IMG/VR virus record: IMGVR_UViG_3300046458_000049 | Location: 1 to 37,947 of that record | Source: a virus | Direction: 5' to 3' (one strand) | Length of the DNA stretch: 37,947 bases | Part shown: positions 1 to 37,947 of the stretch, one piece after another | Layout: each line of letters starts with the position of its first letter | Position numbering within the stretch: position 1 is the first letter of the stretch | Program-made: the position numbers and the translations under genes | The notes under the pieces: model-generated | What the model was told of the DNA's origin: nothing | The model's database searches: none | Seen by the model: only the letters and a program-made list of their open reading frames with translations

Positions 1-81
1 CCGACTTTTGATATTGATGACATACCGGTAAGTGAATCATTAGAGTTACATGACAAGCCTGTTATTTATCCGGGATTCTGA
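1..81 (+). CDS. 3' end of an unidentified gene (5' end outside window)
   Basis: Frame 1 is open from the first base to a TGA at 79-81 and encodes 26 residues with a protein-like composition (PTFDIDDIPV...KPVIYPGF). The stretch is AT-richer than the genes to its right. An ATG overlaps the stop (TGATG, 79-83) and opens a 25-codon ORF ending at 158, which could be a coupled tiny gene or chance. I do not recognise the fragment; it could be a host or phage gene at the left boundary. The rest of 82-184 shows nothing else I can support. Confidence 0.3.
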   Translation, partial: PTFDIDDIPVSESLELHDKPVIYPGF

Positions 82-184
82 TGCCGTCATACCAGATGAC
101 TTTAATTACACTCGATCCACCGATACCCGCACTTGTCGCAGATGTTCGTGCTGGTTAGGCGCAAGTAGGGTTTGCGTTGGGATC

Positions 185-577
185 TCATAGCGTGGGCCGT
201 TCCGCTGGTAGCTCTGCCATGTGGGCGCGGAGAACGTCGACGATCGTGTTCAGTCCCCGGACAAAGCTGGCGGGCTTGTTCGCCTTGGACTTTTCCAGTC
301 GAGCGAGCAGATCGTTCAGACCCCAGACCGTGTTGACCTGGGCGCCGCAGGACTCAACGATATCCAGGGCGTACTGCTTGCCCATGCGCTGGTGGTACTG
401 GTCGGTGGCCGGTGCGCCCGGCGCCGGGATTGGTGCATAAACCGGCGCCGGTGTTGCATAAATCGTGGGGGATGTTGCATACACCGGGGTTTTTGTTACG
501 CGTGTTGCGGGTTTTGCAACTGGCTGGCGCACAGACGTGCGTGCCCGCGCCAGGGCCTGCTGGGCAAGTAGGTTCAT
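185..577 (-). CDS. Pro/Ala-rich hypothetical phage protein, last gene of the leftward operon
   Basis: This 130-residue protein of unknown function has a low-complexity first half: residues 15-60 are rich in Pro, Ala, Thr, Val and Tyr, with short YATP/VYAP-type repeats. A conserved-looking helical C-terminal part follows (MGKQYALDIVES... to ...LRAHMAEL). Its ATG overlaps the methyltransferase stop as ATGA (574-577), so translation is probably coupled to that gene. No signal peptide or membrane segment is visible. It is the most distal gene of the leftward operon seen here. A methyltransferase accessory role would be a guess from position only. Confidence 0.6.
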   Translation of the reverse strand: MNLLAQQALARARTSVRQPVAKPATRVTKTPVYATSPTIYATPAPVYAPIPAPGAPATDQYHQRMGKQYALDIVESCGAQVNTVWGLNDLLARLEKSKANKPASFVRGLNTIVDVLRAHMAELPAERPTL

Positions 578-2253
578 TGGCTGAGTTCTCGCTGTGAAAC
601 GCTCAGGCCGACAGCGACCGGGCGGACCCAGATCGGCATGCTGCTGAGCATGAAGGTTTCGCCGGCTTCGGCCAGCAACAGGGTGGTGCCCATCACGTCG
701 GCAATTGCACGGGCGGCGTGTGGCGGTACGGCGTTGCCAATGCGTTCGCGCCAGGCCTGATCGCTCAGCCCGTCCAGAATGAGCTGTTCCTCTGGTTCGA
801 CCAGAGACTGGATGGCCGCCATTTCCAGCGTGGTGAAAGGCCGGTGCCAGGTGCCGTCGAGCGAGGTAATCACGCAGGTCAGGCGCTCGTTTGGCGCGGG
901 CATCCGTGGATCGGCCACCGAGAAACGCCCATTGTCGTGGCAGGCGCTGGCCGATATCGCTCCTGCCGGCTGGTCATAACTGACAACGCCGTAGTGCCCA
1001 CCGGTGAGGTACGCATCACCCTTCACCTTGGCCATACCTGGTCGCGGATCCTGAACGGCGAACGCGCCCTGGCCCGTGGTGCTGCCCGCGATAACTGTGC
1101 GGGAAATGCCATCCCATTTGGCCACGTTGTATTTCGCGTGGCCGATGCCTGGATCACGGGGATCAGCAATGCTGAAAGTGCCCTGGCCCGGCGACTTGAT
1201 CCCGATGATTGCGCCGCTGGGCTCGCTCCACCGGCGGATGCCGTACTGCTGGTATTGCAGGGCTCCGGCCGGGCTGCGTGGGTCGGCTACTGAAAAAGCG
1301 CCATTCGTTGGGCTCGATCGGCCGGCGACCGTGCCCATGGAGCCGTTCCATTCGTTGACGCCCAGGTAACCGGCATATGCCTCGGGCACTATGATCAGGT
1401 CTTTCAGGAAGCCATCTTCCACGGTCAGATCGTTCAGGCAGCGCCAGTCCTTGCCCGCTTCGACCAGGGCCAGGCGTACCCAAGTTTTCCACTGCAACGA
1501 AGGGACGCGGTGCATTGGGCCAGCGGCTTCCACGTCGCCAGCCATGGGCATGCGACCCAGGATGCTGCCGACCGACTTTAGGGTTTTTTTCTCCGGCTCA
1601 TACAGGAAGGGCGGAACCTTCTCGACGTGCCTGGCCACCAGCAAGAAGCGCTTGCGGCTCTGGGCCAGACCGCCGATCACGCCACAGTCGTGGGTGGTTT
1701 CGGCGACGGCATAACCGTAGTGGCTCAGCAGCTTGTTGATCTGGTCCAGCAGGTGGCGGCCACGGGTGGCCAGCCGCGGGACATTCTCGAAGACGATCAG
1801 CGACACAGGGTCGTCCTTCCAGGCTTCGCACATCAGCCACACGCAGCGCAGCGTCAGTTCGTTCAGTGCCTGGTACTTCGGGGTCAGGCTCATCGTTTCG
1901 GACAGCAGGCCCGAGGCGCCCTTGCAGGGGCTGGAAATGAACACGGCATCGGGGCGCTCGTTGCCAGCCGCTCGACGGATGTCCTCGGGGGTCGCCTCAC
2001 GCCATTGCGGCGGTGGTTCTTTTTCGTTGAAAGCGACGTACTGGCTACGGGTGAACAGGTCAATCAAGGTGCCCGGCGCGCCGGTCAGCTGCTGAAAGTC
2101 CCGCAGTGCGCCCGGATCAATGTCTATGCCACCAATGCAGCGCCAATGCGCCTGGACGTTGCCAACGACAGGGTTTGACTGATTGAAGCCTTTGCCGCCG
2201 CCACCAACACCGCAGCAAAAATGAAAGTGGTTGAAAGTTCGTTTGAGCAACAT
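574..2253 (-). CDS. DNA cytosine-C5 methyltransferase with internally repeated target region
   Basis: This 559-residue protein is a DNA (cytosine-5) methyltransferase that would methylate phage DNA using S-adenosylmethionine. Visible motifs are a glycine-rich motif I near residues 13-22 (FCCGVGGGGKG), the catalytic Pro-Cys at 109-110 (SSPCKG), ENVP at 156-159 (motif VI), QSRKRF at 198-203 (motif VIII) and GNAVPPHAA near the C-terminus (motif X). The order is typical of Dcm/M.HhaI-type enzymes. Between motifs VIII and X the target-recognition region holds about four degenerate repeats of roughly 45 residues, each ending G-x-F-[SA]-[VI]-x-DPR. No cognate restriction enzyme lies next to it, so an orphan, self-protecting enzyme is likely. 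Start: ATG at 2251-2253 with a weak GGAA upstream. Confidence 0.93.
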   Translation of the reverse strand: MLLKRTFNHFHFCCGVGGGGKGFNQSNPVVGNVQAHWRCIGGIDIDPGALRDFQQLTGAPGTLIDLFTRSQYVAFNEKEPPPQWREATPEDIRRAAGNERPDAVFISSPCKGASGLLSETMSLTPKYQALNELTLRCVWLMCEAWKDDPVSLIVFENVPRLATRGRHLLDQINKLLSHYGYAVAETTHDCGVIGGLAQSRKRFLLVARHVEKVPPFLYEPEKKTLKSVGSILGRMPMAGDVEAAGPMHRVPSLQWKTWVRLALVEAGKDWRCLNDLTVEDGFLKDLIIVPEAYAGYLGVNEWNGSMGTVAGRSSPTNGAFSVADPRSPAGALQYQQYGIRRWSEPSGAIIGIKSPGQGTFSIADPRDPGIGHAKYNVAKWDGISRTVIAGSTTGQGAFAVQDPRPGMAKVKGDAYLTGGHYGVVSYDQPAGAISASACHDNGRFSVADPRMPAPNERLTCVITSLDGTWHRPFTTLEMAAIQSLVEPEEQLILDGLSDQAWRERIGNAVPPHAARAIADVMGTTLLLAEAGETFMLSSMPIWVRPVAVGLSVSQRELSQ

Positions 2254-2361
2254 GCGGTGATTTCCAGGCAGGCGCGGGCCTCCGAAGTCGGTGGCGGTGG
2301 CGCAGTTGAGGGTTATGGGCTATTGCTTGAAGGCCCGGCATGGAGCCGGAATGGAGATGAA

Positions 2362-2589
2362 ATGAGCTATTACGCTGATGTGAATACCGCAAAACCTCAT
2401 TACGACAGTCTTACTCGCTCTGACTTTTGTTTCGAATGTGGCAAGTCAATCGCCGGCGGAGTTGTTCTTTACGACGGATATGTAGAACACCAAGTGGTAA
2501 AAACTATCTCTCTTCACCCGGCTTGTGCTGCGTTGCTTGGCCAGCGATTAATCACAGATGGTTACCCGAATCGCCGTAACAGCTTATAA
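2362..2589 (+). CDS. Small zinc-binding-type protein (CxxC...HxxC)
   Basis: This 75-residue plus-strand ORF faces the minus-strand operon. The ATG at 2362 has a good GGAG (2353-2356) upstream, which favours it over the in-frame ATG at 2221. The protein has a CFECGKS motif and a downstream SLHPACA, so a C-x2-C...H-x2-C set could bind one zinc in a treble-clef or LIM-like fold. The family is not recognised. It overlaps no other gene once the internal start is used, and it sits in the space upstream of the methyltransferase, whose promoter region it would share. A regulatory role is inference only. Confidence 0.6.
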   Translation: MSYYADVNTAKPHYDSLTRSDFCFECGKSIAGGVVLYDGYVEHQVVKTISLHPACAALLGQRLITDGYPNRRNSL

Positions 2590-2594
2590 GCTGT
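2579..2594. other. 16-bp perfect palindrome between convergent genes
   Basis: ACAGCTTATAAGCTGT is a perfect palindrome spanning the stop codon of the small zinc-protein gene. It lies between that gene and the converging PP-loop gene. No T-run follows, so it is a weak terminator candidate at best; a dimeric protein site is the alternative. Confidence 0.3.
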
Positions 2595-2620
2595 GCTAAA
2601 GAGCGATAATCAAGCGCAGC

Positions 2621-3490
2621 TCAGTCACCACAGAAGCACTCGATGGCTTCGTCGCTCTCGGCGAACATGTCGATCTGAATATCTGAGTAGTCGAGCATCT
2701 GCTGGTAGCTGGGCCGATCGAAACGGAACAGGGCACCTTCACCGGTTGTTCCGTTGCTCGACTTGGCGTTCCGCTCCTGCCGAGCCCACCAGTCGCCCTT
2801 GCGTTCTGTCTGGCCCTGATCGCTAGCGATGATCGAGTAGATCTGCTTGGCGCCCTTCAGGAAGCACAAGTCGCAGTTGCCTTCGAGCGTACGGCCGTTG
2901 ATCGTCGTCAGCATCAGGTCAAAAGGCTGCGCCGCCCAGAAGTCAGTGACATCCTGAACGCCGACCCCGGCGTCAGCCAGGGGCATGATCATCGTGGCGT
3001 GCTTACTCTCGCTGGTGCTGCCACGATTGCGGATCTTGGCAACCCGGCGCGGCTCATCGCCGCGAATGCCAGTCATCATGTCCACCGGCTCAACCTCCGT
3101 CGAAAGGCCCAAGCTGCGCAGGTATTTGTGGATGATCCTGATTTTCAGGTCGATGGTGCAGAAGCGGGTGACGGGGTTCGGCAGATAGCTGCGCTTCTTG
3201 ATCAGGGCTTCGAATGGCTCGCCCTGGCGGCTGGCGCTGGCGAAGTCGACTACAGCAAACCCCGCGTCGTCATCTCGGAATTCCAGCCAAGTTATCGGCA
3301 CTCCCCAGCGTTCGGCGCAGTTCTGCACGAAGTCCAGGGTGGCCGGGTGTTCTTTACCGGTGTTGGCGAACAGCACCAGTAGGTCGCTGTGATCCTGGTT
3401 GGCTTCCAGAACCTGGCGCAGCATGTAGGCGCTGGTGCGACCGCCGGAAAAGCTCACGACAGTCTTGCCGCGAAGTAGGTAGTGGCTCAT
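2621..3490 (-). CDS. PP-loop ATPase, phosphoadenosine phosphosulfate reductase family
   Basis: This 289-residue protein of the PAPS-reductase/adenine nucleotide alpha-hydrolase superfamily has an N-terminal PP-loop SFSGGRTSAY (13-22), which binds ATP or a phosphosulfate nucleotide. Conserved-looking NTGKEHP and RFCTID follow. The C-terminal half has a CDLC pair and a terminal CFC, possible ligands for metal or an Fe-S cluster. Such proteins are common in tailed phages and are often annotated as PAPS reductase without proof of that reaction; relatives such as DndC/TtuA/ThiI act in sulfur transfer to nucleic acids. It lies beside a DNA methyltransferase, so a DNA-modification role is plausible but inferred. 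I start at ATG 3490; an in-frame upstream ATG at 3562 adds an unlikely Pro-rich leader. Confidence 0.87.
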   Translation of the reverse strand: MSHYLLRGKTVVSFSGGRTSAYMLRQVLEANQDHSDLLVLFANTGKEHPATLDFVQNCAERWGVPITWLEFRDDDAGFAVVDFASASRQGEPFEALIKKRSYLPNPVTRFCTIDLKIRIIHKYLRSLGLSTEVEPVDMMTGIRGDEPRRVAKIRNRGSTSESKHATMIMPLADAGVGVQDVTDFWAAQPFDLMLTTINGRTLEGNCDLCFLKGAKQIYSIIASDQGQTERKGDWWARQERNAKSSNGTTGEGALFRFDRPSYQQMLDYSDIQIDMFAESDEAIECFCGD

Positions 3491-3592
3491 GACATATCCA
3501 TGCAGCTTGAGGCGAACCGGGCTGGCGGGTGTAGGGGGGGTGAGGTACGCTGCTAGGGCCATACAGGCGTCATGATCAACTCAGGGGCAAAT

Positions 3593-3889
3593 ATGGAAGA
3601 GCTGAGAGCAGAGTTCGCGCGGGCAATTGAAGAGGCTATCCATGAGTGCCACAGGATCCGGTACAGCCCGACCACGTGGGAGAGGATGAACAGGCAGCAT
3701 GGGCCAGTTGAGGCGGCTGTAAGGCTTGTTACCTCAGGAGAGTTCCAGACTGGACTCAAGCGACTACTTGCCGAAAATCGCCCTGAATTAACAGTTGAAT
3801 CACACGTCCTGCAACCGAGATTCGCAACACTATTTGATCGCCAGTTGCGCGAGCTGGCTCAGTGGCGTTTAGATAATGCGCCTCGATAG
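3593..3889 (+). CDS. Hypothetical 98-aa helical protein
   Basis: This plus-strand gene lies divergent from the PP-loop gene. The ATG at 3593 has AGGGG at 3583-3587 and is preferred; an in-frame ATG at 3572 would add seven residues but has a weaker site. The product is charged and mostly helical (EELRAEFARAIEEAIHECHR at the N-terminus), with no signal peptide, membrane segment or catalytic motif I can name. It is followed at a distance of 90 bases by an AT-rich gene on the same strand, and the two may be one inserted cargo unit. Function unknown. Confidence 0.6.
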   Translation: MEELRAEFARAIEEAIHECHRIRYSPTTWERMNRQHGPVEAAVRLVTSGEFQTGLKRLLAENRPELTVESHVLQPRFATLFDRQLRELAQWRLDNAPR

Positions 3890-3979
3890 TTGATAGCCGC
3901 CGCCTCCATGAGGATGATCGAGATTTTGGTTGTCTTTAGGTTTTGCGTGAGAATTTAATGAGACGAAGGAGCGCCCCAT

Positions 3980-4825
3980 TTGACATTTTTTCCTGCAAAA
4001 AACGAGAAAAAGACATTTGAGGATGTCGCGTTATTGGTTGAAGAGACAAAGCTTGTTATAGGGGGAATGGGGATAAATATTGGTGATGGCAGTGCTCTCA
4101 ATAAAGTCTTCCAAGATACTTTTAAGGTTGTAAGCTTGTGGCCAGGAAGCAAAGATAAGATTAGATTTAGTATGCTTTTAAATCTTTTAAATGCAGATAA
4201 AATTTGCTCGGCCATTACAGCTTTGAAAGATGATCCTGCATTGCGTACTCCTTTGAGTCGTATAGCGCGTAGCGATATGAATTTGAATGGAAGAGCAATT
4301 TCAAAGGGCAAGGACGCGCTATGGGAGCTGGTCCTCCTAAGCGTAATTAAAAAAGCTTTAATACATGCGGAGTTAAAAGATCCTCCGGATATAATTTTGG
4401 ATATGGACTTCGGGAAATATTCTATAGCTTGTAAAAAAATTTACTCCGAAAGCAATGTGAATAAGCTGCTTTCTATAGGCGCTAAACAAATAGTTGGATC
4501 AGGTAATAAAGGGATAGTGGCGTTCAATATTGACGAGCTAACGCCCGCCGATTCTATTCTGCAGCTGGCTCAAGGTGATGCCAGTCTGCGTCGGTTGGCT
4601 AAGTTCAATGATGAGTTTATTCAGCGCCATCATTCGCAATTTCTACGATATGTTAAGTCGAAAAAAATAGATGGTGTATTAGTTTCCACGTCTGTTCCGG
4701 CAGATTTGAAAACAGATAGTCGGCGTTTAAATAATCTCACTCAGTACACCTTTTGGACACCAACCGATAAAACTAGCGGCGGGGATAGGCTTCATAAGTT
4801 TGCCCATAGGCTGAACGGAAAATAG
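3980..4825 (+). CDS. AT-rich cargo gene, possible PD-(D/E)XK-fold nuclease-like protein
   Basis: This 281-residue protein starts at TTG 3980, placed by AAGGAG at 3966-3971. The gene is clearly AT-richer than its neighbours and uses A/T-ending codons, a sign of recent transfer. Around residues 113-170 there is a pattern recalling PD-(D/E)XK nuclease cores: ALWEL with E116, PPDIILDMD with D137, then SIACKKIYSE (149-157), where Cys-Lys would replace Glu-x-Lys, and an AKQI helix. The N-terminal part is helical. No membrane segment is seen. It sits as a plus-strand island inside the leftward early operon, the kind of place where phages carry defence or superinfection-exclusion genes. The nuclease call is tentative. 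Confidence 0.72.
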   Translation: MTFFPAKNEKKTFEDVALLVEETKLVIGGMGINIGDGSALNKVFQDTFKVVSLWPGSKDKIRFSMLLNLLNADKICSAITALKDDPALRTPLSRIARSDMNLNGRAISKGKDALWELVLLSVIKKALIHAELKDPPDIILDMDFGKYSIACKKIYSESNVNKLLSIGAKQIVGSGNKGIVAFNIDELTPADSILQLAQGDASLRRLAKFNDEFIQRHHSQFLRYVKSKKIDGVLVSTSVPADLKTDSRRLNNLTQYTFWTPTDKTSGGDRLHKFAHRLNGK

Positions 4826-4942
4826 TTCGATCTTAGGATTCGGGCCGATCTGTGTTTTTCAACTTTCCTCGTCTAGCGTTATCGAACTGATGACCCCGCT
4901 ATGGTGTAGCGGCAGAACGCCACAGATTAAACTCGAGAATAC

Positions 4943-4960
4943 GTGGTCCCGAAGGACCAC
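4943..4960 (-). terminator. Stable hairpin after the DEDDh exonuclease gene
   Basis: Read on the minus strand this is GTGGTCC-TTCG-GGACCAC, a 7-bp stem closed as a C(UUCG)G tetraloop, lying 10 bases past the exonuclease stop. The following sequence (GTATTCTCG) is only a poor U-tract, so termination may be weak or the hairpin may protect the transcript 3' end. Confidence 0.5.
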
Positions 4961-4969
4961 ACCGCTGGA

Positions 4970-5581
4970 TTAAGCCGCCGCTTTAAGCGCCTGCAGCGCA
5001 AAGTAAATCCGTGCACAAGCTTCTGTATCAGGCCGTGCGCGGTGCCCGCCGACCAAGTTTTCGTTATAGAAGTGCTTCAGCGCCTCGGTGACGGTCGGCA
5101 CCTTGAACTGCTTGCCGAAGCCCGCTCGGATCATCTTGTCGGTTGGCGGGCATTTGACGATGTTCTTGCTCGACTGGCAGGTGCAGTAGCTGGGCCCAGC
5201 CTTGAACTCGTCTGCCGCTGTTTCGCCGAAGAAGCGTTTCAGGCCGATCCGCACGATTCGGTCATCGAACGAGACGTTGTGCGCTACCCGCAGGCCTGCA
5301 CGGCGGAACACCTCCATGAAACCCTCCAGAGCTTCGCCCTCGGGGATTCCATGCGCCAGGGCGAATTCAGTGGTGATGCCGTGGATGGCCGCGACGTCAT
5401 CCGGTATCACCCAGCCATCTGGTTTTACCAGGGCCTCGAACGAATCGACCAGTTCACCAGCTGGTGTGTACAGCAGCGCGCATATATCAACGATATGCGG
5501 CTGATCAGGATCATCGCTTGGGGCTTTCCAGTTCGGAAAACCGGTTGTTTCGGTGTCAAATACACAGATCAATTCGGACAT
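4970..5581 (-). CDS. DnaQ-like DEDDh 3'-5' exonuclease
   Basis: This 203-residue RNase-T/DnaQ-superfamily exonuclease would remove nucleotides from DNA 3' ends with two metal ions. Exo I is FDTETTG with D9 and E11. Exo II is AHNVSFDDRI, and Exo III is GGHRARPDTEA, which supplies the His and last Asp of the DEDDh set. The length fits a stand-alone domain such as exonuclease X rather than a polymerase subunit. The gene follows the Rad50-like ATPase with a 63-base gap that holds a hairpin and its own CTGGAG ribosome site. In this operon it probably serves recombination or end processing alongside the ATPase and RecT-like protein. Confidence 0.9.
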   Translation of the reverse strand: MSELICVFDTETTGFPNWKAPSDDPDQPHIVDICALLYTPAGELVDSFEALVKPDGWVIPDDVAAIHGITTEFALAHGIPEGEALEGFMEVFRRAGLRVAHNVSFDDRIVRIGLKRFFGETAADEFKAGPSYCTCQSSKNIVKCPPTDKMIRAGFGKQFKVPTVTEALKHFYNENLVGGHRARPDTEACARIYFALQALKAAA

Positions 5582-5605
5582 TTATATTTTCTCCAGACGA
5601 AAAGA

Positions 5606-5624
5606 AGGCGCCGTGTAGGCGCCT
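5606..5624 (-). terminator. Intercistronic hairpin (attenuator-like)
   Basis: On the minus strand, AGGCGCC-TACAC-GGCGCCT forms a 7-bp GC-rich stem followed by TCTTTTCG. It sits between the ATPase stop and the exonuclease ribosome site (CTGGAG). It could be a leaky terminator or an mRNA-processing point that lowers exonuclease expression. Confidence 0.5.
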
Positions 5625-5644
5625 GTGGGTGTGGCTGACTCGGG

Positions 5645-7387
5645 TTACGCGGATTTCTGTAGCTGTGGCTCGCCCGCGGTGCCGTTGGCGATCCAGACCG
5701 CCTGGATTTCTGGCGGCAGCGTTTTGGGCATTTCTTTAAGCGTGCCGCAGACGACGACGCTTTCCAGTTCGCCGGACTTCGCCAGGGCCAGCAGCATGCC
5801 GATGCACTGGTTCCGGCTGGGCATGTCGAGGACGTCGAAGCGATCCAGTACCAGGGTGTTCAGACCCGACTGCAGGGCGATGGCCAGGCCCAGGAGCGTG
5901 TCAGCACGCCACCGTTCCGATTCCGACAGCAGCATGTACGAACGGTCGTTCGCGGTAATGCTCATGCTGGCGTCGATCTGGACCTTGGCCCAGCCAGCCA
6001 GGGCGGACGCCCGGGCCAGCGTCGAATTGAACGGCTTGAGCGCACCGGCCAGGATCTCGCCGGGGATGCCGTCCGGGGCCAGGGCCTTTTCGATCAAAGT
6101 CCAGGCTTTCACATCTTCATGGTGCCCGGCGGCCTTGATGACGATCTTGTCGGCGTCGTCGAACAGGTTTTTGCGTTCCTGCTTGGCGTTGAATTCAGCG
6201 CGCAACTGGTCGGCCTTCAGGCGCTCGCTGGTAAGAGCGTCCTCGGTTTTCTTGAGCAACGCATCGTCAACGACCTCCACCTGTTCAGCGATGATCGCCG
6301 CCAGGGCTTTTTCAGCGGCCTGCGATTCTGCGACGGCAGCCATGTCGTTCTGCTGGGTGCGCTTGAGCAGTTCAACCGCGCTCTTGGCCTTGTTCACTTC
6401 CAGGGCCAGGTCTGTTTTGGCTTTAACGTCGGCCTTCAGTCCCTGGAAAAGCTCAAGCTTTTTGCCGACGATCTTTAGCGTGGTTCCACAGCTCGGGCAG
6501 TCGCAGCCCTCGGCGCCGACTTCCATTTCCGCCAGCCGGGCCTGCATGTCCTCCAGCTTCGGCTGCCAGTCGGCGATGTCCTTCTCGGTGGCGGCCAGCT
6601 TGGCCTGGCGGCGACCCAGCAGGCCGGCGGTTTCCTCGGCGGCTGCCTTACGGGCTGCATACCCGGCCGAGGCCTCGCGCTTGCTCTCGAGCCCGCCCAG
6701 GAATTTCACACCTTTCTCGATGCTCTCGGTCACGGCTTTATGCTTGGCGAGGATGGCCTCCAGCTCGGCGGCAGTCGGCGCGGTATCTTCGGGGAGCTCG
6801 ACTTGCCAGCCTTCGGCTTTCTCGCTGCCATAGACCTCCCCAGTGACGGCCTTCCAGGCGCCGCGAGCCTCGCTGGCGTTTGCCTTCGCCTGATCCTGGG
6901 CTGCGGCAAAGCCGGACAGCAGCAGGGGCTTGATGGCCTCGACCTTCTTGGCGTCGGCACCCTTGGCCAGCAGCTTTTCAGCCACAACAGCGGGCTTCGC
7001 GCCGGATTTGGTCAGGGCGAACAACAGCGAGCGCTTGGCCTTATCGTCCAGCGCGGAGAAGGCACCAGGGTTCAGCACAAACGGCAGGTATTCGCCGCCG
7101 AGCACGTCGATGCGCTCGCCCTTGCCGCTGGGCAGGGAGAAGCTGCTCGCCGCCCCGTCATGGCCGATGATGATCTGGGCCTTTTTCTGGCCCTCAGTGA
7201 TCAGCATTTTGTAATCACCTTTCTTGGCAACCCGGGCGGCTTCGCCCAGGGCCAGGCCGATTGCCTCTTTCAGCGATGATTTCCCGGCGCCGTTTGCGCC
7301 AAGAATCATCGTGATCGGTGTGTTGAGGGTCAGCTCGGCGTGGTGCAGACCCTGGAAGTTTTCGATGTAAATAGATTCGAGGCGCAT
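5645..7387 (-). CDS. Rad50/RecF-like AAA ATPase with zinc-hook CxxC
   Basis: This 580-residue SMC/Rad50-type ATPase has the N-terminal lead MRLESIYIENFQGLH and Walker A GANGAGKSS (30-38). A long Ala/Lys/Glu-rich coiled-coil arm follows, interrupted near residue 300 by CDCPSCG, a zinc-hook-like CxxC apex. A returning arm leads to a C-terminal head with a signature-like LSESERWRADTLLG and Walker B TLVLDRFDVLD. The family uses ATP to clamp DNA and usually partners a nuclease. No SbcD/Mre11 phosphoesterase is seen here; the adjacent DEDDh exonuclease is the likely partner by position. It is shorter than host SbcC (about 1,000-1,200 aa), as phage versions usually are. It starts 5 bases after the preceding gene's stop, so the two are co-transcribed. 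Confidence 0.87.
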   Translation of the reverse strand: MRLESIYIENFQGLHHAELTLNTPITMILGANGAGKSSLKEAIGLALGEAARVAKKGDYKMLITEGQKKAQIIIGHDGAASSFSLPSGKGERIDVLGGEYLPFVLNPGAFSALDDKAKRSLLFALTKSGAKPAVVAEKLLAKGADAKKVEAIKPLLLSGFAAAQDQAKANASEARGAWKAVTGEVYGSEKAEGWQVELPEDTAPTAAELEAILAKHKAVTESIEKGVKFLGGLESKREASAGYAARKAAAEETAGLLGRRQAKLAATEKDIADWQPKLEDMQARLAEMEVGAEGCDCPSCGTTLKIVGKKLELFQGLKADVKAKTDLALEVNKAKSAVELLKRTQQNDMAAVAESQAAEKALAAIIAEQVEVVDDALLKKTEDALTSERLKADQLRAEFNAKQERKNLFDDADKIVIKAAGHHEDVKAWTLIEKALAPDGIPGEILAGALKPFNSTLARASALAGWAKVQIDASMSITANDRSYMLLSESERWRADTLLGLAIALQSGLNTLVLDRFDVLDMPSRNQCIGMLLALAKSGELESVVVCGTLKEMPKTLPPEIQAVWIANGTAGEPQLQKSA

Positions 7388-7392
7388 GGCGG

Positions 7393-8397
7393 TTACTCCA
7401 GGGAGAGCGTGGCGGACAGGTCGCCGATCACGGTGTAGGTGTTGTCGATCGACTGCTCAGCTTCGGTTTCGAGCTGGATCACGTTGTTGTCGACGAGACG
7501 CAGCAGCAGGGTGGTGGCCTGGTCGCTGTCGACCGCAAGGCGGCGCTGCAACCAAGTGACGTCGACGACTTTGGCGTGCAGCACGACCAGCTGGGCGGCG
7601 TCTTCGTAGGTGAATTCGCCGAATTCCTTCCCATCAGGGGTAGGTCCGCCCACCTCGGCAAACTCGGCATCATCCGACTCAGGCACTACCTGCATCAGCA
7701 CCACGCGGTCACCGGTGTGATCCATGGCGCTGACAACGCCTTCCTGCTCGAGTGCATCGATCAGGGCTGCGGCCCGGTTGTAGCTGATCTTCAGTTCGCG
7801 CTGGACGGACGAAACCGTTGCCCGTTGGCTGGTGACCACAAACTCGACTGCGGCGCCGTACAGCTCATCAATCGCGCTTGCCGGTACATATTCAGGCTCA
7901 TCTGGTCCGGTCGGCTGCTCGAACAGATTGCCGGTCAGTTCGCTGCTGTGCAGCGGCAGGTCCTTCTGATCCCGATCAGGTTGGATGAAGTCCAGACCTT
8001 CGTCGTAGTCATTGGGCACCATCACCAACAGGCACAGGTGTCCCGCGCTGTCGATCAGGTCGTGCCGGTTCGGGTTCTTCGCGTCGACGATTGAGGTCAG
8101 GGTCAGCTGCTTGGAGTTGAATTTGACCTCCTTCATGGTCATCTCGATGGTCGAGATGTTGCGAGAGCTGATGATGGCGATCGCGTTGTGCGCCGCTTCG
8201 TTCGCCGCCTGGGTCAGCCGCTCGATGACTTCCTGCTGCTGGCCCTCGTTCAGCTTTCCGTATGGCGAGTGGATGTTCTTCAGTTCGAACAGTCCGGCGT
8301 TGACCAGGTCGTGCACCAGCAGTTCGTGCGCCAACATCGATGGCGGAATGTCCGCCAGTCGAGCGCGTTCGATGATTGCCTTGTGTTCCATCTTCAT
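7393..8397 (-). CDS. Phage protein with FtsK gamma-type winged-helix domain
   Basis: This 334-residue protein lacks the FtsK motor but carries a segment at about 174-235 matching the FtsK gamma DNA-reading domain: DELYGAAVEFVVTSQRATV, then VQRELKISYNRAAALIDALE and EGVVS. In FtsK/SpoIIIE this domain recognises KOPS and contacts XerD. A second, weaker winged-helix-like segment lies at about 260-320 (QLVVLHAKVVDVTWLQRRLAV). The N-terminal 170 residues are unrecognised. ATG at 8397 has CTGAGG upstream. The operon context (RecT-like protein, Fe-S nuclease, Rad50-like ATPase) suggests sequence-specific DNA binding during recombination or replication. The domain call is solid; the role is inferred. 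Confidence 0.75.
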   Translation of the reverse strand: MKMEHKAIIERARLADIPPSMLAHELLVHDLVNAGLFELKNIHSPYGKLNEGQQQEVIERLTQAANEAAHNAIAIISSRNISTIEMTMKEVKFNSKQLTLTSIVDAKNPNRHDLIDSAGHLCLLVMVPNDYDEGLDFIQPDRDQKDLPLHSSELTGNLFEQPTGPDEPEYVPASAIDELYGAAVEFVVTSQRATVSSVQRELKISYNRAAALIDALEQEGVVSAMDHTGDRVVLMQVVPESDDAEFAEVGGPTPDGKEFGEFTYEDAAQLVVLHAKVVDVTWLQRRLAVDSDQATTLLLRLVDNNVIQLETEAEQSIDNTYTVIGDLSATLSLE

Positions 8398-8406
8398 GGG
8401 GATACC

Positions 8407-8607
8407 TCAGGATTTGGCGATGCGCTCCAGCACTTTCTGCTGGGCGGGACTCAGGTTGGTGTGGGCGGCAAAGCGCCTGAAGGATTGCTGCAGGGTCTCG
8501 ACGAACTCGATTTCCCAGGCGCCGTTGGCGTGCAGCTCAGCCGCAACCAGAAGGGCTCGAAATTCGTCGAGGCTGTCGTACAGTTCGATGACGGACTGGG
8601 CGGCCAT
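8407..8607 (-). CDS. Small hypothetical protein between RecT-like and FtsK-gamma genes
   Basis: This 66-residue acidic, helical protein (MAAQSVIELYDSLDEFRALL...) begins 5 bases after the RecT-like stop and ends 9 bases before the next start, so it is part of the operon. No domain, signal or metal site is visible. A recombination accessory role is position-based only. Confidence 0.6.
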   Translation of the reverse strand: MAAQSVIELYDSLDEFRALLVAAELHANGAWEIEFVETLQQSFRRFAAHTNLSPAQQKVLERIAKS

Positions 8608-8612
8608 TGCGG

Positions 8613-9617
8613 CTACTCGAAGTTGAGGCCAGCCGTATCGGCGGCTTGTGGTTCGGTTTCAACCGTTTCCGTTACCGTTTCAGCCGGTTTTTCATCGGTT
8701 TTTACCGATTCGGTTACCACTTCGGCCGATTTGTTTACCGTTTTACCGGTTTCGGCTGCCGTGCCCTGTCCAGCGTTGAGGATTTCGCCGGTTTCGGTAT
8801 CGATCACTTCGTCATCATCACTGATCACCGATGGCGCCTCGGGCTCACGGTTGCGCAGGTCGTTCACGTCCACCATGTAGGTGCCAGCGCCGTCCTGAGT
8901 TGCGTCGATGAAGTCCTCGACCTCTTCGCGGGACTGCAAGCCCATCAGTAGCTCAGGGGCGTAGAGGCGACCCAGCATGCTAGCTGCGCGGTAACGCAGC
9001 ATGACTTCGGGCATCGTCAGCCACTTGCTACCGTTCTTCGTCAGCCAGCCCTCGTCGATCGCCATTTGCATTGAAATGGTCGGTCCGTTCAGGCGGTCAC
9101 CGGTTTCCTTCTCGATCACCCAGGCGGTGCAGGTCTGGTGCTTGATCTTCGCCTTGCGCTGCTCGGTGACCTTCTTGCCATCCTTCCAGAACGTGGCGCT
9201 GTAAGTCAGCTCTTCCGCTTTGCCGGGCTCACTGAGGTCGAAACGCAACGGGCTGAAACGCCCGCAGCTGTTGAGCATCGCGATGATGAATTGGCTCGAC
9301 CAGCTCGGGCGACCTTCGATGACATACAGATTCTGCATCACCATCAGCGGGTCAGCGCCCATGCGCAGCGCCATATTGAGGGCAACTACGCAGTTCGGAA
9401 GGCCAGCGCCGTTCGGCTCATGGCCGACGACCTTGCCGTATTCCTTTTTTTCGGTGAACGCGCGGTACTGAACCGGCACCAGGGTGGAAGAACTGAGCGC
9501 CTTGGCGACGCGCTGCAGTTGCTCGAAGCCGGAGCCGGTGAGCAGCGACATGGGGGCATCGTTTTTCGGCGCCGCGACAGCGCTGGTTTGCATCTGCGCC
9601 AGGGTTTGAGTGCTCAT
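8613..9617 (-). CDS. RecT-family-like ssDNA annealing recombinase
   Basis: This 334-residue protein resembles the RecT/Bet-type group of phage annealing proteins: SSTLVPVQYRAF, NCVVALNMALRMGADPLMVMQN, a GRPSWSSQFIIAMLN block and MLRYRAASML. These proteins anneal complementary single strands after end resection. The C-terminal about 80 residues form an acidic, low-complexity tail with repeated TVT/TES/ETV units, probably a disordered partner-binding tail like that of SSB. The ATG at 9617 overlaps the upstream gene's stop (ATGA) and is preferred over an in-frame ATG at 9716. Its nuclease partner is probably the Fe-S PD-(D/E)XK protein just upstream in the operon. Family assignment is by pattern and the fold is remote from E. 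coli RecT. Confidence 0.8.
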   Translation of the reverse strand: MSTQTLAQMQTSAVAAPKNDAPMSLLTGSGFEQLQRVAKALSSSTLVPVQYRAFTEKKEYGKVVGHEPNGAGLPNCVVALNMALRMGADPLMVMQNLYVIEGRPSWSSQFIIAMLNSCGRFSPLRFDLSEPGKAEELTYSATFWKDGKKVTEQRKAKIKHQTCTAWVIEKETGDRLNGPTISMQMAIDEGWLTKNGSKWLTMPEVMLRYRAASMLGRLYAPELLMGLQSREEVEDFIDATQDGAGTYMVDVNDLRNREPEAPSVISDDDEVIDTETGEILNAGQGTAAETGKTVNKSAEVVTESVKTDEKPAETVTETVETEPQAADTAGLNFE

Positions 9618-9823
9618 TTGCCCGCCTTGCGCGCTGCGCTGTATTCGGCTTCGGTTGCGAGAGAGACCAGTCGACGGTCCGCGATTTCCTTTTTCGGGTT
9701 TTCGTGCAGCTTGCACTGCGCGTTGTAGAACCGGTCACGGTCCCAAACGCGGTGATGATTGATCACCGGGTCATGCTTGGCGGTCGGATCCACCAAGCGG
9801 ATGTAGATGTCGGTTGCGTTCAT
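9614..9823 (-). CDS. Small hypothetical protein, translationally coupled to the RecT-like gene
   Basis: This 69-residue basic protein (MNATDIYIRLVDPTAKHDPV...) lies between the PD-(D/E)XK nuclease and the RecT-like gene. Its stop overlaps the RecT start as ATGA, giving coupled translation. Several His and Arg/Asp pairs occur in the middle (NHHRVWDRDRFY) but no known motif. Function unknown. Confidence 0.6.
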   Translation of the reverse strand: MNATDIYIRLVDPTAKHDPVINHHRVWDRDRFYNAQCKLHENPKKEIADRRLVSLATEAEYSAARKAGK

Positions 9824-9836
9824 GAAGCGCTCCAGG

Positions 9837-10640
9837 TCATTCGTGATAAGGGCAGGTGGACCAGCGCGGGCAGTAGCGGGCGCTGCAGAGGAAACTCTGA
9901 GGGTTTGGCGGGAACAGGCCGGTGCGGAACATTTCGGCGCCGATTTGGATCAGGCCGGGAAAGTCCTCAGTGCCCACCATCATTTGGCGGGCGTTGCGAA
10001 TCTCGCCGATGCCGGTCTCGGGCTTGCCGCCAGTTTTCAGCCCGATGATGTGGGCCGGGGCGGTGCAGGCCTCGCCGGTGGTGTGCTCTTCGAGGATTTC
10101 GTAGGTGCCGATCTGCGCGGCGTGGCCCTTGGTCTTGGCGACACCGTCCACGACCGCAACCCGGCCCGACTTCACGTCGGCAATACCTTTGCCGCTGCCG
10201 GTCTTGCAGATCCGCGCCCGGTCGAGCTGGCCGGTCAACCGGATGGTGATCCCGCCGCCGCAGTCGATTTCCAGCGGGGTGGCGGTGCGCTCCACTGCAA
10301 CAAACTCGTAGCGCGGGCTGATTTCGTTGCAATACCTGGTGTGCAGCGTTAGGCCGGTGGCTTCGGCCTGGGCCAGGGTGATATCGGAGCCGCGCCAGTC
10401 GACCTCATATTCCGGATTGCGCAGCGTGTGCACGAACATCTCCGCCGTATCGAAGGCCGAGAGGTTGCTGCCATTGATGCGGGCCGAGTCGAACGCCGCT
10501 GTTCCGGCGTGAATTGCGGTGCCGAGGTGGGAGCGGGGCGAGCTGGGCGAGCGGTGGCCCAGTAGGTGGATGTACTCCCACTTGTACCCGCAGTCGAACA
10601 GCGAGCCCCAGGAAGAGGCACGCACAGTTGTGACAGACAT
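9837..10640 (-). CDS. Cas4/RecB-like PD-(D/E)XK exonuclease with Fe-S cysteine pattern
   Basis: This 267-residue nuclease of the PD-(D/E)XK superfamily shows HLGTAIHAG with H44 (motif I), TGQLDR supplying the metal-binding Asp, ADVKSG as the D/E-x-K motif and AAQIGTYEI as the Q-x3-Y motif. One Cys near the N-terminus (FDCGYKW, C17) and three near the C-terminus (C252, C257, C263) recall the 4Fe-4S staple of Cas4 and AddB, though the spacing is C-x4-C-x5-C rather than C-x2-C-x5-C. It would resect double-strand ends to feed the RecT-like annealer, like lambda Exo for Beta. The ATG at 10640 starts a sensible SVTTVRASS N-terminus; the upstream ATG at 10730 adds an implausible leader. Confidence 0.85.
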   Translation of the reverse strand: MSVTTVRASSWGSLFDCGYKWEYIHLLGHRSPSSPRSHLGTAIHAGTAAFDSARINGSNLSAFDTAEMFVHTLRNPEYEVDWRGSDITLAQAEATGLTLHTRYCNEISPRYEFVAVERTATPLEIDCGGGITIRLTGQLDRARICKTGSGKGIADVKSGRVAVVDGVAKTKGHAAQIGTYEILEEHTTGEACTAPAHIIGLKTGGKPETGIGEIRNARQMMVGTEDFPGLIQIGAEMFRTGLFPPNPQSFLCSARYCPRWSTCPYHE

Positions 10641-10648
10641 GGCTTTAC

Positions 10649-10768
10649 CTAAAGGGTGATGAATCCGCCCAGAGCTGGGCCGAACATGGTGATGAGGAAG
10701 AAGAGGGCGCCGGTCAGGGCCGAGGTCCACCAGATGGCGCGGCGGGTCATGCGTTGGCGATGGCTCAT
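10649..10768 (-). CDS. 39-aa single-span membrane protein
   Basis: This tiny gene has ATG at 10768 overlapping the stop of the upstream gene as ATGA and ends 8 bases before the nuclease start. The product has a basic N-terminus (MSHRQRMTRRAIWW) and one hydrophobic span (about residues 15-37, SALTGALFFLITMFGPAL...), fitting an inner-membrane protein with N-in topology. Function unknown; a membrane protein inside a recombination operon is unusual. Confidence 0.6.
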   Translation of the reverse strand: MSHRQRMTRRAIWWTSALTGALFFLITMFGPALGGFITL

Positions 10769-10953
10769 GGCCTAACCCTCACCGCGATCCGGCCACCCTT
10801 GATCGTGATGCCGATACGCTGGGGGAGGGCGCTGACCAAGACCTCGCGAGACCGGCCAATCACTTCGTTGACCGGGATGCCGTAGCGAATGATCACCGGT
10901 GGCAGCTCGGCCACCTGGTCATCAATGAGCGTTGGAACAAGAGGCGTTGTCAT
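10765..10953 (-). CDS. Small hypothetical protein of the early operon
   Basis: This 62-residue protein (MTTPLVPTLIDDQVAELPPV...GGRIAVRVRP) has an ATG at 10953 lying inside the upstream gene (32-base overlap) and ends with an ATGA overlap onto the 39-aa membrane gene. The beta-rich C-terminus has no known motif. The tight packing shows operon membership. An in-frame ATG at 10977 is possible but would lengthen the overlap. Confidence 0.55.
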   Translation of the reverse strand: MTTPLVPTLIDDQVAELPPVIIRYGIPVNEVIGRSREVLVSALPQRIGITIKGGRIAVRVRP

Positions 10954-11176
10954 ACGAAACCCCCAACGTTGCTGCATGTTTGCGGAAGTGCTGCGTGCGG
11001 GCGCTGTGGCGGCGCGATACGTAGCGCTGGTATTCGTCGCAGTCGATCGCGCTCAGCGTGTAGGCCATTTCGATGGCCATGGATGTTTCGCTGCTGAGTT
11101 CGGTGGAGTCGTCACCGGCTTCCATGGTGATGAGGCGGCGTTCGATGATCCCGACCGCTGTGTCGTGCCGGGTCAT
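10922..11176 (-). CDS. Small hypothetical protein with helical repeat-like core
   Basis: This 84-residue protein (MTRHDTAVGIIERRLITMEAG...) has an acidic middle (GDDSTELSSETS) and a basic, His-rich C-terminal half (RRHSARTQHFRKHA). The ATG at 11176 overlaps the upstream stop as ATGA. It is one of four tightly packed small genes ahead of the nuclease/RecT pair. No domain recognised. Confidence 0.55.
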   Translation of the reverse strand: MTRHDTAVGIIERRLITMEAGDDSTELSSETSMAIEMAYTLSAIDCDEYQRYVSRRHSARTQHFRKHAATLGVSYDNASCSNAH

Positions 11177-11451
11177 GCCGCTCTCCGTTGCCGCCGCTGG
11201 CGGCTGTCGATTTCGTACCAGAGCGCGACCTCGATCTGCCGGGCATGGCGCCGAGCAACGCTGTAGCAGTCGCTGTCGATCTGGCGTTTGCCCTGGCGGT
11301 CGTAGGTGATCGCCGAAACCACTTTGAATTCCAGCTCGCGGCAGCCTTGGGCGTCCCAGTCGCTGTTCCAGCTGCCCGGGCTCGCCGGGATGTTTTCGCA
11401 CTGGGTCACTTCGACCTCCAACACATAGTCTTCAACGATCACTTCGAACAT
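11173..11451 (-). CDS. Small hypothetical protein, first of the packed small early genes
   Basis: This 92-residue protein (MFEVIVEDYVLEVEV... with CENIPAS and RELEFKV) has a beta-rich N-terminal two-thirds and a very basic C-terminus (DSRQRRQRRAA). The ATG at 11451 has GGGAGAG upstream and follows the terminator-bearing gap, so it is the first gene expressed after antitermination or from a local promoter I could not place. Longer in-frame starts run through the terminator and are rejected. Function unknown; the terminal Arg patch may bind nucleic acid. Confidence 0.6.
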   Translation of the reverse strand: MFEVIVEDYVLEVEVTQCENIPASPGSWNSDWDAQGCRELEFKVVSAITYDRQGKRQIDSDCYSVARRHARQIEVALWYEIDSRQRRQRRAA

Positions 11452-11550
11452 TTCGTCTCTCCCTGTGGAAACCGTATTGGTCAGGCCCCCGGCGCGGGTG
11501 ACCAAACCCAGCCAACGACGACTGGCCGGGGGGCCTGCCAATGCGGTCTT

Positions 11551-11582
11551 GCACAAAAAAGCCCAGTCGAAACCGGGCTTTT
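11551..11582. terminator. Rho-independent terminator inside the leftward operon
   Basis: AAAAGCCC (11557-11564) pairs with GGGCTTTT (11575-11582). On the minus strand the hairpin is followed by six T, a convincing terminator for the leftward transcript. The plus side has four T, so it could act both ways. Position after the first early gene and before the recombination genes parallels lambda tL1. Confidence 0.75.
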
Positions 11583-11714
11583 CCCTTCGTACGTCAGTCA
11601 GCCTGGCGTGCCGTATGGGCGGGCCGGGCAAGGTGATTAGTCCATGATGGAAGTCCTCCGTTTGTTCGCTCCCTGGGAAGGCAGGGGCCACCGGGATTTA
11701 GGCTTGATGCAACA

Positions 11715-11824
11715 GCATCGGGGTGTGATCTGGCAGGTCTGTCTCACCCTCGGGGGGAGCTACTCCCCGATTAACAACCACGTCGCTGCACTTAGATGCT
11801 TCGTTACAGATCACACCCCGATGC
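11715..11824. other. 110-nt element with 18-bp perfect inverted-repeat ends (RNA hairpin candidate)
   Basis: An 18-mer at 11715-11732 (starting GCATCGGGGTGTG) is the exact reverse complement of 11807-11824. The 74-base interior contains a second hairpin, TCGGGGGG-AGCTA-CTCCCCGA, with an 8-bp stem including one G-U. The element lies in the gene-free stretch 11452-11893, downstream of the DUF3846-like gene on the minus-strand transcript and before the terminator at 11551-11582. No credible ORF crosses it. It may be a structured RNA (antitermination or attenuation element, small RNA) or a DNA site for recombination or replication. The strand is not decided. Confidence 0.6.
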
Positions 11825-11893
11825 GGCCTGGTGCTGGGGATGACCAGGGCATCGGGCAATTAACGACAGGCTGTCGTGGCGCTGGTTGTGCGG

Positions 11894-12229
11894 CTAGAAC
11901 CAGACCCGGCGCCGGAACAGCACGGCCGGGCCAACGATGAAGTTCAGGCTTTCGGGGTCATCCTTCGGATGAGATGACATCCAGTTGTTGCGGTAGATGA
12001 CCGTGGCGCCGGGGTTGCGGGGCAGGCCCATCAGCAGGCCGTTCTCATTGACGAACATGTCGGTGCGCTTGCCGTCGTGCAGCACGGCGACGTGTTCGAA
12101 GTCCTGGCCATCGCCAATGATGGGTTGGATGATCGCCGCCAATGCGCTGAGGCTTGGCTCGGCGGCCAGCAACACCTGGCGGGTTTCTTCAGTGCCGTCC
12201 GGTTGGATGATGAGGAATTCGGTGAGCAT
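11894..12229 (-). CDS. DUF3846-like protein, first gene of the leftward operon
   Basis: This 111-residue protein has an N-terminal MLTEFLIIQPDG strand and the block VNENGLLMGLPRNPGATVIY followed by NFIVGPAVL, which fits the DUF3846 family of small phage/plasmid proteins (VNExGxLKGLPxNPxAT...IVG). The biochemical role of that family is unknown. ATG 12229 is preceded by CGGAGAAACCC. It is the first minus-strand gene after the leftward promoter near 13120, separated from it by an 850-base structured leader. Confidence 0.72.
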   Translation of the reverse strand: MLTEFLIIQPDGTEETRQVLLAAEPSLSALAAIIQPIIGDGQDFEHVAVLHDGKRTDMFVNENGLLMGLPRNPGATVIYRNNWMSSHPKDDPESLNFIVGPAVLFRRRVWF

Positions 12230-12303
12230 GGGTTTCTCCGGTTGCGTGGCACATCGCAATGCACGCTGTTAATCTCTGGCTAGACGAGTCAGGGGCGCAT
12301 GCC

Positions 12304-12750
12304 ATGGAATTGAAAGAGTCGAAGCATCCAAAGCCACAGTCGGATGAGGACGGCTTGACGATCGAGCTAAGGAATGAATTCAAGCTGCTGAACAGAATCT
12401 TCGAGCTTCGCGAGATAGCCCGAGACACCAGCAAAAAGAAGCTGAGCCGCAAGGCCGCCAAGGCGGCAATCAAGGAGGCTAAAAAGGCTGGCAAGAAGTT
12501 GAGCAGCGTCCCGAAACTGACGCCCCTTTCGGCCAAAGCCCAGGATGGCGAATGGATCAAGAAGGTTTGCTGGCGCTGCAATTCAAACTTCGCGATCCAC
12601 TCCACTTGGGACAGACCGCCGAGTATGTGTAAGGCGTGCGCTAAAGATATTGATGAAACCCATCTGCAGTCGGGTCCTGATCGAACAACCCCATTCGCAA
12701 AAGTCCACTTTGTCAGCGGCGGCGCGCCAAGCCTTGGTAAGCGCCGATAA
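12304..12750 (+). CDS. Zinc-ribbon-type protein encoded opposite the leftward leader
   Basis: This 148-residue plus-strand gene is antisense to the leftward leader transcript. The ATG at 12304 has a GGGG-rich site upstream; an in-frame ATG at 12259 is a poorer choice. The N-terminal 80 residues are charged and helical, with a Lys/Ala-rich segment (KKKLSRKAAKAAIKEAKKAGKK). Then comes VCWRCNSNF...PPSMCKACAK, a C-x2-C...C-x2-C zinc ribbon, so nucleic-acid or protein binding is likely. A 13-bp hairpin follows 16 bases after the stop. Family not recognised. Expression from its own promoter near 12240-12300 is presumed; no clear -35/-10 pair was found. Confidence 0.65.
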   Translation: MELKESKHPKPQSDEDGLTIELRNEFKLLNRIFELREIARDTSKKKLSRKAAKAAIKEAKKAGKKLSSVPKLTPLSAKAQDGEWIKKVCWRCNSNFAIHSTWDRPPSMCKACAKDIDETHLQSGPDRTTPFAKVHFVSGGAPSLGKRR

Positions 12751-12766
12751 CCGTTACGTCCTGCTT

Positions 12767-12796
12767 TCCACGTGGCCCTGATTAGGGCCACGTGGA
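12767..12796. other. 13-bp perfect hairpin
   Basis: TCCACGTGGCCCT (12767-12779), loop GATT, then its exact complement (12784-12796). It follows the zinc-ribbon gene stop by 16 bases. No U-tract follows on either strand, so it is not a standard terminator. It is also the promoter-distal end of the hairpin-rich leader. Confidence 0.55.
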
Positions 12797-12802
12797 GAGC
12801 AT

Positions 12803-13012
12803 CCGGCCCACACTCGGCGGGCCGGTATTCTCTTTCTCGGGGGATCTTAGATCCCAACAGCTGACCGCGGTGTAGTCCATGGAATGGCATCGCACCCGTC
12901 AGCACTCTTTGATCAAGGACCATCTACTGCTGGCCACGGGGTGAGGCATCCCCTGTACCGAACTTAAAGGTGTTCGGCTCGCTACCTATTTGCTGGCCGG
13001 TGGTGATCCGGC
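12803..13012 (-). ncRNA. Candidate structured RNA: hairpin-rich leader of the leftward transcript
   Basis: This gene-free stretch contains six hairpins in series: CCGGCCC/GGGCCGG (12803-12825); GGGATC-TTA-GATCCC (12841-12855); a nested three-part stem 12860-12903 (GCTGAC/GTCAGC enclosing GGTG/CACC enclosing CCAT/ATGG); GGGGTG/CATCCCC with one bulge (12938-12953); CCGAAC/GTTCGG (12958-12977); and GCCGG/CCGGC (12996-13012). A transcript from the leftward promoter would carry all of them starting about 75 bases from its 5' end. The density is beyond what spacer DNA normally shows. It could be a put/nut-like antitermination RNA, a regulatory leader or a small RNA. The strand is inferred from the promoter, because the stems are mostly Watson-Crick. 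No known RNA family was recognised. Confidence 0.5.
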
Positions 13013-13066
13013 AAGGTCGGAACTAAAGAGCGGTGGCTTGCGCCGGGTTTTCCTGTGTCACGAAAT

Positions 13067-13129
13067 TTGCGTTTATCGCAGAACATGGATTGCATTATGC
13101 GCAGAATTATTTCTGCGTCAAGCGCAGAT
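13067..13129. promoter_or_regulatory. oL: three repressor-operator-like sites at 23-bp intervals
   Basis: Three 15-mers of the form TGCG-N5-CGCA sit at 13067-13081 (TTGCGTTTATCGCAG), 13090-13104 (TTGCATTATGCGCAG) and 13113-13127 (CTGCGTCAAGCGCAG), each starting exactly 23 bp after the last. The first is a one-base variant of a site upstream of the Cro-like gene (14280-14294), so one repressor should read both clusters. The second and third cover the -10 and -35 of the leftward promoter. Confidence 0.8.
13094..13121 (-). promoter_or_regulatory. pL: leftward early promoter
   Basis: On the minus strand, TTGACG (13121-13116), a 16-base spacer and CATAAT (13099-13094) each differ from the sigma-70 consensus by one base. 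Both hexamers lie inside operator-like sites. Transcription would start near 13087 and read through the structured leader into the DUF3846-like gene. Confidence 0.78.
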
Positions 13130-13146
13130 TATTTTTCTCAAGGCAC

Positions 13147-13168
13147 AAAAAACCCGCATCTCTGCGGG
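13147..13168 (-). terminator. Terminator of the DUF1654 gene
   Basis: On the minus strand CCCGCA-GAGA-TGCGGG is followed by six T. It lies about 20 bases beyond the DUF1654 stop and just upstream of pL, so it separates the two leftward transcripts. Confidence 0.85.
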
Positions 13169-13188
13169 CTCATTTGAAAGGCTTAAGG

Positions 13189-13434
13189 TCAATCGTCGAT
13201 CGGGGGATCCCATGTCACTCGAACGCCGCCGCCCTCTTGGCGTTCTGTACGGACGGCATCTGCCTCTCCCATTTCATCGATGAGCTGATCCCATAAGAAT
13301 TCGTCTTCGTCCGGAGATCGATACAGAAAAACAGAGCGATCTGTCTGAGCTGCAGGAGACAAGATTGCTCGCTGAACTCGGTTGACCATTGATTGATAGG
13401 GGTTCGCGGCTGGTTTGCGTTGAGGTGCTGCCAT
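13189..13434 (-). CDS. DUF1654 family protein under a LexA-type box
   Basis: This 81-residue protein fits DUF1654, a small family centred on Pseudomonas and its phages: NPYQSMVNRVQRAILSPAAQ, DRSVFLYRSPDEDEFLWDQL, then GGGVRVTW. The family function is unknown. The ATG at 13434 has GAGG upstream and a CTGT-N8-ACAG box 24 bases before it, so SOS induction is expected. The gene has its own terminator and is separated from cI by another terminator, making it a private SOS-controlled unit between oL and cI. An antirepressor, DNA-damage or lysogeny-exit role is inferred from this position. Confidence 0.82.
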   Translation of the reverse strand: MAAPQRKPAANPYQSMVNRVQRAILSPAAQTDRSVFLYRSPDEDEFLWDQLIDEMGEADAVRTERQEGGGVRVTWDPPIDD

Positions 13435-13457
13435 GGCGTGATGCCTCAGTTTGGTTG

Positions 13458-13473
13458 CTGTATGTATATACAG
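13458..13473 (-). promoter_or_regulatory. LexA (SOS) box
   Basis: The 16-mer CTGTATGTATATACAG fits the gamma-proteobacterial LexA consensus CTGT-N8-ACAG with an alternating T/A core. It lies 24 bases upstream of the DUF1654 start codon, where bound LexA would block transcription. It is not near the cI start, so it should not control the repressor. Confidence 0.85.
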
Positions 13474-13520
13474 TATTTGGAGGCCGGACGAATGGCAATA
13501 GGCCTTAGGTGTATGGCCAC

Positions 13521-13547
13521 AAAAAAGCCCGCTTTGCGCGGGCTTTT
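13521..13547. terminator. Terminator of cI
   Basis: AAAAGCCCGC (13523-13532) pairs with GCGGGCTTTT (13538-13547). On the minus strand, six T follow the stem. It lies 16 bases past the CI stop and isolates cI from the SOS-controlled DUF1654 gene. Confidence 0.85.
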
Positions 13548-13563
13548 GGAAGAGTTTAAGGGG

Positions 13564-14211
13564 TTATAGGCCCGTCATCTTTGTGTCGACGATCCGCCCA
13601 AGAAAGCGGCAGTTGTTGTCGATTTCGATGGTTCGGTATTTGTCGTTGAGGGGGCGCAAGTAGCGGAAGCCCGCGTCTTCAACGTATTGCTTGAATGTCT
13701 TCTCGCCAGAGTCGAGCATTTCAACCACGTAGTATTTGCCGTTGATGATCTCTGCATCGGGCTTCACCAGTATGAGTGAGCCTTCCGGGAAATTGGGGTT
13801 GCCAGTTGACGTCATGGAATGGCCGCTCACAGTCAGCCAGTATGCTCCATCGCCGGCGGCTTCAGTGGTTTCAAGCCACTTGTACACCTCGCCGATCTTA
13901 TTGGGCGACTCGGTCATCTCGCCAGCTTCAACCCAACTGACTAAGGGATATTTGCGCGGTTCTCTGAACGGTTGCTGGGCATCAAAGACATTCGATACAT
14001 CACCAACCTTCTGGCCCTCTCGCTGCGCTTCCGCGCTCAGCTTTATGCCCAATGCATCCATCAGGAGCTTCAGCATTTCCGGGTTCGTGTTCTGAATTCC
14101 GCGCTCTAGCCGAGACAGATTCCCAGAGTCGTAGTTGACCTGGTGCGCGAGATCTTCGAGCGAAAGCTTTTTGGCTTTTCGCGCCTTTCTGATTATTTGA
14201 CCGATATCCAT
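13564..14211 (-). CDS. CI-like repressor (HTH_XRE plus S24 peptidase domain)
   Basis: This 215-residue prophage repressor maintains lysogeny by binding the operator clusters on both sides. The N-terminal XRE-type HTH (about 5-58) contains LEDLAHQVNYDSGNLSRLERG. The C-terminal LexA-like domain has an Ala-Gly cleavage site (A96-G97, WVEAGE), nucleophile Ser132 in SGHSM and Lys171 in GEKTFKQY, so RecA-stimulated self-cleavage is expected. ATG 14211 begins the usual MDIGQIIRKARK; an in-frame ATG at 14247 would run through operator DNA and is rejected. It is transcribed divergently from the Cro-like gene, and autoregulation through 14233-14296 is likely. Confidence 0.93.
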   Translation of the reverse strand: MDIGQIIRKARKAKKLSLEDLAHQVNYDSGNLSRLERGIQNTNPEMLKLLMDALGIKLSAEAQREGQKVGDVSNVFDAQQPFREPRKYPLVSWVEAGEMTESPNKIGEVYKWLETTEAAGDGAYWLTVSGHSMTSTGNPNFPEGSLILVKPDAEIINGKYYVVEMLDSGEKTFKQYVEDAGFRYLRPLNDKYRTIEIDNNCRFLGRIVDTKMTGL

Positions 14212-14232
14212 AAGCACGATTTTCCGTGGCCA

Positions 14233-14296
14233 CTGCGTTAGACGCAAAGCGGTAAGCGCAGAATTTGCTTGTGTTAAAATTGCGTTAATCGCAGAA
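14233..14296. promoter_or_regulatory. oR: operator cluster between cI and the Cro-like gene
   Basis: Three sites match the oL motif: CTGCG-TTAGA-CGCAA (14233-14247), AAGCG-GTAAG-CGCAG (14247-14261, weaker) and TTGCG-TTAAT-CGCAG (14280-14294). The last, with the flanking AA, differs from the first oL site at one of 17 positions. The rightward promoter is not certain; a TAAAAT at 14275-14280 is the best -10 but lacks a good -35. Confidence 0.75.
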
Positions 14297-14327
14297 TTCG
14301 CCCTGACACCAACTCAGGGCATCTCCC

Positions 14328-14570
14328 ATGACCCCTTTAAAAAAAGCTCGCACCAGCCGTGGCTGGACTCTTACGGATGTGTCTGCACGCCTTGCTGCTT
14401 TGGGTGCGGACCGGGTTGACACAGGAAATCTTTCGAGGATTGAGCGTGGAGTGCAGCGCGCATCTACCGCCATTGCAGAGAACCTCAGTCGAGTGTTTGA
14501 GGGCGAAATTACCGAAATCCACATCCTCTACCCAGAGCGCTATGACAGCGGCTCTCCCGAGGCGGCATGA
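14328..14570 (+). CDS. Cro-like HTH repressor
   Basis: This 80-residue single-domain XRE-type HTH protein (MTPLKKARTSRGWTLTDVSARL...NLSRIERGVQRAST) is transcribed divergently from the CI-like repressor across the operator cluster. Size, position and orientation are those of Cro: it would shut down cI and temper early transcription on lytic entry. The recognition helix region (DTGNLSRIERG) resembles that of the CI protein (DSGNLSRLERG), as expected if both read the same operators. Start ATG 14328 has no strong ribosome site. Confidence 0.85.
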   Translation: MTPLKKARTSRGWTLTDVSARLAALGADRVDTGNLSRIERGVQRASTAIAENLSRVFEGEITEIHILYPERYDSGSPEAA

Positions 14571-14673
14571 CCCTGCATGGCTTGAGGTATGGGCCAATCA
14601 CGTCGGGTGTCAGAAGTGGTGCCGACTCAAGCATTTGGAGCGAGCCCCAGCGGGTTCAGCTGCAAATACCTGA
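14542..14673 (+). CDS. Possible 43-aa ORF between Cro-like and CII-like genes
   Basis: The ATG at 14542 lies inside the end of the Cro-like gene in another frame and opens a 43-codon ORF (MTAALPRRHDPAWLEVWANHV...). A competing ORF starts at 14567, overlapping the Cro stop as ATGA, and runs 58 codons to about 14743. Neither has a ribosome site or a recognised domain. The 187 bases from 14571 to 14757 otherwise hold nothing I can name. Confidence 0.2.
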   Translation: MTAALPRRHDPAWLEVWANHVGCQKWCRLKHLERAPAGSAANT

Positions 14674-14756
14674 GGCTCGATCCGCGCCCACTCTGGTCGA
14701 TCATCCCTTCTCCGGCAGTCGTTCGCCGCAGAAACAGAATTGAGGTTTTACGACGA

Positions 14757-15179
14757 ATGGACGATTTCTTGAGGGCCTGCCACAGCGCGGTGCTCGACAA
14801 CGACGCCAAGTGGGTCGCAGCCCAGTTGAGCCTGCCCCATATGAGCCTGTTACAGCGGGCCAACCCGGACAACGACGCCCACCGGCTGACGATCAATCAC
14901 CTGTTCGGGATTCTCCTGCACACCCAAGATCTGCGCCCGTTGGCCGCTTTGGCCAGTGCGTTTGGTTACGACCTGGTTGCCCGGCAGAAACCGGCCGCAA
15001 TCAGCCTGATGTCGAGCATGCAGGGCATCGGCAAGGAAGTTGCGGAGCTGACCCTGGCCGTGCACCAGGCCGACGATGATGGGGTGGTGACCCAGATTGA
15101 AAAAGCCCAGATCCGGCGGGAGATCGCGCACGTCCGTCACGAACTGAACGTGATGGAACAATCGGTCCGGAGCGCCTGA
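14757..15179 (+). CDS. CII-like regulator (Phage_CP76 family)
   Basis: This 140-residue protein fits the CP76/CII-type family of phage regulators, with an N-terminal HTH-like part (DDFLRACHSAVLDNDAKWVAAQLSL) followed by the typical RANPDNDAHRLTINHLFGIL and PLAALASAFGYDLVAR. The family is thought to activate lysogeny promoters. The ATG at 14757 is used because the upstream in-frame part (from 14589) has unnatural composition; a GAGG lies at 14742-14745. The stop is 5 bases before the initiator gene, so the two are co-transcribed from the rightward promoter. Confidence 0.8.
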   Translation: MDDFLRACHSAVLDNDAKWVAAQLSLPHMSLLQRANPDNDAHRLTINHLFGILLHTQDLRPLAALASAFGYDLVARQKPAAISLMSSMQGIGKEVAELTLAVHQADDDGVVTQIEKAQIRREIAHVRHELNVMEQSVRSA

Positions 15180-15183
15180 CGTC

Positions 15184-16206
15184 ATGGCCGCTCTCCCGTA
15201 CATCCAGCTTTACGTTGCCGACTACCTGGCCGACACCATGCACCTCACCACCGAGGAGCATGGCGCGTACCTGTTGCTGATCTTCAACTACTGGCAAACC
15301 GGCAAACCAATCCCAAAATCTCGACTTGCGCGCATTGCCCGACTTTCCAACGACCGTTGGATTTCCGTTGAGGTTTCGTTGAAAGAGTTTTTCAACGACA
15401 ACGGGGAAGAGTGGGTGCATGACCGCATCGACCGTGACCTCGACTCGGTTCACTCATCCAAAAATCAGAAAAGCGCGGCAGGAAAGGCCTCTGCCGAGGC
15501 AAAAAGGATCAAAAAGCTAGCGGAAGCTCAACGAAAAGCCAACGCCCGTTCAACGAACGTTGAAGTTCCGTTGCAACAAAATTCAACGAATAGAGATACA
15601 GATACAGATACAGATATAAAAGAAACACCACCACCCCCCGCGTATGCGCACGACGAATTCGACTCACGGACGAAATTCGCCATGCACAAGGATTGGCAGC
15701 CCGACGAGAAGTCGTTTGCTGCGGTCCTGTTCGCCAACGCCATGGCAAGCCAGACCTTCCACGAAGACCAGTTCCTCGAATTCAAATCCTTCTGGACCGC
15801 ATCCCCTGATGAATTCCGTACCCAGGCCAAGTGGGAGCACGCGCTTGCCCAGTCCCTGAAGAAAGACCTCCGAAACGCCCAAGCAGCCGGGAGAACCACC
15901 GATGGACATACACGACCAAACCAAACCGGCGCAGGCCAGCGACCTGCTCGGGAACGTCCGCTTTCTGCCGTCGAGCGGGTTGACCGAGCCATCGAGCAGC
16001 AGCGCGCAGCCCGTGATCAGGCCAGTGATTCCCCTGAGAATCGAGCTGCTGGAGGACTTGTGGAAAACGATGACGGAGACCTACGGCCACCGTTGGACGT
16101 CGAGTTTCGGCGAGTTTCCGAAACCGGACCATGCATGGGCGAAACACCTGACGGGCCTGAACGGGCGCCAGATAGCGAATGGACTGGCCCAGATGAGCAA
16201 CCTTGA
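15184..16206 (+). CDS. DUF1376 / DnaT-like replication initiator (O-like)
   Basis: This 340-residue protein has an N-terminal DUF1376 domain (about 1-90: PYIQLYVADYLADTMHLTTEEHGAY...) and a Lys/Ala linker. A DnaT-like DNA-binding segment follows at about 165-235 (DWQPDEKSFAAVLFANAM... FKSFWTASPDEFRTQAKWEHALAQSL). It occupies the O position, upstream of a P-like helicase loader, and should bind the origin and recruit the primosome. Candidate iterons lie within its coding sequence. The last 102 residues (after about 15902) overlap the P-like gene out of frame and are Pro/Arg/Glu-rich, so they may be overprinted sequence. ATG 15184 follows the CII-like stop closely. Confidence 0.83.
   Translation: MAALPYIQLYVADYLADTMHLTTEEHGAYLLLIFNYWQTGKPIPKSRLARIARLSNDRWISVEVSLKEFFNDNGEEWVHDRIDRDLDSVHSSKNQKSAAGKASAEAKRIKKLAEAQRKANARSTNVEVPLQQNSTNRDTDTDTDIKETPPPPAYAHDEFDSRTKFAMHKDWQPDEKSFAAVLFANAMASQTFHEDQFLEFKSFWTASPDEFRTQAKWEHALAQSLKKDLRNAQAAGRTTDGHTRPNQTGAGQRPARERPLSAVERVDRAIEQQRAARDQASDSPENRAAGGLVENDDGDLRPPLDVEFRRVSETGPCMGETPDGPERAPDSEWTGPDEQP
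15375..15620 (+). other. Candidate replication origin (iterons plus AT-rich tandem repeat)
   Basis: Copies of TCAACGAA occur at 15528-15535, 15550-15557 and 15583-15590, spaced 22 and 33 bases (whole helical turns). An inverted copy lies at 15375-15382, a one-off copy (TCAACGAC) at 15392-15399 and a partial inverted copy at 15558-15564. Immediately after is an AT-rich stretch with GATACA repeated three and a half times (15595-15616), a plausible unwinding region. The layout inside an O-like gene matches lambda ori. Confidence 0.5.
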
Positions 16207-16642
16207 CACCGAGGGTTGGCCACCATCGGCGCCCCAGTTCCGCAAGCTCTGCCTGCAGGTGCCTGGATTGCCCAGCGACGATGACGCCTGGGTCGAAGCG
16301 TTGGCCGGGACCTACAGCCACAAGGCCGTGCAGATCGCTGCCGAAGCCACCAGCACGTTCGACCTACGGGCTGGCAAGCCAGGGGACAAAGCCCTGCGCA
16401 TGCGTTTCGAGCGCAACTACGCCATCGTCGTCAGCCGTGCTCAACGAGGGCTGCCGCTGGAAGGCGGAATCGCTAAGGGCATCGGCCACGACAGCGCCCG
16501 GCCGCGTGAGGATATCCAGCTCGAGCACTCCCGCAAGGAGGCCGAAGCGCTGGTGTTGCAGCAAGGCATCCCAACCAGTGCTCGGGCGGCCCGGTACCAG
16601 TTACTCACGATGTTGGGGATTCGGAGGGACGACCATGTCTGA
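15902..16642 (+). CDS. Replication protein P-like helicase loader
   Basis: This 246-residue protein resembles lambda P-type loaders: VIPLRIELLEDLWKTMTETYG, FGEFPKPDHAWAKHLTGLNGRQIANGL and EGWPPSAPQFRKLC. Such proteins bring host DnaB helicase to the initiator at the phage origin. The first 45 residues are a flexible Ser/Pro-rich leader lying entirely within the initiator gene (305-base overlap). A later start near the VIPLRIE block cannot be excluded, but ATG 15902 has GGGAG (15889-15893) upstream. The gene ends 8 bases into the RusA gene. Confidence 0.85.
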   Translation: MDIHDQTKPAQASDLLGNVRFLPSSGLTEPSSSSAQPVIRPVIPLRIELLEDLWKTMTETYGHRWTSSFGEFPKPDHAWAKHLTGLNGRQIANGLAQMSNLDTEGWPPSAPQFRKLCLQVPGLPSDDDAWVEALAGTYSHKAVQIAAEATSTFDLRAGKPGDKALRMRFERNYAIVVSRAQRGLPLEGGIAKGIGHDSARPREDIQLEHSRKEAEALVLQQGIPTSARAARYQLLTMLGIRRDDHV

Positions 16643-17078
16643 CTGCAAGCCAGTTTCATTCGTCGTGCCAGGCGAAGCCATCGGCAAGGGCAGGCCCAGG
16701 GTCAGCACCATCGGCGGCCATGCCCGCATGTTCACGCCGGAGAAGACCGCCAATTACGAAACCCTGATCGCGCTGTCTGCCCAGCAGGTCATGGCGGGGC
16801 GGGACCTGATCGCCGGGCCCGTGTTGATCGAACTGAAAATTACCGTTGCCGTGGCGGCGTCTTGGTCGAAGAAGAAAACGGCCAAGGCACTCGCAGGTAC
16901 GGTCATGCCCACCAAGAAGCCCGACGCTGACAACGTGCTCAAGGCCATCTGCGACGGGATAAACGGGATTGTTTTCAAGGACGACGTGCAGGTCGTCAAC
17001 GTGTCCATGAGCAAACGGTTTGGGGCGATTCCAGGGGTTCAGGTGCGCGTTGTGCCGCTTGCCGCTGAGTCGTCGTGA
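16635..17078 (+). CDS. rusA: RusA-family Holliday junction resolvase
   Basis: This 147-residue RusA-type endonuclease cuts Holliday junctions symmetrically as a dimer. VPGEAIGKGRPRV is followed by the diagnostic block KPDADNVLKAICDGINGIVFKDDVQVV, whose Asp residues bind catalytic metal. ATG 16635 has GGAGG at 16622-16626 and overlaps the P-like gene by 8 bases. It is in the usual place after the replication genes, where it would resolve branches before packaging. Confidence 0.93.
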   Translation: MSDCKPVSFVVPGEAIGKGRPRVSTIGGHARMFTPEKTANYETLIALSAQQVMAGRDLIAGPVLIELKITVAVAASWSKKKTAKALAGTVMPTKKPDADNVLKAICDGINGIVFKDDVQVVNVSMSKRFGAIPGVQVRVVPLAAESS

Positions 17079-17115
17079 GCTACGCAAAACTACGCAACAC
17101 AGGGGAGATGGATTC

Positions 17116-17997
17116 ATGAGACTGATCAGCGCACGCCAGGCCTGGAGGGAGGCCTTGCACGAAAGCCGCGACTCGGTGCTGGCTGCAGCTGCCGAACGGG
17201 CAAAGCTGGGGAAGCGCGGGCGGGTTGCGGGCGAGACGATGCCTTCGATGCTCGACAGCAATGGCCGGTGCGCACACATGCTCGCCGCCGGCCTTGTGCA
17301 GCAGGCCATCGGCCAGTTGCCCAAGCCGTTGCAGCACTTCGGGCATTCGCTGTACTCGCCCGTTGCGAACGGCCAGGACCTGAACATTGCCCACGCTCTG
17401 GTGTGGTTCACCGCCGAGCTGCCGGAGTGCACGGCCCGCCGCGAGGAAATCGGATACTGGATGGCGCTGGCTGCGATCAAGAGCCACCAGGCAGTTGTGA
17501 GTGACCGTGACCCATGGGGGCCGACCCGGGTGTGCGAGTTCATTCTCGACTGGTATGGCGCAAAGCTGGATGCGAGCCATTGGGCGCGTGACTGGGCAGA
17601 CATCTGGGCTCCGATAGTCAAGGCCGTGGACAAACTCGACGCCAAGGCGCTTAAGCCCGTTGCCGAGCTCGTGGCGCGCATGGATGGTCGGCAGACGCCG
17701 GGGGATTGCCGGTGGGAGACGCACGACCGTCAACAGGTCGCTGATGCCCGATCAACCGCCTACGTGCCGCGCCGAGACGTCGCCCGCCAGGCACTTCGCA
17801 GCAGGCTGGATGCCATGGACGCCGAGCAGCTTCGCCGCTGGTTCGACCGCATGCGGGCTTATGCCGCCGCATACCGCCAGGAGTGGGATTCAGACGTGGT
17901 TGCCAACCCTGGTCGCCATCTGGTCTACGCGGACCGAGTCGCTGAATACTGGCATCAGCGGCAACGTGTTGGCGACGTAAAAAAACAGGTCGCTTGA
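17116..17997 (+). CDS. Unrecognised protein in the position of antiterminator Q
   Basis: This 293-residue helical protein has ATG 17116 with GGGGAG upstream. No family is recognised with confidence; there is no zinc-finger Cys set like that of lambdoid Q. It is the last gene of the rightward early operon. Its stop codon overlaps a TTGACG -35 hexamer, and the next 160 bases hold a promoter and two terminators ahead of the holin genes, exactly as Q, pR' and tR' are arranged in lambda. The Q-like call is from position, not sequence. Confidence 0.55.
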   Translation: MRLISARQAWREALHESRDSVLAAAAERAKLGKRGRVAGETMPSMLDSNGRCAHMLAAGLVQQAIGQLPKPLQHFGHSLYSPVANGQDLNIAHALVWFTAELPECTARREEIGYWMALAAIKSHQAVVSDRDPWGPTRVCEFILDWYGAKLDASHWARDWADIWAPIVKAVDKLDAKALKPVAELVARMDGRQTPGDCRWETHDRQQVADARSTAYVPRRDVARQALRSRLDAMDAEQLRRWFDRMRAYAAAYRQEWDSDVVANPGRHLVYADRVAEYWHQRQRVGDVKKQVA

Positions 17998-18023
17998 CGC
18001 TTTGGCGAGGGTTTTGCTACCTT
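17994..18023 (+). promoter_or_regulatory. Candidate late promoter (pR'-like)
   Basis: TTGACG (17994-17999), an 18-base spacer and TACCTT (18018-18023) preceded by TGC, an extended -10. It overlaps the stop of the Q-position gene. Two terminators follow within 140 bases, so unmodified polymerase would make only a short RNA. Confidence 0.5.
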
Positions 18024-18064
18024 TTCACCTCGATCAGTATTTCGCCCAGAGCAAATACAACTAT

Positions 18065-18093
18065 AAAAACCCGCCATCTGAGCGGGTTTTTTT
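18065..18093 (+). terminator. Terminator between early and late genes (tR'-like)
   Basis: AAAACCCGC (18066-18074), loop CATCTGA, GCGGGTTTT (18082-18090), then more T to a run of seven. A strong rho-independent terminator about 40 bases after the candidate late promoter, as expected for a Q-dependent switch. Confidence 0.88.
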
Positions 18094-18133
18094 GTGACCG
18101 CGAAAAATTTAAATTCTGGCGCGACGGCGCCGT

Positions 18134-18158
18134 AGGCCGACTCCAAGCGGCCTTTTTT
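18134..18158 (+). terminator. Second terminator before the holin gene
   Basis: AGGCCG (18134-18139), loop ACTCCAAG, CGGCCT (18148-18153) and a six-T run. It ends 19 bases before the holin start and reinforces the block to late transcription. Confidence 0.8.
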
Positions 18159-18176
18159 ATTTCCGGAGCAATACCC

Positions 18177-18485
18177 ATGGAACCAGCGACCACCGCCGCA
18201 GGAGCACTGCTGGCGAAATACGGCGTTGCGACTGCTGGGTTTGCAGGAGCAATCCTTTCACTGACGTTCCTCCGTGGACTGACGCGCAAACAAGCGGCAG
18301 CCGCGGTGATGACCGGCTTTCTGTCGGCCATCTTCACCACCTCCCTGGTGGTCCAGTACTTCAAGCTGCCGACTGACGCAGACTCTCAAAACGGGGTGGC
18401 CTTTCTGATCGGCCTGCTGGCGATGAACATCATCCCAGGACTGAAGGCGCTTGCTGGCTCGATCAGCTCAGTTCGAGGTGCATAA
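18177..18485 (+). CDS. Holin-like membrane protein
   Basis: This 102-residue protein has about three hydrophobic segments (roughly 8-31, 43-62 and 75-96) and short polar termini, as in class I holins that open the inner membrane for lysis. ATG 18177 has CCGGAG 8 bases upstream; the long in-frame upstream extension crosses both terminators and is rejected. It is the first late gene, directly after the pR'-like region, and precedes a second small membrane protein by 2 bases. Family assignment rests on size, topology and position. Confidence 0.72.
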   Translation: MEPATTAAGALLAKYGVATAGFAGAILSLTFLRGLTRKQAAAAVMTGFLSAIFTTSLVVQYFKLPTDADSQNGVAFLIGLLAMNIIPGLKALAGSISSVRGA

Positions 18486-18487
18486 CC

Positions 18488-18796
18488 ATGAACAACATGA
18501 TCCTTTCCGCGCTTGATGCGGTGCTGTGTTCGCTGGTCGTTCTGGCCGCGCTCGAATACCTGCGCCGGATTCGACCTTTGTCGCAGCCGTTGCTGGCGTT
18601 CTCGTTTTACCTGGTGGCCATTGCTGCGTTCGGCACCTGGGTGGGCTTGATGCGCGGTGGTTCGCCCGGACTGTTTGAGACCGTCATGCATGCGGGCGTG
18701 GTCTGCTACGCCTGGGCCCGCCGGCATTTCATCTTCGAAAGCGAATGGCAGGGCCAGGAGCGGCGTGGTGGTGAGCGGCGCGGGGCAGGGCGATAG
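18488..18796 (+). CDS. Second holin/antiholin-like membrane protein (3TM type)
   Basis: This 102-residue protein has three predicted hydrophobic spans (about 5-24, 34-54 and 60-78) and a charged Arg/Glu/Gly-rich tail (QGQERRGGERRGAGR). It is typical of the putative 3TM holin group of Pseudomonas phages. It begins 2 bases after the first holin-like gene, so a holin/antiholin or holin/pinholin pair is likely. No endolysin gene follows; in this phage it may lie beyond the tail genes outside the window. Confidence 0.7.
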   Translation: MNNMILSALDAVLCSLVVLAALEYLRRIRPLSQPLLAFSFYLVAIAAFGTWVGLMRGGSPGLFETVMHAGVVCYAWARRHFIFESEWQGQERRGGERRGAGR

Positions 18797-18834
18797 CGTT
18801 CAACCAACAACCATGAGCGAAGTGGGTATCCAGT

Positions 18835-19137
18835 ATGCGAATCAACCTTCCAAACGGCTCGCGGATCGTGCTCAACCCGCGCATAACCCGCCTTTCGATC
18901 TACCCAGGGGATTTCGGCAACAAAACCTATTTGCGCCTTGGTGCTCGCCAATCCGGTGTAAAGGTCCATTTGAACGGGCGGGAGATGCGCAATTGCTTGG
19001 TCGCGGACGCCCGTGCCGGGTACGTCGACTTTGCCATCCAGCGCAATGGTGCGGTGGTGCTGAACAAGTTTCGTGACGGTGTAGTGATTCACCGAGCTTA
19101 TGGCGAAGTGGTGATCACATGCCCACCGACCAATTGA
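18835..19137 (+). CDS. Hypothetical beta-rich protein
   Basis: This 100-residue protein (MRINLPNGSRIVLNPRITRL...) is rich in alternating hydrophobic and charged residues with many Gly-Arg turns, suggesting a small beta fold. No signal peptide or known motif. It lies between the holin pair and another small unknown gene, on the same strand. No strong ribosome site precedes ATG 18835. Function unknown. Confidence 0.55.
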   Translation: MRINLPNGSRIVLNPRITRLSIYPGDFGNKTYLRLGARQSGVKVHLNGREMRNCLVADARAGYVDFAIQRNGAVVLNKFRDGVVIHRAYGEVVITCPPTN

Positions 19138-19148
19138 TGTGGTGATGT

Positions 19149-19379
19149 ATGGCCAGGACCAACCAGCCGTACACCCCCTGCAAGCTCTACATCGATGGCG
19201 CCGATGGACTGGCCGTAGGCGATTACATCGTCACGTCAGGCGGATCGGCTTATCTCGTTCAGTCTGTAAGGGGCAGCCCAACCAAGCCTGACCGGCGCTA
19301 CATGCATTGCCTGCGCTGGCCAATCGGCAAGGTTCCGGCCGAAGCCAAGTGCTACCGGTTGAACTGGTATCGCCGGTAG
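19149..19379 (+). CDS. Hypothetical 76-aa protein
   Basis: This small basic protein (MARTNQPYTPCKLYIDGAD...) starts 11 bases after the preceding gene and ends in CYRLNWYRR. The centre (VGDYIVTSGGSAYLVQSV) reads like a small beta-barrel strand set. No catalytic motif. It probably forms one transcript with the gene before it. Function unknown. Confidence 0.55.
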   Translation: MARTNQPYTPCKLYIDGADGLAVGDYIVTSGGSAYLVQSVRGSPTKPDRRYMHCLRWPIGKVPAEAKCYRLNWYRR

Positions 19380-19414
19380 GGGCGCCGCGAGCGGGAGAGC
19401 AAAGCTGTGCCCAG

Positions 19415-19735
19415 TTAGCGCAGCATCGCTTGGCACTTAGGCGTATGCAGTACCGATTTCGCTTTCGCCTGGCGCTCTTGCTCTGACATGGAATCCACCC
19501 GCCAGTCCTTGGAAATCTGCGATCGCAAATCCTTGAATTCATGCGCAGTGATTTCGAAGTTCATTGATGCCTCCATGAGTTTGCGGTGCATGTCGATGGT
19601 TTCCTCATCAACCATGCCGACGTCACCTATTTCAGCTGCAGTCTTGCACTCCATGATGCCGCGTTTCAGATCGGAGTGGTCATCACATCCGGCTAACGCC
19701 ACCAGCAAGGCGACAGCGATCAAACATTTTTTCAT
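19415..19735 (-). CDS. Small lipoprotein on the minus strand within the late region
   Basis: This 106-residue protein has a type II signal peptide: basic MKK, hydrophobic core LIAVALLVALAG and lipobox LAGC with C17, followed by Asp-Asp. In enterobacteria Asp at +2 keeps lipoproteins in the inner membrane, but sorting differs in Pseudomonas, so location is uncertain. The mature part is charged and helical (DEETIDMHRKLMEASMNFEITAHEFKDL), with two further Cys. The gene opposes the late operon and so must have its own promoter, as cargo genes expressed from the prophage do. It could be a spanin-like or superinfection-exclusion lipoprotein; neither is shown. Confidence 0.68.
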   Translation of the reverse strand: MKKCLIAVALLVALAGCDDHSDLKRGIMECKTAAEIGDVGMVDEETIDMHRKLMEASMNFEITAHEFKDLRSQISKDWRVDSMSEQERQAKAKSVLHTPKCQAMLR

Positions 19736-19780
19736 TACGTACCCGAGTACAAATAGTCGAGCGGCATTCGTACAGGCACA

Positions 19781-19820
19781 TTGCCCCCGTGGCAATAGGG
19801 CCTCCGGGTTATCCGGGCAA
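19781..19820. other. Dyad-rich stretch upstream of terminase (possible cos or pac region)
   Basis: TTGCC-CCCGT-GGCAA (19781-19795) and CCGG-GTTAT-CCGG (19804-19816) are two small dyads, and TTGCCC (19781-19786) can also pair with GGGCAA (19815-19820). The stretch lies directly upstream of the terminase small-subunit start, where cos or pac sites usually lie. No cut site can be assigned from sequence alone. Confidence 0.25.
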
Positions 19821-19837
19821 GTTTAAGGAAATCCCCT

Positions 19838-20587
19838 ATGGCGCTGACAGCAAAACAGCAGCGCTTTGTCGTCGAATACCTGGTCGATCTGAACGCCACC
19901 CAGGCCGCAATCAGGGCAGGGTTCAGCGCCAGGCGGGCGAGGGAATATTCCTACCAGCTGATGCAGCGGGCGGATGTGGCCGAGGCCATCCAGATCGCCC
20001 GGACCGATCTCAGTGATCGGACGAAGATCACCCAGGAGAAGGTGCTGGAGCGCTTGTGGATGATCGCGACTGCCGACCCCAACGAGCTGTCCCTGCACCG
20101 TCGTGTGTGTTGTCGCCACTGCTTTGGCAAGGATCACGCCTATCAGTGGGATGACGAGGCCGAGTTCGACGAGGCAACGGCCAAGGCCATGAAGACCAAG
20201 GGCGCCATGCTGCCCACGGACGAAGGTGGCTTCGGCTTCGACAAGACCGAACGACCGCACCCCAAGTGCCCCAAATGTAAGGGGGAAGGGCACGGCGACG
20301 TGCTGTGGGGCGATACCCGAGATGCCAGCCCGGCCGCGAAAGCGCTGTTCTCCCGGGTGAAAAAGACCAAGGACGGGTTCGAGATCGTCACCCACGACCA
20401 ACTGGCCGCCATGAGTATGGTTGCCCGGTACTTGGGCATGTTCGCAGAGAAGGGCACGGCATTGGACGAGCAGCTCAAGCAGCTCGAAGTCGCCAAGCGC
20501 CAGACCGAGCTCAAGTTGATCGAGAAGGGCGGCGGCAACGCCAATGCGCAGTTGCTGGCCGACCTTATTGCGAGGCTGCCGTCATGA
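19838..20587 (+). CDS. terS: Terminase small subunit (Terminase_2-like) with zinc-ribbon insert
   Basis: This 249-residue DNA-recognition subunit of the packaging motor has the N-terminal Terminase_2 pattern KQQRFVVEYLVDLNATQAAIRAGFSARRA, a HTH that binds the packaging site. A middle insert carries CCRHC (91-95) and CPKCKGEGH (144-152), likely zinc ligands, which make it longer than simple small subunits. The C-terminal coiled segment (DEQLKQLEVAKRQTELKLIE) probably mediates oligomerisation. The stop overlaps the large-subunit start (ATGA). Confidence 0.9.
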   Translation: MALTAKQQRFVVEYLVDLNATQAAIRAGFSARRAREYSYQLMQRADVAEAIQIARTDLSDRTKITQEKVLERLWMIATADPNELSLHRRVCCRHCFGKDHAYQWDDEAEFDEATAKAMKTKGAMLPTDEGGFGFDKTERPHPKCPKCKGEGHGDVLWGDTRDASPAAKALFSRVKKTKDGFEIVTHDQLAAMSMVARYLGMFAEKGTALDEQLKQLEVAKRQTELKLIEKGGGNANAQLLADLIARLPS

Positions 20588-21909
20588 TGGCGAACACCGG
20601 CAACCTGATATTTGATCGGCAACTGTCGCGCTGGTACCCGCTCAAGGACCACCCGGTCCAGCTCGCCCTGGTCGACGCGGTGCGTAACGGCATTCGCTTT
20701 CCACTGGTGCCTGCCGGGCGCCGGAGCGGCAAGACTGAGCGCTTCAAGCGCTTCTTGGTGAAGCAGGCCAGTGCCTACACCGGCATGTATTTCGCTGCCG
20801 CGCCGACCCATGCGCAGGCCAAAAAGATCTTCTGGGACGATCTCAAGGCCTTCACGCTGAGCTGTATGCACAGCCGCCGACCATCTGAGTCGGATCTGAT
20901 CATCTACCCGGATAACGGCAGCGAGATCCACGTCATCGGCCTGGACAAGCCGCAGCGGATCGAGGGTATTCCGTGGACCGGTGGCGGCATCGACGAATTC
21001 GCAGACATCAAACCCGATGCCTGGCAGGCCAACATCTTGCCCGCGCTCAACACCGTCAACCCGACGCAGCCAGATTACCGGGCCTGGTGCTGGCTGCTCG
21101 GCGTGCCTGATGGCCTGAACCACTATTACGACCTGTGCATGCAGGCCGAGGCCGGGGGCGACCCGGAGTTCAAGGTCTTCCACTGGAAGTCAGCCGAGAT
21201 CCTGCCGCCTGACGTTATCAACTCCATGAAGCGGGTGATGTCGCCCAAGCAGTTCAAGCAGGAGTTCGAGGCCTCATTCGAGACGGCATCAGGCCGGATC
21301 TATGAGGACTACAGCAAAGCCAACCACACCACGGCCCGTATCGAGCCGCACGAGCAACTGCTCTGGATGCACGACCAGAACTTCACACCACTGTCTTCCG
21401 CAATTGGCGTTCGCCGCAACGATGGCAAGGACTTGTACCTGCTGGACGAGATCGTGTTGACCAGTGCCATTTCCCGGCAGTCCGCGCTCGAGTTCGTCGA
21501 CCGGTACAAGGACCACCTGAATAAGCATGTGCTGATCTACGGCGACCCAGCGGGAAAGGCAGGGGAGAAGCACGGTCATGCCTCCGACTACACGGACATC
21601 GAGGGCGTGCTCAAGGCTCACCACTGGCGATATACGCGCCTGGTCAAGCCTGCCCATCCGGCCATCAAGGACCGGCAGAACGCTGTGCGGGCCAAGATTC
21701 TCACGGCCTCCGGCGAATCCAGCCTGTTCGTCAACCCGGCCACGGCCAAGTGGTGTGACAAGGGCCTGGCCACGGTCCAGCTCCAAGGTGGCTCGACCTT
21801 CCAGGAAGACCAGAAAAACAAGTATCAGCACATCACAACCGCAATCGGCTACTGCGTCGACTACGAATGGCCGTCGAAAGGCCGGTTCTCTTATGAAGGT
21901 GTTTCCTAA
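20584..21909 (+). CDS. terL: Terminase large subunit
   Basis: This 441-residue packaging ATPase/nuclease has Walker A LVPAGRRSGKT (about 41-51) and Walker B GGGIDEFAD (about 130), which power DNA translocation into the prohead. The C-terminal RNase H-like nuclease has HDQNFTPLSSAIGV, in which Asp occupies the usual D-x-N position, DLYLLDEIV and IYGDPAGK. Two adjacent ATGs (20584 and 20587) are possible; the first overlaps the small-subunit stop. The gene ends with a TAATG overlap onto the portal gene. Confidence 0.94.
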   Translation: MMANTGNLIFDRQLSRWYPLKDHPVQLALVDAVRNGIRFPLVPAGRRSGKTERFKRFLVKQASAYTGMYFAAAPTHAQAKKIFWDDLKAFTLSCMHSRRPSESDLIIYPDNGSEIHVIGLDKPQRIEGIPWTGGGIDEFADIKPDAWQANILPALNTVNPTQPDYRAWCWLLGVPDGLNHYYDLCMQAEAGGDPEFKVFHWKSAEILPPDVINSMKRVMSPKQFKQEFEASFETASGRIYEDYSKANHTTARIEPHEQLLWMHDQNFTPLSSAIGVRRNDGKDLYLLDEIVLTSAISRQSALEFVDRYKDHLNKHVLIYGDPAGKAGEKHGHASDYTDIEGVLKAHHWRYTRLVKPAHPAIKDRQNAVRAKILTASGESSLFVNPATAKWCDKGLATVQLQGGSTFQEDQKNKYQHITTAIGYCVDYEWPSKGRFSYEGVS

Positions 21910-23237
21910 TGGGCGTCATCACGTACCTGAGCGACAAGCTCGTCAACCTGGTGTCCAGCCTGGGCACCGAGCGCGACAAGGCTTCCAGCTCAATGTATGC
22001 GCCGACCTTCATGTCGGATCAGGAGCTGATCAACGCTTATCGGGGAGCCTGGCTGCCACGCAAGATCGTGGATATCCCGGCGCTGGACGCCACTCGCCGA
22101 TGGCGCGGCTGGCAGGCTGACAAGGACCAGATCGAGAAAATCGAAGCCGAGGAAAAACGGCTCGACCTGCGGCGCAAGATCAAAACGGCGATGACCAGGG
22201 CGCGCTTATTCGGTGGCGCTGCGGTGCTGATCGGCACTGGTGAACGAGACACGTCGTTGCCGCTGTCGGCAGATCGCATTGGCCCCGGCGGCGTCAAGTA
22301 CCTGACTGTGCTCAATCGTCGGCAGCTCTCGCCCACGGAAATCGAACAGGACGTGATGTCCGACCTGTTCGGCAAGCCCAAGGCGTATCGGCTGGCAGGC
22401 AGCAGCATCGACATTCACCCATCGCGCCTGGTGCTGTTCATGGGCGCCGAACATCCGGACCCTGAACTGGCCCAGGGGCTGGAATACGGGTGGGGCGACT
22501 CCGTGCTGCAGTCCCTTTTCGAGGCAATCAAGCAGTCGGACGGCACGATGGCCAACGTCGCCAGCCTGGTGTTCGAGTCGAAGGTCGATGTCATCAAGAT
22601 TCCCGACTTCATGCAGCGGCTCCAGGACCCCGCCTTCAAAACCCAGGTGCTCGAGCGTATTCGACTGGCCAACATGGCAAAGGGCATCAACGGCACGTTG
22701 TTGCTTGACGCTGAAGAGGGCTACGAGAGCAAGGAAGCGACCTTCAATGGGCTGCCGGACGTCATGGATCGTTTCCTCCAGCAGGTCTCTGGCGCAGCGG
22801 ATATCCCAGCAACGCGCCTGCTGGGCCAGTCACCGTCAGGACTGAACTCGAGCGGGGAGTCCGACCTGCGCAACTACTACGACCGGGTTCAGGCTATTCA
22901 GGAGCTGGACGTTGGTCCGGCTATGGCCAATCTCGATGATTGCCTGATTCGCTCCGCCTTGGGCGCGCGACCAGCCGAGGTCCACTACATCTGGAATTCC
23001 CTGTGGCAGCCCACGGCGAATGACCGGGCGACCATTGGCAAGACCACCGCCGACACCATCAAGACCTTGGCCGATACCAGGCTTTGGCATGCCGATGCAC
23101 TCAGCCAGGCCGGTACCAATCTGCTGGTCGAGCTGGGTGTCATGCCTGGGTTGGAGGCTGCGGTAGATGAGTTCGGCAGCGCGCTGGTGGACGAAGAAGA
23201 GCCCGTTCCAACAGAGCCGACTATCCCCACGGAGTAA
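21909..23237 (+). CDS. Portal protein (DUF1073 / Phage_portal_3 type)
   Basis: This 442-residue portal protein forms the dodecameric ring at the packaging vertex. It shows the DUF1073 pattern: FMSDQELINAYRGAWLPRKIVDIPALDATRRWRGW near the N-terminus, FGGAAVLIG, SDGTMANVASLVFESKVDVIK and SGAADIPATRLLGQSPSGLNSSGESDLRNYYD. The tail is acidic (EEPVPTEPTIPTE). Start and stop are tightly packed with terminase and the DUF2213 gene (2-base gap). It is slightly shorter than many portals but looks complete. Confidence 0.92.
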   Translation: MGVITYLSDKLVNLVSSLGTERDKASSSMYAPTFMSDQELINAYRGAWLPRKIVDIPALDATRRWRGWQADKDQIEKIEAEEKRLDLRRKIKTAMTRARLFGGAAVLIGTGERDTSLPLSADRIGPGGVKYLTVLNRRQLSPTEIEQDVMSDLFGKPKAYRLAGSSIDIHPSRLVLFMGAEHPDPELAQGLEYGWGDSVLQSLFEAIKQSDGTMANVASLVFESKVDVIKIPDFMQRLQDPAFKTQVLERIRLANMAKGINGTLLLDAEEGYESKEATFNGLPDVMDRFLQQVSGAADIPATRLLGQSPSGLNSSGESDLRNYYDRVQAIQELDVGPAMANLDDCLIRSALGARPAEVHYIWNSLWQPTANDRATIGKTTADTIKTLADTRLWHADALSQAGTNLLVELGVMPGLEAAVDEFGSALVDEEEPVPTEPTIPTE

Positions 23238-23239
23238 CC

Positions 23240-24355
23240 ATGTTTCTTACTGATTCTGTAACCGCGTCCAACGTGCGGCGGACTGCGGACGGCTATCTCG
23301 TGGCTGACGCCCGGGTCGCGCGTACCGGCATTCAGGAATATTTGGGTTCCGAAGTTGGCAAGCCTGAGATGCCAATCGTTCGCGTGTACCGGCCCGAATC
23401 CTCCGTGTTCGCCGACTCAGCCATGCGTTCCTACGCCTATCGGCCCATGACCAACGACCACCCGGGTGGCGACGGCGTCAATTCCACGAACTGGAAAGAC
23501 GTCGCGATTGGCCAGACCGGCAGCGAGGTTATGCGCGACGGCGAGTTCGTCCGCGTGCCGCTGGTCCTGATGGATGCCAAGGCGATTGCTGACTACGAGT
23601 CCGGCAAGCGAGAGCTCTCGATGGGCTATGGCGCCGAACTGACCTTTCAAGATGGCGTGACCGAGAGTGGCGAGAAATACGACGCCGTCCTCGGCCCGAT
23701 GACGATGAACCATTTAGCGCTCGTTGACCGAGCCCGGGGCGGAGAACACCTCCGTATCGGCGATACCAAGCAACCCACCCCACCAGGAGGCCATGACATG
23801 GCTGATGCACTTCGAAAACTCCTTGTCGACGGCCTCACTATCGAGGTTACGGAACAAGGCGCCCAGGCAATCGAGAAGCTGAATAAGCAACTCTCGGATG
23901 CGGGTATCAACCTCAAAACGCTGACCGACGCCCACGCCGCCGCGCTGGCTGGCAAGGATGATCAGTTGGTCAAGCTCCAGGCTGCCCTGGACGACGCGAA
24001 GGGAAAGATCCTGACCGACGCCCAGATTGATGCCCGCGTGAAGGAACGAGCGGACCTTATCGGCCTGGCCAAGACCCTGGTCGATGGCGACTACGTCGGC
24101 AAAACCCCCGACGAGATCCGTAAGGCCGTGGTGCAGGCCAAATTCGGCGATGCCGCGGTGACCGGCCAGCCTGATGCCTATATCAAGGCCCGCTTCGACA
24201 TCCTGGTTGAAGACGCTGCCAAGAACCCGGGCCACGACCCCGTGCGCAGCCACTTCCAAGGCCAGGATGGCAAGCCCGGTGGTGGTGATGAGGCTGACAA
24301 AGCTCGTCAGCAAATGATCACCGACATGCAGACCGCCCACCTTCAAAAGGCCTAA
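23240..24355 (+). CDS. DUF2213 protein: probable prohead protease fused to scaffold
   Basis: This 371-residue protein has an N-terminal DUF2213 domain (about 1-170: MTNDHPGGDGVNSTNW, KRELSMGYGAEL, GPMTMNHLALVDRARGG), which fits the capsid maturation protease group. A Pro/Gly hinge at about 178-186 is followed by a helical, charged scaffold-like part (DAHAAALAGKDDQLVKLQAALDDAKG). The His in NDHP and a Ser in ELSMGY are candidate catalytic residues by family analogy. An internal start at 23798 could make the scaffold alone. It sits between portal and capsid genes, as expected for assembly proteins. Confidence 0.85.
   Translation: MFLTDSVTASNVRRTADGYLVADARVARTGIQEYLGSEVGKPEMPIVRVYRPESSVFADSAMRSYAYRPMTNDHPGGDGVNSTNWKDVAIGQTGSEVMRDGEFVRVPLVLMDAKAIADYESGKRELSMGYGAELTFQDGVTESGEKYDAVLGPMTMNHLALVDRARGGEHLRIGDTKQPTPPGGHDMADALRKLLVDGLTIEVTEQGAQAIEKLNKQLSDAGINLKTLTDAHAAALAGKDDQLVKLQAALDDAKGKILTDAQIDARVKERADLIGLAKTLVDGDYVGKTPDEIRKAVVQAKFGDAAVTGQPDAYIKARFDILVEDAAKNPGHDPVRSHFQGQDGKPGGGDEADKARQQMITDMQTAHLQKA
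23798..24355 (+). CDS. Nested scaffold protein from an internal start
   Basis: Within the DUF2213 gene an in-frame ATG at 23798 (MADALRKLLVDG) is preceded by a perfect AGGAGG at 23785-23790 with 7-base spacing. Initiation here would give a 185-residue helical scaffold without the protease, like lambda Nu3 inside C. The strength of the site, unneeded for the long product, supports it. Not proven. Confidence 0.5.
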   Translation: MADALRKLLVDGLTIEVTEQGAQAIEKLNKQLSDAGINLKTLTDAHAAALAGKDDQLVKLQAALDDAKGKILTDAQIDARVKERADLIGLAKTLVDGDYVGKTPDEIRKAVVQAKFGDAAVTGQPDAYIKARFDILVEDAAKNPGHDPVRSHFQGQDGKPGGGDEADKARQQMITDMQTAHLQKA

Positions 24356-24367
24356 GGAGCTTCCGAC

Positions 24368-24847
24368 ATGGCAATTTTCCAAAACAGCTACACCAGCGCC
24401 CCGGCCAAGGGCGTGCCCGGCTTGGTCGCCAACGAAGAGAAGTGCAACAAGGTCAGTCGAACTGTCTCGAACGCCGAGGGCATCGTGTTCGGCGCCCCGG
24501 CCTTCCGCGTCGCTGGCGCTGGCAATGACCACAAGGTCGCTGCCACCGGCACGCTGTTCCTGGGCCTGGCGGTTCTCACTGCCGCCGTTCCTCCCGTGGC
24601 AAACGGCTCGACCCTGGTGGACGGCTATCCGCAGGACTACACCGGCGCGTTCATGACCGATGGCCAGATGTACGTCACGGCTGGCGCTACCGTGGTACCG
24701 GGCGACGATGTGTATTACGTCGCTGCCACCAACCGCTACACCACGACTGCGGCCGCCGGCGCCGTGTTGATCCCTGGAGCGTTCTTCGATACCACCGCCG
24801 CGAATGGCGAAATCGTTGAACTCTCCCTCAAGCATCGGAGCGCTTAA
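24368..24847 (+). CDS. Head decoration / structural cement-like protein
   Basis: This 159-residue Gly/Ala/Thr-rich beta protein (MAIFQNSYTSAPAKGVPGLVANEEKC...) lies directly upstream of the capsid gene. Its size, composition and place fit the small decoration or cement proteins (gp24/DUF2190-like) that stabilise expanded capsids. No catalytic motif. An AAGGAG at 24353-24358 precedes the ATG, and the stop is 1 base before the capsid start, so stoichiometric co-translation is likely. The exact family is uncertain. Confidence 0.7.
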   Translation: MAIFQNSYTSAPAKGVPGLVANEEKCNKVSRTVSNAEGIVFGAPAFRVAGAGNDHKVAATGTLFLGLAVLTAAVPPVANGSTLVDGYPQDYTGAFMTDGQMYVTAGATVVPGDDVYYVAATNRYTTTAAAGAVLIPGAFFDTTAANGEIVELSLKHRSA

Positions 24848-24848
24848 C

Positions 24849-25811
24849 ATGCCTCAAGTTTTCGAAGACGCTCAGTCGGCGTTCCCGTTTGTTCTGGCCC
24901 AAGGCCGCAACATCGAAACCCGCGTATATACGCGCCGCTATCCAGCGTTCAACTACGCCGCCAGTATTCCGGTGGTCACCGAGGGTGCGCCCTGGGCGAT
25001 CGGCACCACCTTCTTCACCGTCGACACGGTGGGCGAGGCCAAGTTTCTGTCGGGCTCCGGTACCGACATGCCATTCAACTCGGCCACTCACGACCAGGCC
25101 TCGCACGACTTCGCCATGATCGGCTCCGGCTGGGAATGGAACCTGGAAGAGGTCAACCAGGCTCAGCTGTACGGCCTCAACCTCAGTGGCACCAAGGCCG
25201 ATTCCGCCGCAGACAAGGTTGAGCGCCTGCTCAATACCATTGCGTTCACTGGCAGCACCGAGAAGCGTTGGACCGGCCTGCTGAACGACAGCAATGTCTC
25301 CCGCGTTGATGCTGCATCCAGTGGCGCCAGCGGTTCAACCTTCTGGAAGGACAAGGGCATCGACGCCGTCATGGCTGATGTGAACGGTATCCTCGGCTCG
25401 ATCCGCACCAATACTGGTGAAGTCGAGTGGGCTGACACCCTGCGTCTGCCGCCCGATGCGTTCCGCTACGTGGCCACTGCGCGACTGGGCGCTGGTGATG
25501 GCTTCATCACCATCCTGGAATACATGCGCCGCAATAACATCTACACCGCCGAAACCGGCCTGCCGCTGGATATCCTGCCCCTGCGCGAAGCTCGCAACGC
25601 ATCCCAGGACGGCGGTGGCCGCCTGGTTGCTTATCGCAAGGACCCTGAAGTGGTTCGCTTCCACCTGCCAATGCCGCGCCGCGTCCTGGCGCCGCGTCAG
25701 AAGTCCATCATGGGCTTCGAAACCGGCATCATCGCTCGCACCGGCGGTACCGAGATTCGCCTGCCTGGCGCGGTCGCGTATCTCGACGAAATCACCGCTC
25801 CAGTCGCCTGA
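24849..25811 (+). CDS. Major capsid protein (DUF2184 type)
   Basis: This 320-residue protein has the DUF2184 capsid pattern: VYTRRYPAFNYAASIPV, a DFAMIGSGWEWNLEEVNQAQLYGLNL block, ADKVERLLNTIAFTGS and the C-terminal RRVLAPRQKSIMGFETGIIARTGGTEIRLPGAVAYLDEI. It should adopt the HK97 fold and form the icosahedral shell. ATG 24849 immediately follows the decoration gene. Neighbouring DUF1073 portal and DUF2213 protease genes are the standard companions of this capsid class. Confidence 0.9.
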   Translation: MPQVFEDAQSAFPFVLAQGRNIETRVYTRRYPAFNYAASIPVVTEGAPWAIGTTFFTVDTVGEAKFLSGSGTDMPFNSATHDQASHDFAMIGSGWEWNLEEVNQAQLYGLNLSGTKADSAADKVERLLNTIAFTGSTEKRWTGLLNDSNVSRVDAASSGASGSTFWKDKGIDAVMADVNGILGSIRTNTGEVEWADTLRLPPDAFRYVATARLGAGDGFITILEYMRRNNIYTAETGLPLDILPLREARNASQDGGGRLVAYRKDPEVVRFHLPMPRRVLAPRQKSIMGFETGIIARTGGTEIRLPGAVAYLDEITAPVA

Positions 25812-25823
25812 TAGGGGGTCGCC

Positions 25824-26219
25824 ATGGAAGTTACCAACAGTTCCAAGGCGCCTCAGGGCGTCCATTCGGTGTCCGGCGTGGTCTACGTCATGCCGGGCGA
25901 AACCAAAGCCGTCGAACTGACGGCGGAAGGCTTCAAGGGGGCGTCTCGCCTTGAGTTCCTGGCTATTCAAGGGGATGAGCCCGACGACAAGGCGGTCGAC
26001 AAGCAGGATCTGCTGGCCCGGCTGAAGGCCCTGGGCGTTGATGCCAACGGCAACAGCAAGGTCGAGACCCTTCAGAAGAAGCTGGACGAAACCTTGGCCG
26101 CACAGGCTGAAGCCAAGCAGGGCGTCATGGACGAGCTGAAGGCCCTGGGTGTTGAGTTCGACGAGGCTGCACCGCTCGCTGATCTGCAGGCCGCTCTGGT
26201 CACTGCAAAACCGCAATAA
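25824..26219 (+). CDS. Hypothetical head-region protein with internal helical repeat
   Basis: This 131-residue protein has a short beta N-terminal part (SGVVYVMPGETKAVELTAEGF). Two similar helix-loop units then follow: LLARLKALGVDANGNSKVETLQKKL and VMDELKALGVEFDEAAPLADLQAAL, which resemble SAP/HeH-like binding motifs. It lies between the capsid and connector genes. The GGGGGTCGCC before ATG 25824 is a modest ribosome site. Probably a minor structural or assembly protein; function not known. Confidence 0.65.
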   Translation: MEVTNSSKAPQGVHSVSGVVYVMPGETKAVELTAEGFKGASRLEFLAIQGDEPDDKAVDKQDLLARLKALGVDANGNSKVETLQKKLDETLAAQAEAKQGVMDELKALGVEFDEAAPLADLQAALVTAKPQ

Positions 26220-26269
26220 CCCCCGCAAAACCCGGAGCGCTTGCCGCTCCACCTATTCGAGACAATCCG

Positions 26270-26791
26270 ATGCCTGACTTCTACGGTTCCGTTGCCGGCG
26301 CTGATGCGTATCACCTCGACCGTGGCAATGCTGCCTGGACTGGTGATGACGTGGCGAAGCAAGCCGCTCTTGTTCGGGCATCGGCCTATATAGATGGTCG
26401 CTACCGTAAGCGCCTCCCCTCTGGCGTGTGGCAATCACTCTTCGCTGGTTCCAAGACTGCGGGCCGTGCCCAGGCCCTGGAGTGGCCGCGCACGGGTGCC
26501 GCCGACTACTCGGGCGAGGCCATTGCCCCCGACGAGGTTCCGGTCGAGGTCGAGCGATCCACCTACGAGGCCGCATTGCGCGAGCTGGCCAGCCCAGGCA
26601 GCCTGAGCCCGGACTACGTCGCCTCGCAGACGATCAAGCGCGAAAAGGTAGGCCCCCTCGAAACCGAGTACGCCATCACCGAAGCTTTCACCGGTGCCGA
26701 AGCCGCCCGGCCGGTGATCAGCACTATCGACGAACTCATTGCGCCGGTACTGGTGGCGCGCTACCTCATGCCTGCCGTGTGCGTGGTATGA
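26270..26791 (+). CDS. Head-tail connector/adaptor (DnaT-like ssDNA-binding family label)
   Basis: This 173-residue protein (MPDFYGSVAGADAYHLDRGN..., KQAALVRASAYIDGRYRKRLPSG, ALEWPRTGA, EVERSTYEAALREL) matches the group often labelled DnaT-like ssDNA-binding in phage genomes. In this location it is almost certainly the head-completion adaptor that sits under the portal (gp6/gp15-like). The stop overlaps the next gene's start (ATGA). The DnaT label should not be read as replication function here. Confidence 0.75.
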   Translation: MPDFYGSVAGADAYHLDRGNAAWTGDDVAKQAALVRASAYIDGRYRKRLPSGVWQSLFAGSKTAGRAQALEWPRTGAADYSGEAIAPDEVPVEVERSTYEAALRELASPGSLSPDYVASQTIKREKVGPLETEYAITEAFTGAEAARPVISTIDELIAPVLVARYLMPAVCVV

Positions 26792-27810
26792 CTGCCGCCG
26801 AGGTTCTAGAGCGCATTGAAGCGCTTGAGCCCGGTATGCAGCAGGCCTATCTGGATTCGGTACGGGCAACGATAGATGCCGCCACCCTGGCCGAGGTCGA
26901 GCGCCTGCTGTCCAAGGACGACGAGAACGGGCTGGTCGACCTGCTGGGGCTGGGGGCCTTGGCGCTGCTCGCGGAACTGGTGCGAAGCGCGTACATCTCT
27001 GGCGCCCGCTATGAACTGGTCGCCCTCATCATCCCGGCGGCGGACCGCAGCACGTTAGGGCGTAAGGAGTTTGATGTCACGCGAGCGTCGGCGGCTGCGT
27101 GGATTGATCAGCAGGCTCAGGATATACGCACCTCCGCATCATCTGAGGTGCGAGAGGCAATTAGGGCAGTGATGGGCTCCCGGCTGGTAATCGTCGGCGG
27201 TCAAGAGATCATCCATACCGATCGCCAGGCAGCGCTGGACCTGATCGGCCGCGTCAGTGCGCAGACCGGGCAGCGCTCTGGCGGCATGGTCGGCCTTCCC
27301 GGGAATATGGCTCGCTACGTTATCAATGCCCGCAATCAGCTGCTGAGCGGTGATCCCGCGCTGCTCAAACAGTACTTGGAGCGTGGTCGGCGCGATCGCC
27401 GCTATGACGGCATCGTGCAGCGGGCCATCCAGTCGGGTAAGCCGGTGGTCCAGGCCGATGCCGACAAGATCACCGGCCGCTATTCCGAGCGGCTGCTGAA
27501 ATTCCATGCCGAGGTGATCGCCCAGACGTCAGCGCTCGAATCGTTCAGTGCTGGCCGGGAGCGCGCGTGGGAGCAACTGGTTGAGCAGGGCCTGGATCGT
27601 GACCGCATCGAGAAGGAATGGCGCGACCGGAACGACGAGAAGGTTCGGAACAGTCACCGCAGCATGCGCGGTCAGCGCATCCCCCTGGGCCAGGCCTTCG
27701 TCAGCGGCAATGGCGCCTTGCTGCGCTTCCCGGGCGATTCATCCCTGGGAGCCGGGTACAGCGAGACGGCGAACTGCCGCTGCATCTGCATCTATCACCT
27801 AAGGAAGTGA
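26788..27810 (+). CDS. Head morphogenesis protein (Mu gpF / SPP1 gp7-like)
   Basis: This 340-residue minor head protein has a helical N-terminal part with an Ala/Leu-rich segment. Its C-terminal domain carries the Mu F signature: RNDEKVRNSHRSMRGQ, GALLRFPGDSSLGAGYSETANCRC. Such proteins bind the portal and are injected or help DNA gating. ATG 26788 overlaps the connector stop. It lies further downstream of the portal than is usual for this family, with capsid genes between. Confidence 0.83.
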   Translation: MTAAEVLERIEALEPGMQQAYLDSVRATIDAATLAEVERLLSKDDENGLVDLLGLGALALLAELVRSAYISGARYELVALIIPAADRSTLGRKEFDVTRASAAAWIDQQAQDIRTSASSEVREAIRAVMGSRLVIVGGQEIIHTDRQAALDLIGRVSAQTGQRSGGMVGLPGNMARYVINARNQLLSGDPALLKQYLERGRRDRRYDGIVQRAIQSGKPVVQADADKITGRYSERLLKFHAEVIAQTSALESFSAGRERAWEQLVEQGLDRDRIEKEWRDRNDEKVRNSHRSMRGQRIPLGQAFVSGNGALLRFPGDSSLGAGYSETANCRCICIYHLRK

Positions 27811-27813
27811 CCC

Positions 27814-28203
27814 ATGGCAGACATCTATGACCGTGGCCGAGCCCTGGCGGTGCGCATGCTTGCGCCCAGGGCCAAGGGTGGGAAGGGCGCAGAGCTGACC
27901 GTCACAAGGACGGTGAAGGGCCCGCGCAACCCTGACACAGGCGCTACTGTCGATGTAGTCACCACTTACCCAGGCTCAGGCCTGCGCGAGACCTACCAGC
28001 AAAAGGACGTCGATGGCACAAACATCAAGGCCGGAGACGTGAAGTTCATTGTCTCGCCGGTGCAGGCGGACGGGACGGACATGCCCCAGCCAACGACCGT
28101 GGACAAAATCCTGTTCGGCGGCAAAACCTACACCGTTGTGCAGGTCAATCCATGGGACTACGTCGGCCTGGCGGTCGGCTTCGAAGTGCAGGCGAGGACG
28201 TAA
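27814..28203 (+). CDS. Probable head-tail stopper / neck protein
   Basis: This 129-residue beta-rich protein (MADIYDRGRALAVRMLAPRAKG... ILFGGKTYTVVQVNPWDYVGLAVGFEVQ) lies between the morphogenesis protein and the HK97 gp10-like gene. Size, beta content and order fit a stopper (gp16/FII-like) that seals the portal channel. The stop overlaps the next start (TAATG). Sequence family not recognised with certainty. Confidence 0.7.
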   Translation: MADIYDRGRALAVRMLAPRAKGGKGAELTVTRTVKGPRNPDTGATVDVVTTYPGSGLRETYQQKDVDGTNIKAGDVKFIVSPVQADGTDMPQPTTVDKILFGGKTYTVVQVNPWDYVGLAVGFEVQART

Positions 28204-28649
28204 TGGCTGACAAAATCCATCACATGACATCCCGCTATGGCGGGCTTGGCGGCTCATTCGAAGAGACATTGCGCCAGTTCGCGGAACAGACCGTGACCGA
28301 CATGGACGAGGTCTTCCGCAAGGTCGTGATCGAGATCGGTAGCGCAGTTATTCGCCTATCTCCGGTGGACACCGGCCGCTTTCGGGGAAATTGGCAGTTC
28401 ACCGTCGACCAGCCGGCATCGATGAGCCTGGACAACTATGACAAGGATGGCCACGACACGATTGCGCGCCTGGTCGGTGACGCTCAGCACCTGACGTTCG
28501 GGCAGACGGCCTATATCGTCAACAACCTGATTTATGCGATTCCGCTGGAATACGGCCATAGCCAACAGGCGCCGGCCGGAATGGTCAGGATCACGCTCGA
28601 GCTGTTCCAGGGCTTTGTCGATGAAGCGATCCGGGAGATTGCAGGATGA
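28203..28649 (+). CDS. HK97 gp10-like tail completion / neck protein
   Basis: This 148-residue protein fits the HK97 gp10 group: EIGSAVIRLSPVDTGRFRGNWQ near residue 45-65, with the common SPVDTGRFRGNW core, then AYIVNNLIYAIPLEYGHSQQAPAGMVRITLELF. It is part of the head-tail joining apparatus. ATG 28203 overlaps the previous stop and the end overlaps the next start by 4 bases. Confidence 0.85.
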   Translation: MADKIHHMTSRYGGLGGSFEETLRQFAEQTVTDMDEVFRKVVIEIGSAVIRLSPVDTGRFRGNWQFTVDQPASMSLDNYDKDGHDTIARLVGDAQHLTFGQTAYIVNNLIYAIPLEYGHSQQAPAGMVRITLELFQGFVDEAIREIAG

Positions 28650-29068
28650 GCCACGCCCGCGCCCGGCGCGCAATCGAGGTAAAGCTGGCCGCTTGGGCAG
28701 ATGCCAGGCCGATCATGGTCGCGTATGGGGCTGAGCCATTCACGCCGCCGGAGGCCGAGACCTACCTGCGCGCCTTCCTGATTCCTGCCAGCGCTGTGTC
28801 GCGATACCTGGGATCTGATGCCATCGAGTACCGCGGCGTTTACCAGGTGAGCATCGTTTGCCCTGCGGGCACTGCCATTTCGATCGCTGAAGAGATCATT
28901 GATGATCTGGAACTGTTGTTCCCGGTCGATTCAGGGCTGGACCGGGCTGGCTTCGAGGGCAACGTGGTGCAGCCGGTTGGTCAGGGCCCGACGATTACCG
29001 AGCCTGATCGGTTTACGGTACCGGCTAGCTTCACTTATCTGGGGCAGGCTCCCACGGTGACGACATGA
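28646..29068 (+). CDS. Tail terminator-like protein (DUF4128 type)
   Basis: This 140-residue protein (MSHARARRAIEVKLAAWADAR..., PPEAETYLRAFLIPA, YRGVYQVSIVCPAGT, AEEIIDDLELLFP) matches the DUF4128/tail-terminator pattern (lambda U-like), the ring that ends tail-tube growth and joins the head. It overlaps both neighbours by 4 bases (ATGA), showing strict translational coupling with the gp10-like and first tail-tube genes. Confidence 0.78.
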   Translation: MSHARARRAIEVKLAAWADARPIMVAYGAEPFTPPEAETYLRAFLIPASAVSRYLGSDAIEYRGVYQVSIVCPAGTAISIAEEIIDDLELLFPVDSGLDRAGFEGNVVQPVGQGPTITEPDRFTVPASFTYLGQAPTVTT

Positions 29069-29520
29069 CCACGCGCGTACCGCTTCCCAACGGGACCACC
29101 ACATGGGTCAGCAGCTACGTGGATCCGTCAACGTTGGCGGCCCCGGCGCTGGCTGATCCCAGCTGGATCGAGCTCAAAAAAGTCACGGCCTTGACCCATT
29201 CCGGCGGCGACGAGAAATTCACTGCCTACTCGCCGCTCGCGGAATACGAGGATGTGCGCAAGCCGTCCGGACGCAACCCGATGGATTTTCAGCTGACCTT
29301 TCAGGATGACCCTGATTCGGCCTACGTGGCTGCAATCAGGCAAGGCAGGGATGCCCGGACGGCGTTGGCCTGGAAATTCAAGTTGCCCAGCGGGCTGGCC
29401 AGCATCGTGTTCACTGGTTACGCCAGCGGCTCGCTCATTCCTATCCTGGACCGCAACCAGTTGATGGTCATCGAGATCGTCATCGCAGTAATCGGCATGC
29501 CGAAACGCATTACAAGCTGA
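29065..29520 (+). CDS. Tail tube protein paralogue 1 (short form)
   Basis: This 151-residue tail-tube-type protein (MTTRVPLPNGTTTWVSSYVD..., WIELKKVTALTHSGGDEKFTAYSPLAEYED, RNPMDFQLTFQDDPDSAYVAAI) is clearly related along its length to the next gene, including WVEI/WIEL, RNPM and DQP/DDP-SAYVA positions. It lacks an internal segment of about 65 residues present in paralogue 2. It may form a minor ring such as the tail-initiator or terminator-proximal ring, or a duplicated tube subunit. A hairpin terminator follows 24 bases after the stop. Confidence 0.75.
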   Translation: MTTRVPLPNGTTTWVSSYVDPSTLAAPALADPSWIELKKVTALTHSGGDEKFTAYSPLAEYEDVRKPSGRNPMDFQLTFQDDPDSAYVAAIRQGRDARTALAWKFKLPSGLASIVFTGYASGSLIPILDRNQLMVIEIVIAVIGMPKRITS

Positions 29521-29543
29521 TTCAACCCCACGAAATCCCCCAT

Positions 29544-29567
29544 ACCCGCCAAGAGCGGGTTTCTTTG
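29544..29567 (+). terminator. Hairpin between the two tail-tube genes
   Basis: ACCCGC (29544-29549), loop CAAGA, GCGGGT (29555-29560), then TTCTTTG. A moderate terminator that would need antitermination for read-through, or that trims transcripts so that the main tube protein is made at a different level from paralogue 1. Confidence 0.6.
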
Positions 29568-29587
29568 TTGTTAAGAGGAAATACCCC

Positions 29588-30244
29588 ATGGCTACTCGTA
29601 TTGCGCTGCCCAACGGCGCCACCACGCAACTCGCTGTCGCTTTCGCCGTATCGAAAGTGATCAGCGCCATCAGCAACGCCAATCCTGCTGTGGCCACTGC
29701 GGCTGCAAATGGCCTGGCTGATGGCGATATCGTCCTGTTGCAGTCGAACTGGGGCAAATTGGACGGCCGCGCTGTCCGCGTAGCAGATGCTGAAACCGGC
29801 AGTTTCTCGTTGGAAAACATCAGCACTGTAAACGAAACCTTCTACACCCCGGATGGCGGCGCGGGCGGCTTCCAAAGCGTCACCAGTTGGGTCGAGATCA
29901 CCAAGATCACTGGCACATCCTTCACGGGCGGTGAGCAGCAGTTCCTGACCGTCGGCTATCTGGCAGAAGACGACGACCGTCAGTTCCCGACCAACCGCAA
30001 CCCGATGAGCATGGCTTTGACTGTTGAGGATCAGCCAACCGCTGCATATGTTGCGGTCGCCGAGGGTTACACCGACAACAAGACCCAGACCATCCTGCGT
30101 CTGAACCTGCCCAATGGGGACAAGATTCTGTACCCGGGCTTCTGCACCATTACCGACACACCGACCCTCGAACGCAACGCCCTGATGACCCGCACCGTGA
30201 ATTTTGCACTGTCTGGCCGTCCGGTCCGCTACAACGCCGCGTAA
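29588..30244 (+). CDS. Major tail tube protein (paralogue 2)
   Basis: This 218-residue protein would polymerise into the siphophage tail tube. MATRIALPNGATTQL mirrors the start of paralogue 1. An extra domain (about 17-85: SNANPAVATAAANGLADGDIVLLQSN...) is followed by the shared tube core WVEITKITGTSFTGGEQQFLTVGYLAEDD, FPTNRNPMSMALTVEDQPTAAYVAV. ATG 29588 has AAGAGGAAATACCCC upstream, a strong site that fits high expression. It ends before a C-rich spacer and the chaperone gene. Confidence 0.82.
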   Translation: MATRIALPNGATTQLAVAFAVSKVISAISNANPAVATAAANGLADGDIVLLQSNWGKLDGRAVRVADAETGSFSLENISTVNETFYTPDGGAGGFQSVTSWVEITKITGTSFTGGEQQFLTVGYLAEDDDRQFPTNRNPMSMALTVEDQPTAAYVAVAEGYTDNKTQTILRLNLPNGDKILYPGFCTITDTPTLERNALMTRTVNFALSGRPVRYNAA

Positions 30245-30256
30245 TACGCGGCTACA

Positions 30257-30273
30257 CCCCCCTACCCCCCCCC
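30257..30273 (+). repeat. Homopolymeric C tracts (C6 and C9)
   Basis: C6 (30257-30262) and C9 (30265-30273) lie in the spacer between the tail-tube and chaperone genes. They are C-rich, G-poor on the transcribed strand and slippage-prone. They could reflect a rho-utilisation-like sequence or a replication-slippage hotspot. Confidence 0.6.
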
Positions 30274-30316
30274 TACATACCCGCTCAGTCCCGTATCCAG
30301 CTCAGGAGCCCAACCC

Positions 30317-30700
30317 GTGGCCAAGATTTCTATCCAGCAAAAACCTACCTTCACCACCGACGTGGAGATTCCACGCATCGGTGACAAGACGATCAAGGTC
30401 TCGTTCACTTTTGGCTATCTCGATCGAGACCAATTGGCCGAACTCGCGGACAACGAGATCGCTCACAGCAAGGGAATGGCCGAGCTGATCAAAAAAGATG
30501 GCGTCAGCGTCCGGGAGTACGGCGCCAAGGCGGAAGAGTTCGAGGTCACCCAGATCAAGCTGCTGGTCAAGGGCTGGGGCTTCGAAGACGAGTTCAATGA
30601 CGAGAACATCCTTGCCCTGGTGCGCAGTGCCACGGCGGTTCCGGACGCCATTCTCAAAGCCTACAAAGCGGCTTACAACAAGGCCCGCGAGGGAAACTGA
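30317..30700 (+). CDS. Tail assembly chaperone (G-like)
   Basis: This 127-residue cytoplasmic chaperone binds tape-measure protein during tail assembly. It begins with GTG at 30317, placed by AGGAG at 30304-30308. The acidic/helical product (MAKISIQQKPTFTTDVEIP..., GYLDRDQLAELADNEIAHS) ends at a TGA at 30698-30700, immediately after a GGGAAAC slippery heptamer in the correct phase. A -1 shift fuses it to the downstream frame, as with lambda G and GT. Confidence 0.85.
   Translation: MAKISIQQKPTFTTDVEIPRIGDKTIKVSFTFGYLDRDQLAELADNEIAHSKGMAELIKKDGVSVREYGAKAEEFEVTQIKLLVKGWGFEDEFNDENILALVRSATAVPDAILKAYKAAYNKAREGN
30691..30697 (+). promoter_or_regulatory. Programmed -1 frameshift site GGGAAAC
   Basis: The heptamer reads G GGA AAC in the chaperone frame, the X XXY YYZ arrangement needed for tandem -1 slippage, and is followed at once by the TGA stop. 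Lambda uses GGGAAAG at the same point between G and T. Confidence 0.85.
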
Positions 30701-31014
30701 TCGAGGTTGCCCGCGCGCTCTATACGCCTGATGCGTCTGCCGAACAGCTGTCCATGCTTGGCATGAAGCCAGAGGACCTGCAGCAGGAAATAGTGCTGTG
30801 GGCAACCAACCTTCAGTCGTTCGGCGTGTTCGAGGCGATGGGCACGCAGTGGCGCATGGGCATGGGTGGGGCGACTGGTCTGGATTACCAGGCGCTCCCT
30901 ACGGTCATGGACATGATCGGCCTTGATGCCGAACACCGGCCGGCGGCGTTCCAGGACGTTCGTCTCATGGAGCGCGAGGCGTTGCATGCCATGGCGGATA
31001 GTCGCGAGAGTTGA
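30697..31014 (+). CDS. GT chaperone extension (DUF1799-like), made by -1 frameshift
   Basis: The -1 frame is open across the heptamer and continues from 30697 for 105 residues (LIEVARALYTPDAS..., LQQEIVLWATNLQSFGVFEAMGTQWRMG, GATGLDYQALP), matching the DUF1799 family of T-domain proteins. The expected product is a fusion of 232 residues from 30317 to 31014, a minor chaperone species essential for siphophage tail assembly. The ATG at 30754 could start a separate protein but has no ribosome site. Confidence 0.85.
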   Translation: MIEVARALYTPDASAEQLSMLGMKPEDLQQEIVLWATNLQSFGVFEAMGTQWRMGMGGATGLDYQALPTVMDMIGLDAEHRPAAFQDVRLMEREALHAMADSRES

Positions 31015-31077
31015 GGGCGTTAGCTATTCGGCAGCTTGGGTGAATGTTACATTTCACCACTTCGCTAGGGAGTGGCC

Positions 31078-31872
31078 ATGGAAACGCAGCCGAAGAGTGT
31101 GCTTCAAGAGGTGATTGAAAGTAGAAATGGAGTCGACGCCAGCCTTTATGAGTCCTATGTTCTCGACGAGCTCGCTGTCGAACGGCTCAAGCGAAAAATC
31201 GCTGGAGAGCTGAAGCGTGGGGGCAACTCTAATCTGCATCGTGGTGCTCTGCACCACGAACTTGCTTATCTGTTGGGCCTCCAGGGGCGGGTCGGGGTGA
31301 GCGGAGAGTTAGCCAAGGCCCAAAACTATGGAATACAGGCGTTTGCTATAGGTCTTTCAACTTCTCATATTGCAATTATGAACGGGCATGTTTCTGAAGC
31401 TAGGGAAACGGTAGAGAGGCTTTCAAAAGTGGACGATCTGCCTGAGGCTGCTAGGAAACTTCTCTTTGCGCATTTTGGTCAAGTTGGAATGCTGGAGGCT
31501 ATGGTGGCTAATGCTAAGGGTGGGCGTGAGGTTCGATACGAGCATGTCGCCGCCGGAATTCTAATGCGAATGGGTATTGAAGACATCGAATTAACTAAGC
31601 GCCTTGATACTGCTTGCCGGGTCATCAGGGCGAATATAAAGCATCCAATCCTCGGCCGAAAATTGTTTGCTTCTGATGGTGAAGGCATGCTGTTTCGTTA
31701 CGTTGTAAAAGCGCCAGTCGACGATCTTCTAAGAATAAATGACCAAGTGCTGGACGCGCTTATGGATGAGCACGATGGCCCATTGGATGAGGTGCTCTCG
31801 ATAATGGTTACTCCGTGGAGTTATGATAAAAGTTTTGTCAGGGAGGAAGCATATAATGTCCAGCTCGATTAA
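31078..31872 (+). CDS. AT-richer cargo protein with helical-repeat character, partner of the HEPN gene
   Basis: This 264-residue protein is not a tail component by any visible feature. It is mostly helical, with paired-helix units reminiscent of TPR-like repeats (ALHHELAYLLGLQGRVGV..., AKAQNYGIQAFAIGLSTSH, EAARKLLFAHFGQVGML). No signal, membrane segment or catalytic motif. ATG 31078 follows GGGAG; a GTG at 31072 is possible. Its 3' end overlaps the HEPN gene by 17 bases, so the two are translated together. The block is AT-richer than its tail-gene neighbours, suggesting inserted cargo. Function unknown; an antitoxin or sensor role toward the HEPN protein is inference. Confidence 0.7.
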   Translation: METQPKSVLQEVIESRNGVDASLYESYVLDELAVERLKRKIAGELKRGGNSNLHRGALHHELAYLLGLQGRVGVSGELAKAQNYGIQAFAIGLSTSHIAIMNGHVSEARETVERLSKVDDLPEAARKLLFAHFGQVGMLEAMVANAKGGREVRYEHVAAGILMRMGIEDIELTKRLDTACRVIRANIKHPILGRKLFASDGEGMLFRYVVKAPVDDLLRINDQVLDALMDEHDGPLDEVLSIMVTPWSYDKSFVREEAYNVQLD

Positions 31873-32239
31873 CGACTTCATTGATCAGAGTCTTCGGTTA
31901 CTTGCAGGTAATCATGAAATTGATTATAGATCGGCTATTAGTCGGAGCTACTACGGGGCGTATCATTCTGCCGAAAGCACAGCAGATCGCCTTGAGTTAG
32001 CCCTGAGCAGCAAGAACTATGTTGGCGCCCATGAAAAGCTCATTGATCGATTTGAGGCTCAGGGGAAAGCATTAAAGAAGATCGCTAAGAGGATCCGTAG
32101 CAGGAAACTTATGCGGTCGATGGCTGATTATCAGCTCGATGAGTCAGTGTTAAGGGATGAGGCAGCTCTGGAAATCAAGGAAGCCAAGCAATTGATAATC
32201 GATCTCAATGCGTTGATTCACAAACCGAAAACGCCTTAA
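31856..32239 (+). CDS. HEPN-domain protein
   Basis: This 127-residue helical protein carries a HEPN signature near the N-terminus: DYRSAISRSYYGAYHSAES, giving R30-x6-H37, within the R-x4-6-H range of HEPN RNases found in toxins, Abi and CRISPR effectors. The ATG at 31856 lies inside the preceding gene with GGGAGG at 31840-31845. The C-terminal half is a basic then acidic helix pair ending in LIIDLNALIHKPKTP. Coupling to the helical-repeat protein suggests a two-component toxin/antitoxin or abortive-infection unit. Not every HEPN protein is an active RNase, so activity is inferred. Confidence 0.78.
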   Translation: MSSSINDFIDQSLRLLAGNHEIDYRSAISRSYYGAYHSAESTADRLELALSSKNYVGAHEKLIDRFEAQGKALKKIAKRIRSRKLMRSMADYQLDESVLRDEAALEIKEAKQLIIDLNALIHKPKTP

Positions 32240-32374
32240 TAGTAGTCGAGCCATACTAGTTCAGCCGGCTGGGTTTTCTTCTATATGGCGCTCCGATTTG
32301 TTCGTTGCTCACGTGTATCCAGGATGGCTGACGGGCACGGCGTAGGCTCCAAAAGTTTTTTACGAGGGCCTGCT

Positions 32375-32404
32375 TTGTTCATGGACTGCGGGTGGTGGTA
32401 GATT
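32375..32404 (+). promoter_or_regulatory. Candidate promoter for the small membrane cargo gene
   Basis: TTGTTC (32375-32380), an 18-base spacer and TAGATT (32399-32404), ending 26 bases before the start codon at 32431. It would let the gene be expressed from the prophage independently of late transcription. The gap 32240-32374 otherwise shows no gene or clear terminator. Confidence 0.45.
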
Positions 32405-32430
32405 GCCGCCATCAATCAAGGAGAGTGGCA

Positions 32431-32667
32431 ATGATCTGGAAAATCATCGGTGGACTTGTGGCGGCAGTTGCCGCCTTTCTCATATTTGGCGCCATGGTTG
32501 GCAATACTCCAGAGGGGAAGGAAAAGCAGCGAGCAAGGGACGCAATCGATCTATGTCGATCCAATGAGCGGCAGTGGTCGGGTGGCGCTCAAGCCAAGTC
32601 GGTAATAACGGGCGCATGTCAGCAGCTTGAAGATGACTTCAGGTCCCGATTCGGCAGAAATCCCTAA
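32431..32667 (+). CDS. Small membrane-anchored cargo protein
   Basis: This 78-residue protein begins MIWKIIGGLVAAVAAFLIFGAMV, one N-terminal membrane span. A charged periplasmic- or cytoplasmic-facing part follows (PEGKEKQRARDAIDLCRSNERQW... CQQLEDDF) with two Cys that could pair. AAGGAG lies before ATG 32431, with a candidate promoter upstream and two terminators downstream, making it a self-contained unit. This design is typical of prophage-expressed genes for superinfection exclusion or envelope change, but no function is shown. Confidence 0.7.
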   Translation: MIWKIIGGLVAAVAAFLIFGAMVGNTPEGKEKQRARDAIDLCRSNERQWSGGAQAKSVITGACQQLEDDFRSRFGRNP

Positions 32668-32683
32668 TCAATACACTGTGAAG

Positions 32684-32737
32684 CTCCGCTTTAGCGGGCT
32701 TTTCATTATTACGAACCCGCCGAGTGCGGGTTTTTTT
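32684..32737 (+). terminator. Two tandem terminators before the tape-measure gene
   Basis: The first has CCGC-TTTA-GCGG (with flanking C/T-G/G pairs) followed by TTTTC, ending at about 32703. The second has AACCCGC (32714-32720), loop CGAGT, GCGGGTT (32726-32732) and a run of seven T to 32737. Late transcription must read through both to reach the tape-measure gene. Confidence 0.8.
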
Positions 32738-32753
32738 ATGCCTGGAGAAAAGC

Positions 32754-35700
32754 ATGACCACCATCGCCGAGCTTGGAATTGCCGTTAACTCAGAATCGGC
32801 GGTCCAGGCCGCGAGCGATTTGGATCGGCTTGTTGATAGCGGCAAAGGCGCTGAGGATTCGGCCAAACGCATTGAGTCAGCGTGGGCCAAGGCTGTATCC
32901 GGCATTGCTGGTGATACCAGCCAGATTGTGAAAGAGCTGCAGCAGCTCAACGCCCGGCAAGATGCCACAGCCCAGTTGATGGCCAAGCTTGCCCAGTCGG
33001 CTGGTGCCGCGTCAGGTGCACTCACAACTGCGGCGACCAGCGCCCAAGGTATGGCTGCCGCAGGAGCCAAGGTTGGTGAGACTGCCGACCAGGCCAAGGC
33101 GCGAATTCTGGCGCTCGCTGTGGCGGCGGTTGACGGTGCAAAAGCGCAGGACGGGCTCACTAAGACCTACGACTCAGTTGCGAGCAGTGCCGCTGCCGCT
33201 GCCCGGGCACAGCTTGATCAACTTGCCGCACAGAGCTCTGCGGCTCGTATGGCAAAGGAGTCTGCCGACGCACAGGACAAATCGGCCACATCAACACAGA
33301 GGGCGTCAGCGGCGACAGAGGCGGATGCCTTGGCGCTTGGGAAGCTGATAAGCCAAATTGATCCTGCAGTGGGCGCCCTAAAAAAGCTTGATGCCCAACA
33401 GGATTTGCTGAACAAATCGGACTCTTTAGGCCTTCTCTCAAAGGAAGACTTCACCAAATACACCGCAACGCTTGACCAGGCTCGGGCAAAGCTCGGCGGT
33501 TTTGACGACAGCCTGAAAAAAACTGGGGTTTCCTCTGCACAAACCCAGGCGGCGCTGCGGCAGCTCCCGGCACAGTTTTCTGACATCTTCACCAGTATTG
33601 CCGGTGGTCAGAACCCGTTGCTGGTGTTGATCCAGCAGGGCAGCCAGATCAAGGATTCGTTCGGCGGCGTCGGTAACACCATTGATGCTTTGGGAGGCAA
33701 AGCAAAGAGCTTCTTTGCCTCGCTCGTCGGCGGTGGCACTACCATCGCTGGCGCTGGCGCTGCTCTTGGAGACCTGGCTACGCACCAGGGCGCGGTAGCC
33801 AAAGGTTCTGAGGCTGCTGCCGAAGGGCTCGGTAGTATGGCGGAAGGCGCCAACACGGCTGCCGACGCTGCAAAAAATGCCAAAGAGGCTGCCAGCGCAC
33901 TCGGCATTACCACGCCGACGATCACACTCGGGTTCGGCGCTCTTCTGGTCGCCGCAGCTGCCGCCGCAGCAGCGTTAGGCGCTCTCACCGTGGCCTACGT
34001 GCAGGGCAGTTCGGAAACCAAGGCTTTTAAGAATGCCTTGGATATGACGGGCAATACTGCCGGCGCCACTACTGCACAGCTCAGCATCATGGCGAAAGCC
34101 GTTGCCGAGGCCAACGGCACAGCGCATGAAGCCGCAGCCACCTTGGCGCAGCTGGCTGCGTCAACTCGGATTCCGCTCGAGTCGTTTCAGATGATCGCCA
34201 CTGCGGCGGCGAACTTCGAGGACGCCACTGACAAGGCGGCCACTGAAACCGTGGCGAACTTCGAGAAAATTGCCAAGGACCCGGTTAAGTCCATCCTAGA
34301 GCTGAATGGAAATCTGAATTTCCTGACGGCCAGTACCTACGAGCATATCAAGTCCCTTCAGGAACAGGGGCGTACTGAGGAAGCGGCAACCATAGCAAGC
34401 ACGGCTTACGCTGCCGCCCTCGATACTACCTCCGCAAAGATCAACGCTAATTTGGGGACAGTTGAAAGGGCTTGGAAGGATATCAAGGACGCCGCAAAAA
34501 ACGCGTGGGATGCAGTACTCGATGTAGGCCGGGAAAGCAGCCTCGATGAAAAAATCGCCAAGCTTGACGAACAACTCAATTCCATCAGCGAGGCTGCCGA
34601 TCGTCGAAACAAAAAGAACTCGAGAGGGCAGCTAGCAGATCCATTAAGCGCTTTAACTCCCGACGATAGCTTCCGCCAACAAGAGCTAATGCAGGAAAAG
34701 AACGACCTTCTTTTCGAGCAGGCCGACCAGAAGCGCCGTGCCGCTGCGAAGGGCGCGTCACAGCAAATGCAGCAGCAGGAGCTGGAGGATCAGCAGTTTC
34801 GGGACAAAATTGAGAAAGAGTCCGAGAGTAATTCCAAGAAGCGCACGGATGAATTAGCCAAGTACCAAGCAATGGTGGACCGTGCTACTGAGCGCGCCAG
34901 ATTATCGGGCGATAAGTCCAGGCTTATCAGTGAAGAGGAGCAGGCCAAGGCCATTGCCAACATCAAGGCCAAGTACAAAGACCCAAAGGCTGCCTCAGCT
35001 GGCGCGGTCGACCTTACCGCGTTCAATGACGCTGAAAACAAGCTCAAGTCCCTGACTGAAAGCTACCAGAACTCCCTGCGTGTTTTGGACGCTTCGCAAA
35101 AGGCTGGCCTGATCAGCGATCAGGAGTATGCCCTTCAGAAAGGCGCGCTGCTGGAACATGAAAAAAGCGATGTTGAGGCGGCCTACAAAGCTGAAATTGC
35201 TGCGCTCGAGTCTGTGCGCGATAAATCCAGCACCACCAGCGCTCAGCGGATTCAGGTTGACCAGAAGATTACCGATGCGCGATCGAAGATGGTTGATGCC
35301 CTCAAAAAACTGGACACCGACCAGGAAGTGCTAGCGATCCAGGCTGACGAGCGTAGCAAGAAAGAAATAGCCGCCGTTGATGCTTATTCTCAGGCATTGC
35401 AAGACAGCCTGAAACGCACCCAGGACAGCTTGAATCTGCAATTGGCCGGGTTCAATTTGGGCGATCGGGCTCGTCAGGAGCTCCAGGAAATGCTCAAGAT
35501 CCGTCAGGATTACGAGCAGAAACTCGAACAGATTGAGCGCGATCATCGGCTCAAGCGCTCCAGCGATGCTGAGTACGCTGGTGACAAAGAGGCGTTAGAA
35601 AAATGGCTTGGCGAACGCCTTGCTATGCAACAAGGCTACTACGACAAGGAAGCTGCTCTTCGCTCCGACTGGTTGAATGGTGCATCGCGCGCGTTCGCGA

Positions 35701-37947
35701 ACTATATCGAGGAAGCTCAGGATATCTCCGGCCAGACTCAGCACCTGGTTACGGATGGCTTGAAGGGCGTCGAAGACGCATTCGTCAACGCGGCAACCAC
35801 CGGGAAGTTTTCCTTCAAAAGCTTGGCCGACTCGATCATTGCCGACCTGGCCAGGATCGTGGCGAAGGCTTATGTAGTTACGCCGATTCTTGCCGCGTTG
35901 GGGATCGGTGGTGATTCTGCAAAGTCTGGCGGTCTGAGCCTGGGCGGCACGGGGTCGGGCGGCGGCGGACTCAGTTTCGGTAGTGTCTTCAGCAGCGCCC
36001 GGACAGCTGTGGATGGCTTGAGCAGCAGCTTTGGTAAAGCCGTTCTCCAGGGCTGGAACGGTGGTGATGGCCCCATTGCTGGAATTGAAGGCGCATTCAA
36101 GAACGGCGCCGACTACATCAGCACCACCCTGACCAGCGCTTTCAACACTGGGAGTCAGGCGGCCGCCGGCGTTCTTACCGATGGCGTTTACAATCTGAGC
36201 GCCAATACCGCTGCGGCGACGGTGAACCTTGAAACCAATGCGGTCACTGTAGGTGGTCAAACGGTTGGGACAGCTTCAGACCTTACCGCATCGGCCGCCA
36301 CGTCTAGTCTTGAGACACTGAGTGTTGCCCTCAGCTACATCCAGGGCGTGTACACAATCTTCCAGTCATTCCAGCAATACGGGCTGAAGGGCGCTGCGGT
36401 TGCTGGCGGTGCTGCAGCTGCTGGCGCATACATCGGGTCATTTTTCGGTCCGCTGGGTACTGCGGTAGGGTTTGGCCTCGGTGCCATTGCCGGGGCTTTC
36501 GGCGCCGACAAGCTGTTTGGTTCCGGCGAGAAATACCCGGAACTCTCTACATCAGCCAGCGGCACCTACAGCGGCGGTAAGTACTCGAGCAAGGGCTGGG
36601 TCTCAGGCTGGAATGATGGAGAGCCGAAATTTGGCGACAGCGCAGATGCCGCGCTCGACTCCACGGTTCAGAAATTCACCACCACGCTGGGCATGATCTA
36701 CAGCGCCTTCGGTAGCGATGCCAGCGTGTCGCTCTCGGACACCTTGCGGCAGCGCAGGACCTCCGGCGATTACTCCAGCGGCTACAGCGCAACTCTGGAT
36801 AACGGCAGCCAGATCAATTTTGTCCAACAGCACGCGGGCGGCGACTTCGTCCAAGGCCTGAAAGACAATTACGATGACGTCATGGGCACTCTGCTGGCGC
36901 AGTCGATCATCGGATCTGACTCTGTACCCGCATATTTCAAAGCGCAATTCCAGAAATTCGCGAATGACTGGGATGCTACCGCCGAAGACGTTGTAGGTAC
37001 GATTGAAGGCATTTTCACCCGGTTCAACGGCGTAAACGATGCCGTTGCAGCGATCGGCGTGAAGACGTTGAAACTCGATGACACCGGTATGGCGGCATCG
37101 GACTCCGTGCTTAACCTGGTAGCGTCAATTTCAGACCTTGATGTTGCAACGGCCACCGCCAAGGACAAGGTCAAGGCGCTGCAGGATGTGGTGAACACGT
37201 ATTACAGCGCATTCACCACGCAGGAAGAGCAGTTCCAGGACCTTACGGATCGGCTCAACAACAACCTGGCGGCGTACGGCCTCAAGCTCCCCGACACGCG
37301 CGACCAATACCGACAAATGGTCAAGGACATCGACCTGACGACGGCGGCCGGCGAGAGTCTATTTGCAACGCTGATGGGGCTGGCCAGTACCGCTGACGCC
37401 TATTACAAACAGATCAAGCAGCAGGCTATGGATGCTGCAAGTTCTGCGTTCAGCGCCTTGCAACGGTCAGTCACTGCGCAGCAAAAAGCCACAACAGACG
37501 CCTACAACGCTCAAGTCACGTCCATCAACGACATGGCGAGCACGGCCTCGAAAAGCGTCAGCGATCTCACCACCGTCAGCACGTCGCTGGAGAATGCCCT
37601 CAAGGCGCTCAACGGCACTTCGGACGACGCGGTGAAGACCTTGCGTGCGCAGGCGCAGGCAACGCTGCAATCGGCCCTTGCGACAGCGCGTGCTGGCGGC
37701 TCACTCTCAGGCTTCGCAGGCCTGGATGATGCCTTGAGCACTGTCAGCAGCAATAACACCGATCTGTATTCGTCCATGGAGGACTTTGCACGGGACCAGG
37801 GCCGTACAGCGAACGTCGTTGCCGAGCTGAATGCCCTCAACGGTAAACAGCTCACCTCGGCAGAGCAGACGGTCAAGACGCTGCAGGATCAGCTCGACCA
37901 GGCGAAAGCGGCCTACGACACCCAGATGGCGCAGTACGACTCCGAGC
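32754..37947 (+). CDS. Tail tape-measure protein (3' end beyond window)
   Basis: The ORF opens at ATG 32754 (GGAG at 32744-32747) and stays open to the window end, at least 1,731 codons. It starts MTTIAELGIAVNSESAVQAASDLDRL, the usual tape-measure N-terminus, followed by Ala/Gln/Lys-rich coiled coil, FSDIFTSIAGGQNPLLVLIQQG (about 263-290), and hydrophobic stretches near 390-416 and 1212-1255 (LKGAAVAGGAAAAGAYIG) that may insert in the host membrane during DNA entry. The length would set a long siphophage tail, on the order of 250 nm or more at the usual 0.15 nm per residue. The region from about 930 to 1,020 resembles the lambda gpH-type C-terminal tail-tip segment (FVNAATTGKFSFKSLADSI). Confidence 0.93.
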   Translation, partial: MTTIAELGIAVNSESAVQAASDLDRLVDSGKGAEDSAKRIESAWAKAVSGIAGDTSQIVKELQQLNARQDATAQLMAKLAQSAGAASGALTTAATSAQGMAAAGAKVGETADQAKARILALAVAAVDGAKAQDGLTKTYDSVASSAAAAARAQLDQLAAQSSAARMAKESADAQDKSATSTQRASAATEADALALGKLISQIDPAVGALKKLDAQQDLLNKSDSLGLLSKEDFTKYTATLDQARAKLGGFDDSLKKTGVSSAQTQAALRQLPAQFSDIFTSIAGGQNPLLVLIQQGSQIKDSFGGVGNTIDALGGKAKSFFASLVGGGTTIAGAGAALGDLATHQGAVAKGSEAAAEGLGSMAEGANTAADAAKNAKEAASALGITTPTITLGFGALLVAAAAAAAALGALTVAYVQGSSETKAFKNALDMTGNTAGATTAQLSIMAKAVAEANGTAHEAAATLAQLAASTRIPLESFQMIATAAANFEDATDKAATETVANFEKIAKDPVKSILELNGNLNFLTASTYEHIKSLQEQGRTEEAATIASTAYAAALDTTSAKINANLGTVERAWKDIKDAAKNAWDAVLDVGRESSLDEKIAKLDEQLNSISEAADRRNKKNSRGQLADPLSALTPDDSFRQQELMQEKNDLLFEQADQKRRAAAKGASQQMQQQELEDQQFRDKIEKESESNSKKRTDELAKYQAMVDRATERARLSGDKSRLISEEEQAKAIANIKAKYKDPKAASAGAVDLTAFNDAENKLKSLTESYQNSLRVLDASQKAGLISDQEYALQKGALLEHEKSDVEAAYKAEIAALESVRDKSSTTSAQRIQVDQKITDARSKMVDALKKLDTDQEVLAIQADERSKKEIAAVDAYSQALQDSLKRTQDSLNLQLAGFNLGDRARQELQEMLKIRQDYEQKLEQIERDHRLKRSSDAEYAGDKEALEKWLGERLAMQQGYYDKEAALRSDWLNGASRAFANYIEEAQDISGQTQHLVTDGLKGVEDAFVNAATTGKFSFKSLADSIIADLARIVAKAYVVTPILAALGIGGDSAKSGGLSLGGTGSGGGGLSFGSVFSSARTAVDGLSSSFGKAVLQGWNGGDGPIAGIEGAFKNGADYISTTLTSAFNTGSQAAAGVLTDGVYNLSANTAAATVNLETNAVTVGGQTVGTASDLTASAATSSLETLSVALSYIQGVYTIFQSFQQYGLKGAAVAGGAAAAGAYIGSFFGPLGTAVGFGLGAIAGAFGADKLFGSGEKYPELSTSASGTYSGGKYSSKGWVSGWNDGEPKFGDSADAALDSTVQKFTTTLGMIYSAFGSDASVSLSDTLRQRRTSGDYSSGYSATLDNGSQINFVQQHAGGDFVQGLKDNYDDVMGTLLAQSIIGSDSVPAYFKAQFQKFANDWDATAEDVVGTIEGIFTRFNGVNDAVAAIGVKTLKLDDTGMAASDSVLNLVASISDLDVATATAKDKVKALQDVVNTYYSAFTTQEEQFQDLTDRLNNNLAAYGLKLPDTRDQYRQMVKDIDLTTAAGESLFATLMGLASTADAYYKQIKQQAMDAASSAFSALQRSVTAQQKATTDAYNAQVTSINDMASTASKSVSDLTTVSTSLENALKALNGTSDDAVKTLRAQAQATLQSALATARAGGSLSGFAGLDDALSTVSSNNTDLYSSMEDFARDQGRTANVVAELNALNGKQLTSAEQTVKTLQDQLDQAKAAYDTQMAQYDSE

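Follow-up and report, generated by a model that had tools for sequence, protein, structure and literature searches.

Two overlapping genes in the tail operon of a Pseudomonas-type phage, here called A and H, form a mobile two-gene cassette in which the partners are obligately paired and jointly inherited. Because the same pair is present in a large number of unrelated phages and in a few plasmids, it is probably an undescribed unit for fighting viruses or a toxin–antitoxin unit, in which H would likely be an RNA-cutting HEPN protein and A would probably restrain it. Several bacterial immune systems use HEPN RNases as effectors, and a central question is how these enzymes are restrained and triggered in each. 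A-H presents a minimal case, with one effector, one putative regulator and alleles that occur naturally in one prophage slot. Its copies in Escherichia coli prophages are tractable, cloning and plaque assays being routine there.

An AT-rich insert in a tail operon

The window, the whole stretch of DNA that we analyzed, is a 37.9-kb viral record whose end cuts the tape measure gene. Its tail operon comprises, in order, two tail-tube genes, the Phage_TAC_4 tail chaperone, a DUF1799 gene, A, H, a small ORF, and the tape measure gene (Table 1). A sequence-only reading of this DNA had placed the pair between the tail chaperone and the tape measure and had noted a 17-base overlap between the two genes; both observations are correct. 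The overlap suggests that translation of A and H is coupled, and each gene is preceded by a purine-rich ribosome-binding site. The pair is also richer in AT than the tail genes, as had been claimed, with a GC content of 48% compared with 58% in the flanks; a GC profile shows a local dip to about 45–52% across the insert, while tail genes close by on the upstream side have about 57–63%. The insert is larger than the pair alone, as which it had been described, and includes a third small gene. This ORF has no conserved association with A-H at other loci and is probably separate cargo (a moron) outside the A-H unit.

Table 1 Features of the A-H insert and its surroundings; positions are those of the window.
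Feature	Position	Strand	Remarks
Tail chaperone (Phage_TAC_4)	30317-30700		Upstream of A
DUF1799 gene	about 30700-31014		Between Phage_TAC_4 and A
Whole extra segment	31015-32753	+	From DUF1799 gene to tape measure; cassette, small ORF, and terminator-like sites
Gene A, 264 aa, TPR-domain partner	31078-31872	+	ORF; ATG at 31078, stop at 31872; GGGAG before ATG
Gene H, 127 aa, HEPN (UPF0332/PF05168 type), predicted dimeric RNase	31856-32239	+	ATG at 31856, stop at 32239; GGAGG before ATG, within the 3′ end of A
A/H overlap	31856-31872	+	17 bases
Codon H59, predicted catalytic His	32029-32031	+	Aligned with retron-Kva2 H64
Codon R87, predicted catalytic Arg	32113-32115	+	Aligned with retron-Kva2 R122; in R-x3-D-Y motif
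Small ORF, hydrophobic N-terminal stretch	32431-32667	+	PHROG 23817, E = 1.7e-8, function listed as unknown
Second, weaker terminator-like hairpin	32685-32698
Intrinsic-terminator-like hairpin	32713-32733	+	Insert end, immediately 5′ of tape measure

The interval occupied by A-H was empty in all nine related phages whose tail chaperone is homologous (PseuP_222, Kintu, Medea1, S72, D14H, AUS531phi, Silvergun, phiAH14a, and CUB19); in each, the tape measure directly follows the gene in the DUF1799 position. The more distant phage HK639 likewise has no insert at this site. Absence from related phages together with a different composition is characteristic of phage morons. As to the promoter and terminator associated with morons, no consensus promoter was detected upstream of A, and terminator-like hairpins are present at 32685-32733; terminator-like sites numbered five, compared with 2.1 ± 1.4 in shuffled sequences.

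Two features of the neighboring tail genes were observed in passing. The genes at 29065-29520 (E = 4.7e-20) and 29588-30244 (E = 1.9e-48) both match the Phage_tail_3 tail-tube family, so the tail-tube gene is apparently duplicated. A GGGAAAC heptamer, in frame zero of the tail chaperone, lies at 30691-30697, immediately 5′ of the chaperone stop; a −1 shift at this heptamer would lead into the DUF1799 frame and, on direct reading, resembles the usual lambda-type G/GT programmed frameshift.

A and H form a mobile, obligately paired cassette

Loci were collected by protein searches and then by scans of viral contigs, which added many more. Among 63 distinct H genes from viruses or plasmids, 59 follow directly on an A homologue, and 39 of these 59 loci are outside the training set of the A profile. 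Such repeated occurrence of A and H in this order indicates that the pairing is not due to chance. No A homologue without H was found in the profile survey of viral and plasmid loci, and a single-protein scan with A alone gave no match. The A stop falls within 20 nt of the H start in 50/50 pairs, with overlap in 40/50, an arrangement of two small adjacent or overlapping genes that is typical of type II toxin–antitoxin systems. Distances among A and H proteins are correlated (Mantel r = 0.89, p = 0.0002; 44 pairs), and the GC content of the pair is lower than that of its flanks in all 52 loci listed.

The four H genes unaccompanied by A comprise one at which a contig end cuts the locus (L097), two that are divergent (L013 and L041), and that of Yersinia phage YP3 (L007, 4018-4383), which stops about six residues short of its nearest relative. 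The YP3 copy could be decaying or could be independent of A; a lone, slightly shortened H is awkward for a model in which A is an obligatory antitoxin. More distant HEPN relatives from Planctomycetota and other genomes (L018-L026) also have no A upstream, as if this type of HEPN served another purpose in them.

The genomic settings of the cassette are diverse. It lies downstream of cI in Pseudomonas phage YMC11/02/R656, after the tape measure in the Mu-like phage PG1, between ogr and gpA in a Vibrio P2-like phage, and before the tape measure in Klebsiella phage ST405-OXA48phi1.3; Klebsiella phage Chronis also carries A and H, and some cassettes are located near the lysis region. Among plasmids, the 3.3-kb Klebsiella pKPHS5 encodes A-H with three other genes, which are replication-type and include no reverse transcriptase. 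A Vibrio plasmid and an Acinetobacter plasmid also have the pair, the A protein of the latter being annotated as a TPR protein.

Of the complete E. coli genomes examined (5,426), 33 carry one A-H allele, within prophage baseplate genes, and the region around it is matched in 367 genomes of E. coli. Variable cargo, which the sequence-only reading had proposed to look for at the tail-operon locus in related phages, is present in this E. coli slot. Between flanks that are 95–97% identical, the slot contains either A-H or a divergent allele (31% identity for A, 48% for H); with closely related flanks, it instead contains a DUF4282 gene, a gene followed by a YafO-type toxin, or a membrane-type insert of two genes (L138, 1923-2651). 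The products of this last insert are unnamed and have 184 aa, with two hydrophobic stretches, and 56 aa. The pair that replaces A-H in the E. coli slot (L136, 2076-3066) consists of a hypothetical gene and, after it, a toxin of the YafO family; such a pair also adjoins A-H in R656 (L002, 13517-14508). The two toxins are 29% identical, and their upstream partners have no BLAST match. Slots in tail operons thus serve as sites where cargo is exchanged, and further systems could be found in them.

H has a HEPN fold with an invariant histidine and arginine

The assignment of H as a HEPN protein, first made from the sequence, was borne out by structure prediction. The AlphaFold2 model is a five-helix bundle (pLDDT 95.1) for which the best Foldseek matches are the HEPN structures 2hsb, 2q00, 3o10, and 5yep; the same fold family also includes 7bxo and 7ae8. 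Sixteen of 49 H members match PF05168 in Pfam-A. A profile built from the 49 sequences matches the PDB HEPN proteins 9xbd/9xbc and the UPF0332 protein AF0298, and every member matches PHROG 5176, whose function is listed as unknown.

All 49 H members share ten invariant residues (E21, R25, R30, Y32, Y33, H59, R87, A90, D91, and Y92), among them R25, R30, H59, and R87, as expected of the conserved Arg and His of a HEPN active site. H37 is conserved in 47/49. In a wider set of H sequences, H37 is invariant, and R30 is replaced by Ser (L009) or Lys (L011). We compared these positions with the HEPN protein of retron-Kva2, in which the substitutions H64A, R122A, and Y40-42A each abolish defense against T5 (PMC13405049). 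Kva2 residues R34, R39, Y41/Y42, H64, and R122 align with R25, R30, Y32/Y33, H59, and R87 of H, in a profile match that is weak (E = 0.036 overall; −1.8 bits for the R122 segment alone). Because the functional residues H64 and R122 coincide exactly with invariant positions of H, H59 and R87 are predicted to be the catalytic pair of H, rather than R30 and H37. The R30-SYYGAY-H37 segment, pointed out in the sequence-only reading, is present as described; R30 and H37 as the catalytic pair are disfavored by the leucine (L46) that occupies the position of H37 in retron-Kva2. H is predicted to be a homodimeric RNase.

A joins a TPR region to a C-terminal alpha-beta domain

A had been read as a helical-repeat protein, which describes part of it. 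The AlphaFold2 model (pLDDT 93.2) consists of paired helices at residues 8-186, a confident helical repeat of TPR type, followed by a C-terminal alpha-beta-beta-alpha-beta domain (helix 169-186, strands 194-199 and 203-210, helix 214-231, and strand 240-246), so the protein is not solely helical. The family profile matches TPR structures, and homologues belong to PHROGs 17809, 22649, and 37103, all three with function listed as unknown. A Foldseek search of the PDB gave no match at E < 0.09, with only weak resemblance to TPR proteins and to the MamM C-terminal domain; in BFVD, the model matched two unnamed siphovirus proteins.

The A protein of the window has no match in Pfam, NCBIfam, or PADLOC and H matches HEPN_IX weakly, in keeping with the earlier general idea of an uncatalogued toxin-like or defense unit of prophages. 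Among 44 A members, no nucleotidyltransferase antitoxin family of Pfam was matched, apart from which there was one stray TUTase match (E = 0.0043); PADLOC 2023 returned nothing relevant, one member having a stray JetB match. Mean pairwise identity is 18% for A and 32% for H. The faster divergence of A is as expected for a sensor or a specific inhibitor.

A model for the pair and its alternatives

We favor, with a probability of a little under 0.6, a model in which A-H is a phage-sensing effector cassette, with H a dimeric RNase that is held by A and freed on infection. Through translational coupling, A would be made just before H, bind it, and keep it inactive. In the H homodimer, both subunits would contribute their H59 and R87 to a composite active site, and Y32/Y33 would lie near the RNA. 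The fast-evolving repeat surface of A may sense a cue of infection, most likely some protein of the incoming phage; action of the cue on A, or loss of A, would then free H to cut cellular RNA, for which tRNA is the candidate target by analogy with retron-Kva2. The resulting arrest of growth would leave the competing phage unable to spread, an outcome of the abortive-infection kind. We propose more tentatively, at somewhat short of even odds, that A-H is an undescribed immune system of two proteins, widespread among small plasmids and prophages: a fast-evolving TPR sensor would restrain a retron-IX-like HEPN RNase without reverse transcriptase or msDNA, and its alleles would differ in the phage proteins that they recognize.

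The main rival is a simple addiction module that stabilizes a prophage or plasmid, in which H would be the toxin and A a labile antitoxin with no dedicated phage sensing. Two overlapping genes, carriage on small plasmids, and a slot shared in exchange with a YafO-type toxin pair are all compatible with addiction. A is, however, twice the size of H and matches no DNA-binding or nucleotidyltransferase family, and the R656 pair is located downstream of cI, as lysogenic exclusion genes are. The rapid divergence of A and the range of alleles in a single slot are no less compatible with sensing. We consider addiction unlikely, if still a serious competitor to the phage-sensing model.

Many copies reside within late (tail) operons and are oriented with late transcription, which would suit a role in lytic growth as a counter-defense or host-takeover unit whose H protein would cleave host or defense RNAs late in infection. 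The cI-adjacent and plasmid copies would not be expressed late, however; the insert is closed by terminator-like sites, and A is needed in nearly all copies, making such a role improbable. More doubtful still is lysogenic conversion unrelated to phages, such as tuning of host growth or stress responses by RNA cleavage: growth tuning is possible for HEPN toxins and prophage cargo often alters the host, but cryptic plasmids from several genera carry the pair, and it shares slots with other toxin-like cargo. A role for A and H as virion or tail-assembly parts, to which only their place between tail chaperone and tape measure points, is effectively excluded by the nine empty sites and by copies outside tail operons and on plasmids, bearing out the initial view that tails do not need them.

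Comparison with known systems

A literature search found no published description of a TPR–HEPN pair; the supplementary system lists of two E. coli defense screens (PMC9519451 and PMC13092281) lie outside that search, so earlier discovery is possible. The former reports six systems with HEPN-like motifs, and the latter reports four HEPN systems and mentions TPR in its figure legends. No single PADLOC 2023 system was matched by both proteins, H having weak matches to HEPN_IX and PDC-M05B; in view of the lack of any relevant match for A, we rejected assignment of A-H to a known PADLOC system.

The HEPN protein of the type IX retron (retron-Kva2) is the nearest functionally tested HEPN with the residue layout of H. 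The PADLOC model HEPN_IX matches 27/49 H members (best E = 3.2e-9), and H has Y-Y, H, and R residues as the retron-Kva2 protein does, in the same weak alignment as above. Type IX retrons also have a reverse transcriptase, a winged-helix protein, and msDNA, whereas A-H, as annotated, is without these and has a TPR protein as partner; no reverse transcriptase or winged-helix retron genes were present among the annotated neighbors in pKPHS5 and the phage records.

HEPN–MNT (type VII) toxin–antitoxin systems are likewise two-gene HEPN modules, with a toxin of the same fold family (5yep, 7bxo, and 7ae8) and UPF0332/PF05168 kinship. Their partner is a Pol-beta-like MNT with a GSX10DXD motif, whereas A combines TPR with the alpha-beta-beta-alpha-beta domain; A was rejected as an MNT-type antitoxin for want of a nucleotidyltransferase family match. 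The HEPN–MNT toxin motif is RX4HXY, and H instead has R87-x3-D91-Y92.

Tha, a tail-activated anti-phage HEPN protein of S. aureus prophages (PMC11087260), resembles A-H in being a prophage-borne HEPN effector and offers a model for triggering by tail proteins. It is a single 301-aa protein with an N-terminal region, RX4H catalysis, and an antisense regulator (PMC11087260), whereas A-H consists of two proteins, of which H has 127 aa and no RX4H.

Members of the LA2681 HEPN family are fused to, or in an operon with, TPR proteins (Anantharaman et al. 2013, PMC3710099), similar to the adjacency of H and its TPR partner. In a search of Pfam-A with the 49 H members (E ≤ 0.01), PF05168 was the only family matched and the LA2681 HEPN profile was not among the matches; the search therefore placed no member, by sequence, in another HEPN family.

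In genomic setting, A-H resembles phage morons and prophage defense hotspots, including those of P2 and P4 prophages (PMC9122126 and PMC9519451), in being AT-rich extra cargo in a fixed slot that is exchanged among related prophages. Unlike P2/P4 hotspots, its slots lie in the tail or baseplate operons of several phage types, and A-H is not in PADLOC 2023. A-H would work like other HEPN effector systems, but it differs in the defining features examined from type IX retrons, from HEPN–MNT, and from Tha.
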